From: Chryseobacterium gleum
GTDB taxonomy: Bacteria; Bacteroidota; Bacteroidia; Flavobacteriales_D; Crocinitomicaceae
Assembly (NCBI GenBank): GCA_945862165.1
Contig: CAMAXI010000007.1
Coordinates: 1-64,000 of the forward strand
Reading direction: 5' to 3'
DNA: 64,000 nucleotides
Below are positions 1 to 64,000 of this stretch, in pieces (position 1 is the stretch's first letter; every line of letters starts with the position of its first letter). The notes under the pieces were generated by a model. That model made no database searches and was not told the origin of the DNA. It saw nothing but the letters and a program-made list of their open reading frames with translations. The position numbers were made by a program, and so were the translations under genes.

Positions 1-3000
1 GTAGCAACAATAGATGCTTTAGGATTAGTAACCGCAATCAAAGCTGGAACAAGTAGTATTAGTTATGTAGTAACAACAAACAATTGTTCTACTACGGTGA
101 ATAGTACGATTACCGTGAATGCATTACCAATAGTAGCATCTATTACTGGAGCTTCTATCGTTTGTATGGGGCAAACAACCCAATTAGTTTGTACAACCCC
201 AAATGGAGTTTGGAGCAGTCAATCTTCCAATATTGCCTCTGTGGATGCTAGTGGTTTAGTGACTGGAAAAATTGCTGGTTCATCCAGTGTTATTTCCTAC
301 GCGCTTACAATTAATGGATGTACTACTAAAAATGATTTTACAATTACTGTAAATCCAATGCCTGTCGTTTCATCCATCACAGGAAATCTTACAATATGTT
401 CCGGATTAACTTCGCAGTTAGCCAATGCAACAGTAAATGGTGTTTGGACAAGTGCTAATCAAGCAGTAGCAACAATTTCAAATACTGGATTAGTTTCAGG
501 ACTGACAGGAGGAACAAGTCAAATTAGTTATACGGTAACAACAAATGGTTGTACCACAATACAAAATGCAACAGTTACAGTTGTTACATCTCCAATTGTT
601 CCTGTAATTACTGGAAATTCAACGATATGTGCAAACACTTCAAGTTTATTAGCAAATTCTACAGCTGGTGGTGTTTGGACAAGCGACTCAACGAAATACG
701 CTACAATTGATCCTATTTCCGGATTAGTTTCTGGGAAGGCTGCGGGTAGTTCTTTAATTCGTTATACCGTTATAGCGAATGGTTGTACCACCGAAAAAAC
801 AATTACTGTTACAGTAAAACCATTACCGATAGTTGCTCCAATAACTGGTCCAACAAATGTATGTGTTGGAGCTACGATTGTATTATCAGATATTACACCA
901 ACTGGTGTTTGGAGTAGTTCAGATCCTTTGGTTGCCTCAGTAAGTGGAGGAGGCATGGTAACAGGTCTTAAGGCAGGAGCCGTTTCGATAAACTATGCTG
1001 TAACTGCTGGGGGCTGTACAAATACTAGTACAACTGCAATCGCTGTTAATGCTTTACCGATTGTTGCTTCAATCGTTGGTAACACAACTTTCTGTTCAGG
1101 TAGCACGAGTCAATTATCTAATGCAACAATTAATGGTAGTTGGTCAAGTAGTAATACTGGAGTTGTAACAATCGATCAAAATGGTTTATTAACCGGAATT
1201 ACAGCAGGTACAAGTATTGTTTCTTATGCAGTTACAATAAGTGGCTGTACAACTACAATTACTTCGAATGTAACAATAAATCCATCTCCTGTAGTTGCAG
1301 ATATAACAGGTGGTTCTTCGCTGTGTATGGGAACTACTTTAAAGTTATCAAGTGCTACCACTGAAGGGACATGGGTAAGTGCTTCTAGTGGGGTAGCTTC
1401 TGTAACTTCCTCTGGATTGATTACAAGTGTAAGTCCTGGAACTTCTGTTATTTCTTACGCTAAAACTTTAGGTACCTGTACCACTTCAAAAACAGATACA
1501 ATAACGGTTTATGCATTGCCGGTTGTAGCTCCAATAACTGGGATGGTAGATATTTGTGCGGGTTCTTCTTCACAATTAGTAAATACAACTCCAAATGGCG
1601 TTTGGTCTAGTTCAATACCTGGTATTGCATCCATCGACGGTTTTGGGATGGTAATTGGAATAAGCGCTGGTTCTTCAACGATTTCATATGCGGTTTCAGA
1701 AAATGGTTGTACAACCATTGTAGACACTGTTGTAAATGTTACGGGAGCATTGGTGGTATCTCCCATAAGTGGTAATACTACTTTATGTGAAAATGAAACT
1801 ACGAAACTTGCGGATGCTACTCCTGGTGGAACTTGGTCAAGTGCAACAGTTAGTATTGCAACTATTAATAAAAATTCTGGTTTGGTTACAGGTATAACCG
1901 CAGGAACAAGTATAATTACCTATGCTGTTGTTACAAATGGTGTTTGTCCTCAAATTGCTCAAACAACCGTTACGGTAAATCAAGTGCCTACGGTGAACAC
2001 AATTACGGATAAAACAGTTTGTGAAGGAAGCACAGTAAACGGAATTACTTTTTCAGGAAATAGTTCACCAACCTATCAATGGACAAATTCGAATACTGCA
2101 ATAGGTTTGACCTCTTCAGGAACCGGAAATATTACAGCATTTACTGGAACAGGAACCACTTTAGGCGGCCCCTCTCAAACAGCAGTTATTAATGTAACCC
2201 CAAATATGAATGGGTGTGTTGGTACTTCAAAAGCATTTTTCATCACCATTAAATCATTAGAGAATCCAGCATTCTCTTATACAGCTACTTCGTATTGTAA
2301 TTTAGATGCGGATCCTTCTCCAACTATTACGGGTTCAACGGGTGGTTCGTTTTCTTCAACTCCTTTAGGACTAGATTTAAATCCTATAACTGGTGTTGTA
2401 AATCTAATAACTTCTTCGGAAGGATATTATGCCATAACGTATTCTACAGGTGGTACTTGTTCGCAGGACTCCACTGTGCTTTTGAGTATTTCAAACCATC
2501 CTAGTGTAAATAGTACAAGTGATCAAATCGTTTGTGATGGTTCTAATTTTAACGCGATAAACTTTGCCGGAAACCCTGGAACCATGTTTAATTGGTCAAA
2601 TTCAAATAGTTCCATCGGATTAGGTTCGAATGGAAATGGAAATATCCCAAGTTTTATTGGGACAGGAACAATTACTAGTGGAACAAATATTTCTGGAACG
2701 ATTGTAGTAACTCCATTTGTTGGATCTTGTGTTGGTAAACCGGATACTTTTCTTTTACAAGTTAAAGCCAAAGACAATGCGAATTTTACATATCCAAGTA
2801 ACTCATTTTGTTCTACTTTAGATGCAAATCCGATTGCAAATATTACGGGTAATACTGGAGGTGTATTTAGTGCTACGCCAACTGGATTAACACTCAATCC
2901 ATCCACAGGGTTAATTACGCTCGCTAGTTCAACGTCTGGAACATATGTTTTAACCTACACGACTATTGGATCATGTACTAATTCTTCTTCATTAAACTTA

Positions 3001-6000
3001 ACCGTTGGAGACAATCCTTCTGTTAATATTGTCAGTAATCAGATAAAATGTATTGGAACAAATTTTGATCCTATCAACTTTACTGGTTCCGCTGGAACTT
3101 CCTATGATTGGGTGAATAATACTCCTTCTATAGGTCTAGCTGTATCTGGTACTGGAAATATTCCAGCATTTGCAGGTGCAGGTGTTTCAGCACTTACTAC
3201 TTCGTTGACTTCAACTATTACTGTTACTCCACACATTGGTTCTTGTCCTGGTTCACCTAAATCATTTACATTAACACTTAATTATACAGATAATGTTGGT
3301 ATAACTTATTCAAATGTTTCATATTGTGCTGCAGATGCAAATCCAACACCAACGATAACAGGAACAACAGGCGGGATATTCTCTGCAACTCCAAGTGGTT
3401 TAGCGATAAATTCAACGACCGGAGAGATTGATATAATTTCTTCAACACAAGGAATGTTTAATGTGATGTATAGAACTACAGGTGTTTGTGCAGATACCGT
3501 AATCGTTCCTATTGGTATTAGCTTTAGTCCTGCTGTAAATACTATTTTGGGACAAACTGTTTGTACAGGTACAAGTTTCACTCCCACAATTATTTCAGGT
3601 TCTCCAGGTTCATTATTTGATTGGAAAAACTCGAATACGAATATCGGTTTAGCTGCTTCTGGAACTGGAGACATTGCGTCTTTTGTTTCCTTAAATACTT
3701 CCAATTTAGCAATTCAAGGAACGGTAACGGTAACTCCACGTGCTGGTTCATGTAAAGGGACTCCTAAGTCCTTTGACTTGAAAGTAAATCCAGTAGACGA
3801 TGCTACATTTAGCTATATTGCAGCTTCTTTTTGTTCCAATGCTTCTGATATTACACCAACAATTACAGGTACAAAAGGAGGGAACTTCTCTTCATCTCCG
3901 TCGGGTTTAAGTTTAAATCCAACTACGGGTAAAATTGCAATTTCTATATCCAAAGCCGGTAACTATAATATAACCTACCTTACAAATGGAGTTTGTCCAA
4001 AAGTGTTTTCCAATGTAGTCAAAATAAATCCGGAACCTTTAGTTAATCCGGTTAGTAATCAAATTGTTTGTCAAGACATAAACTTCAACTCGATCAATTT
4101 TAGCGGTACTACTTCTACCTTGTTTAATTGGACGAATAGTAACACGTCAATTGGTTTAGCATCCGCTGGAACAGGAAGTATTTCTTCGTTTAAAGCAACG
4201 GGTACGTCAAAAGGCGGAAGTCCTGAAACAGCCATTTTACAAGTTACACCTTCCATAGGAGTATGTCTTGGAACACCAATATCAGTAGTGTTAACGGTAA
4301 ATAGCTTTGACAATCCTTCCTTTGCTTATTCTGATAATTCTTATTGTAAATCGCAAGGAAACCCTATTCCTAAAATTACAGGAGCAACAGGCGGAAATTT
4401 TTCGGCATCTCCAATTGGCCTAGATTTAGATAATGTGAGTGGAGCTATTAATCTATCAAATTCTACATCTGGTACTTATGCAGTAACCTACACTACGAAT
4501 GGTAATTGTCCTATTGATTCAACCGTAAACATTGCTGTTGGTAATGACCCAATTGTTAATGCAATTACAGATCAAACAAAATGTGAAGGAGTTGCTTTCT
4601 CGACAATCACTTTTTCTGGAAACCCAGGGACGGTATTTGATTGGACAAACACAAATACAACAATTGGTTTAAGTGCAAGTGGTACAGGCGATATTCAAAG
4701 TTTTAATGCTACTGGAACCACGACTGGAGCGTCAGATATTTCAGGTACGATCACAGTAACTCCGAGAATAGGTTCGTGTGTTGGTACTCCAAAAACATTC
4801 AAATTAACCGTAAATGCTTTAGATAACGCTAATTTTTCATATGCAAACGCATCGTTTTGTAAAACTCAATCTAATCCTTCACCTACAATTAGTGGTTTAA
4901 CAGGGGGAACTTTTAGTTCTTTACCTGCTGGTATAGCCATGAATTCAAGTGGGGTTATTGACCTTGCTTCTTCCTTAAGTGGTACATATACAGTTAGCTA
5001 CACTACCCATGGTACTTGTCCAAATGTAACTTCTATTCCAATGTCCATAGGAAATGCACCTACTGTAAATACGGTGACAGATAAAACTGTTTGTGCTGGA
5101 AGTACGTTTACTACGATTGCTTTTAGTGGATCGCTAGGTTCTGTGTTTAATTGGACGAATGTAAATACTAGTATTGGATTAGCAGCAACTGGAACAGGTG
5201 ATATTAGTGCATTTACTGCTTTAGCTGCCGGGATGAGTACAATAACGGTAACTCCAAGTGTAGGTATTTGTATCGGTGCACCAAAAACATTCAAATTAAC
5301 AGTGAACCCGCTCCAAACTACGACTATAGCTTATGCACAAACTTCTTATTGTCAAAATCAAGTTAATCCTTCACCAGCTATTTCTGGTCCTACAGGAGGA
5401 AGTTTTTCTGCTTTCCCATTCGGTCTATCCGTTAATCCATCGAATGGAATAATTGATTTAGCTACTTCCAATCCTGGAAATTATAAAGTAACATACGCTA
5501 TTAATGGCGTTGCATGTGCTTCCAATTCTACAACACAAGTTGCTATCGGAGATAATCCAACTGTGAATGCAATTTCTTCGCAATCTGTTTGTAATGATGT
5601 AAACTTTAATACAATTCTATTTACGGGAAATACTGGAACGCAATTTTCTTGGGTGAATTCAAACACTGCGATTGGATTAGCAGGTTCTGGATCTGGAAAT
5701 ATTGCCTCGTTTACAGGTACAAATACTACGAAAAACATAATTTCAGGAATACTTACCGTAACTCCTTCGATTGGTACGTGTGTTGGAACAGCGAAAACGT
5801 TTATGTTGAGTGTAAAACCATCCGACGATGCTTCTTTTAGTTATGCATCTAATAAATATTGTGCGGACGATAACAATCCATCCCCAACAATTTTAGGTAC
5901 AACAGGTGGTAAGTTCACAGCTAATAACGCGGGTATTAGTTTAAATAATGGTTCCGGTAAAATCACATTGGGAACTTCTACTCCTGGAACATATAATATT

Positions 6001-9000
6001 ACATATCTAACTGGGGGTGCGTGTGCAAAAGCATCTACAGAAGTAATTACCTTGGTTCCAATCCCATTGGTGAATCCGGTTGTAGATCAAACAGTGTGTG
6101 AAGGCAGTAATTTTAGTACGGTTACTTTTTCTGGATCAGCAAATACACAGTTTGATTGGACAAATTCTAAAACTGCCATTGGTTTAGCTGCTTCTGGCGT
6201 TAGTGACATAACTTCTTTTAAGGCTAAAGGTACAACACCAAATGGTGCTGCTTTAACCAGTAAAATAGTAGTTACCCCAAAAATTAATGGTTGTCTAGGA
6301 ACAACAATTTCGTTTGATTTAAAGGTGAATTCTATGGATGCTCCGTATTTTTCCTATCCAAGCAATTCTATTTGTCAATTAGATCTTAATCCAACACCAA
6401 TAATTACAGGGACGACAGGTGGTATATTTTCAGCTACTCCAGTAGGATTATCTTTAAATAGTGGTTCTGGTAAAATAATTATTTCTACTTCAATTGTTAA
6501 TACGTATACATTAAAGTACACTACTAAAGGTGCGTGTGTGAAGGATTCTTTAATAACAATCGTAATTAATCCTACTGCATTTGTAAATACAATTACAAGT
6601 CAGCAAAGATGTCAAGACGATAGTTTTAATCCAATCAATTTTACCGGTTCAACAAATACTATTTTTAAATGGACAAATTCGAATAAAACGATTGGTTTAG
6701 CGAATTCGGGAGTTGGTAACATTGCTTCTTTTATAGCATCAGGGACGGTTTATGGAGGAGGTTCTGTTAGCGGAAATATAGTTGTCACCCCTGAAATAAA
6801 TGGCTGTTTTGGAGCAACAAAAACATTCAATTTAACTGTAAATCCAATTGATAATCCAGCTTTTGCTTATTCGGATAACTCTTATTGTGCGATTCAGGCA
6901 AATCCAGTACCTGTAATTTCAGGAACTCTTGGTGGTGCGTTCACTTTTTCTCCAGTTGGTTTAGTTATTAATTCAAGTACAGGAGAAATTGATTTGAAAG
7001 CGTCAATACCGAATAATTATTTTATTAAATATACAACTACTGGAAATTGTAAAAATGATTCGACAGTTAGTGTTGGTGTAGGTGGAAATCCTTCTTTAGA
7101 AGATATCGATGACCAAGATGTCTGTGAAGGAACTTCTTTTGATCCAGTTAACTTTAAGGGTAATCCTGGAACTGTATTCGCATGGACTAATTCAAATGCG
7201 ACAGTTGGTATTTTGACTTCAGGAACGACAGATATTCCAGCTTACATTGCAAAAGGAGTTTTAAATTTTAGAGATACGCTTGCGCAAATGGTAGTTACTT
7301 CTCGTATAGGGTCTTGTATGGGTAATACTGTCAATTTTAAATATCGCGTTCGTGCTAAACCAAATATTCAAGGGCGTATTGTTCAAACACCTTTAACCAG
7401 TAAATTGGTAAAAGATACAGCAGTATGTAAAGGAGCAAATATTAAGTTGCTTGCGACTGGTATCTCGAAAAATGCAGATTATCATTGGACCCCAAATACT
7501 GCTTTGCTTGGTTTTCCGTCTTTTGGAGCGAGTGTTACCACGAATATGGATTCAACGCAACAATTCATAATTACAGGTCAAAATCAATTTGGATGTAGTA
7601 ATACAGATAGTGTCATTGTTCGTGTTTATAATCCAAAAGTTCTTTCTCTCCATTCGGATACCACTGTGTGTTCTGGAGTGAATTTCAATGGAATAGTCTT
7701 CAAAGGAAATACGCCAACACCAACTTTCACCTGGACAAATACCAATATTTCTATCGGCTTACCAGCGAGTGGCTCTGGTAATATTGCGTCTTTTGTTGGT
7801 AAAAATTCATCTGTAAATCAATTACAATCTGCAACTATTATGGTAACTCCAAAATATACAATTCCGACTTCTGGTGCTGTATGTTCTGGTACTACTACCA
7901 CCTTTAAATTACAAGTGAATAAATTGGATAACCCTACTTTTTCTGGTTATTTGTCGCAATATTGTTCCAACGAAACCGCTTCTACAATTCCTACCATAAT
8001 TGGTACTAAAAATGGGGTATTCACTGCACAGCCAGCTGGACTTGTTTTAAATCCAATTTCCGGTCAATTATTCCCAACGGCTTCTTTAGCGAAAGCGTAT
8101 TTTGTAAAATATACGACTACTGGAGTTTGTGCAAAATCGGACTCCATGAGTTTAACCATCAAACCAATATTAACGGCTTCAATAAGTGGTCAAAAAACGG
8201 TATGTAGAGATGCTGCACAACCTATAATTACGTTTAAAGGAGCAAATGGAACAGCGCCTTATACCTTTAAATATACGATCAATGGTGGGGCAATAAAACA
8301 AATAGTATCTGCAGTATCAACAGACTCCGTTACTTTACCAGTATCAACAGCTACAGCAGGTACGTTTGTGTATGCGCTCGTTGGTGTACAAGAATCAAGT
8401 GCTTCTCAATGTAGTAATGGTGTTGGAGGTAGTGTTACTATTAATGTAAACACTTTACCAATTGCGCAAATTACAGGAACAGCTACTGTTTGTGAAGGTG
8501 GAACATCGCCAACTGTAACTTTTACAGGAGTCAATGGAACATCTCCATTTACGTTTACGTATGCTATTAATGGATTTACACAACCTACGATTTCAACAAA
8601 TTCAGGAGAGTATAGTGTAAATGTTACCCAAGCTACAGCTGCAAGTTCTACTTTTACCTATTCCTTAATCGGCATTAAAGATGGAAGTAGTTTGGCTTGT
8701 TACCAACCTCAGAATACTTCCGCAACAATTTCAGTGAAAAAATTACCAACTGGAACGATTAAAGCGAGTACAAAATCTGTTTGTATAGATGGTACAGGGC
8801 CTACAATCACTTTTGCAGGTGCTAACGGAATACAACCATACACCTTTGAATATAAAGTAAACGGTGTTTTGAATTTTGTAAGTTCCAATAATAACTCATT
8901 TGCAGTCATTGATGTACCTACAAATACAGCAACGAAATATGTTTATGAGTTAGTGAGTGTTAAGGATGCTGGACAATATTCTTGTAAAAACACAAATATT

Positions 9001-10308
9001 TACTTGAAAGATTCAGTGGAGATTATCCCGGGTGCTTTTGTTAACCCAATAGAGGACGTTACTGTCTGTAAAGGAAATAATTCAGGATTAATCAATTTTA
9101 CAGGATCATCCAATACTACGTTTAATTGGTATACAAATAATACTACTACAGGATTAGCTTCGACAGGAAAAGATTCGATTGGTAATTTTAAAGGATTGAA
9201 TACTTCTACGAACTCACCAAATATTTCAATTGTAACAATAACACCATCGAAAGGAGTTTGTAAAGGAAAAGCGATAACATTTAAAATTTTAGTTCGACCA
9301 AATCCGGTTCCAAAAACAAGTCCGGTTACAATTATCTGTCCTGGAGATTCTCTATTGATAAAAGGGATTACTCCAAATGGTATTTCTCCGGATTATCAGT
9401 ATATCTGGACTCCAGATGCTACATTAAGTTGTTTGGATTGTCCTCAAGTTTGGGCAAAACCGACGAAAACAACAGACTATACGTTCATTGCAAAAGATGC
9501 TTTTGGTTGTATCGGGAAAGATAAATTTACCATGCTCGTTCGTGATACTCCATTAATTCAAGGAAAAGACACCACATTATGTGGAGCAACCAGCGAAATT
9601 AAGTTAAAAGGATCCGGAGGAATATCCTATGTTTGGAGTGATGGTATTGTTGATGGACAGCCATTTACCCCTGAATTTGGTGTAAATAAATATGCTATAA
9701 CAGGAAAAGATAAATATGGATGTAGTTCTTCCGATACTGTCATTGTGAGTGTTTTAACGCAACCAAATGCTTCTTTTACCTTGAGTACAAATGAAGTATT
9801 TGCAGCGCCTAATCAACCTGCGAATGTATTAATTACCAATACAAGTAAAAATGCACTTAAATATGTTTATAATTATGGAAATGGGGAACCATTAGTAGAA
9901 GGTACGACATTGGAACCAAAAACGGCAATTTACCAATATCCAGGTATTGCTACGGTTGAATTAGTAGTATATAATGGCGCATGTTCAGATGCATATAGTT
10001 TACCAATTATCATTAAAAAAATCGACACCACTTCGATTGTGAAATTACCAAATGTATTTACACCAAATGGTGATGGTGAAAATGACGAGTTTATGATTGT
10101 TGTTAAAAACGCGAAAACATTACATTTAACGATCTTTAATCGTTGGGGAAATCTAATTCATGAAATTACTGAAACAGCTCCAACTTGGGATGGTAAAATA
10201 AATGGATATTTAGCTGCAGAAGGGGTTTATTTCTACGAATATACGGTAGAAACACAAAGTGGGCCTCCAATTAAAGGAAATGGCTATGTGCAATTGATTC
10301 GAAAATAA
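1..10308 (+). CDS. Giant secreted Ig-like repeat protein with T9SS type B (gliding motility) C-terminal domain, 5' end outside window
   Basis: The reading frame is open from base 1, so the listed GTG start at 97 is an artefact of the window edge and the N-terminus with its signal peptide is missing. At least 3,400 residues are visible. The first ~640 residues are repeats of about 80 residues with a GvWsSsn..vAtid..GlVtG core and paired cysteines, resembling bacterial Ig-like (Big_2) units. They are followed by longer repeats of ~150 residues with a WTNSNTxIGLaasGtGnI core, resembling PKD-like domains, and then mixed Ig-like units. The last ~85 residues (LPNVFTPNGDGENDEF, then IFNRWGN) form the CHU_C/TIGR04131-type sorting domain, which directs T9SS export and surface attachment. 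An adhesin or gliding-surface role is inferred. Exact repeat boundaries were not computed. Confidence 0.93.
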   Translation, partial: VATIDALGLVTAIKAGTSSISYVVTTNNCSTTVNSTITVNALPIVASITGASIVCMGQTTQLVCTTPNGVWSSQSSNIASVDASGLVTGKIAGSSSVISYALTINGCTTKNDFTITVNPMPVVSSITGNLTICSGLTSQLANATVNGVWTSANQAVATISNTGLVSGLTGGTSQISYTVTTNGCTTIQNATVTVVTSPIVPVITGNSTICANTSSLLANSTAGGVWTSDSTKYATIDPISGLVSGKAAGSSLIRYTVIANGCTTEKTITVTVKPLPIVAPITGPTNVCVGATIVLSDITPTGVWSSSDPLVASVSGGGMVTGLKAGAVSINYAVTAGGCTNTSTTAIAVNALPIVASIVGNTTFCSGSTSQLSNATINGSWSSSNTGVVTIDQNGLLTGITAGTSIVSYAVTISGCTTTITSNVTINPSPVVADITGGSSLCMGTTLKLSSATTEGTWVSASSGVASVTSSGLITSVSPGTSVISYAKTLGTCTTSKTDTITVYALPVVAPITGMVDICAGSSSQLVNTTPNGVWSSSIPGIASIDGFGMVIGISAGSSTISYAVSENGCTTIVDTVVNVTGALVVSPISGNTTLCENETTKLADATPGGTWSSATVSIATINKNSGLVTGITAGTSIITYAVVTNGVCPQIAQTTVTVNQVPTVNTITDKTVCEGSTVNGITFSGNSSPTYQWTNSNTAIGLTSSGTGNITAFTGTGTTLGGPSQTAVINVTPNMNGCVGTSKAFFITIKSLENPAFSYTATSYCNLDADPSPTITGSTGGSFSSTPLGLDLNPITGVVNLITSSEGYYAITYSTGGTCSQDSTVLLSISNHPSVNSTSDQIVCDGSNFNAINFAGNPGTMFNWSNSNSSIGLGSNGNGNIPSFIGTGTITSGTNISGTIVVTPFVGSCVGKPDTFLLQVKAKDNANFTYPSNSFCSTLDANPIANITGNTGGVFSATPTGLTLNPSTGLITLASSTSGTYVLTYTTIGSCTNSSSLNLTVGDNPSVNIVSNQIKCIGTNFDPINFTGSAGTSYDWVNNTPSIGLAVSGTGNIPAFAGAGVSALTTSLTSTITVTPHIGSCPGSPKSFTLTLNYTDNVGITYSNVSYCAADANPTPTITGTTGGIFSATPSGLAINSTTGEIDIISSTQGMFNVMYRTTGVCADTVIVPIGISFSPAVNTILGQTVCTGTSFTPTIISGSPGSLFDWKNSNTNIGLAASGTGDIASFVSLNTSNLAIQGTVTVTPRAGSCKGTPKSFDLKVNPVDDATFSYIAASFCSNASDITPTITGTKGGNFSSSPSGLSLNPTTGKIAISISKAGNYNITYLTNGVCPKVFSNVVKINPEPLVNPVSNQIVCQDINFNSINFSGTTSTLFNWTNSNTSIGLASAGTGSISSFKATGTSKGGSPETAILQVTPSIGVCLGTPISVVLTVNSFDNPSFAYSDNSYCKSQGNPIPKITGATGGNFSASPIGLDLDNVSGAINLSNSTSGTYAVTYTTNGNCPIDSTVNIAVGNDPIVNAITDQTKCEGVAFSTITFSGNPGTVFDWTNTNTTIGLSASGTGDIQSFNATGTTTGASDISGTITVTPRIGSCVGTPKTFKLTVNALDNANFSYANASFCKTQSNPSPTISGLTGGTFSSLPAGIAMNSSGVIDLASSLSGTYTVSYTTHGTCPNVTSIPMSIGNAPTVNTVTDKTVCAGSTFTTIAFSGSLGSVFNWTNVNTSIGLAATGTGDISAFTALAAGMSTITVTPSVGICIGAPKTFKLTVNPLQTTTIAYAQTSYCQNQVNPSPAISGPTGGSFSAFPFGLSVNPSNGIIDLATSNPGNYKVTYAINGVACASNSTTQVAIGDNPTVNAISSQSVCNDVNFNTILFTGNTGTQFSWVNSNTAIGLAGSGSGNIASFTGTNTTKNIISGILTVTPSIGTCVGTAKTFMLSVKPSDDASFSYASNKYCADDNNPSPTILGTTGGKFTANNAGISLNNGSGKITLGTSTPGTYNITYLTGGACAKASTEVITLVPIPLVNPVVDQTVCEGSNFSTVTFSGSANTQFDWTNSKTAIGLAASGVSDITSFKAKGTTPNGAALTSKIVVTPKINGCLGTTISFDLKVNSMDAPYFSYPSNSICQLDLNPTPIITGTTGGIFSATPVGLSLNSGSGKIIISTSIVNTYTLKYTTKGACVKDSLITIVINPTAFVNTITSQQRCQDDSFNPINFTGSTNTIFKWTNSNKTIGLANSGVGNIASFIASGTVYGGGSVSGNIVVTPEINGCFGATKTFNLTVNPIDNPAFAYSDNSYCAIQANPVPVISGTLGGAFTFSPVGLVINSSTGEIDLKASIPNNYFIKYTTTGNCKNDSTVSVGVGGNPSLEDIDDQDVCEGTSFDPVNFKGNPGTVFAWTNSNATVGILTSGTTDIPAYIAKGVLNFRDTLAQMVVTSRIGSCMGNTVNFKYRVRAKPNIQGRIVQTPLTSKLVKDTAVCKGANIKLLATGISKNADYHWTPNTALLGFPSFGASVTTNMDSTQQFIITGQNQFGCSNTDSVIVRVYNPKVLSLHSDTTVCSGVNFNGIVFKGNTPTPTFTWTNTNISIGLPASGSGNIASFVGKNSSVNQLQSATIMVTPKYTIPTSGAVCSGTTTTFKLQVNKLDNPTFSGYLSQYCSNETASTIPTIIGTKNGVFTAQPAGLVLNPISGQLFPTASLAKAYFVKYTTTGVCAKSDSMSLTIKPILTASISGQKTVCRDAAQPIITFKGANGTAPYTFKYTINGGAIKQIVSAVSTDSVTLPVSTATAGTFVYALVGVQESSASQCSNGVGGSVTINVNTLPIAQITGTATVCEGGTSPTVTFTGVNGTSPFTFTYAINGFTQPTISTNSGEYSVNVTQATAASSTFTYSLIGIKDGSSLACYQPQNTSATISVKKLPTGTIKASTKSVCIDGTGPTITFAGANGIQPYTFEYKVNGVLNFVSSNNNSFAVIDVPTNTATKYVYELVSVKDAGQYSCKNTNIYLKDSVEIIPGAFVNPIEDVTVCKGNNSGLINFTGSSNTTFNWYTNNTTTGLASTGKDSIGNFKGLNTSTNSPNISIVTITPSKGVCKGKAITFKILVRPNPVPKTSPVTIICPGDSLLIKGITPNGISPDYQYIWTPDATLSCLDCPQVWAKPTKTTDYTFIAKDAFGCIGKDKFTMLVRDTPLIQGKDTTLCGATSEIKLKGSGGISYVWSDGIVDGQPFTPEFGVNKYAITGKDKYGCSSSDTVIVSVLTQPNASFTLSTNEVFAAPNQPANVLITNTSKNALKYVYNYGNGEPLVEGTTLEPKTAIYQYPGIATVELVVYNGACSDAYSLPIIIKKIDTTSIVKLPNVFTPNGDGENDEFMIVVKNAKTLHLTIFNRWGNLIHEITETAPTWDGKINGYLAAEGVYFYEYTVETQSGPPIKGNGYVQLIRK

Positions 10309-10365
10309 TGTTCGATGTTATCTAAAGAAAAATTAAATTCGCAATAAAATTAAAATTAAATAGAA

Positions 10366-11076
10366 ATGGGAAGAGCGTTCGAATATCGTAGAGCATCGAA
10401 AGAAAAACGTTGGGATAAAATGTCAAGATTATTTCCAAAATTAGGAAAAGCAATCACTATGGCAGCGAAAGAAGGAGGTGAAGATCCTTCTACAAATGCT
10501 AAATTACGTACAGCAATTCAAAATGCGAAGGCGCAGAATATGCCTAAAGATAATATTGAGTCGGCTATAAAAAGAGCAACACAAAAAGATACTGCTAACT
10601 TCAATGAGATAAATTACGAAGGAAAAGGTCCTCACGGTGTATTAATTTACATTGAATGTGCTACCGATAATTCTACGAGAACTGTTGCAAATGTCAAATC
10701 CTATTTTAATAAATCTGGAGGAACGGTTGTTCCAAATGGTCAATTAGAATTCATGTTCGATAGAAAATCCGTTTTTGAATTAGCCTTGAAAGAAGGTTTA
10801 GATTCGGAAGAATTAGAATTAGAATTGATTGATGCTGGTTGTGAATTCATCGAAGTAGAAGAAGATAAATATGTTGTATATGGTGACTTCACTTCTTTTG
10901 GAACATTATCTAAAGCAATCGACGATTTACAATTGGAGGTATTGAAAGCGACACTACAACGTATTCCAACTTCACCAATTGAGTTAACTGAAGAACAAAT
11001 GGTAGATATTGAAAAATTGTTGGATAAAATCGAAGAAGATGATGATGTACAACAAGTGTTTACAAATATTGCCTAA
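10366..11076 (+). CDS. YebC/PmpR family regulatory protein
   Basis: The 236-residue protein opens with [20 protein letters not shown] and continues with an [10 protein letters not shown] segment, the N-terminal signature of the YebC family. The length matches the family. Members have been described as DNA-binding transcriptional regulators, and more recently as factors that help ribosomes through proline-rich stretches, so the precise function here is open. The central and C-terminal domains are acidic, with a run of aspartates near the end. The gene stands 57 bp after the giant repeat gene and is closed by a strong hairpin terminator at 11090. Family assignment is firm; the molecular role is not. 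Confidence 0.95.
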
Positions 11077-11089
11077 TTAATTGTATTTC

Positions 11090-11121
11090 GAGGCTATCTG
11101 GAAAGATAGCCTCAATTTTTT
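11090..11121 (+). terminator. Rho-independent terminator after yebC
   Basis: A perfect 10-bp stem, GAGGCTATCT/AGATAGCCTC, with a GGAA tetraloop is followed by AATTTTTT. It lies 14 bp after the yebC stop and ends only 5 bp before the rsmI start codon. Confidence 0.85.
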
Positions 11122-11126
11122 CTACC

Positions 11127-11819
11127 ATGCCTGAACTCATACTTGTACCGACTCCTGTAGGGAATCTTGAAGACATAACACTTCGAGCAATACGTATTTT
11201 AAAAGAAGCTACTATTATCTACGCCGAAGATACTAGAGTAACAAAGAAATTACTCAATCATTTAGAAATTCAAAAACAAGTATATCCTTTTCATGCACAC
11301 AACGAACATAAAATGTTGGGAAATGTGATGGAATATGTTAAGTCTTCAGAATTAACTGTTTTAGTTTCTGATGCCGGTACGCCTGCTATTTCAGATCCTG
11401 GATTTTTATTAGTACGTGCATGTATTGAAGCTGGAATTAAAGTTTCGTGTTTACCTGGTCCAACAGCTGTAATTCCAGCTCTAGTTGGAAGTGGTTTTCC
11501 ATGTGATCGTTTTTGTTTTGAAGGGTTTTTACCACATAAAAAAGGAAGACAAACCAAGTTAATGGAACTCGCGCAAGAAGAACGTACGATTATACTGTAT
11601 GAATCTCCACATCGCTTGGTGAAATGTTTGACGCAAATTGAAGAATTTTTTGAGCCAACACGAAAAGTATGTGTGGTCCGAGAAATTTCAAAAATATACG
11701 AAGAATATCAACGTGGTGAGGTTTCGGAAGTACGAAAACATTACGAACAAAAACCACCGAAAGGAGAAATTGTTGTGGTGATTGAAGGGAAACCAGCTGT
11801 CAAAAAAAGCAAAGAATAA
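11127..11819 (+). CDS. rsmI: 16S rRNA (cytidine1402-2'-O)-methyltransferase RsmI
   Basis: The 230-residue protein has the tetrapyrrole-methylase fold signature of RsmI: PTPVGNLEDITLRA at residues 8-21, AEDTRVTKKLL at 33-43 and SDAGTPAISDPG at 81-92, plus the LPGPTAVIPAL segment at 109-119. RsmI uses S-adenosylmethionine to methylate the ribose of C1402 in the decoding centre of 16S rRNA. It is somewhat shorter than the enterobacterial enzyme, as is common in this phylum. It starts 5 bp after the yebC terminator U-tract, so it needs read-through or a promoter inside yebC. It is followed after 12 bp by the flippase gene, suggesting cotranscription. Confidence 0.95.
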   Translation: MPELILVPTPVGNLEDITLRAIRILKEATIIYAEDTRVTKKLLNHLEIQKQVYPFHAHNEHKMLGNVMEYVKSSELTVLVSDAGTPAISDPGFLLVRACIEAGIKVSCLPGPTAVIPALVGSGFPCDRFCFEGFLPHKKGRQTKLMELAQEERTIILYESPHRLVKCLTQIEEFFEPTRKVCVVREISKIYEEYQRGEVSEVRKHYEQKPPKGEIVVVIEGKPAVKKSKE

Positions 11820-11831
11820 TTTTATTATTAC

Positions 11832-13274
11832 ATGCAGAAAAAGTTTCTTTCTAATTTAGTATGGATGGTTTTTTTTAATCTCTTGATTAAACCATACGCT
11901 ATTTTTGGAATAGATGCGGAAGTCCAAAATCGTGTAGGAACCGAAGAATATGGTCTCTATTTTACATTACTTAATTTTTCCTACTTATTTAATATTTTCC
12001 TCGATTTAGGAATCACGAATTATAATACGCGCTATGTTGCGCAACATCCTAATTTGGTGAGGCGGTATATTGGAAACATTTTGAGTTTACGACTTGTTTT
12101 ATTTGTAGTATATGTAGTGTTAAGTATTGGCTTAGCATTCGTTTTAGGCTATAACGCTAAGCAATTTTGGTTTGTTTATGTGTTGATTTTCAATCAATTT
12201 TTAGTCAGTATTCTTTTGTATTTTAGAAGTTGTTTTGCAGGCTTACTTCTTTTTAAATGGGATATTTTTCTTTCCATATTAGATCGTATTTTATTAATAG
12301 GGATCGTATCCGTATTGTTATACCATCCTTTTTTTAAAGGGGATTTCGATATCAAATGGTTTGCATTAGCACAAACTGCTTCTTTTTTAATTTCCGTATT
12401 GGTTGCTGTTCTGTTGGTTTTCAAACGTATTGGCTTACCACGTTTACATTGGGGGAAGGCCTTCAATGTTGTAATTTTAAAGAAAAGTTTTCCATATGCA
12501 TTATTGATATTATTAATGATGTTATATACCCGCGTGGATGCAATGATGATTGAGCGCTTACATGTGCATGGAAACAAGCAAGTGGGTATTTATGCACAAG
12601 CTTTTCGTATGCTCGAAGCGAGTTTGATGTTTATAATGTTGTTTACTGGTTTATTATTCCCGCTTTTTTCTAGAATTTTAAAAGATAAAACAAGTATCAT
12701 TCCACTATTAGATACTTCTTCTAAGTTGGTAGTTGCTTTCACTACTTTAATGGGTTTTACGTGTTGTTTATTTGCTTACTTTATATTAGACACCATTTAT
12801 ATTCACGACATCTTGTTCGTAGTTCCAACCTTCCAATTGCTCATGTTGAGTTTAATTCCAACGGCATTCATTTTTGTTTATGGCACATTGATGACTGCTA
12901 ATGGAGATTTAAAACGATTGAATATTTTATCTTTTATTGGTTTAGTTTTAAATGTACTTCTTAACTTTATCTTAATTCCTAAATATGGCGCTTTTGGTGC
13001 AGCGATTGCAACATTTATGACACAATTATTAATCGCAATTTTTTATTTTTCATCGGTTTGGAAACAATTTAAGTTACATTTTCTAGGAAAAGAATTGTTG
13101 CGATATAGTGTCTATGTTTTATGGTGTTTGATTGCAGCATGGGTGAGTAAACAAGTAGAAGAAGAAATCTATCAGTTCGGTACATTTATTGGCTTATTAA
13201 TTTCGGGTATGTTTTTAATTGGGTTGATTCCAATTAAAACAATGCTTTCTTCGTTTAAAAAAGAAATACAGTAA
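11832..13274 (+). CDS. Polysaccharide flippase (MOP/Wzx superfamily)
   Basis: The 480-residue protein is strongly hydrophobic throughout, with about 12-14 predicted membrane segments. Its N-terminus (FGIDAEVQNRVGTEEYGLYF) matches the oligosaccharide flippase/MurJ-like superfamily, which moves lipid-linked sugars across the inner membrane. No sugar-transferase genes are nearby, so the substrate cannot be named. It lies 12 bp after rsmI and 2 bp before the heme A synthase gene, which points to one transcript despite the unrelated functions. Family confidence is good; substrate is unknown. Confidence 0.85.
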   Translation: MQKKFLSNLVWMVFFNLLIKPYAIFGIDAEVQNRVGTEEYGLYFTLLNFSYLFNIFLDLGITNYNTRYVAQHPNLVRRYIGNILSLRLVLFVVYVVLSIGLAFVLGYNAKQFWFVYVLIFNQFLVSILLYFRSCFAGLLLFKWDIFLSILDRILLIGIVSVLLYHPFFKGDFDIKWFALAQTASFLISVLVAVLLVFKRIGLPRLHWGKAFNVVILKKSFPYALLILLMMLYTRVDAMMIERLHVHGNKQVGIYAQAFRMLEASLMFIMLFTGLLFPLFSRILKDKTSIIPLLDTSSKLVVAFTTLMGFTCCLFAYFILDTIYIHDILFVVPTFQLLMLSLIPTAFIFVYGTLMTANGDLKRLNILSFIGLVLNVLLNFILIPKYGAFGAAIATFMTQLLIAIFYFSSVWKQFKLHFLGKELLRYSVYVLWCLIAAWVSKQVEEEIYQFGTFIGLLISGMFLIGLIPIKTMLSSFKKEIQ

Positions 13275-13276
13275 TT

Positions 13277-14302
13277 ATGAATTTATCCTACTCTCGTTTT
13301 TTTATTTCCCTGAATTGGACAACGTTGGTATTTATTTACCTCGTAGTAATTGCAGGAAGTTTTGTACGTATAACAGGTGCAGGGATGGGCTGTCCAGATT
13401 GGCCGAAATGTTTTGGACAATATATCCCGCCAACCGACGAAAAAGTATTACCTCCTGATTACAAAGATATTTATGCTTCCAAACGCGCTAAGAAAATTGA
13501 GCGATTTGCTAATTTTTTGGACAAGATTGGTTTTTCCGATGTAGCAGTTAAATTGCGAGATGATAAATCCTTGTTAATTGAACAAGATTTCAATGCCAAA
13601 AAAACGTGGACAGAATATATTAATCGTCTCTTTGGTGTAGTAGCTGGTTTTGGTGTGCTCTTTATTTTTATTGCTGTTATACGTAAATATCGGTCTAGAA
13701 AAATGGTGCTATTAGCTACTAGTAACCTGATCATATTGGTGATTCAAGCATGGTTTGGTTCGATCGTTGTCGCGACAAATCTAGTTCCTTGGACGATCAC
13801 CTTGCATTTGTTTTTAGCACTTGTGATTATTGTAATTCAATTATTGTTAGTGATAGAGGTAAGTAAAACACAACGCATACCTTTAATAGCTGCTTCTAAA
13901 ATTAAATCCTTTGTATGGATCGTTTTAATAATCACTTTTGTTCAGTTGTTTTTAGGGACACAAGTACGTGAATCGATTGATTTTTTAGTAAAACAAGGGT
14001 ATTCTAGACAATATTGGGTGAATCATTTAGGCCTGCCATTTTTTATTCATAGAAGCTTCTCCTGGATTGTATTGATAGGAATGGGGTATATGTTTTGGCT
14101 TAATAAAAAATCCGAAAACCTCAAGATTATTTCTACTTCCTTTTATATTCTAATTATAGAAATCTTATCAGGAGTCCTATTAGCCTATGCAGACATGCCA
14201 GGATTAGTTCAAACTGCGCATTTACTTTTTGCGACTGTCTTGTTTGGAGTCTTATTTACAACTGCAATTCGTTTTGGTAAAAAAGATGCGTTGAACGCTT
14301 AA
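13277..14302 (+). CDS. ctaA: Heme A synthase, COX15/CtaA family
   Basis: The 341-residue integral membrane protein has the family signature GSFVRITGAGMGCPDWPKCFGQ near residues 27-46 and about eight membrane helices. COX15/CtaA converts heme O to heme A for cytochrome aa3-type oxidases. Histidines expected to ligate heme are visible in the TLHLFLAL, VNHLGLPFFIHRS and VQTAHLLFA segments. The position that is His in the classical EYxHR motif reads EYINR here. No oxidase subunit or cyoE/ctaB is in the window. It ends 17 bp from the convergent DUF6089 gene with no obvious terminator between them. Confidence 0.9.
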   Translation: MNLSYSRFFISLNWTTLVFIYLVVIAGSFVRITGAGMGCPDWPKCFGQYIPPTDEKVLPPDYKDIYASKRAKKIERFANFLDKIGFSDVAVKLRDDKSLLIEQDFNAKKTWTEYINRLFGVVAGFGVLFIFIAVIRKYRSRKMVLLATSNLIILVIQAWFGSIVVATNLVPWTITLHLFLALVIIVIQLLLVIEVSKTQRIPLIAASKIKSFVWIVLIITFVQLFLGTQVRESIDFLVKQGYSRQYWVNHLGLPFFIHRSFSWIVLIGMGYMFWLNKKSENLKIISTSFYILIIEILSGVLLAYADMPGLVQTAHLLFATVLFGVLFTTAIRFGKKDALNA

Positions 14303-14319
14303 TCGACGGGTTTTCATTT

Positions 14320-15141
14320 TTAATGTTTAAAACATTCGTCCGGATTTCCTAGTCGAATCGTAAATGTAATTCCGTATATAAAATACCAATCTTTTGTCTG
14401 ACTATTTCCCCTTGGGCCATAGGCTGAACCATTTATATTTCGGTTGGAAAGCGCTACCGTTAAAGGGCTTGCGACTTCCATTAATTGTGCCTTATCCACA
14501 AATCGGTCACTGCTTACATCATCTAAATAATCGGTGAATGTTTTGCGTATACCGTATTCCATCCCAAAACAAAAGATTTTACCAAAAGGATATTTAAAAC
14601 CAATACCAAAAGGGATTGCTAATTGATTTTTACTGTAATAATCATTTGTGTTCAACGGTGTTCCTTGTCCTTCGGTGCCTAATGTTCGTAATTCGACCGT
14701 TTCTCCAAGATAGGTAGTGCTTGGATTCATTTGAAAATAGGCGACTTCTGCAAAAAGATAACCAGAGCCTCGATATGTTTTATTGCCGAGTTGAAAAGGG
14801 AAGTAATTAAATTCGATTCCAGCACCTATTTCTGTAATCGTAGAAGAGAACGAAAGGTTCCGATTGGTATAAACCCCTTGGTATCTAGAAGGAGATGTTG
14901 CATCATCCGCAGAAACGCTACCAGTCATAAATAGTCCACGTAGAGCTACGCGTGGATTGATATTGTATTTTACGATAATTCCAATTGCTACCTGAGAATT
15001 TTTAAAATGTTCCAACGTATTTAGGTCTCCAATGTAATAAGATGCACCACTAAATATCCCAATCTCACTTTTGGATAGATTGTTTTGTCGTTGCGTAAAA
15101 ACGACGAACGGGAAGAATAGTATAATCAGAAGAGTCCGCAT
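14320..15141 (-). CDS. DUF6089-type outer-membrane beta-barrel protein
   Basis: The 273-residue product begins with a hydrophobic signal sequence (MRTLLIILFFPFVVFTQ) and continues with alternating-pattern strands. The SEIGIFSGASYYIGDLN motif at about residues 25-41 is characteristic of the DUF6089 family of Bacteroidota outer-membrane proteins. The C-terminal region (YGITFTIRLGNPDECFKH) fits a closing barrel strand followed by a short tail. The biochemical role of this family is not established. It is transcribed divergently from the lipoprotein gene at 15276, with a 134-bp shared upstream region. Confidence 0.8.
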   Translation of the reverse strand: MRTLLIILFFPFVVFTQRQNNLSKSEIGIFSGASYYIGDLNTLEHFKNSQVAIGIIVKYNINPRVALRGLFMTGSVSADDATSPSRYQGVYTNRNLSFSSTITEIGAGIEFNYFPFQLGNKTYRGSGYLFAEVAYFQMNPSTTYLGETVELRTLGTEGQGTPLNTNDYYSKNQLAIPFGIGFKYPFGKIFCFGMEYGIRKTFTDYLDDVSSDRFVDKAQLMEVASPLTVALSNRNINGSAYGPRGNSQTKDWYFIYGITFTIRLGNPDECFKH

Positions 15142-15204
15142 ATATAGTGTTTTAACGAAAAAATTTTTTTTTTGTTGCTTTGGATGACTTATAAAGTCTA
15201 AGTA

Positions 15205-15237
15205 TTTCGTTTTGTTGTAAATATATTTTTAATTTTG
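15205..15237 (+). promoter_or_regulatory. Candidate Bacteroidota-type promoter for the lipoprotein gene
   Basis: TTTC at 15205, a 21-bp spacer and TAATTTTG at 15230-15237 fit the TTTG/TAnnTTTG pattern with one mismatch in the upstream box. It lies about 40 bp before the chosen ATG at 15276. Confidence 0.4.
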
Positions 15238-15275
15238 TCAAAATTATTATAAAAAACAATTATTATTTTTTGCTT

Positions 15276-16931
15276 ATGCGGTTTTTAGTATTGACAACTG
15301 TTATTGTATCCCTGGCGTTTTCTAGTTGTAAAAAATTAGATATAGATAGTATTAAAAATCTCACTTGGAATCCGAAATTCGCTTCTCCCTTGGCCTATGG
15401 TACTTTTACCGTGAAGGACATGTTAGCTAAGTTTGATTCATCTGGGGTAATCAAATCAACGAATGGGGATTTATCCATTGTTGTTACTTCGAGTTTTCCT
15501 GCTTTGGAAGCTTCCAAATTCATTCAATTACCAACGGTATCTCAAGTTTTTGATTTAACTCCTCCTGAGATTGCTACGTATGGCGCAAAAGCAGATCCAT
15601 TTAATGTATTACCAAAAGGGATTGATTTACAAACACAAAATGCAAATACGCAAATTATTGATTTTCCGATAAATTCAGGGCAAGAAATTGCAAGTATCGA
15701 TTTTACAAAAGGAGATCTTGAAATAACCTTAGCTACAACTTTAAAACAAGATATTAATGTGAAGTTGTCATTTCCTGATTTTCAAGTGAACGGAGTAGCA
15801 TTAGAAGACTCTATAAAATTGATTTATTTGAATTCTACGCCAATGTCCAAAAAAATTAAATTTTCATTGGCAAATGTAAAAGCAGATTTTACAAACGAAG
15901 GTAAATCTTCCAATAAAATTAGAATTAAAGCATTGGGTACAGTTTCTGGAACAGGTGAAAAAGTAACTGGTTCTGAATATTTAAAATTAACATGTGCAAT
16001 GTCAAATTGTGAGTTTGGAGTTGTGAAAGGGTATTTTGGTCAAATTTCTGTCGCTAATCCAGCGGATTCTATTATGCTAGATCAATTTGAATCGTTTAAA
16101 ATTTCAAAAGGGGTAATAGGGTTAACAAATCCGAGTATTAAAATGAATATCTCCAATACCTTTGGTTTTCCGGTGGAATTAGGATTTGATAAATTCTTGT
16201 TTCAAAACAAAGCAGGTGGTCCAATTGTAAACATGAACCATACTCCATCTTCGATGCCGATAGCCTATCCGAAATTTTCGGAAAAAGGAATCCCTGTAAA
16301 GACAACTATTGCAATTAACACTTCCAACACAACTAATTTAGATCAATTGATTAGTAGTGTATCGAAATATTTAATTGTTCAATCTTCTGCAACAACAAAT
16401 AAAGGTGGAAAAACAGGAGAATTAAATTATATTTTAGGAAATAGTCAATTAACAGTAGATACAGAAATTGATGTTCCATTAGAAGGATATGCAACTGGTT
16501 TTGAAAGACAAGACACAATCGATGTGGATGGAACTTTTGATGTGGATAATTCGATACAAAGTGTAATCATTCGTTTGGTCTTAAACAATGGATTCCCTCT
16601 AGAAATTAATGGATCTATGTATTTTGTGGATGCTTATGGAAATACCCTTAAAAATAATGGTGCATTGATTGACTTATTAAAGTTGAATCCAACCATCCTA
16701 GCATCCGGAAAAGTAGATACTGATGGAAATGTAACAGCATCTACAACAACGATAAATGATATTGTTATTTCCTCAGAAATACTTCCGCTATTAAAAACTG
16801 CTAAAAAATTAATTTTTAAAACCAGTATTGGTACAGCCAATGGCGCAGCGAATAAGTCTGTGAAATTAAGAGATGATTATACGATTGGGTTTAAGTTAGG
16901 GGTAAACATTCAGGCTGGAATTAAAAAATAA
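15276..16931 (+). CDS. Large lipoprotein of unknown function
   Basis: I start at ATG 15276 rather than the TTG at 15270, because the ATG gives a clean lipoprotein signal peptide ending in SSCKK. The mature protein of ~530 residues would be acylated on that cysteine and is rich in beta-type sequence. It has repeated segments of the form DFTKGDLEITLATTLKQD, suggesting stacked beta-sandwich modules. No enzymatic motif is visible and I do not recognise a named family. It is followed after 22 bp by the DUF5723 outer-membrane gene, so the two probably act together at the outer membrane. Confidence 0.75.
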   Translation: MRFLVLTTVIVSLAFSSCKKLDIDSIKNLTWNPKFASPLAYGTFTVKDMLAKFDSSGVIKSTNGDLSIVVTSSFPALEASKFIQLPTVSQVFDLTPPEIATYGAKADPFNVLPKGIDLQTQNANTQIIDFPINSGQEIASIDFTKGDLEITLATTLKQDINVKLSFPDFQVNGVALEDSIKLIYLNSTPMSKKIKFSLANVKADFTNEGKSSNKIRIKALGTVSGTGEKVTGSEYLKLTCAMSNCEFGVVKGYFGQISVANPADSIMLDQFESFKISKGVIGLTNPSIKMNISNTFGFPVELGFDKFLFQNKAGGPIVNMNHTPSSMPIAYPKFSEKGIPVKTTIAINTSNTTNLDQLISSVSKYLIVQSSATTNKGGKTGELNYILGNSQLTVDTEIDVPLEGYATGFERQDTIDVDGTFDVDNSIQSVIIRLVLNNGFPLEINGSMYFVDAYGNTLKNNGALIDLLKLNPTILASGKVDTDGNVTASTTTINDIVISSEILPLLKTAKKLIFKTSIGTANGAANKSVKLRDDYTIGFKLGVNIQAGIKK

Positions 16932-16953
16932 AATAATAGATAGTACTTTAGTT

Positions 16954-18432
16954 ATGCAAAAAAAATTAAATAAAATAGGTGTACTACTTTTTGGATTAAT
17001 AGTAGCTTCTTCACTTTTTGGTCAACGTGATTTGACGCTTTACTCCATGAGTAATATATCGCAATCACTTACAGTTAATCCAGCTTTTAGACCAAAAGCA
17101 AATGTTTTTGTTTCTCTACCAATAGGTATGCAGTCTTTCAGCATAACTAATTCAGGGTTTGCTGCTGCGGATTTATTTTCTTCCGATCAAAAAAGTTTTA
17201 CTACGGATGAACAATTTTTCAAGGGAATGCGTTCAATCAATTACCTGCAAGTGGAAGCGAAAAACGAACTTTTAGGATTCGGATTCCGGGTGAAGAAAAA
17301 TTATTTTACGTTTAATATAAGTAATAAATATTCGTCGGAATTTGATTATACTCCTGACTTTTTAAAGTTGTTTTTTCAAGGTAATGGTGGTAGTTTGGCG
17401 GGTAAAAGAGCAAGCTTTGATGGACTTGGTTTATATATTACGGATTATGTCGAGTACGCATTAGGGTATAACCGAGAGGTGAATGATAAATTAGTTGTTG
17501 GTGGAAAAATCAAATTACTTTCAGGTATTACAAACTTAACCACTACTAAATCTACATTAGGATTAACTACAGGAGTTAATGGAACTTCCATAGGTTTTGA
17601 TGGTTCAGCATTTGTTAACTCAAGTAATTTAGGGGTTATTTTGGATACAAACAATAACACACAATTTCCAATTGAATCTGGGTTTAATTTTGCTAATCTT
17701 GGTTTAGGGCTTGATCTAGGAGCAACATACAATTTGGATGAAAAAATAAAACTTTCTGCTAGTATTATTGATATAGGATTTATTTCTTGGAAAAACGATG
17801 TTAGAAATTATAGATTGAAACAGTTTGAGTATACATTTAATGGGATAGATGCAAGTCCTGTATTAACGGATACTACTTCAAATGTATTTGATCAAATAAA
17901 TGATACTTTGAACAACATGTTTAAAACGGAAGAAAGTAAAAATGCGTATACAACGAGTTTGGCAACACGTTTTTACATAGGTGGGAACTACCATTTCAAT
18001 AAGTATTTTAATGCTGGTGTATTGTGGTACAGTCAATTTGTTCGAAATCAGTATCGTCCTGGTTTAGTACTTTCTGCAACTGCAAATGTTAAATCCTGGT
18101 TGTCTGCTTCCGTTAATTATGGAATGTATGCGAATTCGTTTACGAATATCGGTTTTGGATTAAGTTTACGTGGTGGACCAATTCAATTATTTGTAATAAC
18201 GGATAATATACTCGCACCATTTAATCTAGGAGGTACGCGTACGGCATCTGTAAGTGTTGGTTTAAATTTGGTGTTTGGAAAAGAAGCGGATAAAAAATCT
18301 AGTTTTAGTGTTGAAAAAACGAAAGCAACAAATAATGCGCAAAATCCAAATGGAGATTCTCAAAAGTCGGAAAGTGTTCCAAGTGCACCAGCAACACCGC
18401 TGACACCTGCTCCATCAGAACCTGCAAAATAG
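16954..18432 (+). CDS. DUF5723-type outer-membrane protein
   Basis: The 492-residue protein has an N-terminal signal sequence ending near SSLFGQ. It then has DLTLYSMSNISQSLTVNPAF, the opening typical of DUF5723 proteins, which resemble the PorV/PorP class of Bacteroidota barrels. Repeated amphipathic strands run to about residue 440. The final ~50 residues are a low-complexity tail rich in Lys, Ser, Pro and Ala (PSAPATPLTPAPSEPAK), likely periplasmic or disordered. It is the second gene of a probable two-gene unit with the upstream lipoprotein and is closed by a very long palindromic hairpin. A role in envelope biogenesis or export is inferred. Confidence 0.75.
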   Translation: MQKKLNKIGVLLFGLIVASSLFGQRDLTLYSMSNISQSLTVNPAFRPKANVFVSLPIGMQSFSITNSGFAAADLFSSDQKSFTTDEQFFKGMRSINYLQVEAKNELLGFGFRVKKNYFTFNISNKYSSEFDYTPDFLKLFFQGNGGSLAGKRASFDGLGLYITDYVEYALGYNREVNDKLVVGGKIKLLSGITNLTTTKSTLGLTTGVNGTSIGFDGSAFVNSSNLGVILDTNNNTQFPIESGFNFANLGLGLDLGATYNLDEKIKLSASIIDIGFISWKNDVRNYRLKQFEYTFNGIDASPVLTDTTSNVFDQINDTLNNMFKTEESKNAYTTSLATRFYIGGNYHFNKYFNAGVLWYSQFVRNQYRPGLVLSATANVKSWLSASVNYGMYANSFTNIGFGLSLRGGPIQLFVITDNILAPFNLGGTRTASVSVGLNLVFGKEADKKSSFSVEKTKATNNAQNPNGDSQKSESVPSAPATPLTPAPSEPAK

Positions 18433-18443
18433 TATAGATTCAT

Positions 18444-18501
18444 GCAAACAAAAACCCAGTATAGACGTGATGCATCGCGTCTATACTGGGTTTTTGTTTG
18501 C
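18444..18501. terminator. Very long bidirectional terminator-like palindrome
   Basis: Two 24-bp arms (GCAAACAAAAACCCAGTATAGACG and its exact reverse complement) flank a 10-bp centre that is itself nearly self-complementary (GATGCATC). The whole 58 bases form an almost perfect palindrome with A/T tracts at both stem bases. It follows the DUF5723 gene and precedes asnS. Confidence 0.75.
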
Positions 18502-18595
18502 CCTATAAAAATCTTTGGACATTGGTCATAGGTATCCTATCTTTTATCTATTTTTGTTTACAAGATCAACAGAAAAAATTTCAACACGAATTATT

Positions 18596-20035
18596 ATGAA
18601 AAGAATTAGAATCATCGATATTTTAACGAATCCTGAAATCGGGAAGGAAATCAATGTGAAAGGTTGGGTAAGAGCGTTTCGAAGTAATCGTTTTATTCAA
18701 TTGACAGATGGTTCTACAATTAATACCTTACAAGCAGTTGTTGACTTCGAACAATTCGATGAAGCTCTTTTGAAAAAAATCACAACTGCAGCGGCTTTGA
18801 GTTTAACTGGAACATTGATTGAATCGCAAGGTTCTGGTCAAGCAGTGGAATTACAAGTTTCTACCATTGAAATTTTAGGAGAAGCAAATCCAGACGATGT
18901 GCAAAAAACGGTGATGCAACCTAAAAAACACAGTTTAGAATTCTTAAGAGAACAAGCACATTTACGTTTTAGAACAAATACCTTCGGAGCTGTATTTCGT
19001 ATTCGTCATGCAGTAGCTTATGCAATCCATAAATTTTTCAACGACAAAGGTTTCTTCTATTTACATACGCCAATCATTACGGGTTCGGATGCGGAAGGAG
19101 CAGGGGAGATGTTCCGTGTTTCAACCTTAGATGCTAAAAATCCTCCGATGACAGAAGATGGAGAAGTGGATTTCTCCAAAGAATTTTTCGGGAAACAAGT
19201 GAACTTAACAGTTTCAGGACAATTGGAAGCGGAATTAGCTGCTTTGGCCTTAGGTCAGGTGTATACGTTTGGTCCTACATTCCGTGCGGAGAACTCAAAT
19301 ACATCGCGACACTTGGCAGAATTTTGGATGGTAGAGCCTGAGGTTGCGTTCAACGATTTGAACGACAACATGGATTTGACAGAAGAATTCTTGAAGTATA
19401 TCTGTAATTACATCATGGAGCATTGTGCAGATGATTTGAAATTCTTAGATGATAGAGATAATACAGAGCAACAATCCAAACCACAAAACGAGCGCAACGA
19501 ATTGCGTTTAACGGAGCGTTTACAATTTGTAGCGAACAATCCTTTCAAACGTATTACGTATACAGAAGCAATCGATCTATTATTAAATTGTGCGCATTAT
19601 AAAAAGAAAAAATTCAAGTTTGATGTTGCTTGGGGTACCGACCTTCAAAGTGAGCACGAGCGTTTCTTGGTTGAAAAAGAATTCAAATGTCCTGTAATTA
19701 TTACGGATTATCCAGCTTCTTTCAAAGCATTCTACATGCGTCAAAATGAAGATGGGAAAACAGTTGCCGCGATGGATGTATTGTTCCCCGGAATTGGTGA
19801 AATCGTAGGTGGTTCACAACGGGAAGAGCGTTTAGATATCTTATTGGAAAAATGCAAAGCATTCAACATCCACGAAGAAGAATTATGGTGGTATTTGGAA
19901 ACACGTAAGTTCGGAACAGTTCCGCATGCAGGATTTGGTTTAGGATTTGAACGTATGGTCATGTTCGTAACCGGTATGTCTAACATTCGTGACGTAATTC
20001 CTTTCCCAAGAACACCACAAAATGCAGAGTTTTAA
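18596..20035 (+). CDS. asnS: Asparaginyl-tRNA synthetase
   Basis: Residue 28 of the listed ORF (ATG at 18596, [10 protein letters not shown]) is the real start; the longer version begins at a TTG inside the leader. The resulting 479-residue class II synthetase has an N-terminal OB-fold ([19 protein letters not shown]), motif 2 ([20 protein letters not shown]) and motif 3 near the C-terminus ([15 protein letters not shown]). It charges tRNA-Asn, whose gene (anticodon GTT) is also in this window at 47531. The [15 protein letters not shown] context and the length separate it from AspRS. It is followed after 18 bp by rpoN. Confidence 0.97.
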
Positions 20036-20053
20036 TTTTTGAGAATATAACCC

Positions 20054-21499
20054 ATGGCCCTCAAACAACATCTTGCACAGAAGTTAGAGCAACGTCTCTC
20101 TCCGCAACAAATTCAGTTGATGAAATTGTTGCAAGTGCCAACGATGGAGTTAGAACAACGTATTAAACAGGAAATTGAAGAAAATCCTGCGTTGGAAGAA
20201 GGTCTGGACACAGTTGAGGATGATTTTGCAAACGACGAGGATTATACCGAAGAATTAGACGCTTCAACGGACTTTGATTTGTCGGAATACATGGATGATG
20301 ATAGTCCGGATTATAAAACGCAAGTCAATAACCGATCTAACGACGATGAAGAATATTTCGTTCCACTTTCAGGGGAACAATCGTTTCAAGAAAAGTTGAT
20401 TGAGCAATTACATTTGTTAGATTTAGATGATACCCAATTCAGTATTGCGGATGTAATTATCGGTAATTTGGATGAGTCAGGATATTTGAATCGAACAGTA
20501 TTTGCATTGGTGGATGACCTTGCTTTTTCAGCAAATATTTATGTAACAGAAAAACAAGTGGAAGAAGTCTTGGCTTTGGTGCAAGAATTGGATCCAGCTG
20601 GGGTAGGAGCGCGTGATTTACGTGAGTGTTTATTATTGCAATTAAAGCGTACCCAATCTGGTGATATTACCCGATTTACAGCAAAGAAAATTATTGAAGA
20701 TCATTTTGAAGAATTTATTAAAAAACATTACGATAAAATTCAATTCAAATTAGAGATCGAAGACCAAGATTTAAAAGAAGCCATCGATGAGATTTTGAAA
20801 TTGAATCCCAAACCAGGTGGTTCAATGAAAGAATCTGCTAAACCGATGCAACAGATAACACCAGATTTTACCATTATTGAATTTGAAGGTAAGTTAGATC
20901 TTTCTATACATGGTAGAAATGCACCAGATTTAAAGGTTAGTAGGGAGTACGAAAACATGTTACGTGGTTATTCCGAGGGTGCTAAAACTTCTAAGTCGGA
21001 TAAAGAGGCGGTGAGTTTTGTGAAGCAAAAATTAGAAAATGCGAAGTGGTTCATTGATGCAATTAAGCAGCGTCAAAATACCTTGTTTGTAACCATGTCA
21101 GCAATTATGAATTACCAACGTGCGTTTTTCTTGACTGGGGATGAAACCAATTTACGTCCGATGATTTTGAAAGATATTGCAGAATTAGTTGGATTAGATA
21201 TTTCCACAATTTCTAGAGTAGCGAATAGCAAGTACGTACAAACGAATTATGGGATTTACTCCTTGAAGTATTTTTTCTCTGAATCCATGTCAAAAGATAC
21301 GGGGGAAGAAGTTTCCACACGCGAGGTGAAAAAGATTCTCTCAGAAGCCATTCAAGGGGAAGAAAAGAACAAACCCTTAACGGATGATAAATTAACGCTT
21401 ATATTGCAAGAAAAAGGCTATAACATCGCGCGCCGTACCGTTGCTAAATACCGGGAGCAATTAAATTATCCAGTTGCACGTTTACGAAAGGAGTTGTAA
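20054..21499 (+). CDS. rpoN: RNA polymerase sigma-54 factor RpoN
   Basis: The 481-residue protein shows all three regions of sigma-54. The glutamine/leucine-rich region I is at residues 1-50 (LEQRLSPQQIQLMKLLQVP). A strongly acidic region II spans roughly 55-110. The core- and DNA-binding region III ends in the RpoN box ARRTVAKYRE near residue 460. Sigma-54 directs transcription from -24/-12 promoters and needs AAA+ enhancer-binding activators; none is encoded in this window. The gene starts 18 bp after asnS and is probably cotranscribed with it. The -33 box of a downstream candidate promoter overlaps its last codons. Confidence 0.97.
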   Translation: MALKQHLAQKLEQRLSPQQIQLMKLLQVPTMELEQRIKQEIEENPALEEGLDTVEDDFANDEDYTEELDASTDFDLSEYMDDDSPDYKTQVNNRSNDDEEYFVPLSGEQSFQEKLIEQLHLLDLDDTQFSIADVIIGNLDESGYLNRTVFALVDDLAFSANIYVTEKQVEEVLALVQELDPAGVGARDLRECLLLQLKRTQSGDITRFTAKKIIEDHFEEFIKKHYDKIQFKLEIEDQDLKEAIDEILKLNPKPGGSMKESAKPMQQITPDFTIIEFEGKLDLSIHGRNAPDLKVSREYENMLRGYSEGAKTSKSDKEAVSFVKQKLENAKWFIDAIKQRQNTLFVTMSAIMNYQRAFFLTGDETNLRPMILKDIAELVGLDISTISRVANSKYVQTNYGIYSLKYFFSESMSKDTGEEVSTREVKKILSEAIQGEEKNKPLTDDKLTLILQEKGYNIARRTVAKYREQLNYPVARLRKEL

Positions 21500-21524
21500 A
21501 CTTTAGAAATTATATATATATTTG
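21494..21524 (+). promoter_or_regulatory. Candidate promoter at the 3' end of rpoN
   Basis: TTG at 21494-21496, a 20-bp spacer and a perfect TATATTTG at 21517-21524 match the Bacteroidota promoter pattern. No plus-strand ORF follows before the hairpin at 21569. Confidence 0.5.
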
Positions 21525-21529
21525 TAATG

Positions 21530-21591
21530 AATCTGAAATTTAGCTAGTCTTTCAAGTAGGATTCCCCCGGTAGCTTTATGCTACCTTTTTT
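21530..21591 (+). ncRNA. Candidate small RNA between rpoN and the DUF3800 gene
   Basis: A consensus promoter at 21494-21524 is followed by about 60 non-coding bases that end in an intrinsic terminator. This would give a transcript of ~62 nt. No start codon with a meaningful ORF lies inside. No known RNA family was recognised. The start is estimated from the promoter position only. Confidence 0.35.
21569..21591 (+). terminator. Rho-independent terminator downstream of rpoN
   Basis: GGTAGC, a TTTAT loop and GCTACC are followed by six T residues. It would end the asnS-rpoN transcript and any RNA started at the 21494 promoter. It touches the 3' end of the convergent DUF3800 gene. Confidence 0.8.
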
Positions 21592-21592
21592 A

Positions 21593-22294
21593 TTATATGG
21601 ATATTATTCCGTTTAAATCTACTAAATCATTCTTAATCACAACATTTTTTAATCTTTGAAAGTAGTTGTGGCCACCCTTTTTTTTCATGAAAGCATTTGG
21701 TTCATAATTTTGTCTTACACAATAGGCAATAACATCATTCATTTGATGTAAGAGTGAATTTCTAGAATCTCTAAAAATAGGATCTTCAATTATCTTATTA
21801 ATTCTATCATTATTCGTATGTCTTTGCCCTCTTATGAGAATCCTGAGTTTTTCTCCATCTGTATTATCGGATAATATAATTCCTTTTTCATTTTGATGTT
21901 TAGTTTTTAGATGTTCTTCAAACGTATGTAATAATTGAATCCAAGTAGTATTAAAAACATCTTCGTTTGGATTTATTTTGTTTTTTACAACACTAAATAT
22001 TTCAATATTTTCTTGGGTATTTAACCAATCAATACATTTTTTTATAATATCTAATCGATCATTCCGCTTTATTCTTACTAATTCTTTTGGACGATTAATT
22101 AATTCAGTACAATGGATTTCTTCTCTTAATTTTAGTCCTTTTGAATCTCTTAGTTGATTTCTGAATTTTACTAATTCATCTAATGTGTTTCTCCATTTTG
22201 ATTCATGTATAATTAATGCTGATAACACAAAATACTTTGTAGGACTATTTTTTATTCCAACATCTCCGCTCTCATCGACATATAATAAATACAT
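21593..22294 (-). CDS. DUF3800 domain protein
   Basis: The 233-residue protein begins MYLLYVDESGDVG, the hallmark of DUF3800, in which the DES triad near residue 7 and later acidic residues suggest an RNase H-like metal site. The C-terminal NSLLHQMNDVIAYCVRQ segment is also family-typical. The role of DUF3800 proteins is not settled; they are often found on mobile or defence-associated DNA. The gene is visibly more AT-rich than its neighbours, lies between housekeeping genes, points opposite to rpoN and has no partner gene. These features suggest acquisition by transfer, which is an inference. No frameshift is seen. Confidence 0.85.
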   Translation of the reverse strand: MYLLYVDESGDVGIKNSPTKYFVLSALIIHESKWRNTLDELVKFRNQLRDSKGLKLREEIHCTELINRPKELVRIKRNDRLDIIKKCIDWLNTQENIEIFSVVKNKINPNEDVFNTTWIQLLHTFEEHLKTKHQNEKGIILSDNTDGEKLRILIRGQRHTNNDRINKIIEDPIFRDSRNSLLHQMNDVIAYCVRQNYEPNAFMKKKGGHNYFQRLKNVVIKNDLVDLNGIISI

Positions 22295-22362
22295 ATATTT
22301 TAATTTGTCTATCTAAGTTAATTAACATTTTTATTAATTGAAAGTTTCAGTACATTTGAACT

Positions 22363-23010
22363 ATGAAATTTCTTTCTAATCTAATCTCCTGGATTTTTCT
22401 TCCTCTTTTCATGCCGGTCTACGCCTTATTATTAACGATGTATATCCCATCTTTAGAAGAAGGTTCTTTTCAAAATAAGACGATTTATTTGTTGGATCCG
22501 CGATTGAAGTTAGCCTTATTGGGCATTTTCTTTCTTTTTTCTTTTTTAGCACCTGCCATTTCTTTAGTCATTTTAAAACGCAACAATAAGATTTCCAATT
22601 TAGAAATTGATAATCGTTCCGAACGTTCGATACCAATTTTAATTACCGCAATCTATAGTGCAGTACTTGCTTGGTTTTTGATAGCGAAAACACCTGAAGG
22701 AATTTTACCTGCTGCCATCTATTTATTACCTGCGGGTGGTACCGTTGCTATTTTATTAGTCTTATTGATTACCCGCTTTGATAAGATTAGTTTGCATGCA
22801 TTAGGTGTAGGTATGTTAATGGGTTTTTTGATTGCTTATTTCCAAACCCAAGCACAATTTCAGTTGGTTATATTATTTCTGGCAACGATTCTTAGTGGTG
22901 TAGTAATGTCAGCTCGTTTATATTTAGGTAAACATAATTTACGCCAATGTTTGATGGGGTATTTTTTAGGGATGTTAGTTATTTATTTAACGATTAAATT
23001 TTTGGGCTAG
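22363..23010 (+). CDS. Multi-pass membrane protein, possibly PAP2-related
   Basis: The 215-residue product has six or so hydrophobic segments, a conserved-looking IDNRSERSIPIL loop near residue 80 and a C-terminal LRQCLMGYFLGMLVIYL segment. That segment resembles the last helix of PAP2-type membrane phosphatases (compare the common xVxxGxxxG pattern). The full catalytic motifs KXXXXXXRP and SGH are not present, so it is either a divergent non-enzymatic relative or unrelated. It stands alone between divergent DUF3800 and convergent accC. A TACATTTG box lies only 5 bp before the ATG, which would imply a very short or absent leader. Confidence 0.65.
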   Translation: MKFLSNLISWIFLPLFMPVYALLLTMYIPSLEEGSFQNKTIYLLDPRLKLALLGIFFLFSFLAPAISLVILKRNNKISNLEIDNRSERSIPILITAIYSAVLAWFLIAKTPEGILPAAIYLLPAGGTVAILLVLLITRFDKISLHALGVGMLMGFLIAYFQTQAQFQLVILFLATILSGVVMSARLYLGKHNLRQCLMGYFLGMLVIYLTIKFLG

Positions 23011-23114
23011 TAACTCATTTTCACCCACCTCTTTCCTCCCTCTAGGGAGAATTCCTCCACATTTCCTACTAAATTATTAATCATTCTCTGACTAATTTAA
23101 AAATTGATTATAAA

Positions 23115-23146
23115 AAAAGGCTGTTTCAATGAAGAAACAGCCTTTT
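23115..23146. terminator. Bidirectional terminator between the membrane protein gene and accC
   Basis: A 13-bp perfect stem, AAAAGGCTGTTTC/GAAACAGCCTTTT, with a 6-base loop carries A and T tracts on both sides. It can serve both converging transcripts. Confidence 0.8.
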
Positions 23147-23157
23147 AATAGTTATCC

Positions 23158-23210
23158 AAAAGTCTAATGTCTTTCGTCTAATAGTCTTTTGTCTAGTATT
23201 CAAAAGTCTC
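23158..23210. repeat. AGACAAA-type heptamer repeat, copy 1
   Basis: Read on the minus strand this is a run of degenerate 7-mers (AGACAAA, AGACTAT, AGACGAA, AGACATT). A related run occurs at 30521-30556 in the opposite orientation. It extends into the last codons of accC. The function is unknown. Confidence 0.5.
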
Positions 23211-24527
23211 CATGAACTTAGTTGTGAAGTTTCCATTACAGAAATCCTCGTTCATCATTAATTTTTGGTGGAAAGGAATCGTAGTTTTAATCCCTTCAAT
23301 GATGTATTCATCCAATGCTCTTCGCATTTTAAGAATTGCTTCTTCGCGTGTTTGAGCTACTACGATCAATTTTGAAATCATCGAATCATAGTTCGGTGGT
23401 ATTGTATATCCTGAGTATGCGTGTGTGTCGATACGTACACCGTGCCCTCCAGGACAATGGTATGTCGTAATTAATCCTGGGGAAGGTCTAAAATCGTTAA
23501 ATGGATCTTCCGCATTGATACGACATTGAATCGCGTGCATTTGTGGAAAGTAGTTTTTACCAGAGATTGTTTCACCTGCAGCAATTTTGATTTGCTCCTT
23601 GATTAAGTCAAAGTTGATTACCTCTTCTGTAATTGTATGCTCTACTTGGATACGTGTATTCATTTCCATGAAGTAGAAATCACGGTTTTTGTCTACCAAG
23701 AATTCAACTGTACCAACTCCTTCGTAATTTACCGCTTTCGTAGCTTTAATAGCAGCTTCACCCATACGTTGACGTAAGTCATCCGTCATGAATGGTGAAG
23801 GCGTTTCTTCCACTAATTTTTGGTGTCTACGTTGGATAGAACAGTCACGCTCGGACATGTGACAAGCGTTTCCGTGTTGATCCCCTGCAATTTGAATTTC
23901 GATATGACGTGGTTCTTCAATGTATTTTTCCATGTAGATACCATCATTTCCGAATGCTGCTGCTGCTTCTTGCTTTGCAGAATTCCAAAGCGCTTCCATA
24001 TCTTCTTCTTTCCAAACAATTCGCATCCCTTTTCCACCACCACCAGCAGTTGCTTTGATGATTACTGGGTAAACGATTTGTTTTGCTTGAACGATTGCAT
24101 CTTCTAAACTTTCTACTAATCCTACAGAACCTGGAATACAAGGTACACCTGCAGCAATCATGGTTGCTTTTGCAGTTGCTTTATCTCCCATTTTCGCAAT
24201 TTGTTCTGGTAACGCTCCGATGAATTTAATCCCGTGTTGCTGACAAATTTCGGAGAATTTTTCATTTTCAGACAAGAAACCATATCCTGGGTGAATTGCA
24301 TCTGCATTCGTGATTTCAGCTGCAGCAATGATATTTGCGATAGATAAATAAGACTTTGAACTTACTGGAGGTCCTATACATACTGCTTCGTCTGCAAAAC
24401 GCACTGGTAAACTGTCTTTATCAGCCGTCGAATATACCGCAACAGTTTTAATACCCATTTCTTTACATGTACGAATGATACGTAAAGCAATTTCACCTCT
24501 GTTTGCAATTAATATTTTTTTAAACAT
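23193..24527 (-). CDS. accC: Acetyl-CoA carboxylase, biotin carboxylase subunit
   Basis: The 444-residue protein starts [25 protein letters not shown], the family N-terminus. It contains the glycine-rich ATP-grasp loop [13 protein letters not shown], the [12 protein letters not shown] segment and the [16 protein letters not shown] catalytic region. It carboxylates the biotin on AccB using ATP and bicarbonate, the first half of malonyl-CoA synthesis. It lies 82 bp downstream of accB at the end of the fatty-acid cluster and ends close to a bidirectional terminator. All catalytic motifs are intact and the length is normal. Confidence 0.97.
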
Positions 24528-24609
24528 CTGTTAATTATTATATATGAAAAAGGGACTTGTATTTTAGAGTAACTCTAAAATTTCAAATCCCAATTAAATG
24601 AATGAATTA

Positions 24610-25089
24610 TTAAGCTGGATCAACCAAAAATAATGGTTGGTCGTATTCTACAGGAGATGCATCGTCCACTAAAACTTTAACGATTCTACCAGAAATTTCT
24701 GCTTCGATATCATTAAATAATTTCATCGCTTCAATGATACAAACTACTTTACCTTTTTCGATTGAATCTCCTACATTTGCTAATGCTGGTTTATCTGGTG
24801 AAGTTGAACGGTAGAAAGTTCCAATCATTGGTGACTTGATTGTAATGTATTTAGCATCTTCTGAAACTGCTGGTGCTTTTGGTGTTTCAGCTGTCACAGC
24901 TACTGGTGCAGGTGCAGCAGCAGGTGCAGAAATTTGTTGTGGAGCTTGTACGTATACGGTATGCTCTTCTTTTTTGCTCTTATTTTCAGCTTTAATAACG
25001 ATTTTAAAATCTTTTTGCTCGATTTCAACTTCGCTTACACCTGATTTAGATACAAACTTGATTAAATCTTGAATTTCAGTTAAGTTCAT
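24610..25089 (-). CDS. accB: Acetyl-CoA carboxylase biotin carboxyl carrier protein
   Basis: The 159-residue protein has a short helical N-terminus (MNLTEIQDLIKFVSKSG), a flexible Ala/Pro-rich linker at about residues 48-75 and a C-terminal biotinyl domain. The biotin-accepting lysine is K123 in the EAMK motif. The carrier shuttles carboxyl groups between AccC, encoded next, and the carboxyltransferase AccA/AccD, which is not in this window. It starts 26 bp downstream of fabH. Confidence 0.97.
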   Translation of the reverse strand: MNLTEIQDLIKFVSKSGVSEVEIEQKDFKIVIKAENKSKKEEHTVYVQAPQQISAPAAAPAPVAVTAETPKAPAVSEDAKYITIKSPMIGTFYRSTSPDKPALANVGDSIEKGKVVCIIEAMKLFNDIEAEISGRIVKVLVDDASPVEYDQPLFLVDPA

Positions 25090-25114
25090 GTTTTGATTTA
25101 TTAGTTCTTAATTT

Positions 25115-26104
25115 TTATGAATTATAGGCCCATTTTAAATAAACGGATCCCCAAGTAAATCCTCCACCAAAAGCAGACAGTAATAAATTATCTCCTTTTT
25201 TCAATTGTTTTTCCCAATCCCACAAACATAAAGGTAATGTTCCTGCAGTTGTATTACCATACTTTTGTATGTTAATCATTACTTTTTCTTTCGGAATCCC
25301 ACAACGTTCTGCTGTAGCATCAATGATGCGTAAGTTTGCTTGATGCGGTACTAACCAATTGATATCTTCACTTTTCAAATTGTTTTTTTCCATGATTTCC
25401 GCCGAAACTTCTGCCATGTTTGTTACTGCAAATTTGAATACAGTTTTTCCTTCTTGTTTAACGTAATGATCTCTATTTTGAACTGTTTCTAAAGTTGCTG
25501 GACTAGCAGAACCACCTGCAGGTTGGATTAGGTAGTGTCTTCCAGAACCATCGCTACGTAAAATAGCATCCATAATACCTAAATTTTCCGTATTTGGTTC
25601 TAATAAGACTACACCAGCACCATCACCAAAGATAACACATGTTGTACGATCTTCATAATCGATGATTGAACTCATTTTATCTACACCCACAATTAGTACT
25701 TTTTTATGTGTACCTGCTTCAATAAATTTTGCGCCAGTTTGTAGTGCATAAATGAAACCAGAACATGCTGCGATTAAATCAAATCCCCATGCGTTTGTCA
25801 TTCCTACTTTGTCACAAATAATATTTGCGGTACTAGGGAAAGGGTGGTCTGGAGTAACTGTAGCAACAATTACTAATTCAATATCTAATGGATCAATACC
25901 TTTTTTTGCGAGTAAAGCCTTTACAGCTTCTGCACCCATGTCTGAAGATGCACCATTTTTCATGATTCTTCTTTCAGAAATTCCTGTTCTAGATAATATC
26001 CATTCATCTGTTGTGTCAACGATTTTAGCTAAATCGTGATTTGTCATAACTGTTTCAGGTAAATATCCTTGAACTCCGGTAATTGCGGCTGTAATTTTGC
26101 TCAT
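25115..26104 (-). CDS. fabH: 3-oxoacyl-ACP synthase III (FabH)
   Basis: The 329-residue enzyme carries the full Cys-His-Asn triad of ketoacyl synthase III: C114 in AACSGF, H254 in VPHQANLRI and N284 in KYGNTTAGT. It starts each fatty acid by condensing an acyl-CoA with malonyl-ACP. It lies 4 bp downstream of plsX, which indicates tight coupling, and ahead of accB-accC. Substrate preference (straight or branched primer) cannot be read from the sequence. Confidence 0.97.
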
Positions 26105-26108
26105 ATAA

Positions 26109-27047
26109 CTAGTTAAATGCTTCGTTTACTTTTGTTGCCAATCCGGATTTTGCTACTTCATACGAATGTAACAACATGTTTTTTACTGCGATATCGTTAG
26201 AGATACCATGACCAATAATTACATTTCCTTTAACCCCTAAGATTGGCGTGCCTCCATAATTTTCATAATTGAAACGATCGAAATATTCGTCTTGAATACC
26301 TCTTTTTTTCATCATGTAATACAATCCTTCGGCTTGTTTAAGAACGATATTCCCTGTGAAACCATCACATACAATTACATCTGCTTTACCACGGAATATA
26401 TCTCTACCTTCTATGTTTCCGATGAAATTTACCTCTTCAGATTCAGCGAGTAATTTATGTACAGCAATCGTAAGTAGATTCCCTTTCGATTCTTCTTCGC
26501 CGATATTTAATAGTGCGACTTTAGGGTTTTCAATACCATATACATTTTTAGCATATAGTGACCCTAATACAGCAAATTGATAAAGTACATCTGGCTTGCA
26601 ATCTGCATTAGAGCCTACGTCTAATAATACAGAATTTCCACCGTCAAACGATGGAATAACCGATGTGATACAAGGACGAATAATTCCAGGAATCGTATTT
26701 ACTTTATAAATCGCACCTACCAACATTGCACCTGTATTTCCTGTACTTGCAAAAGCATCAATTTCTTTTTTTGCTAGCAAGTCAAACCCAACAGAAATTG
26801 TACTGTTTGGTTTTTGAGGAATCGCACGGGTTGGATGGTCATGCATCGTGATAACATCCGGTGCATGTACGATTTCGAAATCATCTGGATTTGCTCCACG
26901 CGACTTTAGGTCATCTACGATAGTATCGTGATCACCTAATAGTACGAGTTTTACGTCCCGAGGAAGTTCTTTTTGAGCGAGTATCGCACCAGATATATTT
27001 GCATCTGGTGCGAAATCGCCACCTAAAATATCTATTCCTATCTTCAT
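26109..27047 (-). CDS. plsX: Phosphate acyltransferase PlsX
   Basis: The 312-residue protein begins [18 protein letters not shown] and contains the [15 protein letters not shown] and [16 protein letters not shown] segments that define PlsX. The enzyme makes acyl-phosphate from acyl-ACP for phospholipid synthesis through PlsY. It sits between rpmF and fabH, the order conserved in many bacteria. The usual MGGD of this family is LGGD here. Confidence 0.96.
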
Positions 27048-27064
27048 CAGGAAGAATGAATTAA

Positions 27065-27256
27065 TTAAATCGCTACTTCTTTTTCAGCTACTACTTTACC
27101 TTTATAGTAAAGTTTTCCTTCATGCCAGTGTGCATGGTGGAATAAGTGAGGCTGACCTGTAGTTGGACAAATCGCAATATTGTCAGCTACTGCTTTAAAA
27201 TGCGTTCTTCTTTTGTCTCTTCTAGTTGTCGAAGTTCTTCGTTTAGGATGTGCCAT
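27065..27256 (-). CDS. rpmF: 50S ribosomal protein L32, cysteine-poor form
   Basis: The 63-residue basic protein opens [22 protein letters not shown], the L32 signature. The C-terminal half has a single cysteine ([18 protein letters not shown]) instead of the four zinc-binding cysteines of the classical form, so it is probably a C-minus variant that does not hold zinc in the usual way. It follows the DUF177 gene by 24 bp, the standard arrangement, and precedes plsX by 17 bp. Confidence 0.96.
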
Positions 27257-27280
27257 TTTACTTTGTTTATATTATAACGT

Positions 27281-27904
27281 TTAATTCAAATTTTTTAAAA
27301 TTGCGAATTGAGGGTTGATTGGTCTGTCAAGTGGGTCATCTTCCGGTTCATCTTGGTCATCTGCGTCATTTTCGTCTTCATCTTCCCAATTTTCGTCGTC
27401 TTCCCATTCGTCTTCTTCGTCCCAATCCTCATCGTCTAGTTCTTCCTCTTCTACATTCGCATTAATGGTATGCTTTTGTATTAGTTCCCACATTTCTTCA
27501 TCACATTCACCAGGTTTATGTGTTGCTCTTAGTGGTAACAAGGAAGTGATTAATTCGTAAATAGGGAAAGTGACGTCTATTTGATAACTATCTGGGTGTA
27601 TAACCACTAGATTTTCATCTTCTTCGTCTTCTGTTCCAAATTTGTAAATTAATCTATATTCTCCTTGGATGTCCAAATTCATCGGCGTGTCACAGCGATC
27701 ACATGTAGTAGAAACAGAACCTTTAATTGCAAAATGGGCAATTAACATGGTGTCTTTTTTTTCTAACTCTAGTGTCGCTTCTAAAACGCCTGCGTGAATT
27801 ATGGAATATTCCATAGATTCAAAGAACGATGTTTTTATCTCGTATTCGAAATGATATTTTCCTACTTTTAATCCAACAAATGGAATGTTAAATTCGTTAT
27901 TCAT
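27281..27904 (-). CDS. DUF177 (YceD-like) protein
   Basis: I use the ATG at 27904 (MNNEFNIPFVGLKVGKYHFEY) rather than the upstream TTG at 27934. The 207-residue protein has the two half-sites typical of DUF177, a CDRCDTPM motif and a later GECDE motif, and then a very acidic tail of about 40 residues dominated by Asp and Glu. YceD-family proteins are encoded next to rpmF and have been linked to 23S rRNA or ribosome assembly. The Bacteroidota version is not well characterised. It begins the fatty-acid/L32 cluster, 97 bp after pdxA. Confidence 0.9.
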   Translation of the reverse strand: MNNEFNIPFVGLKVGKYHFEYEIKTSFFESMEYSIIHAGVLEATLELEKKDTMLIAHFAIKGSVSTTCDRCDTPMNLDIQGEYRLIYKFGTEDEEDENLVVIHPDSYQIDVTFPIYELITSLLPLRATHKPGECDEEMWELIQKHTINANVEEEELDDEDWDEEDEWEDDENWEDEDENDADDQDEPEDDPLDRPINPQFAILKNLN

Positions 27905-28001
27905 TCTTTTCGCTTCATTAAAATAGGAAAGCAAAGGTAATAAAATTAAACGAAGATTGTTTATATCTTTTTAATTTTTACTCTTTTTTATTGTTTTATG
28001 C

Positions 28002-29096
28002 TTATTCAACGCGATTATTTGCGAATGGTTTTCGTTTAAATTCAGGCGATTTTTGTTCCGATAATGGGTTAGCGTGTATTTCTTTGACAAACTTTCGTGT
28101 TTTATAAATTTCTACCGCTAAATAAATTGCATTGCGCATGGATTGTGCGGAAGCGATTCCTTTTCCTGCGATATCAAACGCTGTTCCATGGTCAGGGGAT
28201 GTTCGTACAATTGGAAGTCCAGCAGTAAAGTTCACTCCTTCGTCAAAAGTTAAGGCTTTAAACCCTGTTAATCCTTGGTCGTGGTACATTGCAAGAACCG
28301 CGTCGAATTGATTGAATTGTGAAGAACCAAAGAATCCATCCGCAGGATAAGGACCGAAAACAAGCATTCCTTTATCAAAATTTTCTTTAATAATTGGAAT
28401 GATTATTTCTTCCTCTTCCTTTCCTAATTTACCATTTTCACCTGCGTGTGGATTTAGTCCAAGTACAGCAATTTTAGGTCTAACGATTCCGAAATCTTTT
28501 TTCAAACTGTTTTCCAAAACTGTAAGTTTCGCTTGAATTTTTTCTTTCGATAAATTATCCGAAACTTCTTTTACAGGAATATGGCTTGTTGCTAGAGCAA
28601 CGCGTAAGTTTTGACCAACCATCATCATTAGTGCTTCTTCTTGATTGGAAAGATGCGCTAAATATTCTGTATGTCCTGGAAATTTAAAATCAGCTAAAGC
28701 AATAGCTTCTTTAGAAATTGGTGCAGTGACAAGCACATCGATTTTTCCAGATGCTAAATCTTGCGTTGCTCTTTCTAATGATGCAAAGGCATATTTACCT
28801 CCAGTTTCATTCATTTCACCAATTTGAAAGCGTATTTCATCGTTCCACACATTAATTATATTGATTTTATGTGGTATCGCTTCTTCTGCTGTTTTACAAG
28901 ATTGGTAAGCAAATTCTTCTTCCTTCACCATTTTTTTATGGTAGGATATCGTTTTTGTTGAACCATAGATGATCGGTGTAAACTCCGATAAAATACGTGC
29001 ATCTCCAAGTGCTTTGATTATAACTTCCGGACCTATTCCATTGACATCACCTATGGTAATTCCCACACGGATTGCTGCTAGTTTATCCTTTTCCAT
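28002..29096 (-). CDS. pdxA: 4-hydroxythreonine-4-phosphate dehydrogenase PdxA
   Basis: The 364-residue protein has the N-terminal RVGITIGDVNGIGPEVIIKAL motif and the metal-binding histidines in FPGHTEYLA, YHDQGLTGFKAL and RTSPDHGTAFDIAG. It oxidises 4-phosphohydroxy-L-threonine in the DXP-dependent pathway to pyridoxal phosphate. Its start codon overlaps the end of pepA by 14 bp, so translation of the two is probably coupled. No other pdx gene is in the window. Confidence 0.95.
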   Translation of the reverse strand: MEKDKLAAIRVGITIGDVNGIGPEVIIKALGDARILSEFTPIIYGSTKTISYHKKMVKEEEFAYQSCKTAEEAIPHKINIINVWNDEIRFQIGEMNETGGKYAFASLERATQDLASGKIDVLVTAPISKEAIALADFKFPGHTEYLAHLSNQEEALMMMVGQNLRVALATSHIPVKEVSDNLSKEKIQAKLTVLENSLKKDFGIVRPKIAVLGLNPHAGENGKLGKEEEEIIIPIIKENFDKGMLVFGPYPADGFFGSSQFNQFDAVLAMYHDQGLTGFKALTFDEGVNFTAGLPIVRTSPDHGTAFDIAGKGIASAQSMRNAIYLAVEIYKTRKFVKEIHANPLSEQKSPEFKRKPFANNRVE

Positions 29097-30486
29097 TGTA
29101 GTTGTTTTCCAAGAAATGTGTTAAAAGTCGAATACCGACACCTGTACCTCCTAATCCTTTGTAATTTTCTTTCGCTTCTAAGAAAGAAGGTCCTGCAATG
29201 TCTAAATGAACATAAGGTGCTTTTACGAAATGTTCTAAGAATTTACCAGCAGTGATCATTCCTGCAGTTCTTCCGCCGATATTTTTCATGTCTGCAATGG
29301 AAGACTTTAATTGATCTTTATATTCATCCCAGAATGGAAGTTGCACTACACGTTCGTGTACTTCGTTTCCAGACTCGGTTAATTTGTCTAATACTTTTTG
29401 TTTCGCGTTCCCCATCATACAGGAAGCTTTTGTTCCGATAGCTACCACTGCTGCCCCCGTTAATGTTGCAGCATCAATAACTAATTCAGGGTTGAATTTA
29501 TTGGAATATGCCAATGCATCTGCTAGGATCATACGACCTTCTGCATCTGTATTTAATACTTCAATGGTTGTTCCGTCGTACATGAGAATCACATCCCCAG
29601 GTGCATACGCATTAAGTCCTGGTCGGTTGTCTGTCGCTGGAATTAATCCAATGATATGTACCGGAAGTTTATTCAAGGCAGCAGCATAGATTGTTCCAGC
29701 CATACAAGCAGCACCAGCCATATCGCTTTTCATCAAGTCCATGGAGCTAGCTGTTGGTTTTAAACTTAAGCCACCAGTGTCGTATACAACACCTTTACCT
29801 ACTAGTACAACTGGTTTTTTATTTGTCGCGTTTTTAGGTTTGTACTCGATAACAGTAAATGTTGGTGGGTCAATAGAACCTTTGTTTACAGCAAGTAAAC
29901 CTCCCATTTTAAGTGCTTCGATTTTATTTTTCTCAAAAATTTCTACAGAAAAACCAGCGATTTCTCCAAGTGTAGCAATTTCATTCGCTAATTGTGTTGC
30001 CGTTAAAAAAGAAACAGGTTCATTCACCATGTCTCGTGCCCAAAGAACAGATTTTAGTACGTTGTTCAGGTTTGTAATTTCTTCTTTACCGAATTTCCCG
30101 ATTACAAAAATATTTTCAAGTGCATATTTTTTCTTGTCTGCATCTTTGAAGTATTTTAAGAATTGGTAGTTAGATAACGCGAAACCTTCAGCGACACTTA
30201 ATACTCCCTCTTTTTTACCAATGATGGTAATGTTTTTTTCGGTACGTGGAAGTTTTGCTCTTACATCATGCCCAGCAATGCGTAATTTTTCTTTGTTTTC
30301 ATTTTCACGAATAAAGAAAATATGTTGGTTACCAAATTTTAAGAAGTCGAAATCTTCTTTTCCTTTAACGAATTCAGCAGCTTGTTGAAAAACAAGTGGG
30401 TTTTCTGTTTCTGAAAGGGTGTTTTTTTTGTCCAATAGAAAAACGAGGCTTTCCGTTGGCGCGTAATTTTTTATTTCTTTTATCAT
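29083..30486 (-). CDS. pepA: Leucyl aminopeptidase (peptidase family M17)
   Basis: ATG at 30486 (MIKEIKNYAPTESLVFLL) is the probable start; the listed ORF begins at an upstream TTG. The 467-residue enzyme shows the M17 active-site region KGVVYDTGGLSLKPTASSMD, with metal-binding SDMAGAA downstream, and the signature NTDAEGRMILADAL. It should bind two metal ions and release N-terminal amino acids from peptides in the cytosol. It is the first gene of the pepA-pdxA pair. Confidence 0.95.
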   Translation of the reverse strand: MIKEIKNYAPTESLVFLLDKKNTLSETENPLVFQQAAEFVKGKEDFDFLKFGNQHIFFIRENENKEKLRIAGHDVRAKLPRTEKNITIIGKKEGVLSVAEGFALSNYQFLKYFKDADKKKYALENIFVIGKFGKEEITNLNNVLKSVLWARDMVNEPVSFLTATQLANEIATLGEIAGFSVEIFEKNKIEALKMGGLLAVNKGSIDPPTFTVIEYKPKNATNKKPVVLVGKGVVYDTGGLSLKPTASSMDLMKSDMAGAACMAGTIYAAALNKLPVHIIGLIPATDNRPGLNAYAPGDVILMYDGTTIEVLNTDAEGRMILADALAYSNKFNPELVIDAATLTGAAVVAIGTKASCMMGNAKQKVLDKLTESGNEVHERVVQLPFWDEYKDQLKSSIADMKNIGGRTAGMITAGKFLEHFVKAPYVHLDIAGPSFLEAKENYKGLGGTGVGIRLLTHFLENNYNGKG

Positions 30487-30520
30487 AGTAAATCTTTTTA
30501 CGAAAGTAAAGGTAATCAAA

Positions 30521-30556
30521 AGTCGTTAGACATTAGACAAAAGACATCAGACAAAA
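30521..30556. repeat. AGACAAA-type heptamer repeat, copy 2
   Basis: Four successive heptamers AGACATT, AGACAAA, AGACATC and AGACAAA sit in the intergenic DNA upstream of pepA. They are related to the run at 23158-23210. Confidence 0.55.
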
Positions 30557-30612
30557 GAAATGGGATGCATTTCATCTTTTTAATGATTCCACATGTTTTT
30601 TGAAATGAAATG

Positions 30613-30930
30613 TTAGTTGTTCGTGTTTAATTTGGTGTAGTTGTAGTAAGAAGTTGCTAAAATTCCTAGAATGATAAATGGGAAAAATGTTTGAAAATTC
30701 ACACCATCCACTGCACCATGACTGATACTTGCGAATAGGAAATTAAACGTAAATCCTGCATATGCAAGTTCTTTCAATTTGCGTGGTAATTTAGGGATGA
30801 TTATAATTAAAGCTCCTAGTACTTTGAAAATCACCAATGCATTTCCGAAGTATTCCGGATATCCAAGGTGACTGATGCCTTCTTTTGCTAATTTAGATTG
30901 TGAGGTTAGCGCCGGCATAACACCTTCCAT
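30613..30930 (-). CDS. DoxX-like membrane protein with disrupted N-terminus
   Basis: The 105-residue ORF has the DoxX-like sequence ALTSQSKLAKEGISHLGYPEYFGNALVIFKVLGAL with three to four membrane segments. Continuing the same frame upstream of its ATG gives WITTSLIFL, which looks like the missing first helix, then a TAA where relatives commonly have a codon for Tyr. Before that, an ATG-A9 tract at 30982 begins a plausible MKK start that is one base out of frame. So the gene looks 5'-damaged and may be a pseudogene, or it may start internally. It lies after the SRPBCC gene, completing an ArsR/SRPBCC/DoxX cassette. Confidence 0.65.
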   Translation of the reverse strand: MEGVMPALTSQSKLAKEGISHLGYPEYFGNALVIFKVLGALIIIIPKLPRKLKELAYAGFTFNFLFASISHGAVDGVNFQTFFPFIILGILATSYYNYTKLNTNN

Positions 30931-31011
30931 TAAAAATATTAAGCTCGTTGTAATCCATTAAATAATTTTATTTTTTTTTCATCGGTTTTATTTTTTTTGG
31001 AATAAAAATAT

Positions 31012-31506
31012 TTAAATTTTTCCATCTTCCAGCAATGTTGCCAATTCTTCAAAGGTCATTGTGATTCCTTGTTCGAAGCCCATTTCAATTAATTTATGAA
31101 TTTCTTCTTCGGAATTATAGGTGGTTTTAAATTCTACACTGGTACCAGTTTCCGTTTTTGTAAACGTGTTTTTCCCAAGAGATATTGGTAATTCCGTATT
31201 TGTATTTCCGTCCTCATCGCAAAATTCATCTTCGATAGCATAGCTTACCATTGGATCAATCTTAAGGAAGTTCATTTTCCCCCAGTGTTTTTCATTTTCA
31301 GGACTCACCATCGCGTATAACCAGTAACCACCTTCGGAAAAATGCATGGTTTTTGTTTCCGCACGCCAAGGTTTAGGAGCCCACCATTTTTCTAATGATT
31401 CACTTTCTGTGAACGCTTTCCAAACTGTTTCTAATGGTGCATTGAATTCTCGGGATACCAAAATTGATTTTTCTTGAAAATCTTTACTTACGATTGTTTT
31501 ACTCAT
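31012..31506 (-). CDS. SRPBCC/AHSA1 (START-like) domain protein
   Basis: The 164-residue protein has the SRPBCC core: SREFNAPLETVWKAFTESESLEKWWAPK at about residues 14-41, WRAETKTMHFSEGG, and a C-terminal FEQGITMTFEELATLLEDG helix. The fold binds hydrophobic ligands or resembles the Hsp90 co-chaperone Aha1; no substrate can be named. The gene follows an ArsR-type regulator, a pairing common in bacteria. Its first 82 coding bases recur exactly at 34574-34655. The coding frame itself is intact. Confidence 0.88.
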   Translation of the reverse strand: MSKTIVSKDFQEKSILVSREFNAPLETVWKAFTESESLEKWWAPKPWRAETKTMHFSEGGYWLYAMVSPENEKHWGKMNFLKIDPMVSYAIEDEFCDEDGNTNTELPISLGKNTFTKTETGTSVEFKTTYNSEEEIHKLIEMGFEQGITMTFEELATLLEDGKI

Positions 31507-31525
31507 GTTGTATTATTTAAATTGT

Positions 31526-31833
31526 TTATTTTAAGTTGTTTAATAGTTCATCTAATTGATCAAAGCGTGTTTCCCATAATTGTTGGAAAGGGGATAACCA
31601 ATCGGCAACTTCTTTCATTTTTTGAGTATTGAATTGGTAATAGATTTCTCTGCCTTGTTGTTTATGACTAACCAACTCACATTCTGCTAGTATTTTAATG
31701 TGTTTGGATACTGCTTGTCGACTGCTGTAAAATGTTCTTCTATTGCATTTGGTGTCATGGCATGAAGGGCTATTAACATTAAAATTGCTCTGCGTGTTGG
31801 GTCTGCAATGGCTTGAAATACATCTCTTCTCAT
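31526..31833 (-). pseudogene. ArsR-family HTH regulator broken by a one-base frameshift
   Basis: Two overlapping ORFs together make one ArsR protein. The 5' part from ATG 31833 reads [20 protein letters not shown]...NAIEEHFTA. The 3' part in the next frame reads [31 protein letters not shown]. The switch falls at about 31721-31725, where restoring one base would give [15 protein letters not shown], the expected recognition helix. As written, translation leaves the frame inside the DNA-binding helix, so the product would not bind DNA. Either a real mutation or a sequencing error is possible. It precedes the SRPBCC gene it would control by 19 bp. Confidence 0.85.
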
Positions 31834-31850
31834 AGTTTTGTGTATAAATG

Positions 31851-31869
31851 CAATTAATTGGTTGCGCAA
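31851..31869. promoter_or_regulatory. Candidate operator upstream of the arsR-like gene
   Basis: Two perfect palindromes, CAATTAATTG (31851-31860) and TTGCGCAA (31862-31869), lie side by side 17-36 bp before the ATG of the ArsR-like gene. ArsR regulators bind such dyads near their own promoters. No binding evidence exists here. Confidence 0.3.
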
Positions 31870-31948
31870 AATAAAACACACAAAAAATCCGCTCACCTAA
31901 TTATTGTCAACTAGTATGAGCGGATAACGTTCGTTTTCTATTTCTTAC

Positions 31949-34402
31949 TTAATCAACAATGAATGGTTGTTGCGTTGAGAAATTACTATTTGTAAAATGA
32001 ATGATATAAGCTCCTTTCGTTAAATTTGGCAGGTTCAACTGTAGGTTAGCTGTTTGTTGCACTTCTGTTTCAAATTCACATTTACCTGCAACATTGTATA
32101 TTTTAAGCTTTGTAAGTTCATTTGTAATTTTAGTGTCCGGGAAACGAATCATTAATTTTTGTCCTGCGTGAATTGGGTTTGGGAACAATTCAAGTTGTGT
32201 AATTTCTGTTTCATTCAGAGAAGAAGTTCCGTTCACCATCACAGTTGTCGTTGCTAATTCGCTCCAACATTCTCCGTTACCTACTTTTAAATGGTACGCA
32301 CCAGCCTTAGCGTTATCTGCATTTAGAATTGTTGGATTTTGTTCAGAAGAACTGAAAGGATACACTCCCGTCCATTCGTATATAGCAGCAGTAGTTGAAG
32401 TCGATAAATGAATTGTTTGTCCTGTTGTGTATGGACCATCGTTTGAAATAGTTGGTGTTGCTGGTCTTACTTTCACTGTCACTAATACAGAATCCTTCGC
32501 ACTAACACATGCACCGTTAAATGCATATACTACGAAATAACCTGAATTTGAGGTGTGAATATTTTCAATAATAGGTGTACGAACATTGCTGCTAAAGTTG
32601 TTTGGACCTTTCCATTGGTATCCAGTTGCTCCAGCTACCGAACTAGCTTCTAAGTTTATTGTTTGTCCTTCACAGTTTATGGTGTTGTACAATTCCCCTG
32701 TATGGTTAATTGCAGTTGGTTTATTGAATACATCACAACAGTTTCTAACAATTAAGGTATGACTGTAAGTCGTATCTTTTGGGTTGCTAGAAATAACTCG
32801 TAAACGATAATGATTTCCTACAGGTAGGTTCGCAGGAATTGAAAGGGTAGATGTTCCCGTAAATGTTCCACTGCCCTCGATTGCTAGTGTATCAATATTT
32901 TTAGGCGTTTCGAAACTTCCTGAAGCATCACTTAATTGGATGATAGAAGTGTTTCCGCTGTTGAAAATTCCACGAACCGAGTAGTTCAATGTCACGTCAC
33001 TTCCTAAACAAAGCGTATCCGAAGGAGTCGTTAGCGTGATTTCGTTATCTAATAATTTAATCATCCAATAATCGATGGTACCTCTTGAATTTTGAGATTT
33101 ATGAGCCGAAATATTTGAACTAGATTGTCCACCTAGTAAAATTCCATTATCACTACAACGCGTTAGGGTATAGCAGTAATCACCATCATTTCCACCGTAG
33201 GTACCGTCCCAAATTTTTGTTCCGTCTGTATTTACTTTGACAACCCAGAAATCAAACCAACCCATTTTTGCTTGACTTTTTTCACCGATTGCATTGGATC
33301 CTGATGAAGTCGCGAAAAGGTAGGTTCCATCTGTATTTTGAAGTACTTCATCCACCGTTTCTTCGCCATCACCACCGAATGTTTTGTCCCAAGTCACAGC
33401 GCCAAGCGAATCAATTTTTACCAACCAGCTGTCGTTTGATCCTCGGCAACTATCTGTTTTTTCAAAACTTATTGGAGAGCGAGAGCCACCAGCAAGTAAG
33501 AAACCGCCGTCTAATGTTTGAACAGCTGCTTTGGCATCATCTAAGCCACTACCACCATATGCTTTATCCCATTTTTTTGTTCCGTTTTCAGTGATGCGAA
33601 TTGCCCAATAATCTGCGGCCCCCATGTTGTAGTCACCACGTAAATAATCTGATTTCTCACCTCCTGCATTTGAGTAGGTTGTTCCTAAGAGTAAGTATCC
33701 ACCTGTAGTACATTTTACGATTTTTCGTAAAAAATCGGAGCTATTACTTCCATAGGTTTTGTCCCAAACTTTTATCCCAGTTGAAGTGATTTTAATGATC
33801 CAATAATCTGTTCTTAAATCTATATCTCGATTTTCTTCGGTTTTGTCTCCTGAAATACGAGAATCAGATTCACCACCCAATAAGAATCCACCATCCGGAG
33901 TTTCTACGATTGACCTTAAATCTTCATCGCGAGAACCTCCGAAAGATGCGTCCCATTGTTTAACGCCATTTGCATTGATTTTGATGACCCAATAGTCTTT
34001 TCCACCATTACCAGTTTGACTTTTATCGCCTGAAATATCCGAATCCGAATATCCACCTAGTAGGAATCCACCATCACTTGTTTCTATTACTGTTCGACAA
34101 AAATCTGTATATCTTCCACCATAGGTTTTATCCCAAATTTTTTGACCTAGTTTATTTGTTTTAACTACCCAGAAATCGACAAACCCCGTTTGACCTTTTT
34201 TGTCTTCTGTTTTATCTCCTGAAATACCTGAATAGGATAACCCAACGAATAAATAATTTTTATCTGAGGTTTCGATTACTTTGTACCCCGCATCTGCATC
34301 AGAACCACCGAAGGTTGCGTCCCATAATTTATTGGGTCTTGTTTGAGCAATCAAGGAGTTTACGGTAATAAGTAAACAGAAAATGGTGATAGTGAATTTC
34401 AT
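31949..34402 (-). CDS. Secreted repeat protein with T9SS type A sorting domain
   Basis: The 817-residue protein has a signal peptide (cleavage near SLIAQT). It then has about seven repeats of ~60 residues with the pattern KxWDKTYGGxxxDxxxxxxETxDGGFLLGGxSxSxISGDK, probably forming a beta-propeller-like domain, up to about residue 460. Ig-like and PKD-like modules with cysteine pairs follow. The last ~80 residues (LFPNPIHAGQKLMIRF to GAYIIHF) are a type A T9SS sorting domain that sends it across the outer membrane. It looks like a surface or secreted protein of unknown ligand. A TATCTTTG box lies on the minus strand at 34425-34432. Confidence 0.88.
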   Translation of the reverse strand: MKFTITIFCLLITVNSLIAQTRPNKLWDATFGGSDADAGYKVIETSDKNYLFVGLSYSGISGDKTEDKKGQTGFVDFWVVKTNKLGQKIWDKTYGGRYTDFCRTVIETSDGGFLLGGYSDSDISGDKSQTGNGGKDYWVIKINANGVKQWDASFGGSRDEDLRSIVETPDGGFLLGGESDSRISGDKTEENRDIDLRTDYWIIKITSTGIKVWDKTYGSNSSDFLRKIVKCTTGGYLLLGTTYSNAGGEKSDYLRGDYNMGAADYWAIRITENGTKKWDKAYGGSGLDDAKAAVQTLDGGFLLAGGSRSPISFEKTDSCRGSNDSWLVKIDSLGAVTWDKTFGGDGEETVDEVLQNTDGTYLFATSSGSNAIGEKSQAKMGWFDFWVVKVNTDGTKIWDGTYGGNDGDYCYTLTRCSDNGILLGGQSSSNISAHKSQNSRGTIDYWMIKLLDNEITLTTPSDTLCLGSDVTLNYSVRGIFNSGNTSIIQLSDASGSFETPKNIDTLAIEGSGTFTGTSTLSIPANLPVGNHYRLRVISSNPKDTTYSHTLIVRNCCDVFNKPTAINHTGELYNTINCEGQTINLEASSVAGATGYQWKGPNNFSSNVRTPIIENIHTSNSGYFVVYAFNGACVSAKDSVLVTVKVRPATPTISNDGPYTTGQTIHLSTSTTAAIYEWTGVYPFSSSEQNPTILNADNAKAGAYHLKVGNGECWSELATTTVMVNGTSSLNETEITQLELFPNPIHAGQKLMIRFPDTKITNELTKLKIYNVAGKCEFETEVQQTANLQLNLPNLTKGAYIIHFTNSNFSTQQPFIVD

Positions 34403-34535
34403 AGCAAAATGATTAAAGTTTTGACAAAGATAATTTTTCCATCGAAAATAATCTTTATTTATCGGGAATTAGACTTCTTTCATCGATTAACAATTGAATA
34501 GCAGTTCGCTTCCACGATACATTTACAATAAATTA

Positions 34536-34676
34536 CTAATTTTGGTGTAATGGACAAAAAGTAGGCTGTTTTTTTTCTGTGAACGCTTTCCAAACTGTTT
34601 CTAATGGTGCATTGAATTCTCGGGATACCAAAATTGATTTTTCTTGAAAATCTTTTTTGACAGTTGTTTTATGCAT
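34536..34676 (-). pseudogene. Truncated duplicate of the SRPBCC gene
   Basis: From an ATG at 34676 the frame reads MHKTTVKKDFQEKSILVSRE and on to VWKAFTE, almost identical to the start of the intact SRPBCC protein. It then runs into unrelated codons and a TAG at 34536. Bases 34574-34655 are identical to 31404-31485 over 82 positions. About 130 codons of the domain are missing, so it cannot be functional. It shows that a second SRPBCC gene, or a partial copy of the first, once stood here. Confidence 0.85.
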
Positions 34677-34695
34677 TTGCTAGCATTTATTTCTG

Positions 34696-34731
34696 TTAAA
34701 CTATTCAATACTTTTAAACTGTTGAATAGTT
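34696..34731. promoter_or_regulatory. Candidate operator upstream of the broken SRPBCC copy
   Basis: TTAAACTATTCAATA at 34696 and TTAAACTGTTGAATA at 34714 form an 18-bp-spaced direct repeat (13 of 15 identical). AACTATTCAA (34699-34708) and TTGAATAGTT (34722-34731) form a 10-bp inverted repeat across it. It lies just before the ATG at 34676. A regulator site is an inference. Confidence 0.4.
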
Positions 34732-34746
34732 ATATATGTATTTAGA

Positions 34747-35211
34747 TTAGTTATTTACGCGTTTCATCGGTGAAGTCCGACAAATCTCATATAAAACATC
34801 GAGTAAAGCTTCCGCTTGTTTTGGTGGAAACATGGAAACCAATTCTTTCTGGATTCCGTCATAATAAATCTTTAGTGTAATTAACGAGCCGTCGCAGCAT
34901 TTTACGCCATTAAACGTAAGGCTACTTACGTCACTTTTTCGGAAGTTTTTTATGAATTTTTTATACATTTTACGGCTCAATTTTCCGGTGAAGTAGCCAA
35001 TTTTGGTAGAATCTAGTTCACGCGAATTACTATTTGCAAGAAATACCGTTTCCGCATGAAGTTTAAAGGTTTTATCTGCTTTTAATTCGAGGTGATATAC
35101 AGGACAAGTTCCAAAACAATACGAAGTTTGGAAGGTGATTTTTTCGAAGATTTGAGTTCGTCCAAGTTGCGCGAATAAGCCTAACACGATAATTAATAGG
35201 TATTTTTTCAT
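34747..35211 (-). CDS. DUF6438-type exported protein
   Basis: The 154-residue protein has a signal peptide (MKKYLLIIVLGLFAQLGRTQ). It then has TSYCFGTCPVYHLELKADKTFKL, the CxGxCPxY motif and beta hairpin of the DUF6438 family. A second cysteine pair occurs at VKCCDG near residue 105. The family is found in exported Bacteroidota proteins, and no activity is known. It is a single-gene unit between the broken SRPBCC fragment and a structured intergenic stretch. Confidence 0.75.
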   Translation of the reverse strand: MKKYLLIIVLGLFAQLGRTQIFEKITFQTSYCFGTCPVYHLELKADKTFKLHAETVFLANSNSRELDSTKIGYFTGKLSRKMYKKFIKNFRKSDVSSLTFNGVKCCDGSLITLKIYYDGIQKELVSMFPPKQAEALLDVLYEICRTSPMKRVNN

Positions 35212-35289
35212 ACTGGTCTAACGAATTTAAAATGGATTCTTATTTCAAATGTAGAAATTAATTAAACGATTTTTGCTACGTATAATTTT

Positions 35290-35480
35290 TATTTTTTTTC
35301 CACCTTTTTCCATTGCCCAAAAAGGTGGAGCCAAAAAGTCTAGGCCTCTAGGAAGTAACTTTGAAAATTACGTTTAATTCACTGTCTGCACCCAAACTCA
35401 CAAACGCCTTTTGCTGATTTTTTTATTAAAAATCAGAAGGCTGGGTTCAAACAAGGGTTTGACAACGTGCATTTAAACTT
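35290..35480. repeat. Structured intergenic element with two hairpins
   Basis: The 396-bp gap before the helicase gene holds a 10-bp stem CCACCTTTTT/AAAAAGGTGG (35300-35328). It also holds an imperfect hairpin of CTGATTTTT/AAAAATCAG flanked by GCCTT/AAGGC (35406-35441). The GC distribution differs from the AT-rich spacers around it. It could be a dispersed repeat or a structured RNA; only one copy is in this window and no ORF is apparent. Confidence 0.4.
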
Positions 35481-35607
35481 ATTTTCTACTGTAACTTCCT
35501 AAATGGCCATTTTATTGCTTCGAAAAGAATTTTTTGTTCCTTAAACTAATTCATTCTTGTTTGCTATAGTTGATAATCCATAAAAACATAGTAACTTGAC
35601 ATCAATT

Positions 35608-36846
35608 ATGAAATTTACAGAATTACAATTACACGAGAGTATCCTTGAAGCGATCTCTCACATGGGGTTTGAAAATGCGACTCCAATACAAGAAAAAGCT
35701 ATTCCTACCATTCTTGAAAATAAAGATTTGATTGCTTGTGCACAGACAGGTACAGGAAAAACAGCAGCGTTTATTTTGCCGATTTTAAATAAATTAGTTG
35801 GAAAAGAAGATACAACCATCGATACATTAATCATTGTTCCTACACGGGAATTAGCCATCCAAATTGAGCAAGAAATACAAGGTTTATCGTATTTTGTTTC
35901 GGTAGGTTCACAAGCAGTTTATGGTGGAACAGATGGAAAAGACTGGGACATTCAGAAAGATGCATTAAAAAATGGAACGGATATTATTGTTGCTACACCC
36001 GGAAAATTACTTTCCCATCTAAAAATGGGGTATGTGAATTTTAAACATGTAAAACACTTAGTGTTAGACGAGGCCGATAAAATGTTAGATATGGGATTCA
36101 CGGAGGATTTAGAGCAAATTTTCTCGTATTTACCAGCCAAAAAACAAACCTTGTTATTTAGTGCTACGATGGCTCCAAAAATTCGGACACTTGCGACTAA
36201 AATTTTACATGAGCCAGAAGAAATTACCTTATCTATTTCAAAGCCTGCGCCGGGTGTTTCTCAAAATTTGTATTTGACATTTGATAATCAGAAGATTCCG
36301 GTAATAAAACATATTTTGGAATCACGACCTGAATACACAAGCATCATTATTTTTACTTCTTCGAAAAGCAAAGTTTCGGAAATAGTGCATGGTTTACGCA
36401 AAGCAGGATTCAAATCGCAAGGGATTTCTTCCAATTTGACGCAGACTGAACGCGAAGAAGTATTGATTGGTTTTCGATCTAAACGTATTCGTATTTTAGT
36501 AGCTACGGATGTGATGAGTCGCGGAATTGATATCAAAGAAATCAACATGGTTATTAATTACGATGCCCCACATGATGCGGAAGATTATGTACATCGAATT
36601 GGGAGAACAGCGCGTGCAAATACGAAAGGTGAGGCGTATACCTTAATCAATGAGAAAGACATGTTACGTATGCAAAACATCGAGAAATTGATTGAAGCAG
36701 AAATCCCACGTTGTATATTACCAGAAGCGTTAGGAGCAGGACCGGAATGGAAAGTGTCCGCTGGTGGATTTAAGCGAAAAAAGAAAAGTAGTTCTTGGAA
36801 GAAGAAAAAGAAACCCGAAGTAACTGTTAGTTCCGAATTAAAATAA
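35608..36846 (+). CDS. DEAD-box RNA helicase
   Basis: Starting at ATG 35608 (MKFTELQLHESILEAI), the 412-residue protein has all DEAD-box motifs: the Q motif ATPIQEKAIP, Walker A AQTGTGKT (residues 45-52), PTRELA, TPGK, DEAD, SAT, and HRIGRTAR in the C-terminal RecA-like domain. It ends in a basic tail (KRKKKSSSWKKKKKPE) likely to bind RNA. It should unwind RNA duplexes with ATP, for example in ribosome assembly or mRNA turnover. It ends 2 bp from the convergent MgtC-like gene with no clear terminator. Confidence 0.95.
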   Translation: MKFTELQLHESILEAISHMGFENATPIQEKAIPTILENKDLIACAQTGTGKTAAFILPILNKLVGKEDTTIDTLIIVPTRELAIQIEQEIQGLSYFVSVGSQAVYGGTDGKDWDIQKDALKNGTDIIVATPGKLLSHLKMGYVNFKHVKHLVLDEADKMLDMGFTEDLEQIFSYLPAKKQTLLFSATMAPKIRTLATKILHEPEEITLSISKPAPGVSQNLYLTFDNQKIPVIKHILESRPEYTSIIIFTSSKSKVSEIVHGLRKAGFKSQGISSNLTQTEREEVLIGFRSKRIRILVATDVMSRGIDIKEINMVINYDAPHDAEDYVHRIGRTARANTKGEAYTLINEKDMLRMQNIEKLIEAEIPRCILPEALGAGPEWKVSAGGFKRKKKSSSWKKKKKPEVTVSSELK

Positions 36847-36847
36847 T

Positions 36848-37486
36848 CTAAACATCAAAACCAAGGATAAATTTGGAACTATATAACTCTTTAACCAGAT
36901 TTTCATGATTTTGTGCTCTTCCTTGTATGGAAAAAACACAGGAATGCATGTTTTGGTTTTTGGTTTTTTTGGTGATTGACATCGTTAAATCGTAGTTTTT
37001 TATCAAGATTAATAGATCTTCTAGGTCAAATTCATTGGAATGAACAAAGGTGATATTGTATGTTTCAACTTTATTGGAGCGTTCAATTAAGCGTTGTATC
37101 CAGGTAAAACTGAGCAAAACAATCATTACAATAATTAGCGCGGCAAATGCGAATTCATACCTACCTATTCCGATGGCCATTCCGATGGCTGCGGAAATCC
37201 AGATGGTTGTTGCGGTAGTTAATCCCTTGACGTTCATTCCTTCCCGGAAAATTGCACCCGCACCTAAAAAACCGATACCAGTAACGATATTGGATGCTAC
37301 CCTGCCATCGTTGCTTATATAATTGGAAATCATAGTGAATAGGGTAGAGCCTACTGTAATTAAAATAACCGTTCTGAATCCTGCGGCCTTACTTTTATAT
37401 TCTCTTTCTGCGCCGATAATTGCACCAGCGAATAATGCAACCAAAAGTTTTGTTATTTCTTCGACGAATAAGTGGTTTCCAAACAT
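36848..37486 (-). CDS. MgtC/SapB family membrane protein
   Basis: The 212-residue protein has four to five membrane helices in its first 140 residues, with the family motifs LLVALFAGAIIGAEREYKSKAAGFRT and VTGIGFLGAGAIFREG. A C-terminal soluble domain follows that looks ACT-like in length. MgtC relatives are linked to magnesium homeostasis and, in pathogens, to control of the F-ATPase; the role here is not established. It is divergent from the HU gene with a 230-bp spacer. Confidence 0.88.
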   Translation of the reverse strand: MFGNHLFVEEITKLLVALFAGAIIGAEREYKSKAAGFRTVILITVGSTLFTMISNYISNDGRVASNIVTGIGFLGAGAIFREGMNVKGLTTATTIWISAAIGMAIGIGRYEFAFAALIIVMIVLLSFTWIQRLIERSNKVETYNITFVHSNEFDLEDLLILIKNYDLTMSITKKTKNQNMHSCVFSIQGRAQNHENLVKELYSSKFILGFDV

Positions 37487-37665
37487 GTTTTTTTTGATTA
37501 ATATACGTATAAATGTTTTAATTCAATTTTCTTTTGGATGAAAATAAGATCTAATTTTCGGATAAAGTAACGATACCGATCGTCTTCATTGGGTACATGG
37601 AAATTTAGTTGTTTTTTATAAGCGATTTTAATTCAATCATTTTACAAAAAAAATTGCTTGAATAA

Positions 37666-37698
37666 TTTGTTTTAATCGGAACATTTATTGTAACTTTA
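37666..37698 (+). promoter_or_regulatory. Promoter of the HU gene
   Basis: TTTG at 37666-37669, a 21-bp spacer and TAACTTTA at 37691-37698 match the Bacteroidota TTTG/TAnnTTTG promoter with one mismatch. It lies 21 bp before the HU start codon. Confidence 0.6.
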
Positions 37699-37719
37699 TT
37701 TTACAAAAAACTATAACCT

Positions 37720-37992
37720 ATGAACAAACAAGAATTAATTGATGCAATCTCAGCTGAGTCTGGATTGACTAAAACAGATGCTACAAAAGCATTAAACGCA
37801 CTTGTAAACGCAACTTCTACTGCATTGAAAAGTGGAGATAAATTATCTTTAGTTGGATTTGGATCTTTCTCTGTTTCTAAAAGAGAAGCAAGAACAGGAC
37901 GTAACCCACAAACAGGTAAAGAAATTCAAATTGCTGCTAAGAATGTTGTTAAGTTCAAAGCTGGTTCTGAATTAGAAGCAAACGTGAACTAA
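37720..37992 (+). CDS. HU-family DNA-binding protein
   Basis: The 90-residue protein is a full-length HU: MNKQELIDAISAESGLTKTDA at the N-terminus, the KLSLVGFGSFSV turn, and the DNA-binding arm REARTGRNPQTGKEIQIAA. HU dimers bend and compact DNA. It is monocistronic, with a recognisable promoter and an intrinsic terminator. Nothing unusual is seen. Confidence 0.96.
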   Translation: MNKQELIDAISAESGLTKTDATKALNALVNATSTALKSGDKLSLVGFGSFSVSKREARTGRNPQTGKEIQIAAKNVVKFKAGSELEANVN

Positions 37993-38015
37993 TTATAGGT
38001 TTTCTTTGAAAGAAG

Positions 38016-38050
38016 AAAGGTTGATTCAGAGATGAGTCAACCTTTTTTTT
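38016..38050 (+). terminator. Terminator of the HU gene
   Basis: AAAGGTTGA/TCAACCTTT, a 9-bp stem with a 12-base loop, is followed by a T-rich run. Confidence 0.8.
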
Positions 38051-38135
38051 GTTTCTTGGGTTTGGGTAGGAGTTTATTTTTTCTCAAATCCCATAATTAG
38101 GAAAGGAATTATTAAAACGAGAGTATATAGTTTCG

Positions 38136-38259
38136 TTATAAATTTATTATTTCATCTAATAAAACTGAATCTTTTTGGAAATCCCAAACCGTACTTTTTA
38201 AAACCTTTTCATTTAATCGAAGCATTAATCAATAAAGTTTGTTGTTTTAACTTTTTCAT
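38136..38259 (-). other. Possible small or frameshifted ORF in the HU-lipoprotein gap
   Basis: The ~270-bp gap holds two overlapping short minus-strand frames. One runs from ATG 38259 (MKKLKQQTLLINASIK) and the other from ATG 38225 (LNEKVLKSTVWDFQKDSVLLDE). Joined by a single frameshift they would form a ~42-residue peptide with coding-like composition. No family was recognised and chance is possible. Confidence 0.25.
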
Positions 38260-38321
38260 ACAACTATCTTACGACAGTAAATCAACAATAATTTTTCAAC
38301 CATTACATTCTATCATAAATT

Positions 38322-39092
38322 TTAAGGATAAAATCTAACTTTCACTTTATACTTACCTTTATAAGTTTTACAAGGTGTTGATTCAAGTAGTCCATCTTGA
38401 TATCTTTTGTTTTGTGAAATAAACTCACCTTCTACAAAATAATATTTATTCATATTTTCTTTATCAAATTGAACAGGACCAACGTATGTTATGTTATTAT
38501 AAAAGTTTTGATTGTTTTTATTCTTTTGATTTGCGTTAAAATAAGTTGCGTCAAAGGAATGTGAATCATCTATTCCTGGGAAATCACCATACATGTGATT
38601 TAATTGATAATAAAAATAGTCGTTATTAAATAAACATAATTCTCCTCCTATAGTGTCTAAACTAGAAGAGCTTCCACTACCATCTGAATTTACTGTATAT
38701 AGAGTTTTATCTTTAAATACAAAACCATTATCATTATAATATGTTCCAAACAATGCTTTTTTACCAGTAGTAAGTCCCTTGATATGAGGAGGTAAAGCTA
38801 AATATAGAATTGGAATTTTTAACTGACTTTGTGTTATTGAATCTTTTGTATTATTAGTTTTGTTATTTAAAAAGTTAATTTGATAAATATATGGTGAATA
38901 TTTATTAATAAGGTCAGGTATAATTAGAATTTTACTACTTAAAGCAATATTAAAAGTATCAGATTTAACTCCATCATTAAGAATTAAATATTGTTCAGAT
39001 TGTGTTGACGAATTAATACTGTTTTCTTTTTTACATGACACTAACCAAGAAAATGTAAAAAACAGAAAACATAAAATATATATATTTTTCAT
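38322..39092 (-). CDS. Hypothetical lipoprotein
   Basis: The 256-residue protein has a lipoprotein signal peptide ending in LVSCKKEN, so it is probably anchored at the outer or inner membrane. The mature part is rich in Asn, Lys and Tyr, with a Ser/Gly stretch (SDGSGSSSS) near residue 137, and has no motif I recognise. It is separated by a strong hairpin from the barrel gene upstream, so it needs its own promoter. The high AT content and the unusual composition fit an accessory gene. Confidence 0.6.
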   Translation of the reverse strand: MKNIYILCFLFFTFSWLVSCKKENSINSSTQSEQYLILNDGVKSDTFNIALSSKILIIPDLINKYSPYIYQINFLNNKTNNTKDSITQSQLKIPILYLALPPHIKGLTTGKKALFGTYYNDNGFVFKDKTLYTVNSDGSGSSSSLDTIGGELCLFNNDYFYYQLNHMYGDFPGIDDSHSFDATYFNANQKNKNNQNFYNNITYVGPVQFDKENMNKYYFVEGEFISQNKRYQDGLLESTPCKTYKGKYKVKVRFYP

Positions 39093-39117
39093 TGTTATTT
39101 TTTATTTTTGAAATATA

Positions 39118-39151
39118 AAATAGGCTATAATATTTTTTATATAGCCTATTT
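39118..39151. terminator. Terminator between the barrel and lipoprotein genes
   Basis: A perfect 12-bp stem AAATAGGCTATA/TATAGCCTATTT with a 10-base T-rich loop lies 9 bp after the stop of the barrel gene. Confidence 0.65.
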
Positions 39152-39159
39152 AGATTTAT

Positions 39160-39717
39160 TTAAAATTGATAACCAACTTTCCAATTAAATTCTATTGGTA
39201 ATCCAGTTGTTAAAAACCAACCAACGCCACCAGCAATATCATTTACTGAGGATGACAAAGCGTCTGTTGTTATTTTGTAATCATAAGTAGGTGTTGTAAA
39301 AAATCTCACTCCAAAATATGGTTCAATCGTAAAATGATTAGCAACTAAAAATTTATACCCACAACCTAAACCACCACCAAACACAGAGGAACGTGTATTG
39401 GAATATAAATCTGGATTAATGTCAGCAGTTGTTAAATTTCCGTAGCCTAATTTAAACTGACCGAAAAAACCATCATCATTTCCATTTTTGCCATACACTC
39501 TAACAAAAGGTTCAATTATTGGTCCTTGCCAATTTGCAAAATACCAATTCATATTTGCCCCTAAAGTAAACTGTTTATTCAATGGCATTTCATACTGAAT
39601 TCTTGCTTTAGGATTAAGTAATCCAAATCCAGCAGATCCGTTTCCTTTCCAACTTTGTGCTTTAGCGGATGACAAAGCCAACAAAATTGTTGAAACTGTA
39701 AAAATTAACTTTTTCAT
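39160..39717 (-). CDS. Small outer-membrane beta-barrel protein
   Basis: The 185-residue protein has a signal peptide (MKKLIFTVSTILLALSSAKAQ). It then shows a series of glycine- and aromatic-rich strands (GSAGFGLLNPKARIQYEM, GFFGQFKLGYGNL, GGGLGCGYKF), consistent with an 8-stranded barrel. It ends in an aromatic residue (GYQF), as expected for outer-membrane insertion. It lies 23 bp downstream of the LamG/T9SS gene and is probably cotranscribed with it. No specific function can be assigned. Confidence 0.7.
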   Translation of the reverse strand: MKKLIFTVSTILLALSSAKAQSWKGNGSAGFGLLNPKARIQYEMPLNKQFTLGANMNWYFANWQGPIIEPFVRVYGKNGNDDGFFGQFKLGYGNLTTADINPDLYSNTRSSVFGGGLGCGYKFLVANHFTIEPYFGVRFFTTPTYDYKITTDALSSSVNDIAGGVGWFLTTGLPIEFNWKVGYQF

Positions 39718-39740
39718 TTTATTTTCGATTTTAAGATTAC

Positions 39741-41261
39741 TTATTGAAGTACAATTTTTCTTGTGTCTTTCACAATTTGGTTTCCATCCATTATTTGAAC
39801 AGTATAAACTCCTCTTGCTCCAAATTGTGAAGTATTGATAGTAAACAATTGTTGATTTATTAAAGAAGAGAAAACAGATTTTCCTAATGCATCAGTTATT
39901 TTGATTGTGCTTCCAGATAATTGAGTAAAGTCTCCAGTATTTATATAGATAATATCACTTGTTGGATTTGGATAAATTTTAATCTCTGTTGTACCAATTA
40001 TATTATTTAACCCAGCAAAATGTGCTTTGATAATAAGGGTATCCGTTACACTTATATGAGTTGTTATAGTATCATACTTTGTAGAGCTACAAACGATTCC
40101 AGTTGTATCAAAAACAATTGTTGAACGAGTTGCTGAACCACTACAATTATTTGAATTCGTATAGTTATAAGTTATGGTTTTATTCCCTAATCCAGCTAAC
40201 TTAGGATTAAAACTTGTACCACTAATCCCAGAGCCTATATATGTTCCACCACTTGGTGTTCCTACTAATGTAATTGCATTTGAATTATTATTAATAAATG
40301 CATTTAATGAAGCTAAACTTACAATAGGATTTGGATTAACTGTAACGTTGGTAATTGAACTTGTCGTACTACAAGTACCATCAATTATTTTTACAGTGTA
40401 ATTTCCAGAAATATTTGAAGTATAAGAACTTGTTGAAGCATTATTTATTTGAATGTTATTACTAAACCATTCATAAGTATAACCTGCTCCCATTGAAGTA
40501 TTTAGAGTAACCGAATTGCCTTCACAAAAAGTTGTTGAACTTTGGTGAGCGATAGTAGCTATTGGATTAGTACAACTTTTGAAAAGTGCCGTTATTTCTT
40601 CTTGGGCTAAAGCTCGGCTGTAAATACCAATATCATCAAGCTTACCATTTAAAAAAAATGAATTCGGTGAACTTGCTCCAAAAAATATAAAATTAGAAGG
40701 ATTTAATGGTTCAAGTATAGTTTTTGAACCTAAATTGATTCCATTCAAATAGTAAGTAACCAGATTTTTACTTTTAACTATTACATAATGAAACCAATTT
40801 TGAGAATTCGTAAAATAACCCGAATGATTCCAACCTATGGAAGAACTTAGTGTTAAAAACTCCAATCCATTGTGGATATAATCAACACCTCCATTTCCAA
40901 TACCGATACCATTACTATTTACATTATCGTCACGACCGATCTGGGCATAGCAACCTCCTTGGGTGTTGTTTAGATATATCCAACAAGATATTGATACTGT
41001 ATCTATTTGAGCTATATCACTAGAACATTGAATGTAATTGCTTACACCATCAAAACTATATGCACTATTCGCTTTACCATTTCTATCAATAGTCAACGTA
41101 GCTCCATTCACTGTGCCATTATTTCCATTTCCAGATTCATCATAGGCATTACCATTGAAAGGCCACCAACCGATTAATCCATTCTTAGGTATATAAGAAG
41201 GAGTTTGTGCAATTATACTACTACCCAGTAATAGTGATAATATTAAGATTTTTATTTTCAT
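39741..41261 (-). CDS. LamG-domain secreted protein with T9SS type A sorting domain
   Basis: The 506-residue protein has a signal peptide (LLLGSSIIAQT). A LamG/concanavalin-like domain covers about residues 25-230 (GWWPFNGNAYDESGNGNNG and YSFDGVSNYIQC). An Ig-like module with a cysteine pair (CEGNSVTL ... TCSTTSS) and a second short module (NYTNSNNCSGSATRS) follow. The C-terminal ~80 residues (KIYPNPTSDIIYIN to GVYTVQIMDG) are a type A T9SS sorting domain. The LamG domain suggests carbohydrate or glycan binding on the cell surface. The ligand is unknown. Confidence 0.88.
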   Translation of the reverse strand: MKIKILILSLLLGSSIIAQTPSYIPKNGLIGWWPFNGNAYDESGNGNNGTVNGATLTIDRNGKANSAYSFDGVSNYIQCSSDIAQIDTVSISCWIYLNNTQGGCYAQIGRDDNVNSNGIGIGNGGVDYIHNGLEFLTLSSSIGWNHSGYFTNSQNWFHYVIVKSKNLVTYYLNGINLGSKTILEPLNPSNFIFFGASSPNSFFLNGKLDDIGIYSRALAQEEITALFKSCTNPIATIAHQSSTTFCEGNSVTLNTSMGAGYTYEWFSNNIQINNASTSSYTSNISGNYTVKIIDGTCSTTSSITNVTVNPNPIVSLASLNAFINNNSNAITLVGTPSGGTYIGSGISGTSFNPKLAGLGNKTITYNYTNSNNCSGSATRSTIVFDTTGIVCSSTKYDTITTHISVTDTLIIKAHFAGLNNIIGTTEIKIYPNPTSDIIYINTGDFTQLSGSTIKITDALGKSVFSSLINQQLFTINTSQFGARGVYTVQIMDGNQIVKDTRKIVLQ

Positions 41262-41464
41262 AACAATTTGATTTTTAGTTTAACATTTCAAATCTACCTT
41301 ATCCTTTACTACTATTTTTCACCATTTATTTTACGTAGGTATTTTGAAACTAATCGTTTATTTTCAATGAGTTTTCGTATACATTAATAGATTAGATATT
41401 CAATTTTACTTGTGAAAAAAGTGAATACGAAAACACAAGAAAGTTAATCTTTGATGAATCGGGG

Positions 41465-41665
41465 TTGATACTATTAGATCAGCGCATGAAACAGTTGCGT
41501 TCAGTCAAGAAAATCACCCAAGAAGAATTGGCGTATCGTTCGGAATTAACACTTTCCCAAATAGCACGGATTGAAATGGTAAGGAATAATCCAACGGTTT
41601 CAACCATGTTTCGAATTGCAAAAGCTTTGGATGTAAGTTTATCGGAATTATTCGATTTTTCTTAG
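41465..41665 (+). CDS. XRE-family helix-turn-helix regulator
   Basis: The 66-residue protein is a compact HTH domain: KKITQEELAYRSELTLSQIARIEMVRNNPTVST, followed by MFRIAKALDVSLSELFDF. It may start at TTG 41465 or at ATG 41486. The frame is open further upstream but has no other start. No dimerisation or effector domain is present. The stop codon TAG falls inside the first 11-bp TTACTTAGTCG-type repeat, whose main array lies 95 bp further on. It precedes the AlbA_2/ATPase gene by 288 bp, so it may regulate it; this is inferred from position. Confidence 0.75.
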   Translation: MILLDQRMKQLRSVKKITQEELAYRSELTLSQIARIEMVRNNPTVSTMFRIAKALDVSLSELFDFS

Positions 41666-41800
41666 TCGTTACTTAGTTACTTTTTCAGATGTTATACGAT
41701 TAGCAATTACGACTTTAATCTTTTATAGTCAATAGATTAACGAATAATTATACAGCTACTTACTTAGTCGTTACTTAGTCGTTACTTAGTCGTTACTTAG
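41661..41800. repeat. 11-bp TTACTTAGTCG tandem repeats
   Basis: Units at 41760, 41771 and 41782 are identical, and the fourth at 41793 is partial (TTACTTAG). A degenerate pair, CTTAGTCGTTACTTAGTTAC, lies at 41661-41680 and includes the stop codon of the XRE gene. The 11-bp period is close to one helical turn. Use as a binding array is an inference. Confidence 0.7.
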
Positions 41801-41805
41801 ACACA

Positions 41806-41934
41806 TTATTCAATTTCTCCTTTTTCTGAAATAACATATTGTTGATTTCTATCTTTTGGATTTTCGGGAATTGTAAATTCAAGCCAATTTTTATTTAATT
41901 GAACAAAAAAGTTTAATTTTAATATTCGTTTAGC
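41806..41934 (-). pseudogene. 3' remnant of an AlbA_2/RecG-like gene, antisense to the intact one
   Basis: The minus-strand frame reads WLEFTIPENPKDRNQQYVIS and ends at a TAA at 41806. It aligns without gaps to the C-terminus of the intact AlbA_2 protein encoded just downstream on the plus strand (GLIGMTHPNSPNSPTQKYFLI), sharing T, P, P, Q and Y at fixed spacings. Upstream the frame closes after ~40 codons, so only the last winged-helix strand remains. It was not in the ORF track because it has no start. Confidence 0.6.
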
Positions 41935-41953
41935 TCAATTTACATACCATTGA

Positions 41954-43429
41954 ATGACAAAAGAAGAATTTATTGATAAATTAGGAGATTTAGAATGGGA
42001 AGACTTTGAAGTGAAAGAAGCCAAAGAGGCAATTCCAAAATCTTCCTGGGAAACAGTAAGTTCTTTTTCCAATACTACTGGTGGATGGTTAGTATTTGGT
42101 GTAAAACAAATTGGTAAATCATTTGACATTCAAGGTGTATCAAATCCAGAAAAAATAGAGCAAGATTTTCTAAATACATTGCGTGGAGACAAATTCAATG
42201 TTTCTTTCTCGCCGAAATTAATGAGGTATTCATTTGATAAAAAAGTTGTACTTGCATTTTATATACCGATTTCAAAAACAAAGCCTGTTTATTACAACTC
42301 GTTGTCAAATACATATATTAGAAGAGGGAGCTCAGATCAAAAAGCAACTAAAGAAGAGATAGATAGTTTATTTAGAGACCAATCTTTTGGTACTAAATCT
42401 TCCGAAATTGCAGTAGGAACTTCCCGAAACAGTATTAACAACTCTTCTTTATCTCGTTTTCGAGATTATATGTCTCGTTTCAATCCTACAGTTACTTACA
42501 ATAGATATAATGAAGATGATTTCCTTCAGAAACTTCGAATTATGGAAGGAGAGAAATGTACTTTGGGTGGTTTGTTATTCTTAGGAAATAGAGATGTAAT
42601 TGAACGACATTTTCCAGATTTTAGAATCGACCTACTAGAAATACCTGGTACTTCCTATAAAGATTCAGAAACACGATATACTTATCGAATAGACGAGTTT
42701 GACAACCTATGGGAATATTATTTTGAGTGTATAACTCGCTTAAAATCAAAAGTAAATGTTAATTTCAAAATAGGCAGTGAAGGTTTTGCAACTGATGAAT
42801 CAATCGGTTTTGATGCATTACGAGAAGCATTGGTTAATTTATTAATGCACGCTGATCATTTTTCTCCTGCGTGTCCACGAATTAGAATATTTACAGACAG
42901 AATTGAATTTTATAACCCAGGTGGTTTACCAAAACCATTACATGAAATTAAAGGAAAAGATATTTCATTACCCCGTAACCCTATAATAACGAAACTTTTT
43001 AGGGTTGTTAAATTAGCTGAAAATGCTGGTTTTGGATTGGATAATATTGAATACAACTGGAATACATACAATCAAACGACTCCAACTTTTGATATAGATT
43101 TTGATTCGGTTATTGTTACATTCAACTTATCAAATCAGAATACCGCACAAGTAACCGCACAAGTAACCGCACAAGTAACCGCACAAGTAACTTTATTAAT
43201 GAATGCAATGAAAGAGGGTCTGTATACTAGCGCTGAATTAAGAGAGTTAGTAAATATAAGACACAAGAAAACATTTTCTGAAAACTACTTAAATCCTGCC
43301 ATATCATTAGGCTTAATTGGAATGACACATCCAAATTCTCCTAATAGTCCTACACAAAAGTATTTTTTAATTTCAAAACAAAGCTTGACTACGAAAAAGA
43401 AAATTACTCCAATAGCAAAAGAAAAGTAA
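41954..43429 (+). CDS. AlbA_2/Schlafen-type and HATPase_c_4 regulator (RecG-like)
   Basis: The 491-residue protein begins with an AlbA_2 (Schlafen AAA-type) DNA-binding domain at about residues 15-135, including FEVKEAKEAIPKS and FSNTTGGWLVFGVK. An ATPase-like C-terminal region of the HATPase_c_4 kind covers about 230-395 (DALREALVNLLMHADH and IEFYNPGGLPKP). Four tandem AQVT units (about 397-412) form a linker to a C-terminal winged helix. Such proteins are annotated as RecG-like or transcriptional regulators but lack helicase motifs. The last 26 bp overlap the convergent histidine kinase gene. The function is not known. Confidence 0.82.
   Translation: MTKEEFIDKLGDLEWEDFEVKEAKEAIPKSSWETVSSFSNTTGGWLVFGVKQIGKSFDIQGVSNPEKIEQDFLNTLRGDKFNVSFSPKLMRYSFDKKVVLAFYIPISKTKPVYYNSLSNTYIRRGSSDQKATKEEIDSLFRDQSFGTKSSEIAVGTSRNSINNSSLSRFRDYMSRFNPTVTYNRYNEDDFLQKLRIMEGEKCTLGGLLFLGNRDVIERHFPDFRIDLLEIPGTSYKDSETRYTYRIDEFDNLWEYYFECITRLKSKVNVNFKIGSEGFATDESIGFDALREALVNLLMHADHFSPACPRIRIFTDRIEFYNPGGLPKPLHEIKGKDISLPRNPIITKLFRVVKLAENAGFGLDNIEYNWNTYNQTTPTFDIDFDSVIVTFNLSNQNTAQVTAQVTAQVTAQVTLLMNAMKEGLYTSAELRELVNIRHKKTFSENYLNPAISLGLIGMTHPNSPNSPTQKYFLISKQSLTTKKKITPIAKEK
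43143..43190 (+). repeat. 12-bp in-frame tandem repeat (AQVT)4
   Basis: Four copies of GCACAAGTAACC encode (AQVT)4 between the ATPase-like and winged-helix parts of the AlbA_2 protein. The copies are almost identical at DNA level, so copy number can change by slippage without a frameshift. Confidence 0.85.
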
Positions 43430-46400
43430 TCCTTACTTCGGTTCCGAACAAATTGGAATCTACGGTTTTTAAGTTTGTTATTTCGTAATTGAAATCCCTT
43501 GTTTCAAACTCTCGATTTAGTAAATCCAATCTATCTTTCGTTAATTTTTGACCAAATGATTTATGAAAAGAATTTGAAGATCCTTCATCGAATCCAGTGC
43601 CATTATCTCGGATTGTACAAATTAGTTTTCCAGCATCGATGAAGAAATATATATCAATCGTTTGTTGTTTAGCCACCTCATTTTCAAAAGCATGCTCAAA
43701 AGCATTTTCAATAAAAGGCTGTAAAATCAACGGTGGTATAAGAGTGCGATATTTGTCAACAGAATGATCTAATTTAATATGCGTAGTCACCCTATCAAAT
43801 CGCATTTTCTGTACATTCATGTAGCTGTCTAGAAAACGAATTTCAGTTTCCAAAGACATCAATTTTTCAGAAGCATTTTCAAGAGTTTGACGAATCAATT
43901 TAGAAAACTCTCCTAAGTAATGCAAGGCATTGGTCGTGTCATTATCTATTATGTAATTCTGAATGGAATTCATTGCATTGAAAGTGAAATGCGGATTCAT
44001 TTGGGCTCTTAGAGCCTCTAATTTGGTTTCTGTCAGCTTATTTGTTACTTCCGCTTTTTCTCGCTCTCTGTGTTCAATAAATCGAATTCGATATCGAATG
44101 ATTAGATAAGCTAACGTTATCAAGATAAGCAATACCAAAGTAATAAACCAAGTTGTTTTCCAGAATGGAGGAGTGATGATTAAAGTGATTACTTTGGTTT
44201 GAAACGAACTTCCGGTTCCAGTATTTTTACCTTCTATATGAATTAAATATTTCCCATTAGGAACACCTAGTAATTGTATATTTCCAGTTGGTAGTAATTT
44301 GTTCCAACCCTTAGAAAGACCATCAATTTTGTATCGATAGACATTTTTGTCAGCATTGAATGAATTGATGGATGAAAAAAAGATTTGTACGTCATTTTCT
44401 TTGTACGTTAATTCTATCTCATCATTTGAAATTGCTCCCCAAGTATAGGCTAATTTTTTAGTATAACGATTTCCATTTACAAAAAGCTCGTTAATTCGAA
44501 TTGGTGCTTTACTTTGGCTAATTTCTTTAAGAATCGCTTTAGTATTTAACTTAATAAGACCATTATTGCTTGCAATCCACAGATTTGCATTTTTATCTTT
44601 TACACAATCATTAAACTGAATATCTTCTATCCCTTCAGATTTGTCCAATAATTTAACAAAACGATTGTTTTGTAAGATGTTAATTCCTTTGTTAGTTCCT
44701 ATGAAATATGTCCCGTTATCATATTCAATAAAAGAAATCGAAGTCCCAACAATGTCTTTATACGGTTTAAATTCTTTAATTATAAGCAATTTCTGACCAT
44801 CCCATTTTGTGACGAATACACTTCCATTATTAGTGCCGATAATTAACTCATTTTTGGAGTTCAAAATAAGTTCTTTAATATATCTCCCTTTGAATTTTTG
44901 TGGTTGTAGTAAAGAAGTAAATTTTCCATTCTGTAATAGAAATAAGCCTTTCGAATATGTTCCAAACCAAATTAAGTTTCCTTGTTTACAAATTTTCGTG
45001 ATATCTCTTGGAACTGAATTATCTCCTAAATTGTACTCTTGGCACTTAGTTCTGTCAAATTTATTAGTCAATCTATATATAGAAGAATACAATTGCCCAT
45101 AATACAATCTGTCTTTAGTATCGAAAACAACTTGCCCTCCATTGGAGCCGTAAAAATGTACAATATTCATTTTTGAATCAAAACAAAACAACCCCCATGT
45201 GTTACTTACCCAAGTGTATCCTTCAAGATCAGAAATGATGTTACATGAAGTAAGCCCAATAAATTGATAATCAAAAGTATATATCCTGTCTTGGGATAAG
45301 ACATTTTTATGTTTGTGCAAGTATTCCGTTAATTTTTGATACAGTTGATTTTTGGAGATTACAATTGCTTGATTATTTTGCTTTATTTTTAAGATATAAT
45401 CTTTTGCACCAATCCAAAGACTTCCTGTTTTATCAATATATAATTCTTGAATTTGAAGTTCTTTTAATCCAAAATAGGATGCATTAAATTGTTTAATTCG
45501 ATTACTTAAATCAACTCTAAAGACTCCTTTATCAATAGATCCAACCCAAAGTTGTTGCGTTTCTTCATCGTAATAATTGCACCACAATCCATTGGAAGTG
45601 ATATTTGCTTTTTTTGTGATGTTTATAATCTTATTGTTTTTAATTTCAAATAATCCGCCATTAGGGTCAGTTACATTCCATGCTGAGCAATAAATGGAGT
45701 TTTTAGCTTTGGCATAATTCCAAATGATTGGATTTTTAATAGAATCTACCGTGCCACGTATCAAATTTTTAGTGTATAACTTTTGTTCAGGACTACTACA
45801 GTAATATTTTTTTGAGTCGTAATAACTGGAATAGTTACTTTGTACATAAAACAAACTATCTAATCTACTTTCATTTAAATGCTTTTTTATATTTAACTGA
45901 TAAACGCCATTAAAACTTGATGTCACCAAAATCTTATCTTCGAGCTCATCTATTCCTACGATTTGAAAACCTCTAATTCCGTTTTTCTTTTGAAATGATT
46001 TAAACTTGTTACCATTAAAAATACTTAATCCATTGTCGGTTGCAAGTATTAAACAATTATGCTTTTTAGAATAATGTATTTTACGAATCTTGTTATTTAT
46101 TAATCCATTCTTTTCGTTGAAATAAGCAAACTTTTTACCATCAAACTTGGCTAATCCATTGCCATAAACTGAAATCCATAAATTGTGTTCTTTGTCTTCT
46201 ACTATTGACCAAACTTGGGTGTATTTCAATCCATTTGATTCGTTATAAACTTTGAATTTTTTCCCATCATACCTGCACAATCCAGCATCTGTCCCAATCC
46301 ACATATAACCTCTAGAATCTTTGAAGAAACATTTGATACTATTACTCGGTAAACCGTCATTTATCGTAATGTTTTTGCTTGGAATTGCTTGTGTATAGGA

Positions 46401-46448
46401 AATTCCAACACTTATAAAACTTACAATAAAACAAAGTATTAACCGCAT
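43404..46448 (-). CDS. Propeller-type sensor histidine kinase (LytS-like catalytic domain)
   Basis: The 1,014-residue protein has a signal sequence. About 14 propeller repeats (YMWIGTDAGLCRYDGKKFKVY type) follow up to about residue 650, then a Y_Y_Y domain (YRYKIDGLSKGW). One membrane segment (TTWFITLVLLILITLAYLI) precedes a His_kinase domain with the NPHFTFNAMNSIQNYI motif and an ATPase domain with N box FIENAFEHAF and DNGTGFD. It should sense a periplasmic ligand and phosphorylate the LytTR regulator encoded immediately before it (zero gap). The architecture is a separated version of the hybrid systems common in Bacteroidota. The ligand is unknown. Confidence 0.92.
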   Translation of the reverse strand: MRLILCFIVSFISVGISYTQAIPSKNITINDGLPSNSIKCFFKDSRGYMWIGTDAGLCRYDGKKFKVYNESNGLKYTQVWSIVEDKEHNLWISVYGNGLAKFDGKKFAYFNEKNGLINNKIRKIHYSKKHNCLILATDNGLSIFNGNKFKSFQKKNGIRGFQIVGIDELEDKILVTSSFNGVYQLNIKKHLNESRLDSLFYVQSNYSSYYDSKKYYCSSPEQKLYTKNLIRGTVDSIKNPIIWNYAKAKNSIYCSAWNVTDPNGGLFEIKNNKIINITKKANITSNGLWCNYYDEETQQLWVGSIDKGVFRVDLSNRIKQFNASYFGLKELQIQELYIDKTGSLWIGAKDYILKIKQNNQAIVISKNQLYQKLTEYLHKHKNVLSQDRIYTFDYQFIGLTSCNIISDLEGYTWVSNTWGLFCFDSKMNIVHFYGSNGGQVVFDTKDRLYYGQLYSSIYRLTNKFDRTKCQEYNLGDNSVPRDITKICKQGNLIWFGTYSKGLFLLQNGKFTSLLQPQKFKGRYIKELILNSKNELIIGTNNGSVFVTKWDGQKLLIIKEFKPYKDIVGTSISFIEYDNGTYFIGTNKGINILQNNRFVKLLDKSEGIEDIQFNDCVKDKNANLWIASNNGLIKLNTKAILKEISQSKAPIRINELFVNGNRYTKKLAYTWGAISNDEIELTYKENDVQIFFSSINSFNADKNVYRYKIDGLSKGWNKLLPTGNIQLLGVPNGKYLIHIEGKNTGTGSSFQTKVITLIITPPFWKTTWFITLVLLILITLAYLIIRYRIRFIEHREREKAEVTNKLTETKLEALRAQMNPHFTFNAMNSIQNYIIDNDTTNALHYLGEFSKLIRQTLENASEKLMSLETEIRFLDSYMNVQKMRFDRVTTHIKLDHSVDKYRTLIPPLILQPFIENAFEHAFENEVAKQQTIDIYFFIDAGKLICTIRDNGTGFDEGSSNSFHKSFGQKLTKDRLDLLNREFETRDFNYEITNLKTVDSNLFGTEVRITFLLLLE

Positions 46449-47210
46449 CTATACAGTTCTATTTTTATAAATGAAACTTACCAATTGTTCGCTTTTACGT
46501 ACGGAAACATCTAATTTTTTGCCAGTAGTCATTGTAACTGAATATCCATCCACACGACTGTAGTTTGAGATGTAATTCAAATTGATAAGTGTTGATTTGT
46601 GTATTCTAAAGAAAACAGTGTTGGGTAAAGTTTCTTCTAAATACTTGAGAGTTTTTGTTACCGTAATTTCACGACCTTGAAGTGTTATGATTTTCGAATA
46701 ATTATCCATTCCTTCACAATAAACAATGTTGGATATCTTTTCTAATTCATAGCCAGTTGAAGTTGGGATTGCTATTTTGTTGAATTGCGTTGAATCCGTA
46801 TTTAAGTTTTCTAGCAATGCAGAAATTCGTTGTTGATTGGTAGATGCTGTTTGTTTACGTTCAAGGCGTTTAATAGCATCGTTTAGGTCGATAAAATTGA
46901 TTGGTTTTAATAGGTAATCAATTGCCGAATGTTTGATAGCATCAATCGCATAGTTTTTATGAGCAGTAGTGAAAATGATGTCAAAAAACACATTGTCAAA
47001 GTACTTGAATAACTGAAAACCATCTTCGCCTTTCATTTCAATATCTAAAAAGATAAGTTCTGGATGAAGTTTGTTAATCAATTCCACGCCTTGACTTACA
47101 GATTCCACCGCACCTAAAACAATAAGTTTCGTTCCGAAGTATTGATGGATTAGCTTTTCAAGGAATTCTCTCGCTGGCTTTTCATCATCGATAATAATGC
47201 ATGTAATCAT
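46449..47210 (-). CDS. LytTR-family response regulator
   Basis: The 253-residue protein has a receiver domain with acidic pocket IIDDE, phosphoacceptor D56 in IFLDIEMKGEDG and K102 in YLLKPINF. A C-terminal LytTR DNA-binding domain follows (ETLPNTVFFRIHKSTLINLNYIS, DGYSVTMTTGKKLDVSVRKSE). It is the first gene of a two-gene unit and abuts the kinase gene without a gap. LytTR regulators bind direct repeats upstream of target genes; the likely targets cannot be named. The 270 bp upstream hold no further gene. Confidence 0.94.
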   Translation of the reverse strand: MITCIIIDDEKPAREFLEKLIHQYFGTKLIVLGAVESVSQGVELINKLHPELIFLDIEMKGEDGFQLFKYFDNVFFDIIFTTAHKNYAIDAIKHSAIDYLLKPINFIDLNDAIKRLERKQTASTNQQRISALLENLNTDSTQFNKIAIPTSTGYELEKISNIVYCEGMDNYSKIITLQGREITVTKTLKYLEETLPNTVFFRIHKSTLINLNYISNYSRVDGYSVTMTTGKKLDVSVRKSEQLVSFIYKNRTV

Positions 47211-47489
47211 GTTTAATACTGTAATTGATAAATTCTTATATACTTACGGTAAAACTAAAGTAATTAATTAGAAGTATATTCTTCTATTATTTTTCGTTGG
47301 GATATTTTGGTTAACGATATATTTGGAAGAGGGAGTGTGAAAACTTCCGGGATTTTAGTAGTTTTTAGTTTTAATAAGAACGTAAACTTAAATCTTGTGC
47401 AAGTAATTCATATATCAAAGTGCGAAATTCACGGTTTTTGATACTATATAAGATCAGGTCTACAAATATGACAGATAATTCATAAAATA

Positions 47490-47525
47490 AAAAACCCAGT
47501 AAACACTTAGTATTACTGGGTTTTT
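47490..47525. terminator. Terminator downstream of tRNA-Asn
   Basis: A 13-bp perfect stem AAAAACCCAGTAA/TTACTGGGTTTTT with a 10-base loop lies 5 bp after the tRNA 3' end on the minus strand. Confidence 0.8.
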
Positions 47526-47530
47526 CAATG

Positions 47531-47604
47531 CGCTCTCTCCTGGGCTCGAACCAGGGACCCTCTGATTAACAGTCAGATGCTCTAACCAACTGAGCTAAGA
47601 AAGC
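47531..47604 (-). tRNA. tRNA-Asn (anticodon GTT)
   Basis: Read on the minus strand the 74-base gene folds as a cloverleaf. The acceptor is GCTTTCT/AGAGAGC with one G-U pair, the D-arm is GCTC/GAGC, the anticodon stem is TCTGA/TCAGA with loop CTGTTAA (anticodon GTT), and the T-arm is CCTGG/CCAGG with TTCGAGC. The discriminator base is G73, as expected for Asn. CCA is not encoded. It matches AsnRS at 18596. Confidence 0.95.
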
Positions 47605-47684
47605 ATTTCACAACTCTCACCGAATTGTGAGTGCAAATATATATAAAAAAATTAATTCCAATATATTTTTGCAATTTTTTTTAC

Positions 47685-48134
47685 CTAAAAATCGTCTTCG
47701 TCAATAGAGAAATCTTCTAGTGTTGAGTCAACATATTCATTGTCATCGTTTTCTACTTCGTCGATGATGTCTTCCGTCATGGTGCCGTCAAATTTAGCAG
47801 GACGTAAAATGTTTGTTTGGGCAACATTTAAACGAATTTCTGTTCTTACGAACCCGTCTTCCATCGTATATGCTTTAGCGAAAGGAGAACCAATTAATTC
47901 AACCAATGCACCTTTTTTAAGGAAGTCAAGAATACGTAAATTTGCACCCTCTTTTTTCCAGATAGTACAATTTACCCAAGTAGTTTTTGTTTTCGATTCA
48001 CCAGATCGTTTGTCTCTCCAGTTTTTGTTGTGTGCAACAGGAAAGTTAATTGCTATAACACCTCTATCCATCGTTTTTAGTGTAGCATCTTTTCCAATGT
48101 TTCCGATAAGTCTGGTCTCAAATACTGTAGCCAT
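47685..48134 (-). CDS. ssb: Single-stranded DNA-binding protein
   Basis: The 149-residue protein has the SSB OB-fold (NRVGI-like NIGKDATLKTMDRGVIAINFPVAHN, TTWVNCTIWKKEGANL, GALVELIGSPFAKAY). The family's acidic C-terminal tail ends in EDDF. The tail contacts replication and repair partners. It is a stand-alone gene between tRNA-Asn and a lipoprotein gene. The body is of normal length. Confidence 0.95.
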   Translation of the reverse strand: MATVFETRLIGNIGKDATLKTMDRGVIAINFPVAHNKNWRDKRSGESKTKTTWVNCTIWKKEGANLRILDFLKKGALVELIGSPFAKAYTMEDGFVRTEIRLNVAQTNILRPAKFDGTMTEDIIDEVENDDNEYVDSTLEDFSIDEDDF

Positions 48135-48217
48135 ATTGTTATATATTAATCGTTTAATTGTGAAAATTAAAAAAAGAATTTTGAATATGCAAATTCAATA
48201 GTCTGAAATTATACCAC

Positions 48218-48601
48218 TTATTTTGTATACACATAGACTTTGTGACCATTCATGTTTTGTGTCATTGTAAGGCTGTTATCGGAAATACTTGTAAAATCAT
48301 AGCCTTGGTCGTCGTATCCTCCGTCTGGTTTAGTGCGCGAAATGGTAATAGAACCCGATTTAATGAGCGCATATTTACCATAGGTAACTACTGGGATACT
48401 TTTAGTAGTTTTTGTTTCAGTGATTGTTCCTCCACGACCATCCGGCGCAAAATTCAGTTGTTCCTTATAGTCTATGTTTAAAGCTTTGCCATCAATGGAA
48501 ACTAAATGCCACATGCCTGCAATTTTTTTATTGGTCATTGCCTCGGGGGAGCAAGAGATTAAGGTTGTGAATAATGTTACAAATACAATAATTTTTTTCA
48601 T
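48218..48601 (-). CDS. Small lipocalin-like lipoprotein
   Basis: The 127-residue protein has a lipoprotein signal ending in LISCSPE. It then shows a lipocalin-like pattern: KIAGMWHLVSIDGK at about residue 26, followed by beta strands (SGSITISRTKPDGG, NSLTMTQNMNGHKVYVYTK). Such proteins bind small hydrophobic ligands in the envelope, but nothing in the sequence names the ligand. It lies 32 bp after the FAD oxidoreductase gene, so cotranscription is likely. Confidence 0.65.
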   Translation of the reverse strand: MKKIIVFVTLFTTLISCSPEAMTNKKIAGMWHLVSIDGKALNIDYKEQLNFAPDGRGGTITETKTTKSIPVVTYGKYALIKSGSITISRTKPDGGYDDQGYDFTSISDNSLTMTQNMNGHKVYVYTK

Positions 48602-48633
48602 GGTGGGATTTTTAAGTAAAAATAGAAATCTTT

Positions 48634-49686
48634 TTAGAGTAAACGTTTTTGGTAACGTTGAATATCTATTTCACGATCTAGGATTTTGTCTTCTAGGATA
48701 AAGTCGGACATTTCGCGCGCTAGTAATGGAGCCATGAGGTAACCTTTTGTACCTAAACCATTGAAAATATATAAACCAGGGAAGTTAGCATGTCTTCCCA
48801 TTAAGGGTCTTCTATCCAGAACTGTTGGTCTTATTCCTGCTTCTTGGTCTATTACTTCAAAATTACATGTGGTTAAGTTTTGTAAATGACCAATGAGTTC
48901 CGTGCGTGCTTCTTCGGTTGTGTGTAATGTAGGGTCGTCCCAAGCGTAGGTTGCGCCAACTCGGTAAATAGCGTCTTTTACTGGCAAAGTAAAACATTTT
49001 CGGTTGAGTGATTCTGTGCGCGAAATTTCTTCAGACAGTATGGTCAGTGTCTCTCCTTTGGTTGCTTGTAAGGGCAAATAGTTAAACCAGGGGTTTTCTA
49101 ATCCATGGTACCCTTCACAAAAAATAATTTTTGCAAATTGCTCCCCTTTATACCTTGCATTTTCAGGATCGATATCCGTGTATTGGATTTTTTCGATGCG
49201 TAATCGCTGGGTTTGTTCTAGCCACTTAAAAGCATCCTCTAATAATTGTTTGGTAGAAATATAGGCTGCATTTAATACTTCTCCAGTGCCATAGGTGTTT
49301 ATTACGGTGTTGTTCGTATAGTCCGAATCATCCAGCGGCTTGAGGTATGCTTGGTATTCTTCGATATCCTGTTTTTTTAACCAAAAATCTAATTCTTGTT
49401 GGTGAGCAAATGCGCGTCTAATAGGAATTGGGTGGAAATAAGTTTGTCCCCATTCGTTACTTGCGTCTGCATAAAATTGTTTGGCATAAGGTAAGAATTC
49501 GTCAACCCTCCAACTTTTCGCCATACGTCTGAATACCATCGGATTGATTAGTCCAGCTGCGATGCGGGAACTATAGTTCGTTTCAGCGTCGATTACTTCA
49601 AATGGGATGTTTCGGTTGTCGAGGTGTCTCGCAAGAGCTACTCCAGCGATACCAGCTCCTACTATTAAGACTTTTTTCTTTTCCAT
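48634..49686 (-). CDS. FAD-dependent oxidoreductase (DAO-type)
   Basis: The 350-residue protein has an N-terminal dinucleotide-binding motif VLIVGAGIAGVALARHL and an ETNYSSRIAAGLINP segment. Near the C-terminus it has GIRPTVLDRRPLMGRH and LGTKGYLMAPLLA, typical of the D-amino-acid oxidase/MnmC C-domain family. It should oxidise an amine substrate with FAD, but the substrate is not apparent. Its start codon overlaps the stop of comF by one base, so the two are translationally linked. It has no methyltransferase domain, so it is not a full MnmC. Confidence 0.8.
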   Translation of the reverse strand: MEKKKVLIVGAGIAGVALARHLDNRNIPFEVIDAETNYSSRIAAGLINPMVFRRMAKSWRVDEFLPYAKQFYADASNEWGQTYFHPIPIRRAFAHQQELDFWLKKQDIEEYQAYLKPLDDSDYTNNTVINTYGTGEVLNAAYISTKQLLEDAFKWLEQTQRLRIEKIQYTDIDPENARYKGEQFAKIIFCEGYHGLENPWFNYLPLQATKGETLTILSEEISRTESLNRKCFTLPVKDAIYRVGATYAWDDPTLHTTEEARTELIGHLQNLTTCNFEVIDQEAGIRPTVLDRRPLMGRHANFPGLYIFNGLGTKGYLMAPLLAREMSDFILEDKILDREIDIQRYQKRLL

Positions 49687-50432
49687 TATTTTGCAATTGC
49701 AAGTGTGATAATACTTATTTTAATTTTTGGATTGTATGCTTGAATTTCTCGTACACACGCTTCCAACGTAGCACCTGTTGTAACTACATCATCTACCAAT
49801 GCGATGTGTTTATAGTTTTTTATATTTTTCACATCGATGGTAAAGGTGTTTTGTACATTTTCCCAACGCTTAAATCTTCCTTTTTTTGTCTGACTCTCAC
49901 TGTGCTTACTCTTTTTCAATAGTTTGTCATTGAAGGGAATATTACTTGTTTGTGCGATTCCTTCGGCGAGTAATCGACTTTGGTTATATCCGCGTTGGTA
50001 TTCTTTTTTTGCATGCAATGGAATTGGGATTAAACAATCTACTTGCATGAAAGTTGGTATTTTTAATAGGTTTGTTCCAATACGACTTCCCATTTCTAGG
50101 GCTAATTTTTTTTTGTTTTGGTATTTAATACCATGTAATATTTTTTGGGTGCTTATTTCTTTTTCAAAATGAAGAAGGCTATAGGTTGCTTCCACGGGTA
50201 TTCTTCCCCAGAAAAGTTTATCTAGTTTACTTGCTTCTTGGAACTTTTCGAATTGTGTATAATGAAGATCGTTTTCGCACATGTGACATAGTAGAATTTT
50301 TTTATGTGTTGTTTCTTCTTCACAAATCAAACAGATATTGGGATAGACCAAATGTGTTAAATCTTCTTTCCATTCAACTAATTTTTTTTGCCAAATTCGA
50401 TATACCGATAGTGTTTTAGTGAGTTGCGACAT
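49686..50432 (-). CDS. ComF-family phosphoribosyltransferase-like protein
   Basis: The 248-residue protein has a zinc-finger-like region with two cysteine pairs (CLICEEE and CHMCEND) at about residues 33-56. A type I phosphoribosyltransferase fold follows, with the PRPP motif ALVDDVVTTGATLEACV near residue 210. ComF proteins support DNA uptake in naturally competent bacteria and are also found widely without a known role. It starts a unit with the FAD oxidoreductase. The 372 bp upstream hold only the leader of nrdB and no gene. Confidence 0.88.
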   Translation of the reverse strand: MSQLTKTLSVYRIWQKKLVEWKEDLTHLVYPNICLICEEETTHKKILLCHMCENDLHYTQFEKFQEASKLDKLFWGRIPVEATYSLLHFEKEISTQKILHGIKYQNKKKLALEMGSRIGTNLLKIPTFMQVDCLIPIPLHAKKEYQRGYNQSRLLAEGIAQTSNIPFNDKLLKKSKHSESQTKKGRFKRWENVQNTFTIDVKNIKNYKHIALVDDVVTTGATLEACVREIQAYNPKIKISIITLAIAK

Positions 50433-50804
50433 GTGTAAACAATTTGATGTTAAAAAGGCTCTATTTTTTTTCTTGACAGGTGTTTGTTTATGCTGTAAAT
50501 TTATACAAATCTCTTGTAATATTAAGTGAGTAAAAAACTTGAGTTATTTTAAAATATTTATCGACAAAATGATTTAATTGGTTGTGAATATCTTTTAAGT
50601 CGTCGATAAAACTTGTTTTTCTTCGGAAGGACAAGGAGTTTAGAAAACCGTTGTTGAAAACGTTTGTGTTTTGTGAATTTCTTTAATTGCAAGAACTGAT
50701 TTTAATGACAATTTTTGTAACCCCGTTACTAATTCATCTCAAACAAATGAGAAGTGTTTTTAACAAAAAAATAGATTAATAATAGATTACTTAATTAATA
50801 TAGT
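50433..50804. other. Intergenic region between divergent comF and nrdB
   Basis: These 372 bp contain no ORF with coding character on either strand and no hairpin terminator. I saw no match to the NrdR box or to a complete TTTG/TAnnTTTG promoter that I could defend. It presumably carries both promoters. Confidence 0.5.
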
Positions 50805-51782
50805 ATGAATCACGTAGAACCAATTTTAACACCTAACGAAGGAAGGTTTGTGTTGTTTCCTATACAGCATGATGATATTTGGTCTTTTTATAAAAAAGCG
50901 GAAGCAAGTTTTTGGACTGCAGAGGAGATTGATTTGTCGACAGATATACTTGATTGGGAGAATAAGTTGAATGATAATGAAAAACATTTCGTTAAACATA
51001 TTCTTGCATTTTTTGCTGCTTCTGACGGGATTGTAAATGAAAATTTGGCAGAGAATTTTTTATCAGAAGTGCAATATACGGAAGCTAAGTTTTTCTATGG
51101 TTTTCAAATTACGATTGAGAATATTCACTCAGAAACGTATTCTTTGTTGATTGATACCTTAATCAAGGATTCTGCAGATAAGAAATACTTGTTTAATGCG
51201 ATCGATACAATGGCTTGTGTTCGTAAGAAAGCAGATTGGGCATTACGTTGGATTGAGCAAGGAACATTTGCGCAACGTTTGGTAGCTTTTGCAGCGGTAG
51301 AAGGTATTTTCTTTTCTGGATCTTTCTGTTCTATTTTCTGGTTGAAAAAACGCGGTTTAATGCCAGGGTTAGGATTCTCCAATGAGTTGATTTCAAGAGA
51401 TGAAGGTCTACATTGTGATTTTGCTTGTTTGTTGTACAATAATCATATTGAAAATAAGTTAGATAAAAAAGAGGTAGAGCAAATCATCTTGGATGCAGTC
51501 GAAATTGAAAAAGAATTTATTTTGGATGCGCTTCCTGTAAAATTGATTGGAATGAATAGTGACTTAATGTCGCAATACATTGAATTCGTTGCAGATAGAT
51601 TACTTGTTGAGTTAGGGAATGATAAAGTATACAACGCAACAAACCCATTTGACTTCATGGATATGTTGTCGATTCAAGGTAAATCTAATTTCTTTGAGAA
51701 ACGAGTAGCGGAATACCAAAAAGCTGGTGTTATGAACAGTGGGAATGACAACCACGGGTTTAGTATGGATGAAGATTTTTAA
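50805..51782 (+). CDS. nrdB: Ribonucleotide reductase small subunit (class I)
   Basis: The 325-residue protein carries the di-iron ligands D74, E105, H108, E166, E200 and H203 and the radical tyrosine Y112 in the [13 protein letters not shown] segment, like the eukaryotic-type R2 proteins. It generates the radical used by NrdA to reduce ribonucleotides. It is followed after 37 bp by nrdA, the reverse of the usual A-B order of some genera but common here. The C-terminal tail (MDEDF) resembles the peptide that docks on NrdA. Confidence 0.96.
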
Positions 51783-51819
51783 TATAAAAAACAAATTACC
51801 CTTAAAATAGATTAAAGAT

Positions 51820-54198
51820 ATGTATGTAGTTAAAAGAGATGGACGAAAGGAGGCAGTGAAATTCGACAAAATCACCGCACGAATTATTAAAATGTGTTAC
51901 GGTTTGGATCCGTTAGTAAGTCCAGAAGCGGTAGCGATGAAAGTGATTGAAGGTATTTATGATGGTGTTACTACTTCTGAGTTAGACAACTTAGCAGCAG
52001 AAACAGCAGCAGCAAAAACAATCGACCACCCAGATTATGCGCTATTAGCATCTAGAATTGCAGTTTCTAACTTACACAAAGAAACAAAGAAGTCATTTTC
52101 AGAAGTGATGGAGGATTTATACACTTATGTAGATCCAAAAACGAATCAACCAGCATCTTTGTTGGCGGAGGATGTATATAATGTAATCATGGAAAACCGT
52201 GAAGTACTTGATTCTAGTATCATTTACGACCGTGATTTCAAATACGATTACTTTGGATTTAAAACATTGTCGAGATCTTATTTATTACGCTTAAACGGAG
52301 AAATTGCTGAACGTCCACAGCAAATGTTGATGCGTGTTTCTGTTGGTATCCATAAGGGGGATATTAACGAAGCAATCAAAACGTACAATTTAATGTCAGA
52401 AGGTTGGTTTACACATGCTACACCAACTTTATTCAACGCTGGAACACCAAAACCACAAATGTCGTCTTGTTTCTTGTTAACCATGAAAGAAGATAGTATT
52501 GATGGTATTTACGATACATTAAAATCATGTGCTAAGATTTCACAATCTGCAGGTGGTATTGGTTTAGCTATTCACGATATTCGTGCTACTGGTTCATACA
52601 TTAAAGGTACAAATGGTGCTTCCAATGGTATCGTACCGATGTTACGTGTATTTAATGATACAGCAAGATACGTAGATCAAGGTGGAGGAAAACGTAAAGG
52701 TTCTTTCGCTGTATACATCGAGCCTTGGCATGCGGATGTTTTTGATTTCTTAGATTTAAAGAAAAATCACGGAAAAGAAGAGCAACGTGCACGTGATTTA
52801 TTCTTCGCATTGTGGATTCCAGATTTATTCATGAAACGTGTGGAAAGTAATGGCGATTGGACCTTAATGTGTCCAAACGAATGTCCAGGTCTTTCGGATA
52901 CACACAGTGCTGAATTTGAAGCGTTGTACATGAAATATGAGGCAGAAGGAAAAGGAAGAAAAACAATCAAAGCACAAGATTTATGGTTCAAAATTTTAGA
53001 ATCACAAATTGAAACTGGTACTCCTTACATGTTGTACAAAGATGCTGCGAATGCTAAATCTAACCAACAAAATTTAGGTACTATCAAGTCTTCGAACTTG
53101 TGTACAGAAATTATTGAATATACTGCACCAGATGAGGTAGCTGTATGTAACTTAGCTTCTTTAGCATTGCCAAAATTCGTAACAGAAGATGGTCAATTTG
53201 ATCACAATAAATTATTCGAAGTTACTTACCAAGCAACTGTGAACTTAAATAGAATCATTGATGGAAACTACTACCCAGTAGAAGAAGCAAGAAATTCGAA
53301 CATGCGTCACCGTCCAATTGGATTAGGAGTTCAAGGATTAGCAGATGCATTTATTATGATGCGTTTCCCATTCGAATCTCCTGAAGCAAAACAATTGAAT
53401 GCGGAGATTTTCGAAACAATCTATTACGCTGCAATGACTGCATCGAAAGATTTAGCGAAAAAAGAAGGTGCATACGAAACGTTCCAAGGTTCTCCTTTAT
53501 CTAAAGGTGTGTTCCAATTCGATATGTGGAATGTTACGCCATCTACTCGTTGGGAATGGGATGTATTACGTAAAGAAGTAATGGAATTTGGAGCAAGAAA
53601 CTCTTTGTTATTAGCGCCAATGCCAACAGCTTCTACAGCGCAAATCTTAGGAAACAACGAATGTTTTGAGCCATATACTTCTAACATTTACACACGTCGT
53701 GTACTTTCTGGTGAGTTTATTATCGTAAACAAACACTTATTGAAAGATTTAGTAAAAGAAGGTCTTTGGAATAAAGATATGCGTTCTAAATTAATGGCTT
53801 CTAACGGTTCTGTTCAAAATATCGTGGAAATTCCAACGCATTTGAAAGAATTATACAAAACAGCTTGGGAGATTTCTCAAAAAGCAATTGTTGATTTAGC
53901 TGCCGATCGTGGTGCTTATATCTGTCAATCCCAATCCTTGAACATCTTCATGGAAAATGCAAACTTCGGAAAATTAACTTCGATGCACTTCTACGGTTGG
54001 AAACAAGGATTGAAAACAGGAATGTACTACTTACGTACGAAAGCTGCTACGGATGCAATTAAATTCACAGTAGATAAAGCATTTACTTCTGAGCCAGAAA
54101 TTAACAAAGTACCAGTTGCTGCATTAACAAAAGAAGGACAAGAAGCAATTGCTTGTTCATTGGACGATCCAGAAAACTGTGAAATGTGTTCAGGGTAG
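51820..54198 (+). CDS. nrdA: Ribonucleotide reductase large subunit (class I)
   Basis: The 792-residue protein starts with an ATP-cone ([22 protein letters not shown]), implying allosteric activity control by ATP/dATP. The catalytic barrel includes the [25 protein letters not shown] region. The C-terminal cysteine pair CEMCSG is the thioredoxin- or glutaredoxin-reduced shuttle. It makes deoxynucleotides with NrdB, encoded just upstream. A hairpin terminator closes the unit. Length and motifs are normal. Confidence 0.96.
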
Positions 54199-54224
54199 AA
54201 CTTGAGATTATGACTTATAAATTG

Positions 54225-54255
54225 AGCGACTTCGGAAACGGAGTCGCTTTTTTTG
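54225..54255 (+). terminator. Terminator of the nrdBA operon
   Basis: AGCGACTT/GAGTCGCT (one G-T pair) with an 8-base loop is followed by seven T residues, 27 bp after the nrdA stop. Confidence 0.8.
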
Positions 54256-54280
54256 TGTATATGAAATTATTACTGTGATC

Positions 54281-55501
54281 TTAAAACAATACCACCCGAT
54301 CAAAAAACTTCTTATAGCGATCGGTACTCATAAACTTATTACCACCGTAACAGCTTAATTTAATTAGTTTTCCTTTATAGATGAAAACACGTCTCCAGCA
54401 ATGTCCCGTTCCATAGACGTATGCAAGTCCTTCATAGGCTTGAATTCCATTTTGGATTGTTAGTTCTTGAATCTTCGTTTGTTCGGGTGCATTGAAAATA
54501 CTTTCTACGTATTTAGAGAGGTTGTAATTTTTTCCAACACGTTCACTTTCGATTAGGTAGGTATTTCCTTGACCCATTTCTCGATAAACAATTTCTTCGT
54601 AGTTATCTTCTTTTTTCACAAAAGGTTTACCTCCAAATTGCACACTAATTCCAGAGGTAGGGTCAGCATAGGTAAAGCTGTTTTGTTTCTGGATTTCTTT
54701 AGCTGCTTCTATTGGTTCTTCTGCATAGGTTGCATTCACCTGTTGTACTTTGTAGCCACGGTCCTTTAGGATTTGTAGAATACCAGTCGGGCCAGCCAAA
54801 TGCGAGGCGCCTACGGCAATAAACAGACTGTTTTTTTTGCAAAGTGTATCAATTCCATCTGCCATGATAAAGTTACGCTCGTTAATCATCCATTGATAGC
54901 CATCTTTGGTAGCGGAAAGTTGACGTTCCATCATTTCGCGAATTCGCTCAATATTTCCCGAAAGGTATATTTCCATCAATTTTTCCTGACTTAACTTATC
55001 TGTTGGGGAACTGATACCCAATATGCGCGATTTATTAATTAAAGCGTATGCTGCTAATTGATCTTCAATGGATTCAAGTGTATAACACTTTTTGTTCAGG
55101 TTATACGCAAGTAGTTGCAGGTATAAGTCTAAAAATTGTGGACGACCATCTTCTGAACCATAATTTGTTTTTGTAGCACGTTTACTCGTTGTGTATGGCG
55201 TTCCAGCGGCATCAAATTCAAAACTAGGGGTATTAGCGCGGGTGTCTAATTCAGCAAACATACTGTATATATCTGCCTCAATAACAACTGCCTCTGAACG
55301 AAGAAGTACACTGTAGGTACTGTCTGAAAATTTAAATACACGAGGATCATTCGAATGATAGGTTCCAAAGATATAACTCGGTTTTTTGAGTTTTCTCCCT
55401 GAGATTTTCCATAATAATTGATTGGGATTGCTAGACATGGTTTGTGCTGACACATCGAAATATGTCGCTACAAAAACCAAAAACAGTAAGCAATTACGCA
55501 T
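54281..55501 (-). CDS. TraB/GumN family protein
   Basis: I start at ATG 55501 (MRNCLLFLVFVATYFDVSAQ), which gives a signal peptide; the listed ORF begins at a TTG that lies inside the polA stop region. The 406-residue protein has the family motifs KPSYIFGTYHSNDPRVF near residue 44 and AVGASHLAGPTGILQIL near residue 235. Conserved Glu and His residues in this fold suggest a metal-dependent hydrolase, but no substrate has been shown. A C-terminal extension of ~120 residues of unknown fold follows. It lies 8 bp after polA and is probably cotranscribed. Confidence 0.85.
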   Translation of the reverse strand: MRNCLLFLVFVATYFDVSAQTMSSNPNQLLWKISGRKLKKPSYIFGTYHSNDPRVFKFSDSTYSVLLRSEAVVIEADIYSMFAELDTRANTPSFEFDAAGTPYTTSKRATKTNYGSEDGRPQFLDLYLQLLAYNLNKKCYTLESIEDQLAAYALINKSRILGISSPTDKLSQEKLMEIYLSGNIERIREMMERQLSATKDGYQWMINERNFIMADGIDTLCKKNSLFIAVGASHLAGPTGILQILKDRGYKVQQVNATYAEEPIEAAKEIQKQNSFTYADPTSGISVQFGGKPFVKKEDNYEEIVYREMGQGNTYLIESERVGKNYNLSKYVESIFNAPEQTKIQELTIQNGIQAYEGLAYVYGTGHCWRRVFIYKGKLIKLSCYGGNKFMSTDRYKKFFDRVVLF

Positions 55502-55509
55502 TGTATATC

Positions 55510-58311
55510 TTAATGAGCATCTAACCAATTATCCGCTATTTTCACTTCTACTTCCATCGGAACAACCAGTTCGATAGCCGATTCCATGGCTTCTTGTACT
55601 AATTTTCGCATCAAATCTTGTTCCGAAATGTGTACATCAAACACCAACTCATCGTGTACTTGTAACAATAATTTAGATTGTACTTTTTGTTCTTGCATCG
55701 CTTTGTCAACTGCAATCATGGCAAGTTTTATGATATCTGCTGCAGAACCTTGAATCGGTGCATTAATTGCATTTCGTTCGGCATAACCACGTACAATCGC
55801 ATTCGCAGAATTAATATCTGGAAGGTATCTTCTACGTTTCATGATGGTTTCTACATAGCCCAATTCCCGAGCATCGTTTACCAAACCATCCATGAAGGAT
55901 TTTATGGTGCCAAATTGTTCGAAATAACGATCAATAATGGATTTTGCTTCGGTTCTAGAAATTCCTAAATTTTGCGCCAATCCAAATGGACCTTGTCCAT
56001 ACATAATTCCAAAGTTTACCGCTTTCGCAGCACTACGTTGGTCTTTAGTTACTTCTTCCAACGGAACATGAAATACATTTGCTGCCGTTGCTGTGTGAAT
56101 GTCTATTCCTTTTTGAAATGCGTCAATCATTCCAGGGTCTTTACTCAAGGCTGCAATGATACGTAATTCAATTTGAGAATAATCCGCCGCCATGATTTTG
56201 AATTCTGGTCCACGTGAAATAAAAGTCTTACGAATTTCTTTTCCTTTTTGGGTGCGAATTGGAATATTTTGCAAATTCGGATTATTGGAACTCAAACGTC
56301 CTGTTGCTGTAACCGTTTGCATGTAACTCGTGTGTACACGGTGATCGTTTGGATTCAACAACGTAGGAAGCGGATCTACGTAGGTTCCTTTTAGTTTTTT
56401 ATTTTGACGGTATTCTAAAATTTTCCCTATGATTGGGTGATCGTTACGGTATTGTTCCAAAGCATCCTCCGAAGTTTGGTATTGTCCTGTTTTGGTTTTC
56501 TTTGCTTTCGCATTGATTTTCATTTTTTCAAACAAGACTTCTCCCAATTGTTTCGGAGAATCTAAGTTGAAGTCTTCCCCAGAAATTTCTTTGATTTCTT
56601 TTTCCAGACTAATCGAGTCCTCCTCTAAACGTAAGGATAATGTTTTTAACCCTTCCACATCAATTGCAATTCCTTCTCGTTCCATGCGTTGAATGACATT
56701 AACCAAAGGCATTTCCATGGTGTGGAATAAATCTTTTAAATGTTCTTTTTGAATTTGGGGTGCTAAAATTTGATATAGTTGAAAGGTAATATCTGCGTCT
56801 TCACATGCATAATCGGAAACTTGCTTTGGATCTAAATCGCGCATGTTCCCCTGATTTTTTCCTTTTTTACCAATCAATTCGGTAATAGAAACCGGTTTAT
56901 ATTGTAAATAGTATTCCGCCAAAAAGTCCATGCTTTGTTTGGATTCAGGCTGAATTAAATAATGTGCAATCATCGTATCAAATAAGGATCCGCCAACCGC
57001 TATACCATAATTCTCCAAGACTTGTAAGTCGTACTTTAGGTTATGACCAATTTTTTCAATGGATTCATTTTCGAAGAAAGGCTTGAAGGAATCTACGATT
57101 AGTTGTGCTTCTTGTTGGTTTTCTGGGAGTGCGACATAAAATGCTTCCCGTTGATTGAATGAAAACGACATGCCTACCAACGCAGCGAGTAAAGCATCCA
57201 CAGCAGTTGTTTCTGTGTCAAAACAAACGGATGTTTGCTTTAATAACAATTCCAATAATTCTGCGCGTTCTTCGGAATTGGTGATTAAATGGTAATTCGG
57301 TTTTTCCGTAGCAATCGTTTTTAATTCAGAAGTTTGAACCGGAGTTTGAATTTCCAACAAACTTTGTGTTCCAAATAAATCAAATTGTCCTGTTTCAGTT
57401 ACCGGAGCAGTAACAGTTATTTCTTCTCCGATAACGCGTTTTGCCAACGTTCTAAATTCTAATTCCGTAAATACTTCCATGACCTTTTTTGCATCTGGTT
57501 CACACATAATGAGGTGTTCTGGATCAAAAGGTACATCGACATCCAGGATAATCGTTGCTAATTGTTTGGATAAACGACCTTGGTCGGCGAACTCAATTAC
57601 GTTTTCGCGCATTTTTCCTTTGAGTTGGTCCGCATTGGTGATGATGTTTTCCAAGGAACCATATTCTTGGATTAATTTTTTAGAAGTCTTTTCTCCAATT
57701 CCAGGTATTCCAGGAATATTATCGGAAGCGTCTCCCCATAATCCAAGGATGTCAATGACTTTTAAGGGATGGTCGACCTCAAATTTTTCACATACTTCTT
57801 TTATTCCCATAATTGAAGCTGGATCACCACCACGACCAGGTTTGTAAATAAATATTTTTTCTGATACCAACTGACCAAAATCCTTATCCGGAGTCATCAT
57901 GTAGGTATAATACCCTTCTTTTTCTGCTACTTTTGCTAAGGTTCCAATGACATCATCTGCTTCAAATCCCGATTTCAATAAAATAGGAATGTTAAATGCT
58001 TCAATGATTTTTTTGATTGGATCAATCATCGCACGCAAATCTTCCGGCATTTCCTGACGATTCGCTTTATACGCTGCAAAGTCTTCCTGACGATTCGTTG
58101 CCCCACCAGGTGCGTCAAACACCACCGCTAAATGTGTTGGTTGCTCTTTTTTAATTACATCAATCAGTGCATTTGTAAAACCAAAAGCAGCAGACGTATT
58201 TTGTCCTTTGGAATTCACACGTGGATTCTTCGCAAACGCAAAATACGCTCTGTAAATCAATGCAAAAGCATCTAATAGGAATAATTTTTTATCGTGTACT
58301 GGAGTAATCAT
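55510..58311 (-). CDS. polA: DNA polymerase I
   Basis: The 933-residue enzyme has three domains. The first is a 5' nuclease (FLLDAFALIYRAYFAF, then GDASDNIPGIPGIGEKT). The second is a 3'-5' exonuclease with the DxE carboxylates (CFDTETTAVDALL) and a HNLKYDLQVL motif, so proofreading looks intact. The third is the polymerase (MAADYSQIELRIIAAL, KAVNFGIMYGQGP, LQVHDELVFDV). It serves Okazaki fragment maturation and repair. Its first 13 codons and leader recur at 59667-59744, beyond the DUF4143 gene inserted upstream. The gene itself is complete. Confidence 0.97.
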   Translation of the reverse strand: MITPVHDKKLFLLDAFALIYRAYFAFAKNPRVNSKGQNTSAAFGFTNALIDVIKKEQPTHLAVVFDAPGGATNRQEDFAAYKANRQEMPEDLRAMIDPIKKIIEAFNIPILLKSGFEADDVIGTLAKVAEKEGYYTYMMTPDKDFGQLVSEKIFIYKPGRGGDPASIMGIKEVCEKFEVDHPLKVIDILGLWGDASDNIPGIPGIGEKTSKKLIQEYGSLENIITNADQLKGKMRENVIEFADQGRLSKQLATIILDVDVPFDPEHLIMCEPDAKKVMEVFTELEFRTLAKRVIGEEITVTAPVTETGQFDLFGTQSLLEIQTPVQTSELKTIATEKPNYHLITNSEERAELLELLLKQTSVCFDTETTAVDALLAALVGMSFSFNQREAFYVALPENQQEAQLIVDSFKPFFENESIEKIGHNLKYDLQVLENYGIAVGGSLFDTMIAHYLIQPESKQSMDFLAEYYLQYKPVSITELIGKKGKNQGNMRDLDPKQVSDYACEDADITFQLYQILAPQIQKEHLKDLFHTMEMPLVNVIQRMEREGIAIDVEGLKTLSLRLEEDSISLEKEIKEISGEDFNLDSPKQLGEVLFEKMKINAKAKKTKTGQYQTSEDALEQYRNDHPIIGKILEYRQNKKLKGTYVDPLPTLLNPNDHRVHTSYMQTVTATGRLSSNNPNLQNIPIRTQKGKEIRKTFISRGPEFKIMAADYSQIELRIIAALSKDPGMIDAFQKGIDIHTATAANVFHVPLEEVTKDQRSAAKAVNFGIMYGQGPFGLAQNLGISRTEAKSIIDRYFEQFGTIKSFMDGLVNDARELGYVETIMKRRRYLPDINSANAIVRGYAERNAINAPIQGSAADIIKLAMIAVDKAMQEQKVQSKLLLQVHDELVFDVHISEQDLMRKLVQEAMESAIELVVPMEVEVKIADNWLDAH

Positions 58312-58370
58312 TTTGGGAATTATGAATTGTTGTTTTATGGATTATGATTTTCTATAACAAATATACAGCT

Positions 58371-59528
58371 TTAACGGGCAAATTCATGCCAAGGAATCAT
58401 TTCACAATTTTGTCTTACATAATGCTCGTTTCCTGTATAAATCATTTTTTTGACCACTATTCTATTTTCCGCTTTTTTTTCAAAGTAATCCAAACCTTTC
58501 ATGTGTTTACTCATGATTGTTGCGGTCGACTTTATTTCATGGGTGATTAACTTTTGATTTTCGGAATAAACTAAATCGATTTCGTTGCCGACTGAATCCC
58601 TCCAAAACCAGCTATCAACGACTTGATTCTTATGATACATACGTTTTATGTGTTCTGAAATCATCATATTTTCAAATAATGCTCCTTTTATTGAACTAGC
58701 TAGCAGGTAATCATAATCGTTTATTCCTAACAAATGGCACAATAAGCCGGTATCGTAAAAATAAATTTTAGGAGATTTTACCAATCGTTTACTGAAATTT
58801 TCAAAATAGGGTTGTAAGGTAAAAACGATGTAACTACTTTCTAAAATAGACAACCAAGATTTTGCCGTTGGTTGGGAAATCCCACAAGCATTTGCAAGTT
58901 CATTGAGGTTGAGTAGTTGTCCTGCGCGGGCTGCTAATAAGGAAAAGTATTTTTTAAATAATGCTAAATTTTTTACTTCTAATAGTTCTGTTAAATCACG
59001 TTGTACGTATGTTTCAATGTAATTGGCATAAAATTTCGAAGAGTTGATTCCACGACTGTAAATAGCTGGATAAAATCCTTTTAACATGCAATTTATATAG
59101 TCTGTTTCTAATAAATTCTCACTTTTTAACTCTTGAAAATCAAAAGGAAATAATCGAAATAATGCTACTCTACCAGCTAAACTTTGTGTAATATTTTGCA
59201 TCAAATGGAAGTTTTGAGAGCCGGACAATATATAGTGTCCCATGCTGTTTTCTTCATCTACCTTCGTTTGTAAATATGAAAATAACGTGGGCACGCGTTG
59301 GGCTTCATCAATAATTGTCTTTCCAGAATAGCGCTTTAAAAATCCATTAGGATCCTCCAATGCAAACTCACGTTGATCTAGATTTTCTAAATTCACATAT
59401 TCGTATTCAGAAAATGTGTTTTTTAAAAAAGTCGTTTTCCCAGATTGTCGAGGTCCTGTGACTGCTATAACAAGATATTTATCGATTAATTCACGGATAC
59501 TTTCTAGTATGTTTCGTTGCAATTTCAT
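58371..59528 (-). CDS. AAA ATPase with DUF4143 domain
   Basis: Starting at ATG 59528 (MKLQRNILESIRELID), the 385-residue protein has Walker A GPRQSGKT (residues 25-32), Walker B TIIDEAQ (71-77) and a sensor-like YILSGSQNF. A DUF4143 region then leads to a C-terminal segment with NEIDLVYSENQKLITHEIKS, which looks like a PD-(D/E)XK-type acidic patch. The family is widespread and often mobile; its function is unclear. The gene lies between polA and a copy of the polA 5' end, and its promoter region holds four 22-bp repeats. Confidence 0.88.
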   Translation of the reverse strand: MKLQRNILESIRELIDKYLVIAVTGPRQSGKTTFLKNTFSEYEYVNLENLDQREFALEDPNGFLKRYSGKTIIDEAQRVPTLFSYLQTKVDEENSMGHYILSGSQNFHLMQNITQSLAGRVALFRLFPFDFQELKSENLLETDYINCMLKGFYPAIYSRGINSSKFYANYIETYVQRDLTELLEVKNLALFKKYFSLLAARAGQLLNLNELANACGISQPTAKSWLSILESSYIVFTLQPYFENFSKRLVKSPKIYFYDTGLLCHLLGINDYDYLLASSIKGALFENMMISEHIKRMYHKNQVVDSWFWRDSVGNEIDLVYSENQKLITHEIKSTATIMSKHMKGLDYFEKKAENRIVVKKMIYTGNEHYVRQNCEMIPWHEFAR

Positions 59529-59532
59529 ATAA

Positions 59533-59563
59533 CAATAGTACGACTTATTTTGAAAATACACAA
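59533..59563 (-). promoter_or_regulatory. Candidate promoter of the DUF4143 ATPase gene
   Basis: On the minus strand TTG (59561-59563), a 20-bp spacer and TACTATTG (59533-59540) match the local promoter pattern with one mismatch. The first 22-bp repeat box sits in the spacer, the usual place for a repressor. The start would fall close to the ATG. Confidence 0.4.
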
Positions 59564-59634
59564 GTTGTATTTTGAAATTACATGCATTCTATTTTGAAAA
59601 TACACAAGTTTCATTTTGAAATTGCGCGTTTTTT
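59547..59634. repeat. Four tandem 22-bp repeats beginning ATTTTGAAA
   Basis: ATTTTGAAA starts at 59547, 59569, 59591 and 59613, exactly 22 bp apart. Repeats 1 and 3 agree at 20 of 22 bases; repeats 2 and 4 share ATTTTGAAATT. The array begins 19 bp upstream of the DUF4143 gene's ATG. Confidence 0.85.
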
Positions 59635-59666
59635 TAAAGTTGTTACTTAAATCAATTTAAAAGTAC

Positions 59667-59744
59667 CTAATAGAAATAATTTTTTATCGTGAACTGGAGT
59701 AATCATTTATATAGTTATGAGTTATAAATTATGGATTATGATTT
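59667..59744 (-). repeat. Duplicate of the polA 5' end and leader
   Basis: Bases 59667-59708 match 58272-58313 at 40 of 42 positions, including the ATG and first 13 codons of polA (MITPVHDKKLFLL). The homology resumes with a perfect ATGGATTATGATTT at 59731 (58337 in the original), colinear within one base. The copied frame reaches a stop after a few more codons, so this is not a working gene. Confidence 0.88.
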
Positions 59745-59818
59745 GATTGAATCATACGCAGCGGGAAGCAAGTGTTTTGGTTCGATTTAGTTTACTTTTC
59801 ATTTATTTTCTGTTACTT

Positions 59819-59941
59819 TTCAAAATTGTCATCCCCCTCGGTCCCCCTTCAAAGGGGGAAGCAGTGTTTTGCATCAAAATCACGCCTTCGCTCGTCACTT
59901 CATCACTTCGTCACTTCGGTCCCTGAGGTTCTCAAAGGGAC
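59819..59941. repeat. GC-richer structured intergenic repeat downstream of cysS
   Basis: The ~400-bp gap between the ATPase and cysS ends in a stretch with CCCCCTT/AAGGGGG (59843-59858) and direct CACTTC(A/G)T copies (59896-59918). A hairpin GTCCCTGAG/CTC-AA-AGGGAC (59919-59941) lies against the cysS stop. It looks like a dispersed genomic repeat and lacks a U-tract. Confidence 0.45.
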
Positions 59942-59942
59942 A

Positions 59943-61406
59943 TCACTTCCAAGTCGTTCCGTCCTTCCCATCTTTCACCACCAATCCAGCCGCAGCTAAT
60001 CCATCGCGAATCTTATCCGAAGTTCCCCAATCTTTGTTCTCACGTGCTTGTTGACGTAAATTCAAGACTAAGTCCATCACACCTTCTAATTTTGAGTCGT
60101 CAACTGCGCTACTTAAAGTAGCCAATCCAAGTACATCAAAAACAAAGGCATTCACTTCTTTGGTTAAGATTTCTAAATCAGTTTGTGTAATTGTTGCTTT
60201 ACCTTCTTTGATAGTGTTAATCACTTTAACTGTTTCAAATAAGTTTGCAACTAATATCGGCGCATTGAAGTCGTCGTTCATGGCATCGTAAAAAGAAGCG
60301 ACTAAACCTTGCGCATTTATTGAAGAACTTTCGCTAGTTGTTAGATTTGCCAAATCTTTTACAGCATCCATTAATTTTTCAAATCCTTTTTCCGCAGCGT
60401 TTAATGCCTCACTGGTAAAATCAAGTGTACTGCGATAATGTGCTTGCATCATAAAGAAACGAACAACCATTGGATGGTAACCGCGCTCTAATAAATCCGA
60501 ACCTCCGTTGAATAATTCATTTGGTAATAAGGTATTACCGGTAGATTTAGACATCTTTTTACCATTCAAGGTTAACATGTTTCCATGCATCCAATAATTT
60601 ACAGGAGATTTACCTGTAGATGCACAACCTTGTGCGATTTCACATTCGTGGTGAGGGAATTTCAAATCCATTCCGCCTCCATGAATATCAAACGTTTCTC
60701 CTAAATATTTAGTACTCATTGCCGAACATTCCAAATGCCAACCTGGAAAACCTATTCCCCAAGGAGAAGGCCATTTCATAATATGTTCTGGTGAAGCATT
60801 TTTCCAAAGAGCAAAATCCAAGGAGTTACGTTTTTCATCCTGACCATCCAAGTCACGGGTACCCGCAATTAAATCCTCAATTTTTCTTCCGGATAATTCT
60901 CCATACGGGAATTGCTCGTTGTATGTGTTGACATCAAAATAAACCGAACCATTCACTTCGTATGCGTAGCCGTTTTCAAGGATGGTCTTAATCATTTCAA
61001 TTTGTTCGATGATATGACCCGTTGCAGTTGGTTCGATGCTTGGTGCGTGATTATTGAATTGACGAAGAACATCGTGAAAATCCAAGGTGTACTTTTGTAC
61101 AATTTCCATTGGTTCAACTTGCTCTAAACGTGCTTTTTTAGCAATTTTATCTTCTCCTTCATCTGCATCGTTCTCTAAATGACCGACATCGGTAATGTTT
61201 CGAACATAACGAACCTTATACCCGATATGTAACAGATAACGATATACCGTATCAAAAGAAATAAATGTTCTACAATTTCCAAGGTGAACGTAATTGTATA
61301 CTGTTGGTCCACAAACATATAATCCGACAAAATTTGAATGTATAGGAACAAATTGTTCTTTTTTTCCAGAATGGCTATTGTAAATGTGTAGTGTAGAGTT
61401 TGTCAT
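59943..61406 (-). CDS. cysS: Cysteinyl-tRNA synthetase
   Basis: The 487-residue class I enzyme has [21 protein letters not shown] near residue 27, containing the zinc-ligand Cys and the HIGH-like HLGN motif. It has the [14 protein letters not shown] zinc-site segment and the KMSKS loop ([12 protein letters not shown]) near residue 270. It charges tRNA-Cys. The C-terminal domain is normal in length. It is a single-gene unit on the minus strand. Confidence 0.96.
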
Positions 61407-61517
61407 AGTGTTGTGTTAACATCAATTGTAAATAACAAATATAATAAGGAAGTGAAAAATAAGTGGTTTAATTAAATATTTCTTAATTTTAGAGAACTAT
61501 TTATTTTATAATGAATT

Positions 61518-62306
61518 ATGAAAAACATATTATTTTTAATTCTAGTTATTTCTATCTCTTTTCAAGCCTTTTCTCAAAACGCAAATAATCAAGTAGTTGT
61601 TAATTCTGATAAAAATGGCGAGATGGAAGATTCATTGTTATCTATCCAAGAAGAAAAACACGACGGGCATTTTGCAGGTGTAGATTTTGGATTAAATGTA
61701 TTGTTAAATAATTCTTTTCAAGCGAATTTTCCAAATGAACCACAATGGAATAATTCGGTTATAAACTCTTATTATTTCAATTTCAATTTTTACGATCGAA
61801 AGTTGATACTAACTCCTGATCGATTAGGAGTGACTTTGGGGTTGGGGTTAAATCTTTCAAAATTTGCTTTTTCGAAAGATTGGACATTGAAAGATGCGTA
61901 TAGTGTACAAGATAGTACTGTATATGGTAATGCGCATTTAGATACAATTAGTTTTACACGAAATAAATTACATTTAGCATATTTACAAGTGCCAGTTTTA
62001 CTTGAGTTTACGCCTAAAAAAAATTTTTGGATTAGTGCAGGATTTATTACAGGAATTAAACTTTCTTCAAACGTAAAGCAATTATACACGGATGAAACTA
62101 ACCCTAACATATTATACGAGCGAACTATTAAAGGAACGTTTGCTTTAAACACATTGAAATGTGATGCGACGATTAGAGCCGGTTTTGGACAAAATTTTGG
62201 AAGAATGTATGGTGCATTTATTTCCTATGCATTAGTCCCTACGTTTAACACTTCTTTGATGGCTAATGTTCATCCGCTTACATTTGGTGTAAGTTACAAT
62301 TGGTAA
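61518..62306 (+). CDS. Outer-membrane beta-barrel protein
   Basis: The 262-residue protein has a signal peptide (FLILVISISFQAFSQN). A short acidic Asn-rich linker leads to a barrel beginning near HFAGVDFGLNVLLNN, with strands typical of the OMP_b-brl class (LGVTLGLGLNLSKFAF, FWISAGFITGIKLSS). It ends in GVSYNW, an aromatic terminus suited to outer-membrane assembly. It lies 5 bp before the secreted nuclease gene. The specific function is unknown. Confidence 0.75.
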   Translation: MKNILFLILVISISFQAFSQNANNQVVVNSDKNGEMEDSLLSIQEEKHDGHFAGVDFGLNVLLNNSFQANFPNEPQWNNSVINSYYFNFNFYDRKLILTPDRLGVTLGLGLNLSKFAFSKDWTLKDAYSVQDSTVYGNAHLDTISFTRNKLHLAYLQVPVLLEFTPKKNFWISAGFITGIKLSSNVKQLYTDETNPNILYERTIKGTFALNTLKCDATIRAGFGQNFGRMYGAFISYALVPTFNTSLMANVHPLTFGVSYNW

Positions 62307-62311
62307 TTTCT

Positions 62312-63091
62312 ATGAAAAAATCGTTTATCCGAATAGTCGTTCTTACACTTTTCGGTTTTTATGTATTTGCAGGCTTTAGAAGTCAGCATACTACAATTCC
62401 TAATTTATTAGAAATTCCTGCGCACAATTCGCACGACATAGTTATTTGTCATACTGGTTATTGTTTGTCATACGATGAAAAGTTTAAAGTAGCCAAATGG
62501 GTTGCGTATGAACTTACGCTTGCAGAAACGGAAGGAGAAATTGGACGTAATGATAAATTTAAACCGGACCCATTAATTACACATAATAGTGCAGCTTTAG
62601 AAGATTATAAAAAATCAGGATACGATAGAGGACATTTAGCCCCTGCAGCAGATATGAAATGGTCAGTTCAAGCGATGGAAGAATCTTTTTATCTTTCCAA
62701 TATGTGTCCGCAAGATAAAAGTTTTAATCGCGGTATTTGGAAAAAGTTGGAAGAACATGTGAGAGAATATGCAAAACATAATAAACAAATAAAAGTTGTT
62801 ACAGGTCCAATTTTAGAACAAGGCTTACCAGTTCTTGGGCCTAATCGAATTACTATTCCGCGCTATTTTTATAAAGCTTTGCTCGATTATTCGCAACCTT
62901 CTGTTAAAGCGATTGCGTTTTTAATGAAAAATGAACACAGCGAATTACCTTTGAGTCACTTTGTTATTTCCATTGACAGTTTAGAGAAGGTTTCGGGTAT
63001 CGATTTTTTCCCATTATTGCCCGATGCGGATGAAATTAAGTTGGAAAAAGAAAAGTGTTATTCCTGTTGGGAATCGGATAAAAATCATTAA
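62312..63091 (+). CDS. Exported DNA/RNA non-specific endonuclease (NUC1 type)
   Basis: Starting at ATG 62312 (MKKSFIRIVVLTLFGFYVFAG) the 259-residue protein has an N-terminal signal or membrane anchor. It then carries the NUC1 motif DRGH at residues 105-108 in KSGYDRGHLAPAADMKWS. The conserved Asn is in the MCPQDKSFNRGIWKKLE segment, and together they form the beta-beta-alpha-metal active site. It should cleave DNA and RNA in the periplasm or outside the cell, for nutrient use or DNA scavenging. It follows the barrel gene by 5 bp. Confidence 0.9.
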   Translation: MKKSFIRIVVLTLFGFYVFAGFRSQHTTIPNLLEIPAHNSHDIVICHTGYCLSYDEKFKVAKWVAYELTLAETEGEIGRNDKFKPDPLITHNSAALEDYKKSGYDRGHLAPAADMKWSVQAMEESFYLSNMCPQDKSFNRGIWKKLEEHVREYAKHNKQIKVVTGPILEQGLPVLGPNRITIPRYFYKALLDYSQPSVKAIAFLMKNEHSELPLSHFVISIDSLEKVSGIDFFPLLPDADEIKLEKEKCYSCWESDKNH

Positions 63092-63095
63092 TAAA

Positions 63096-63126
63096 TTTGG
63101 AATTCATTAAAAAAAGCGTACATTTG
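63096..63126 (+). promoter_or_regulatory. Promoter of the rimP-nusA operon
   Basis: TTTG (63096-63099), a 19-bp spacer and TACATTTG (63119-63126) match the Bacteroidota promoter consensus at every fixed position. Transcription would begin near 63131, before the hairpin at 63153. Confidence 0.7.
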
Positions 63127-63152
63127 TGCAGTATTTATAAATAACTAAGTGC

Positions 63153-63180
63153 GAGGGGATGATTATCCCCTCTTTTTTTT
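63153..63180 (+). terminator. Terminator-like hairpin in the rimP leader (possible attenuator)
   Basis: A perfect 8-bp stem GAGGGGAT/ATCCCCTC with a GATT loop is followed by eight T residues. It ends 5 bp before the rimP ATG and lies downstream of the operon promoter, so it must be passed for rimP to be expressed. Confidence 0.7.
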
Positions 63181-63185
63181 AGCAA

Positions 63186-63662
63186 ATGATTACAAAAGAA
63201 TTAGTACAAAAATTAGCGCAAGAACGTATCGATGAACTAGATAGAGGTCTATTTATCGTTGCTATTTCTATTTCTCCTAAGTTTGTGATTAACCTAGAGT
63301 TAGACAAAGTAGAAGGGTATGTTGCTATTGATGATTGTGTTTCTGTTTCTCGAAACGTAGAACATAATTTAGATCGTGAGGAACAAGATTTCGAGTTACA
63401 CGTTTCTTCTGCAGGATTAGATAAGCCCTTACGTGTTTTGCCGCAATATGTTAAAAATATTGGTAGAACAGTAGAGGTTATATTAAAAGACGGAAAAGAA
63501 AAAGAAGGTGTTTTGTTAGAAGCAACAGCAGAGAAAATTGTTGTTAAAACGACACGTACGGAGAAAAGTCCGGAAACAAAAAAGAAAGTAACCATTGAAG
63601 AAGAGGAAACTCTTCCATTGGCAACGATAAAGGAAACAAAAATTGTTATTTCATTTAAATAA
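63186..63662 (+). CDS. rimP: Ribosome maturation factor RimP
   Basis: The 158-residue protein opens MITKELVQKLAQERIDELDRGL and has the segment NLDREEQDFELHVSSAGLDKPL, the RimP signature, with a C-terminal Sm-like domain. It supports maturation of the 30S subunit. It precedes nusA by 6 bp, the conserved rimP-nusA order. Its start codon follows a promoter and a terminator-like hairpin by 5 bp. Confidence 0.92.
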   Translation: MITKELVQKLAQERIDELDRGLFIVAISISPKFVINLELDKVEGYVAIDDCVSVSRNVEHNLDREEQDFELHVSSAGLDKPLRVLPQYVKNIGRTVEVILKDGKEKEGVLLEATAEKIVVKTTRTEKSPETKKKVTIEEEETLPLATIKETKIVISFK

Positions 63663-63668
63663 ATAGGC

Positions 63669-64000
63669 ATGAACAGCTTAGAATTAGTAGATTCGTTTTC
63701 AGAATTCAAAGAGTTAAAAAGTATCGACAAACAAACAATGCAACACGTATTAGAAGACGTGTTTCGTGCAATGTTGAAAAAGAAATTTAACACAGACGAA
63801 CATATCGATATTATTGTAAATATTGAGAAAGGTGATGTGCAAATTTTCTTGAATAAAGAAATCGTTCCAGATGGTGAGGTAGAAGATTCAAATACGGAAA
63901 TTGCTTATTCTGAAGCGATTAAAATTGAACCTGATTTTGAAGTGGGTGAGGAAGTTTCTGAAGAATTTAAGTTTGCTGATTTTGGTAGAAGAAATATTCT
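63669..64000 (+). CDS. nusA: Transcription termination/antitermination factor NusA, 3' end outside window
   Basis: The frame from ATG 63669 reads MNSLELVDSFSEFKELKSID and then VLEDVFRAMLKKKF, the N-terminal RNA-polymerase-binding domain of NusA. About 110 codons are visible before the window edge; the S1 and KH domains lie beyond it. NusA controls pausing, termination and antitermination. Its position after rimP is the standard one. It is missing from the ORF track only because the window cuts it. Confidence 0.88.
   Translation, partial: MNSLELVDSFSEFKELKSIDKQTMQHVLEDVFRAMLKKKFNTDEHIDIIVNIEKGDVQIFLNKEIVPDGEVEDSNTEIAYSEAIKIEPDFEVGEEVSEEFKFADFGRRNI

Follow-up and report, generated by a model that had tools for sequence, protein, structure and literature searches.

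The window, by which we mean the whole stretch of 64,000 nucleotides that was analysed, contains an insertion of ~1.3 kb between the chromosomal genes cysS and polA, made up of a gene for a DUF4143/AAA_14 ATPase and an array of direct repeats, the units of which are located 19-100 bp before the start of that gene. The features of the locus are as follows.

58240..58350, no strand assigned: functional copy, at the start of polA, of the region that is duplicated beyond the array (empty-site comparison)
58371..59528, minus strand: DUF4143/AAA_14 ATPase gene, 385 aa, ATG at 59528; PADLOC candidate defence family PDC-S01
58530..58673, minus strand: codons for E286...E316, D318...E331-x-K333, a nuclease motif of PD-(D/E)XK type (no variation in 46 homologues; structure model)
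58749..58967, minus strand: codons of the winged helix-turn-helix, residues 188-260 (predicted structure)
58869..58877, minus strand: codons of the specificity residues S218-Q219-P220, which covary with half-site bases 11-13 (here C-A-A)
59533..59540, minus strand: candidate -7 element TACTATTG, of the Bacteroidota TAnnTTTG type with one mismatch
59547..59562, minus strand: half-site 1, promoter-proximal, TGTGTATTTTCAAAAT (sequence; EM motif position -34), between the candidate -33 and -7 elements
59561..59563, minus strand: candidate -33 TTG, 20 nt upstream of the -7 element, proposed from inspection of the sequence
59569..59584, minus strand: half-site 2, CATGTAATTTCAAAAT (sequence and EM motif), 22 bp upstream of half-site 1
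59591..59606, minus strand: half-site 3, TGTGTATTTTCAAAAT (sequence and EM motif)
59613..59628, minus strand: half-site 4, distal, CGCGCAATTTCAAAAT (sequence and EM motif)
59648..59759, no strand assigned: degenerate second copy (~112 bp) of the polA 5' region, located beyond the array; an insertion footprint outside the operator

The gene product matches the PADLOC profile of PDC-S01 over residues 3-381 (E=1e-100) and is thus, by profile and as a whole protein, a member of this candidate defence family. The Pfam domains AAA_14 (residues 20-134) and DUF4143 (residues 176-334) both score over their cut-offs, and the AlphaFold model (pLDDT 91.9) predicts an AAA domain, a winged helix-turn-helix (wHTH) at residues 188-260 and a PD-(D/E)XK-type domain. 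The wHTH is predicted to consist of helices at 188-200 and 208-215, a recognition helix at 219-231 and wing strands at 235-238 and 254-257 with a basic loop; N244 and K254 are near-invariant among homologues, while G30, K31, D74 and E75 (Walker A/B), R120, E286, E316, D318, E331 and K333 are invariant in 46 homologues. A sequence search against solved structures returned no match for the ATPase, and a fold search found distant AAA+/wHTH proteins alone, the best being the Pyrococcus abyssi Walker ATPase 2qen (TM ~0.42), with distant fold similarity to the Cdc6/Orc1 and RuvB AAA+ proteins. The gene had no match among 72,556 plasmid records, and few relatives (seven) were found on viral contigs.

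On the plus strand, the 9-mer ATTTTGAAA starts at 59547, 59569, 59591 and 59613, which bears out the original prediction of four boxes at an exact spacing of 22 bp upstream of the DUF4143 ATPase; Tandem Repeats Finder likewise reports the array as period 22, 3.5 copies, score 96. As a signal by itself the 9-mer is unremarkable, with 14 matches in the AT-rich window versus 6.5 expected from dinucleotide shuffling, and because it is so common the weight of the evidence lies on the phasing. The pattern TTTCAAAAT-N11-15-TTTCAAAAT occurs three times in the 2.89-Mb genome, every time within this array, and its reversed-pattern control gives no match in the same genome; since the phased pattern is confined to this one promoter, a genome-wide regulon was ruled out. 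The boxes had also been described as an alternating A-B-A-B pattern with a 44-bp super-repeat. Such a repeat is present in this genome as a local 44-bp near-duplication inside the array (34-mer copies 94% identical), which accounts for the alternating look, but it is missing from orthologues of 79-90% identity and was rejected as a functional pattern. Similarly, the proposed location of all boxes on one face of the DNA is approximately correct at 22 bp, but a strict arrangement of this kind is not required, because relatives use a spacing of either 22 or 23 bp and 23 bp turns the sites by ~70 degrees per unit.

Every box belongs to a half-site of 16 bp, TGTGTAATTTCAAAAT on the strand of the gene, and the conserved unit measures ~14-16 bp rather than 9 bp; because the ATPase gene lies on the minus strand, the functional unit reads TGTGTATTTTCAAAAT or CATGTAATTTCAAAAT. 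The first box does fall between plausible -33 and -7 elements, as had been suggested. Orthologues keep TACTATTG or TATTATTG at the same place as the candidate -7 element, other members have an exact TAnnTTTG, and in many Bacteroidota members a TAnnTTTG-like -7 element lies just downstream of the last half-site. TAnnTTTG was found in the last 60 bp of 104/192 DUF4143 upstream regions versus 42/152 control genes. The placement of half-site 1 between the two candidate elements favours repression as its presumed effect.

Phased repeats were also found where orthologous upstream regions were searched: orthologues with 57-90% identity, several of them in different gene neighbourhoods, keep the TGTAATTTCAAAAT array. 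A three-box phased version was present in 8 of the 119 genomes of the order, with no match to the three-box reversed-pattern control in the same 119 genomes; seven of these eight arrays stand immediately upstream of an ATPase with 57-100% identity, and the eighth is an orphan at the cysS-polA interval. Among 21 loci, the core is conserved and the spacer varies (the search pattern fixed the inner positions of the core and left the flanking ones free), the spacing is 22 bp in some genomes and 23 bp in others, and the number of units ranges from 3 to ~9.

In a wider sample of 80 named relatives from Bacteroidota, Proteobacteria classes, Nitrospirae, Spirochaetes, Geobacter, Verrucomicrobia and others, repeats were far more frequent upstream than downstream of the same DUF4143 genes (p=3e-9), and the motif search returned one half-site family, TnTGyAATTTnnnAAT. 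Convergent pairs of half-sites at an offset of exactly 19 bp were found in 40/98 genes (5 in the next bin) and direct repeats at 22/23 bp in 28/98 genes, while shuffled sequences never gave more than one gene at either fixed offset; in GC-rich genomes the element is present as an AT-rich palindrome. Since this half-site family is common across phyla, the array in the window can be regarded as a tandem version of a family-wide operator half-site. Most relatives have one inverted pair, 35 bp overall, and we infer that the inverted arrangement is ancestral. On the tree, the arrangement requires approximately four changes versus a mean of 24 after shuffling, although one of these changes (L024) may be a misclassification. 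The clade of the window has direct 22/23-bp arrays in forward orientation, a second clade has direct arrays in reverse orientation, and other DUF4143 subfamilies have private repeats of their own.

The 2.9-Mb genome contains 19 DUF4143 genes (L001-L019), most of which have their own, differing direct or inverted repeat within ~130 bp of the start, the exceptions without a clear upstream repeat being L011, L013 and L016. The best self-repeat score had a median of 25 in 87 DUF4143 upstream regions versus 10 in 152 control upstream regions of the same genome (Mann-Whitney p=4e-25), and 63/87 of the former (12/18 in this genome alone) versus 8/152 of the latter exceeded the 95th percentile of the controls. 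For direct repeats, the best spacings are concentrated at 22 bp in the subfamily of the window and at 32-33 bp in another subfamily. Several paralogues of this genome, such as L010, have direct repeats 32-33 bp apart, which is about three helical turns and represents a second geometry. The paralogue L011 (G000:C2:133440), located directly after an rlmN-like gene, has a degenerate Walker A motif (GTRGVQKF) and is probably a diverged or non-functional copy.

The connection between the array and the protein comes from residue-base covariation. Mutual information was calculated between 231 protein columns and 16 half-site positions, i.e., ~3,700 residue-base pairs, and the four top pairs, residue 219 with base 11 (0.52), 218 with base 13 (0.36), 220 with base 12 (0.33) and 220 with base 13 (0.26), all fall at the start of the recognition helix (residues 218-220), the best value elsewhere being 0.22. 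Q219 is paired with C in 25/28 cases, H219 with G in 27/28, V219 with T in 11/11 and D218 with G13 in 16/16, while K220 is paired with G in 15/16 cases and, at base 13, in 16/16; the protein of the window (S-Q-P) and its sites (C-A-A) conform to this pairing. A domain-wide rank test that compared the wHTH with all other columns did not reach significance (p=0.10), because the signal is confined to three residues; this led to further tests on held-out genes and on independent pairs. The held-out set comprised 50 new genes with a median identity of 50% to the training set, whose sites were located with bases 11-13 masked; their half-sites gave V219-T in 8/8, D218-G in 6/6, K220-G in 8/10 and H219-G in 10/14 cases. 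For the 25 non-redundant held-out genes, 73/114 bases (64%) were predicted correctly versus a mean of 40 and a maximum of 61 in 2,000 permutations (p=5e-4), so that the covariation holds on held-out genes partly but significantly. Among 42 phylogenetically independent pairs, base 11 changed in 11/19 pairs in which residue 219 had changed and in 1/23 in which it had not; the uncorrected p of 1.6e-4 is the best of 1,125 column-position tests and by itself fails a full Bonferroni correction. The second best of these tests was residue 220 with base 13, and that of residue 218 with base 13 was by itself not significant (p=0.10). S219 reads C or T depending on context. Imperfect as it is, the residue-base pairing appears close to a code, in which three residues would predict three bases of the protein's own promoter site across several phyla.

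Given that residues 218-220 covary with half-site bases 11-13, the array is very probably the operator of the adjacent PDC-S01 gene, overlapping the gene's own promoter and read by the wHTH in its own product. The suggestion that the boxes form an operator, possibly for the ATPase itself, is therefore strongly supported on comparative grounds, both by the boxes following orthologues into new neighbourhoods and by the helix-base covariation, and so is the predicted binding of the ATPase to the array. Physical binding, repression, cooperativity and a link to phage sensing or defence are steps that we infer, and they can be combined into the following model: (i) each 16-bp TnTGyAATTTnnnAAT unit would be the half-site of one wHTH, with residues 218-220 at the start of the recognition helix contacting bases 11-13; (ii) in most relatives, the inverted half-site pair of 35 bp would accommodate a two-fold dimer, while in the clade of the window one type of half-site, repeated head to tail every 22 or 23 bp, would place protomers side by side over the promoter; (iii) protein bound at the promoter-proximal site, which lies between the -33 and -7 elements, would keep RNA polymerase out and the level of a potentially harmful ATPase-nuclease low; and (iv) the additional upstream units would raise local occupancy. 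With a site private to each paralogue, many of them (19 here) could be carried without cross-talk, which would explain how they coexist without cross-regulation. Several observations stand against this model: arrays of ~9 units exceed the needs of simple repression, some members of the family, such as L013 and L016 of the same genome, have no clear repeat, orphan arrays exist in two relatives, and the code is imperfect.

Other explanations of the array differ in how well they accommodate these data. Its position at a promoter would suit the operator of a separate host regulator, since many operators serve trans-acting regulators; however, the repeats differ between paralogues of one genome and are shared by orthologues across genera and neighbourhoods, half-site bases covary with the recognition helix of the ATPase itself, and no other gene travels with the array, which makes a regulator other than the ATPase improbable. 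We give practically no credence to an origin of the repeats by chance or by neutral tandem duplication within an AT-rich intergenic region: the sequence is indeed AT-rich and includes the 44-bp near-duplication, but the conserved core with variable spacers over 21 loci, the lack of any match to the reversed-pattern controls, the AT-rich palindrome in GC-rich genomes and the covariation with protein residues refute a chance tandem duplication. More can be said for an iteron-like platform on which the ATPase would assemble as a head-to-tail polymer and which would do more than repress, for example keep the nuclease sequestered, activate it or sense its displacement during infection. The direct 22/23-bp spacing with 3 to ~9 units, the distant fold similarity to Cdc6/Orc1 and RuvB and the invariance of R120, the Walker motifs and the nuclease motif are consistent with such a platform, which we consider possible but rather unlikely; on the other hand, most relatives manage with one inverted pair, so that polymerisation is not a requirement of the family. 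Slightly more speculative still is a scheme in which the ATPase-nuclease would assemble head to tail on its private array, be quiet there and hold expression of its gene down; under phage attack, its release or an ATP-driven reassembly would both lift the repression of the gene and set the nuclease free, the array serving as both sensor and repressor site.

The original prediction had also considered a recognition array for the movement of the element, and the history of the locus bears on this. The ~1.3-kb insertion with its ~112-bp duplication of the polA 5' region has an empty counterpart in a relative whose site is undivided (L118 in G006), and two further relatives keep orphan arrays in the cysS-polA interval, one of three units (L117, ~3951-4039, in G004) and one of five (L116, ~3864-4020, in G005), with no ATPase gene detectable by tblastn in either interval, which means that arrays can outlast the gene for a time. 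Together with the invariant PD-(D/E)XK motif, these features could point to the array being the end of a mobile element, or a nuclease target, mobilised by the ATPase-nuclease. But the phased array is found on the promoter side of the inserted unit only, where it overlaps the promoter elements, and the opposite end has no matching signal; motifs of a transposase or integrase were not identified, the units keep the half-site predicted from the recognition helix, and most relatives have a compact inverted operator. In addition, a degenerate polA 5' copy precedes a RhuM-like gene downstream of the ATPase in another relative (L022 in G007). Because a comparable remnant accompanies that unrelated insertion, the ~112-bp duplication can be taken as a property of the site, and the data suggest a hotspot for insertions, with long target duplications, in the cysS-polA interval. 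By inspection, same-genus copies often have common upstream flanks, which suggests vertical inheritance. The array as a movement signal is hence not supported and is highly doubtful, and an operator read by the ATPase is the interpretation that we retain.

The array resembles in its arrangement the sites of the iteron-binding plasmid initiators RepE, pi and TrfA, which are wHTH proteins with direct repeats ~22 bp apart beside their own gene and which use an inverted version of the half-site for autoregulation. Both have direct repeats of ~22 bp beside the gene of the binding protein (binding being predicted here), but the ATPase array is unlike iterons in its chromosomal location and in the AAA+ and nuclease domains of the protein, and the likeness is one of arrangement, with no sequence relation claimed. 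BrickBuilt repeats of Porphyromonas (22-23 bp) were also considered for comparison. Control of its own promoter by a wHTH protein is of a kind already known: the type IV antitoxin AbiEi, which has a wHTH and belongs to a phage-defence locus, binds to repeats in the promoter from which it is expressed and acts there as a repressor (PMC3985639). AbiEi is like the predicted ATPase in being a wHTH protein of a defence locus with repeats at its own promoter, but it is a separate antitoxin in a two-gene operon with inverted repeats, whereas here the DNA-binding domain is inside an ATPase-nuclease and the 22-bp repeats are direct. WYL/HTH regulators of defence islands (BrxR/CapW, CapR) and restriction-modification C proteins are likewise dedicated factors that control the transcription of a costly defence gene locally (PMC12255303); these are encoded by separate genes, whereas here the effector carries its own regulator domain. 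Three aspects appear to be new: that the carrier is an ATPase-nuclease, that the repeats are direct, and that the recognition code extends across phyla.

According to passages of PMC12988326, which reports tens of thousands of PDC-S01 genes, the family ranks fourth in frequency among (putative) defence systems of prokaryotes and is unvalidated, and the passages of PMC12988326 and PMC4406477 that were searched describe no operator, autoregulation or specificity code for PDC-S01/DUF4143. Its genes are often present in many copies per genome, and an operator code is a testable property: the code would predict that a protein with residues DSK instead of SQP at positions 218-220 prefers TTTCGGAAT over TTTCAAAAT. 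The array and its relatives provide ready substrates for biochemistry and structure determination and a natural set for the study of winged-helix DNA recognition, in which evolution would have replaced one inverted pair by head-to-tail arrays of a related half-site.

Beyond the array, a dispersed GC-rich repeat around CTTCCCCCTTTGAAGGGGGACCGAGGGGGATGAC is located at 59820-59880 and in intergenic regions of the relatives L116, L117 and L119, and it is possibly a MITE-like element of this genus.
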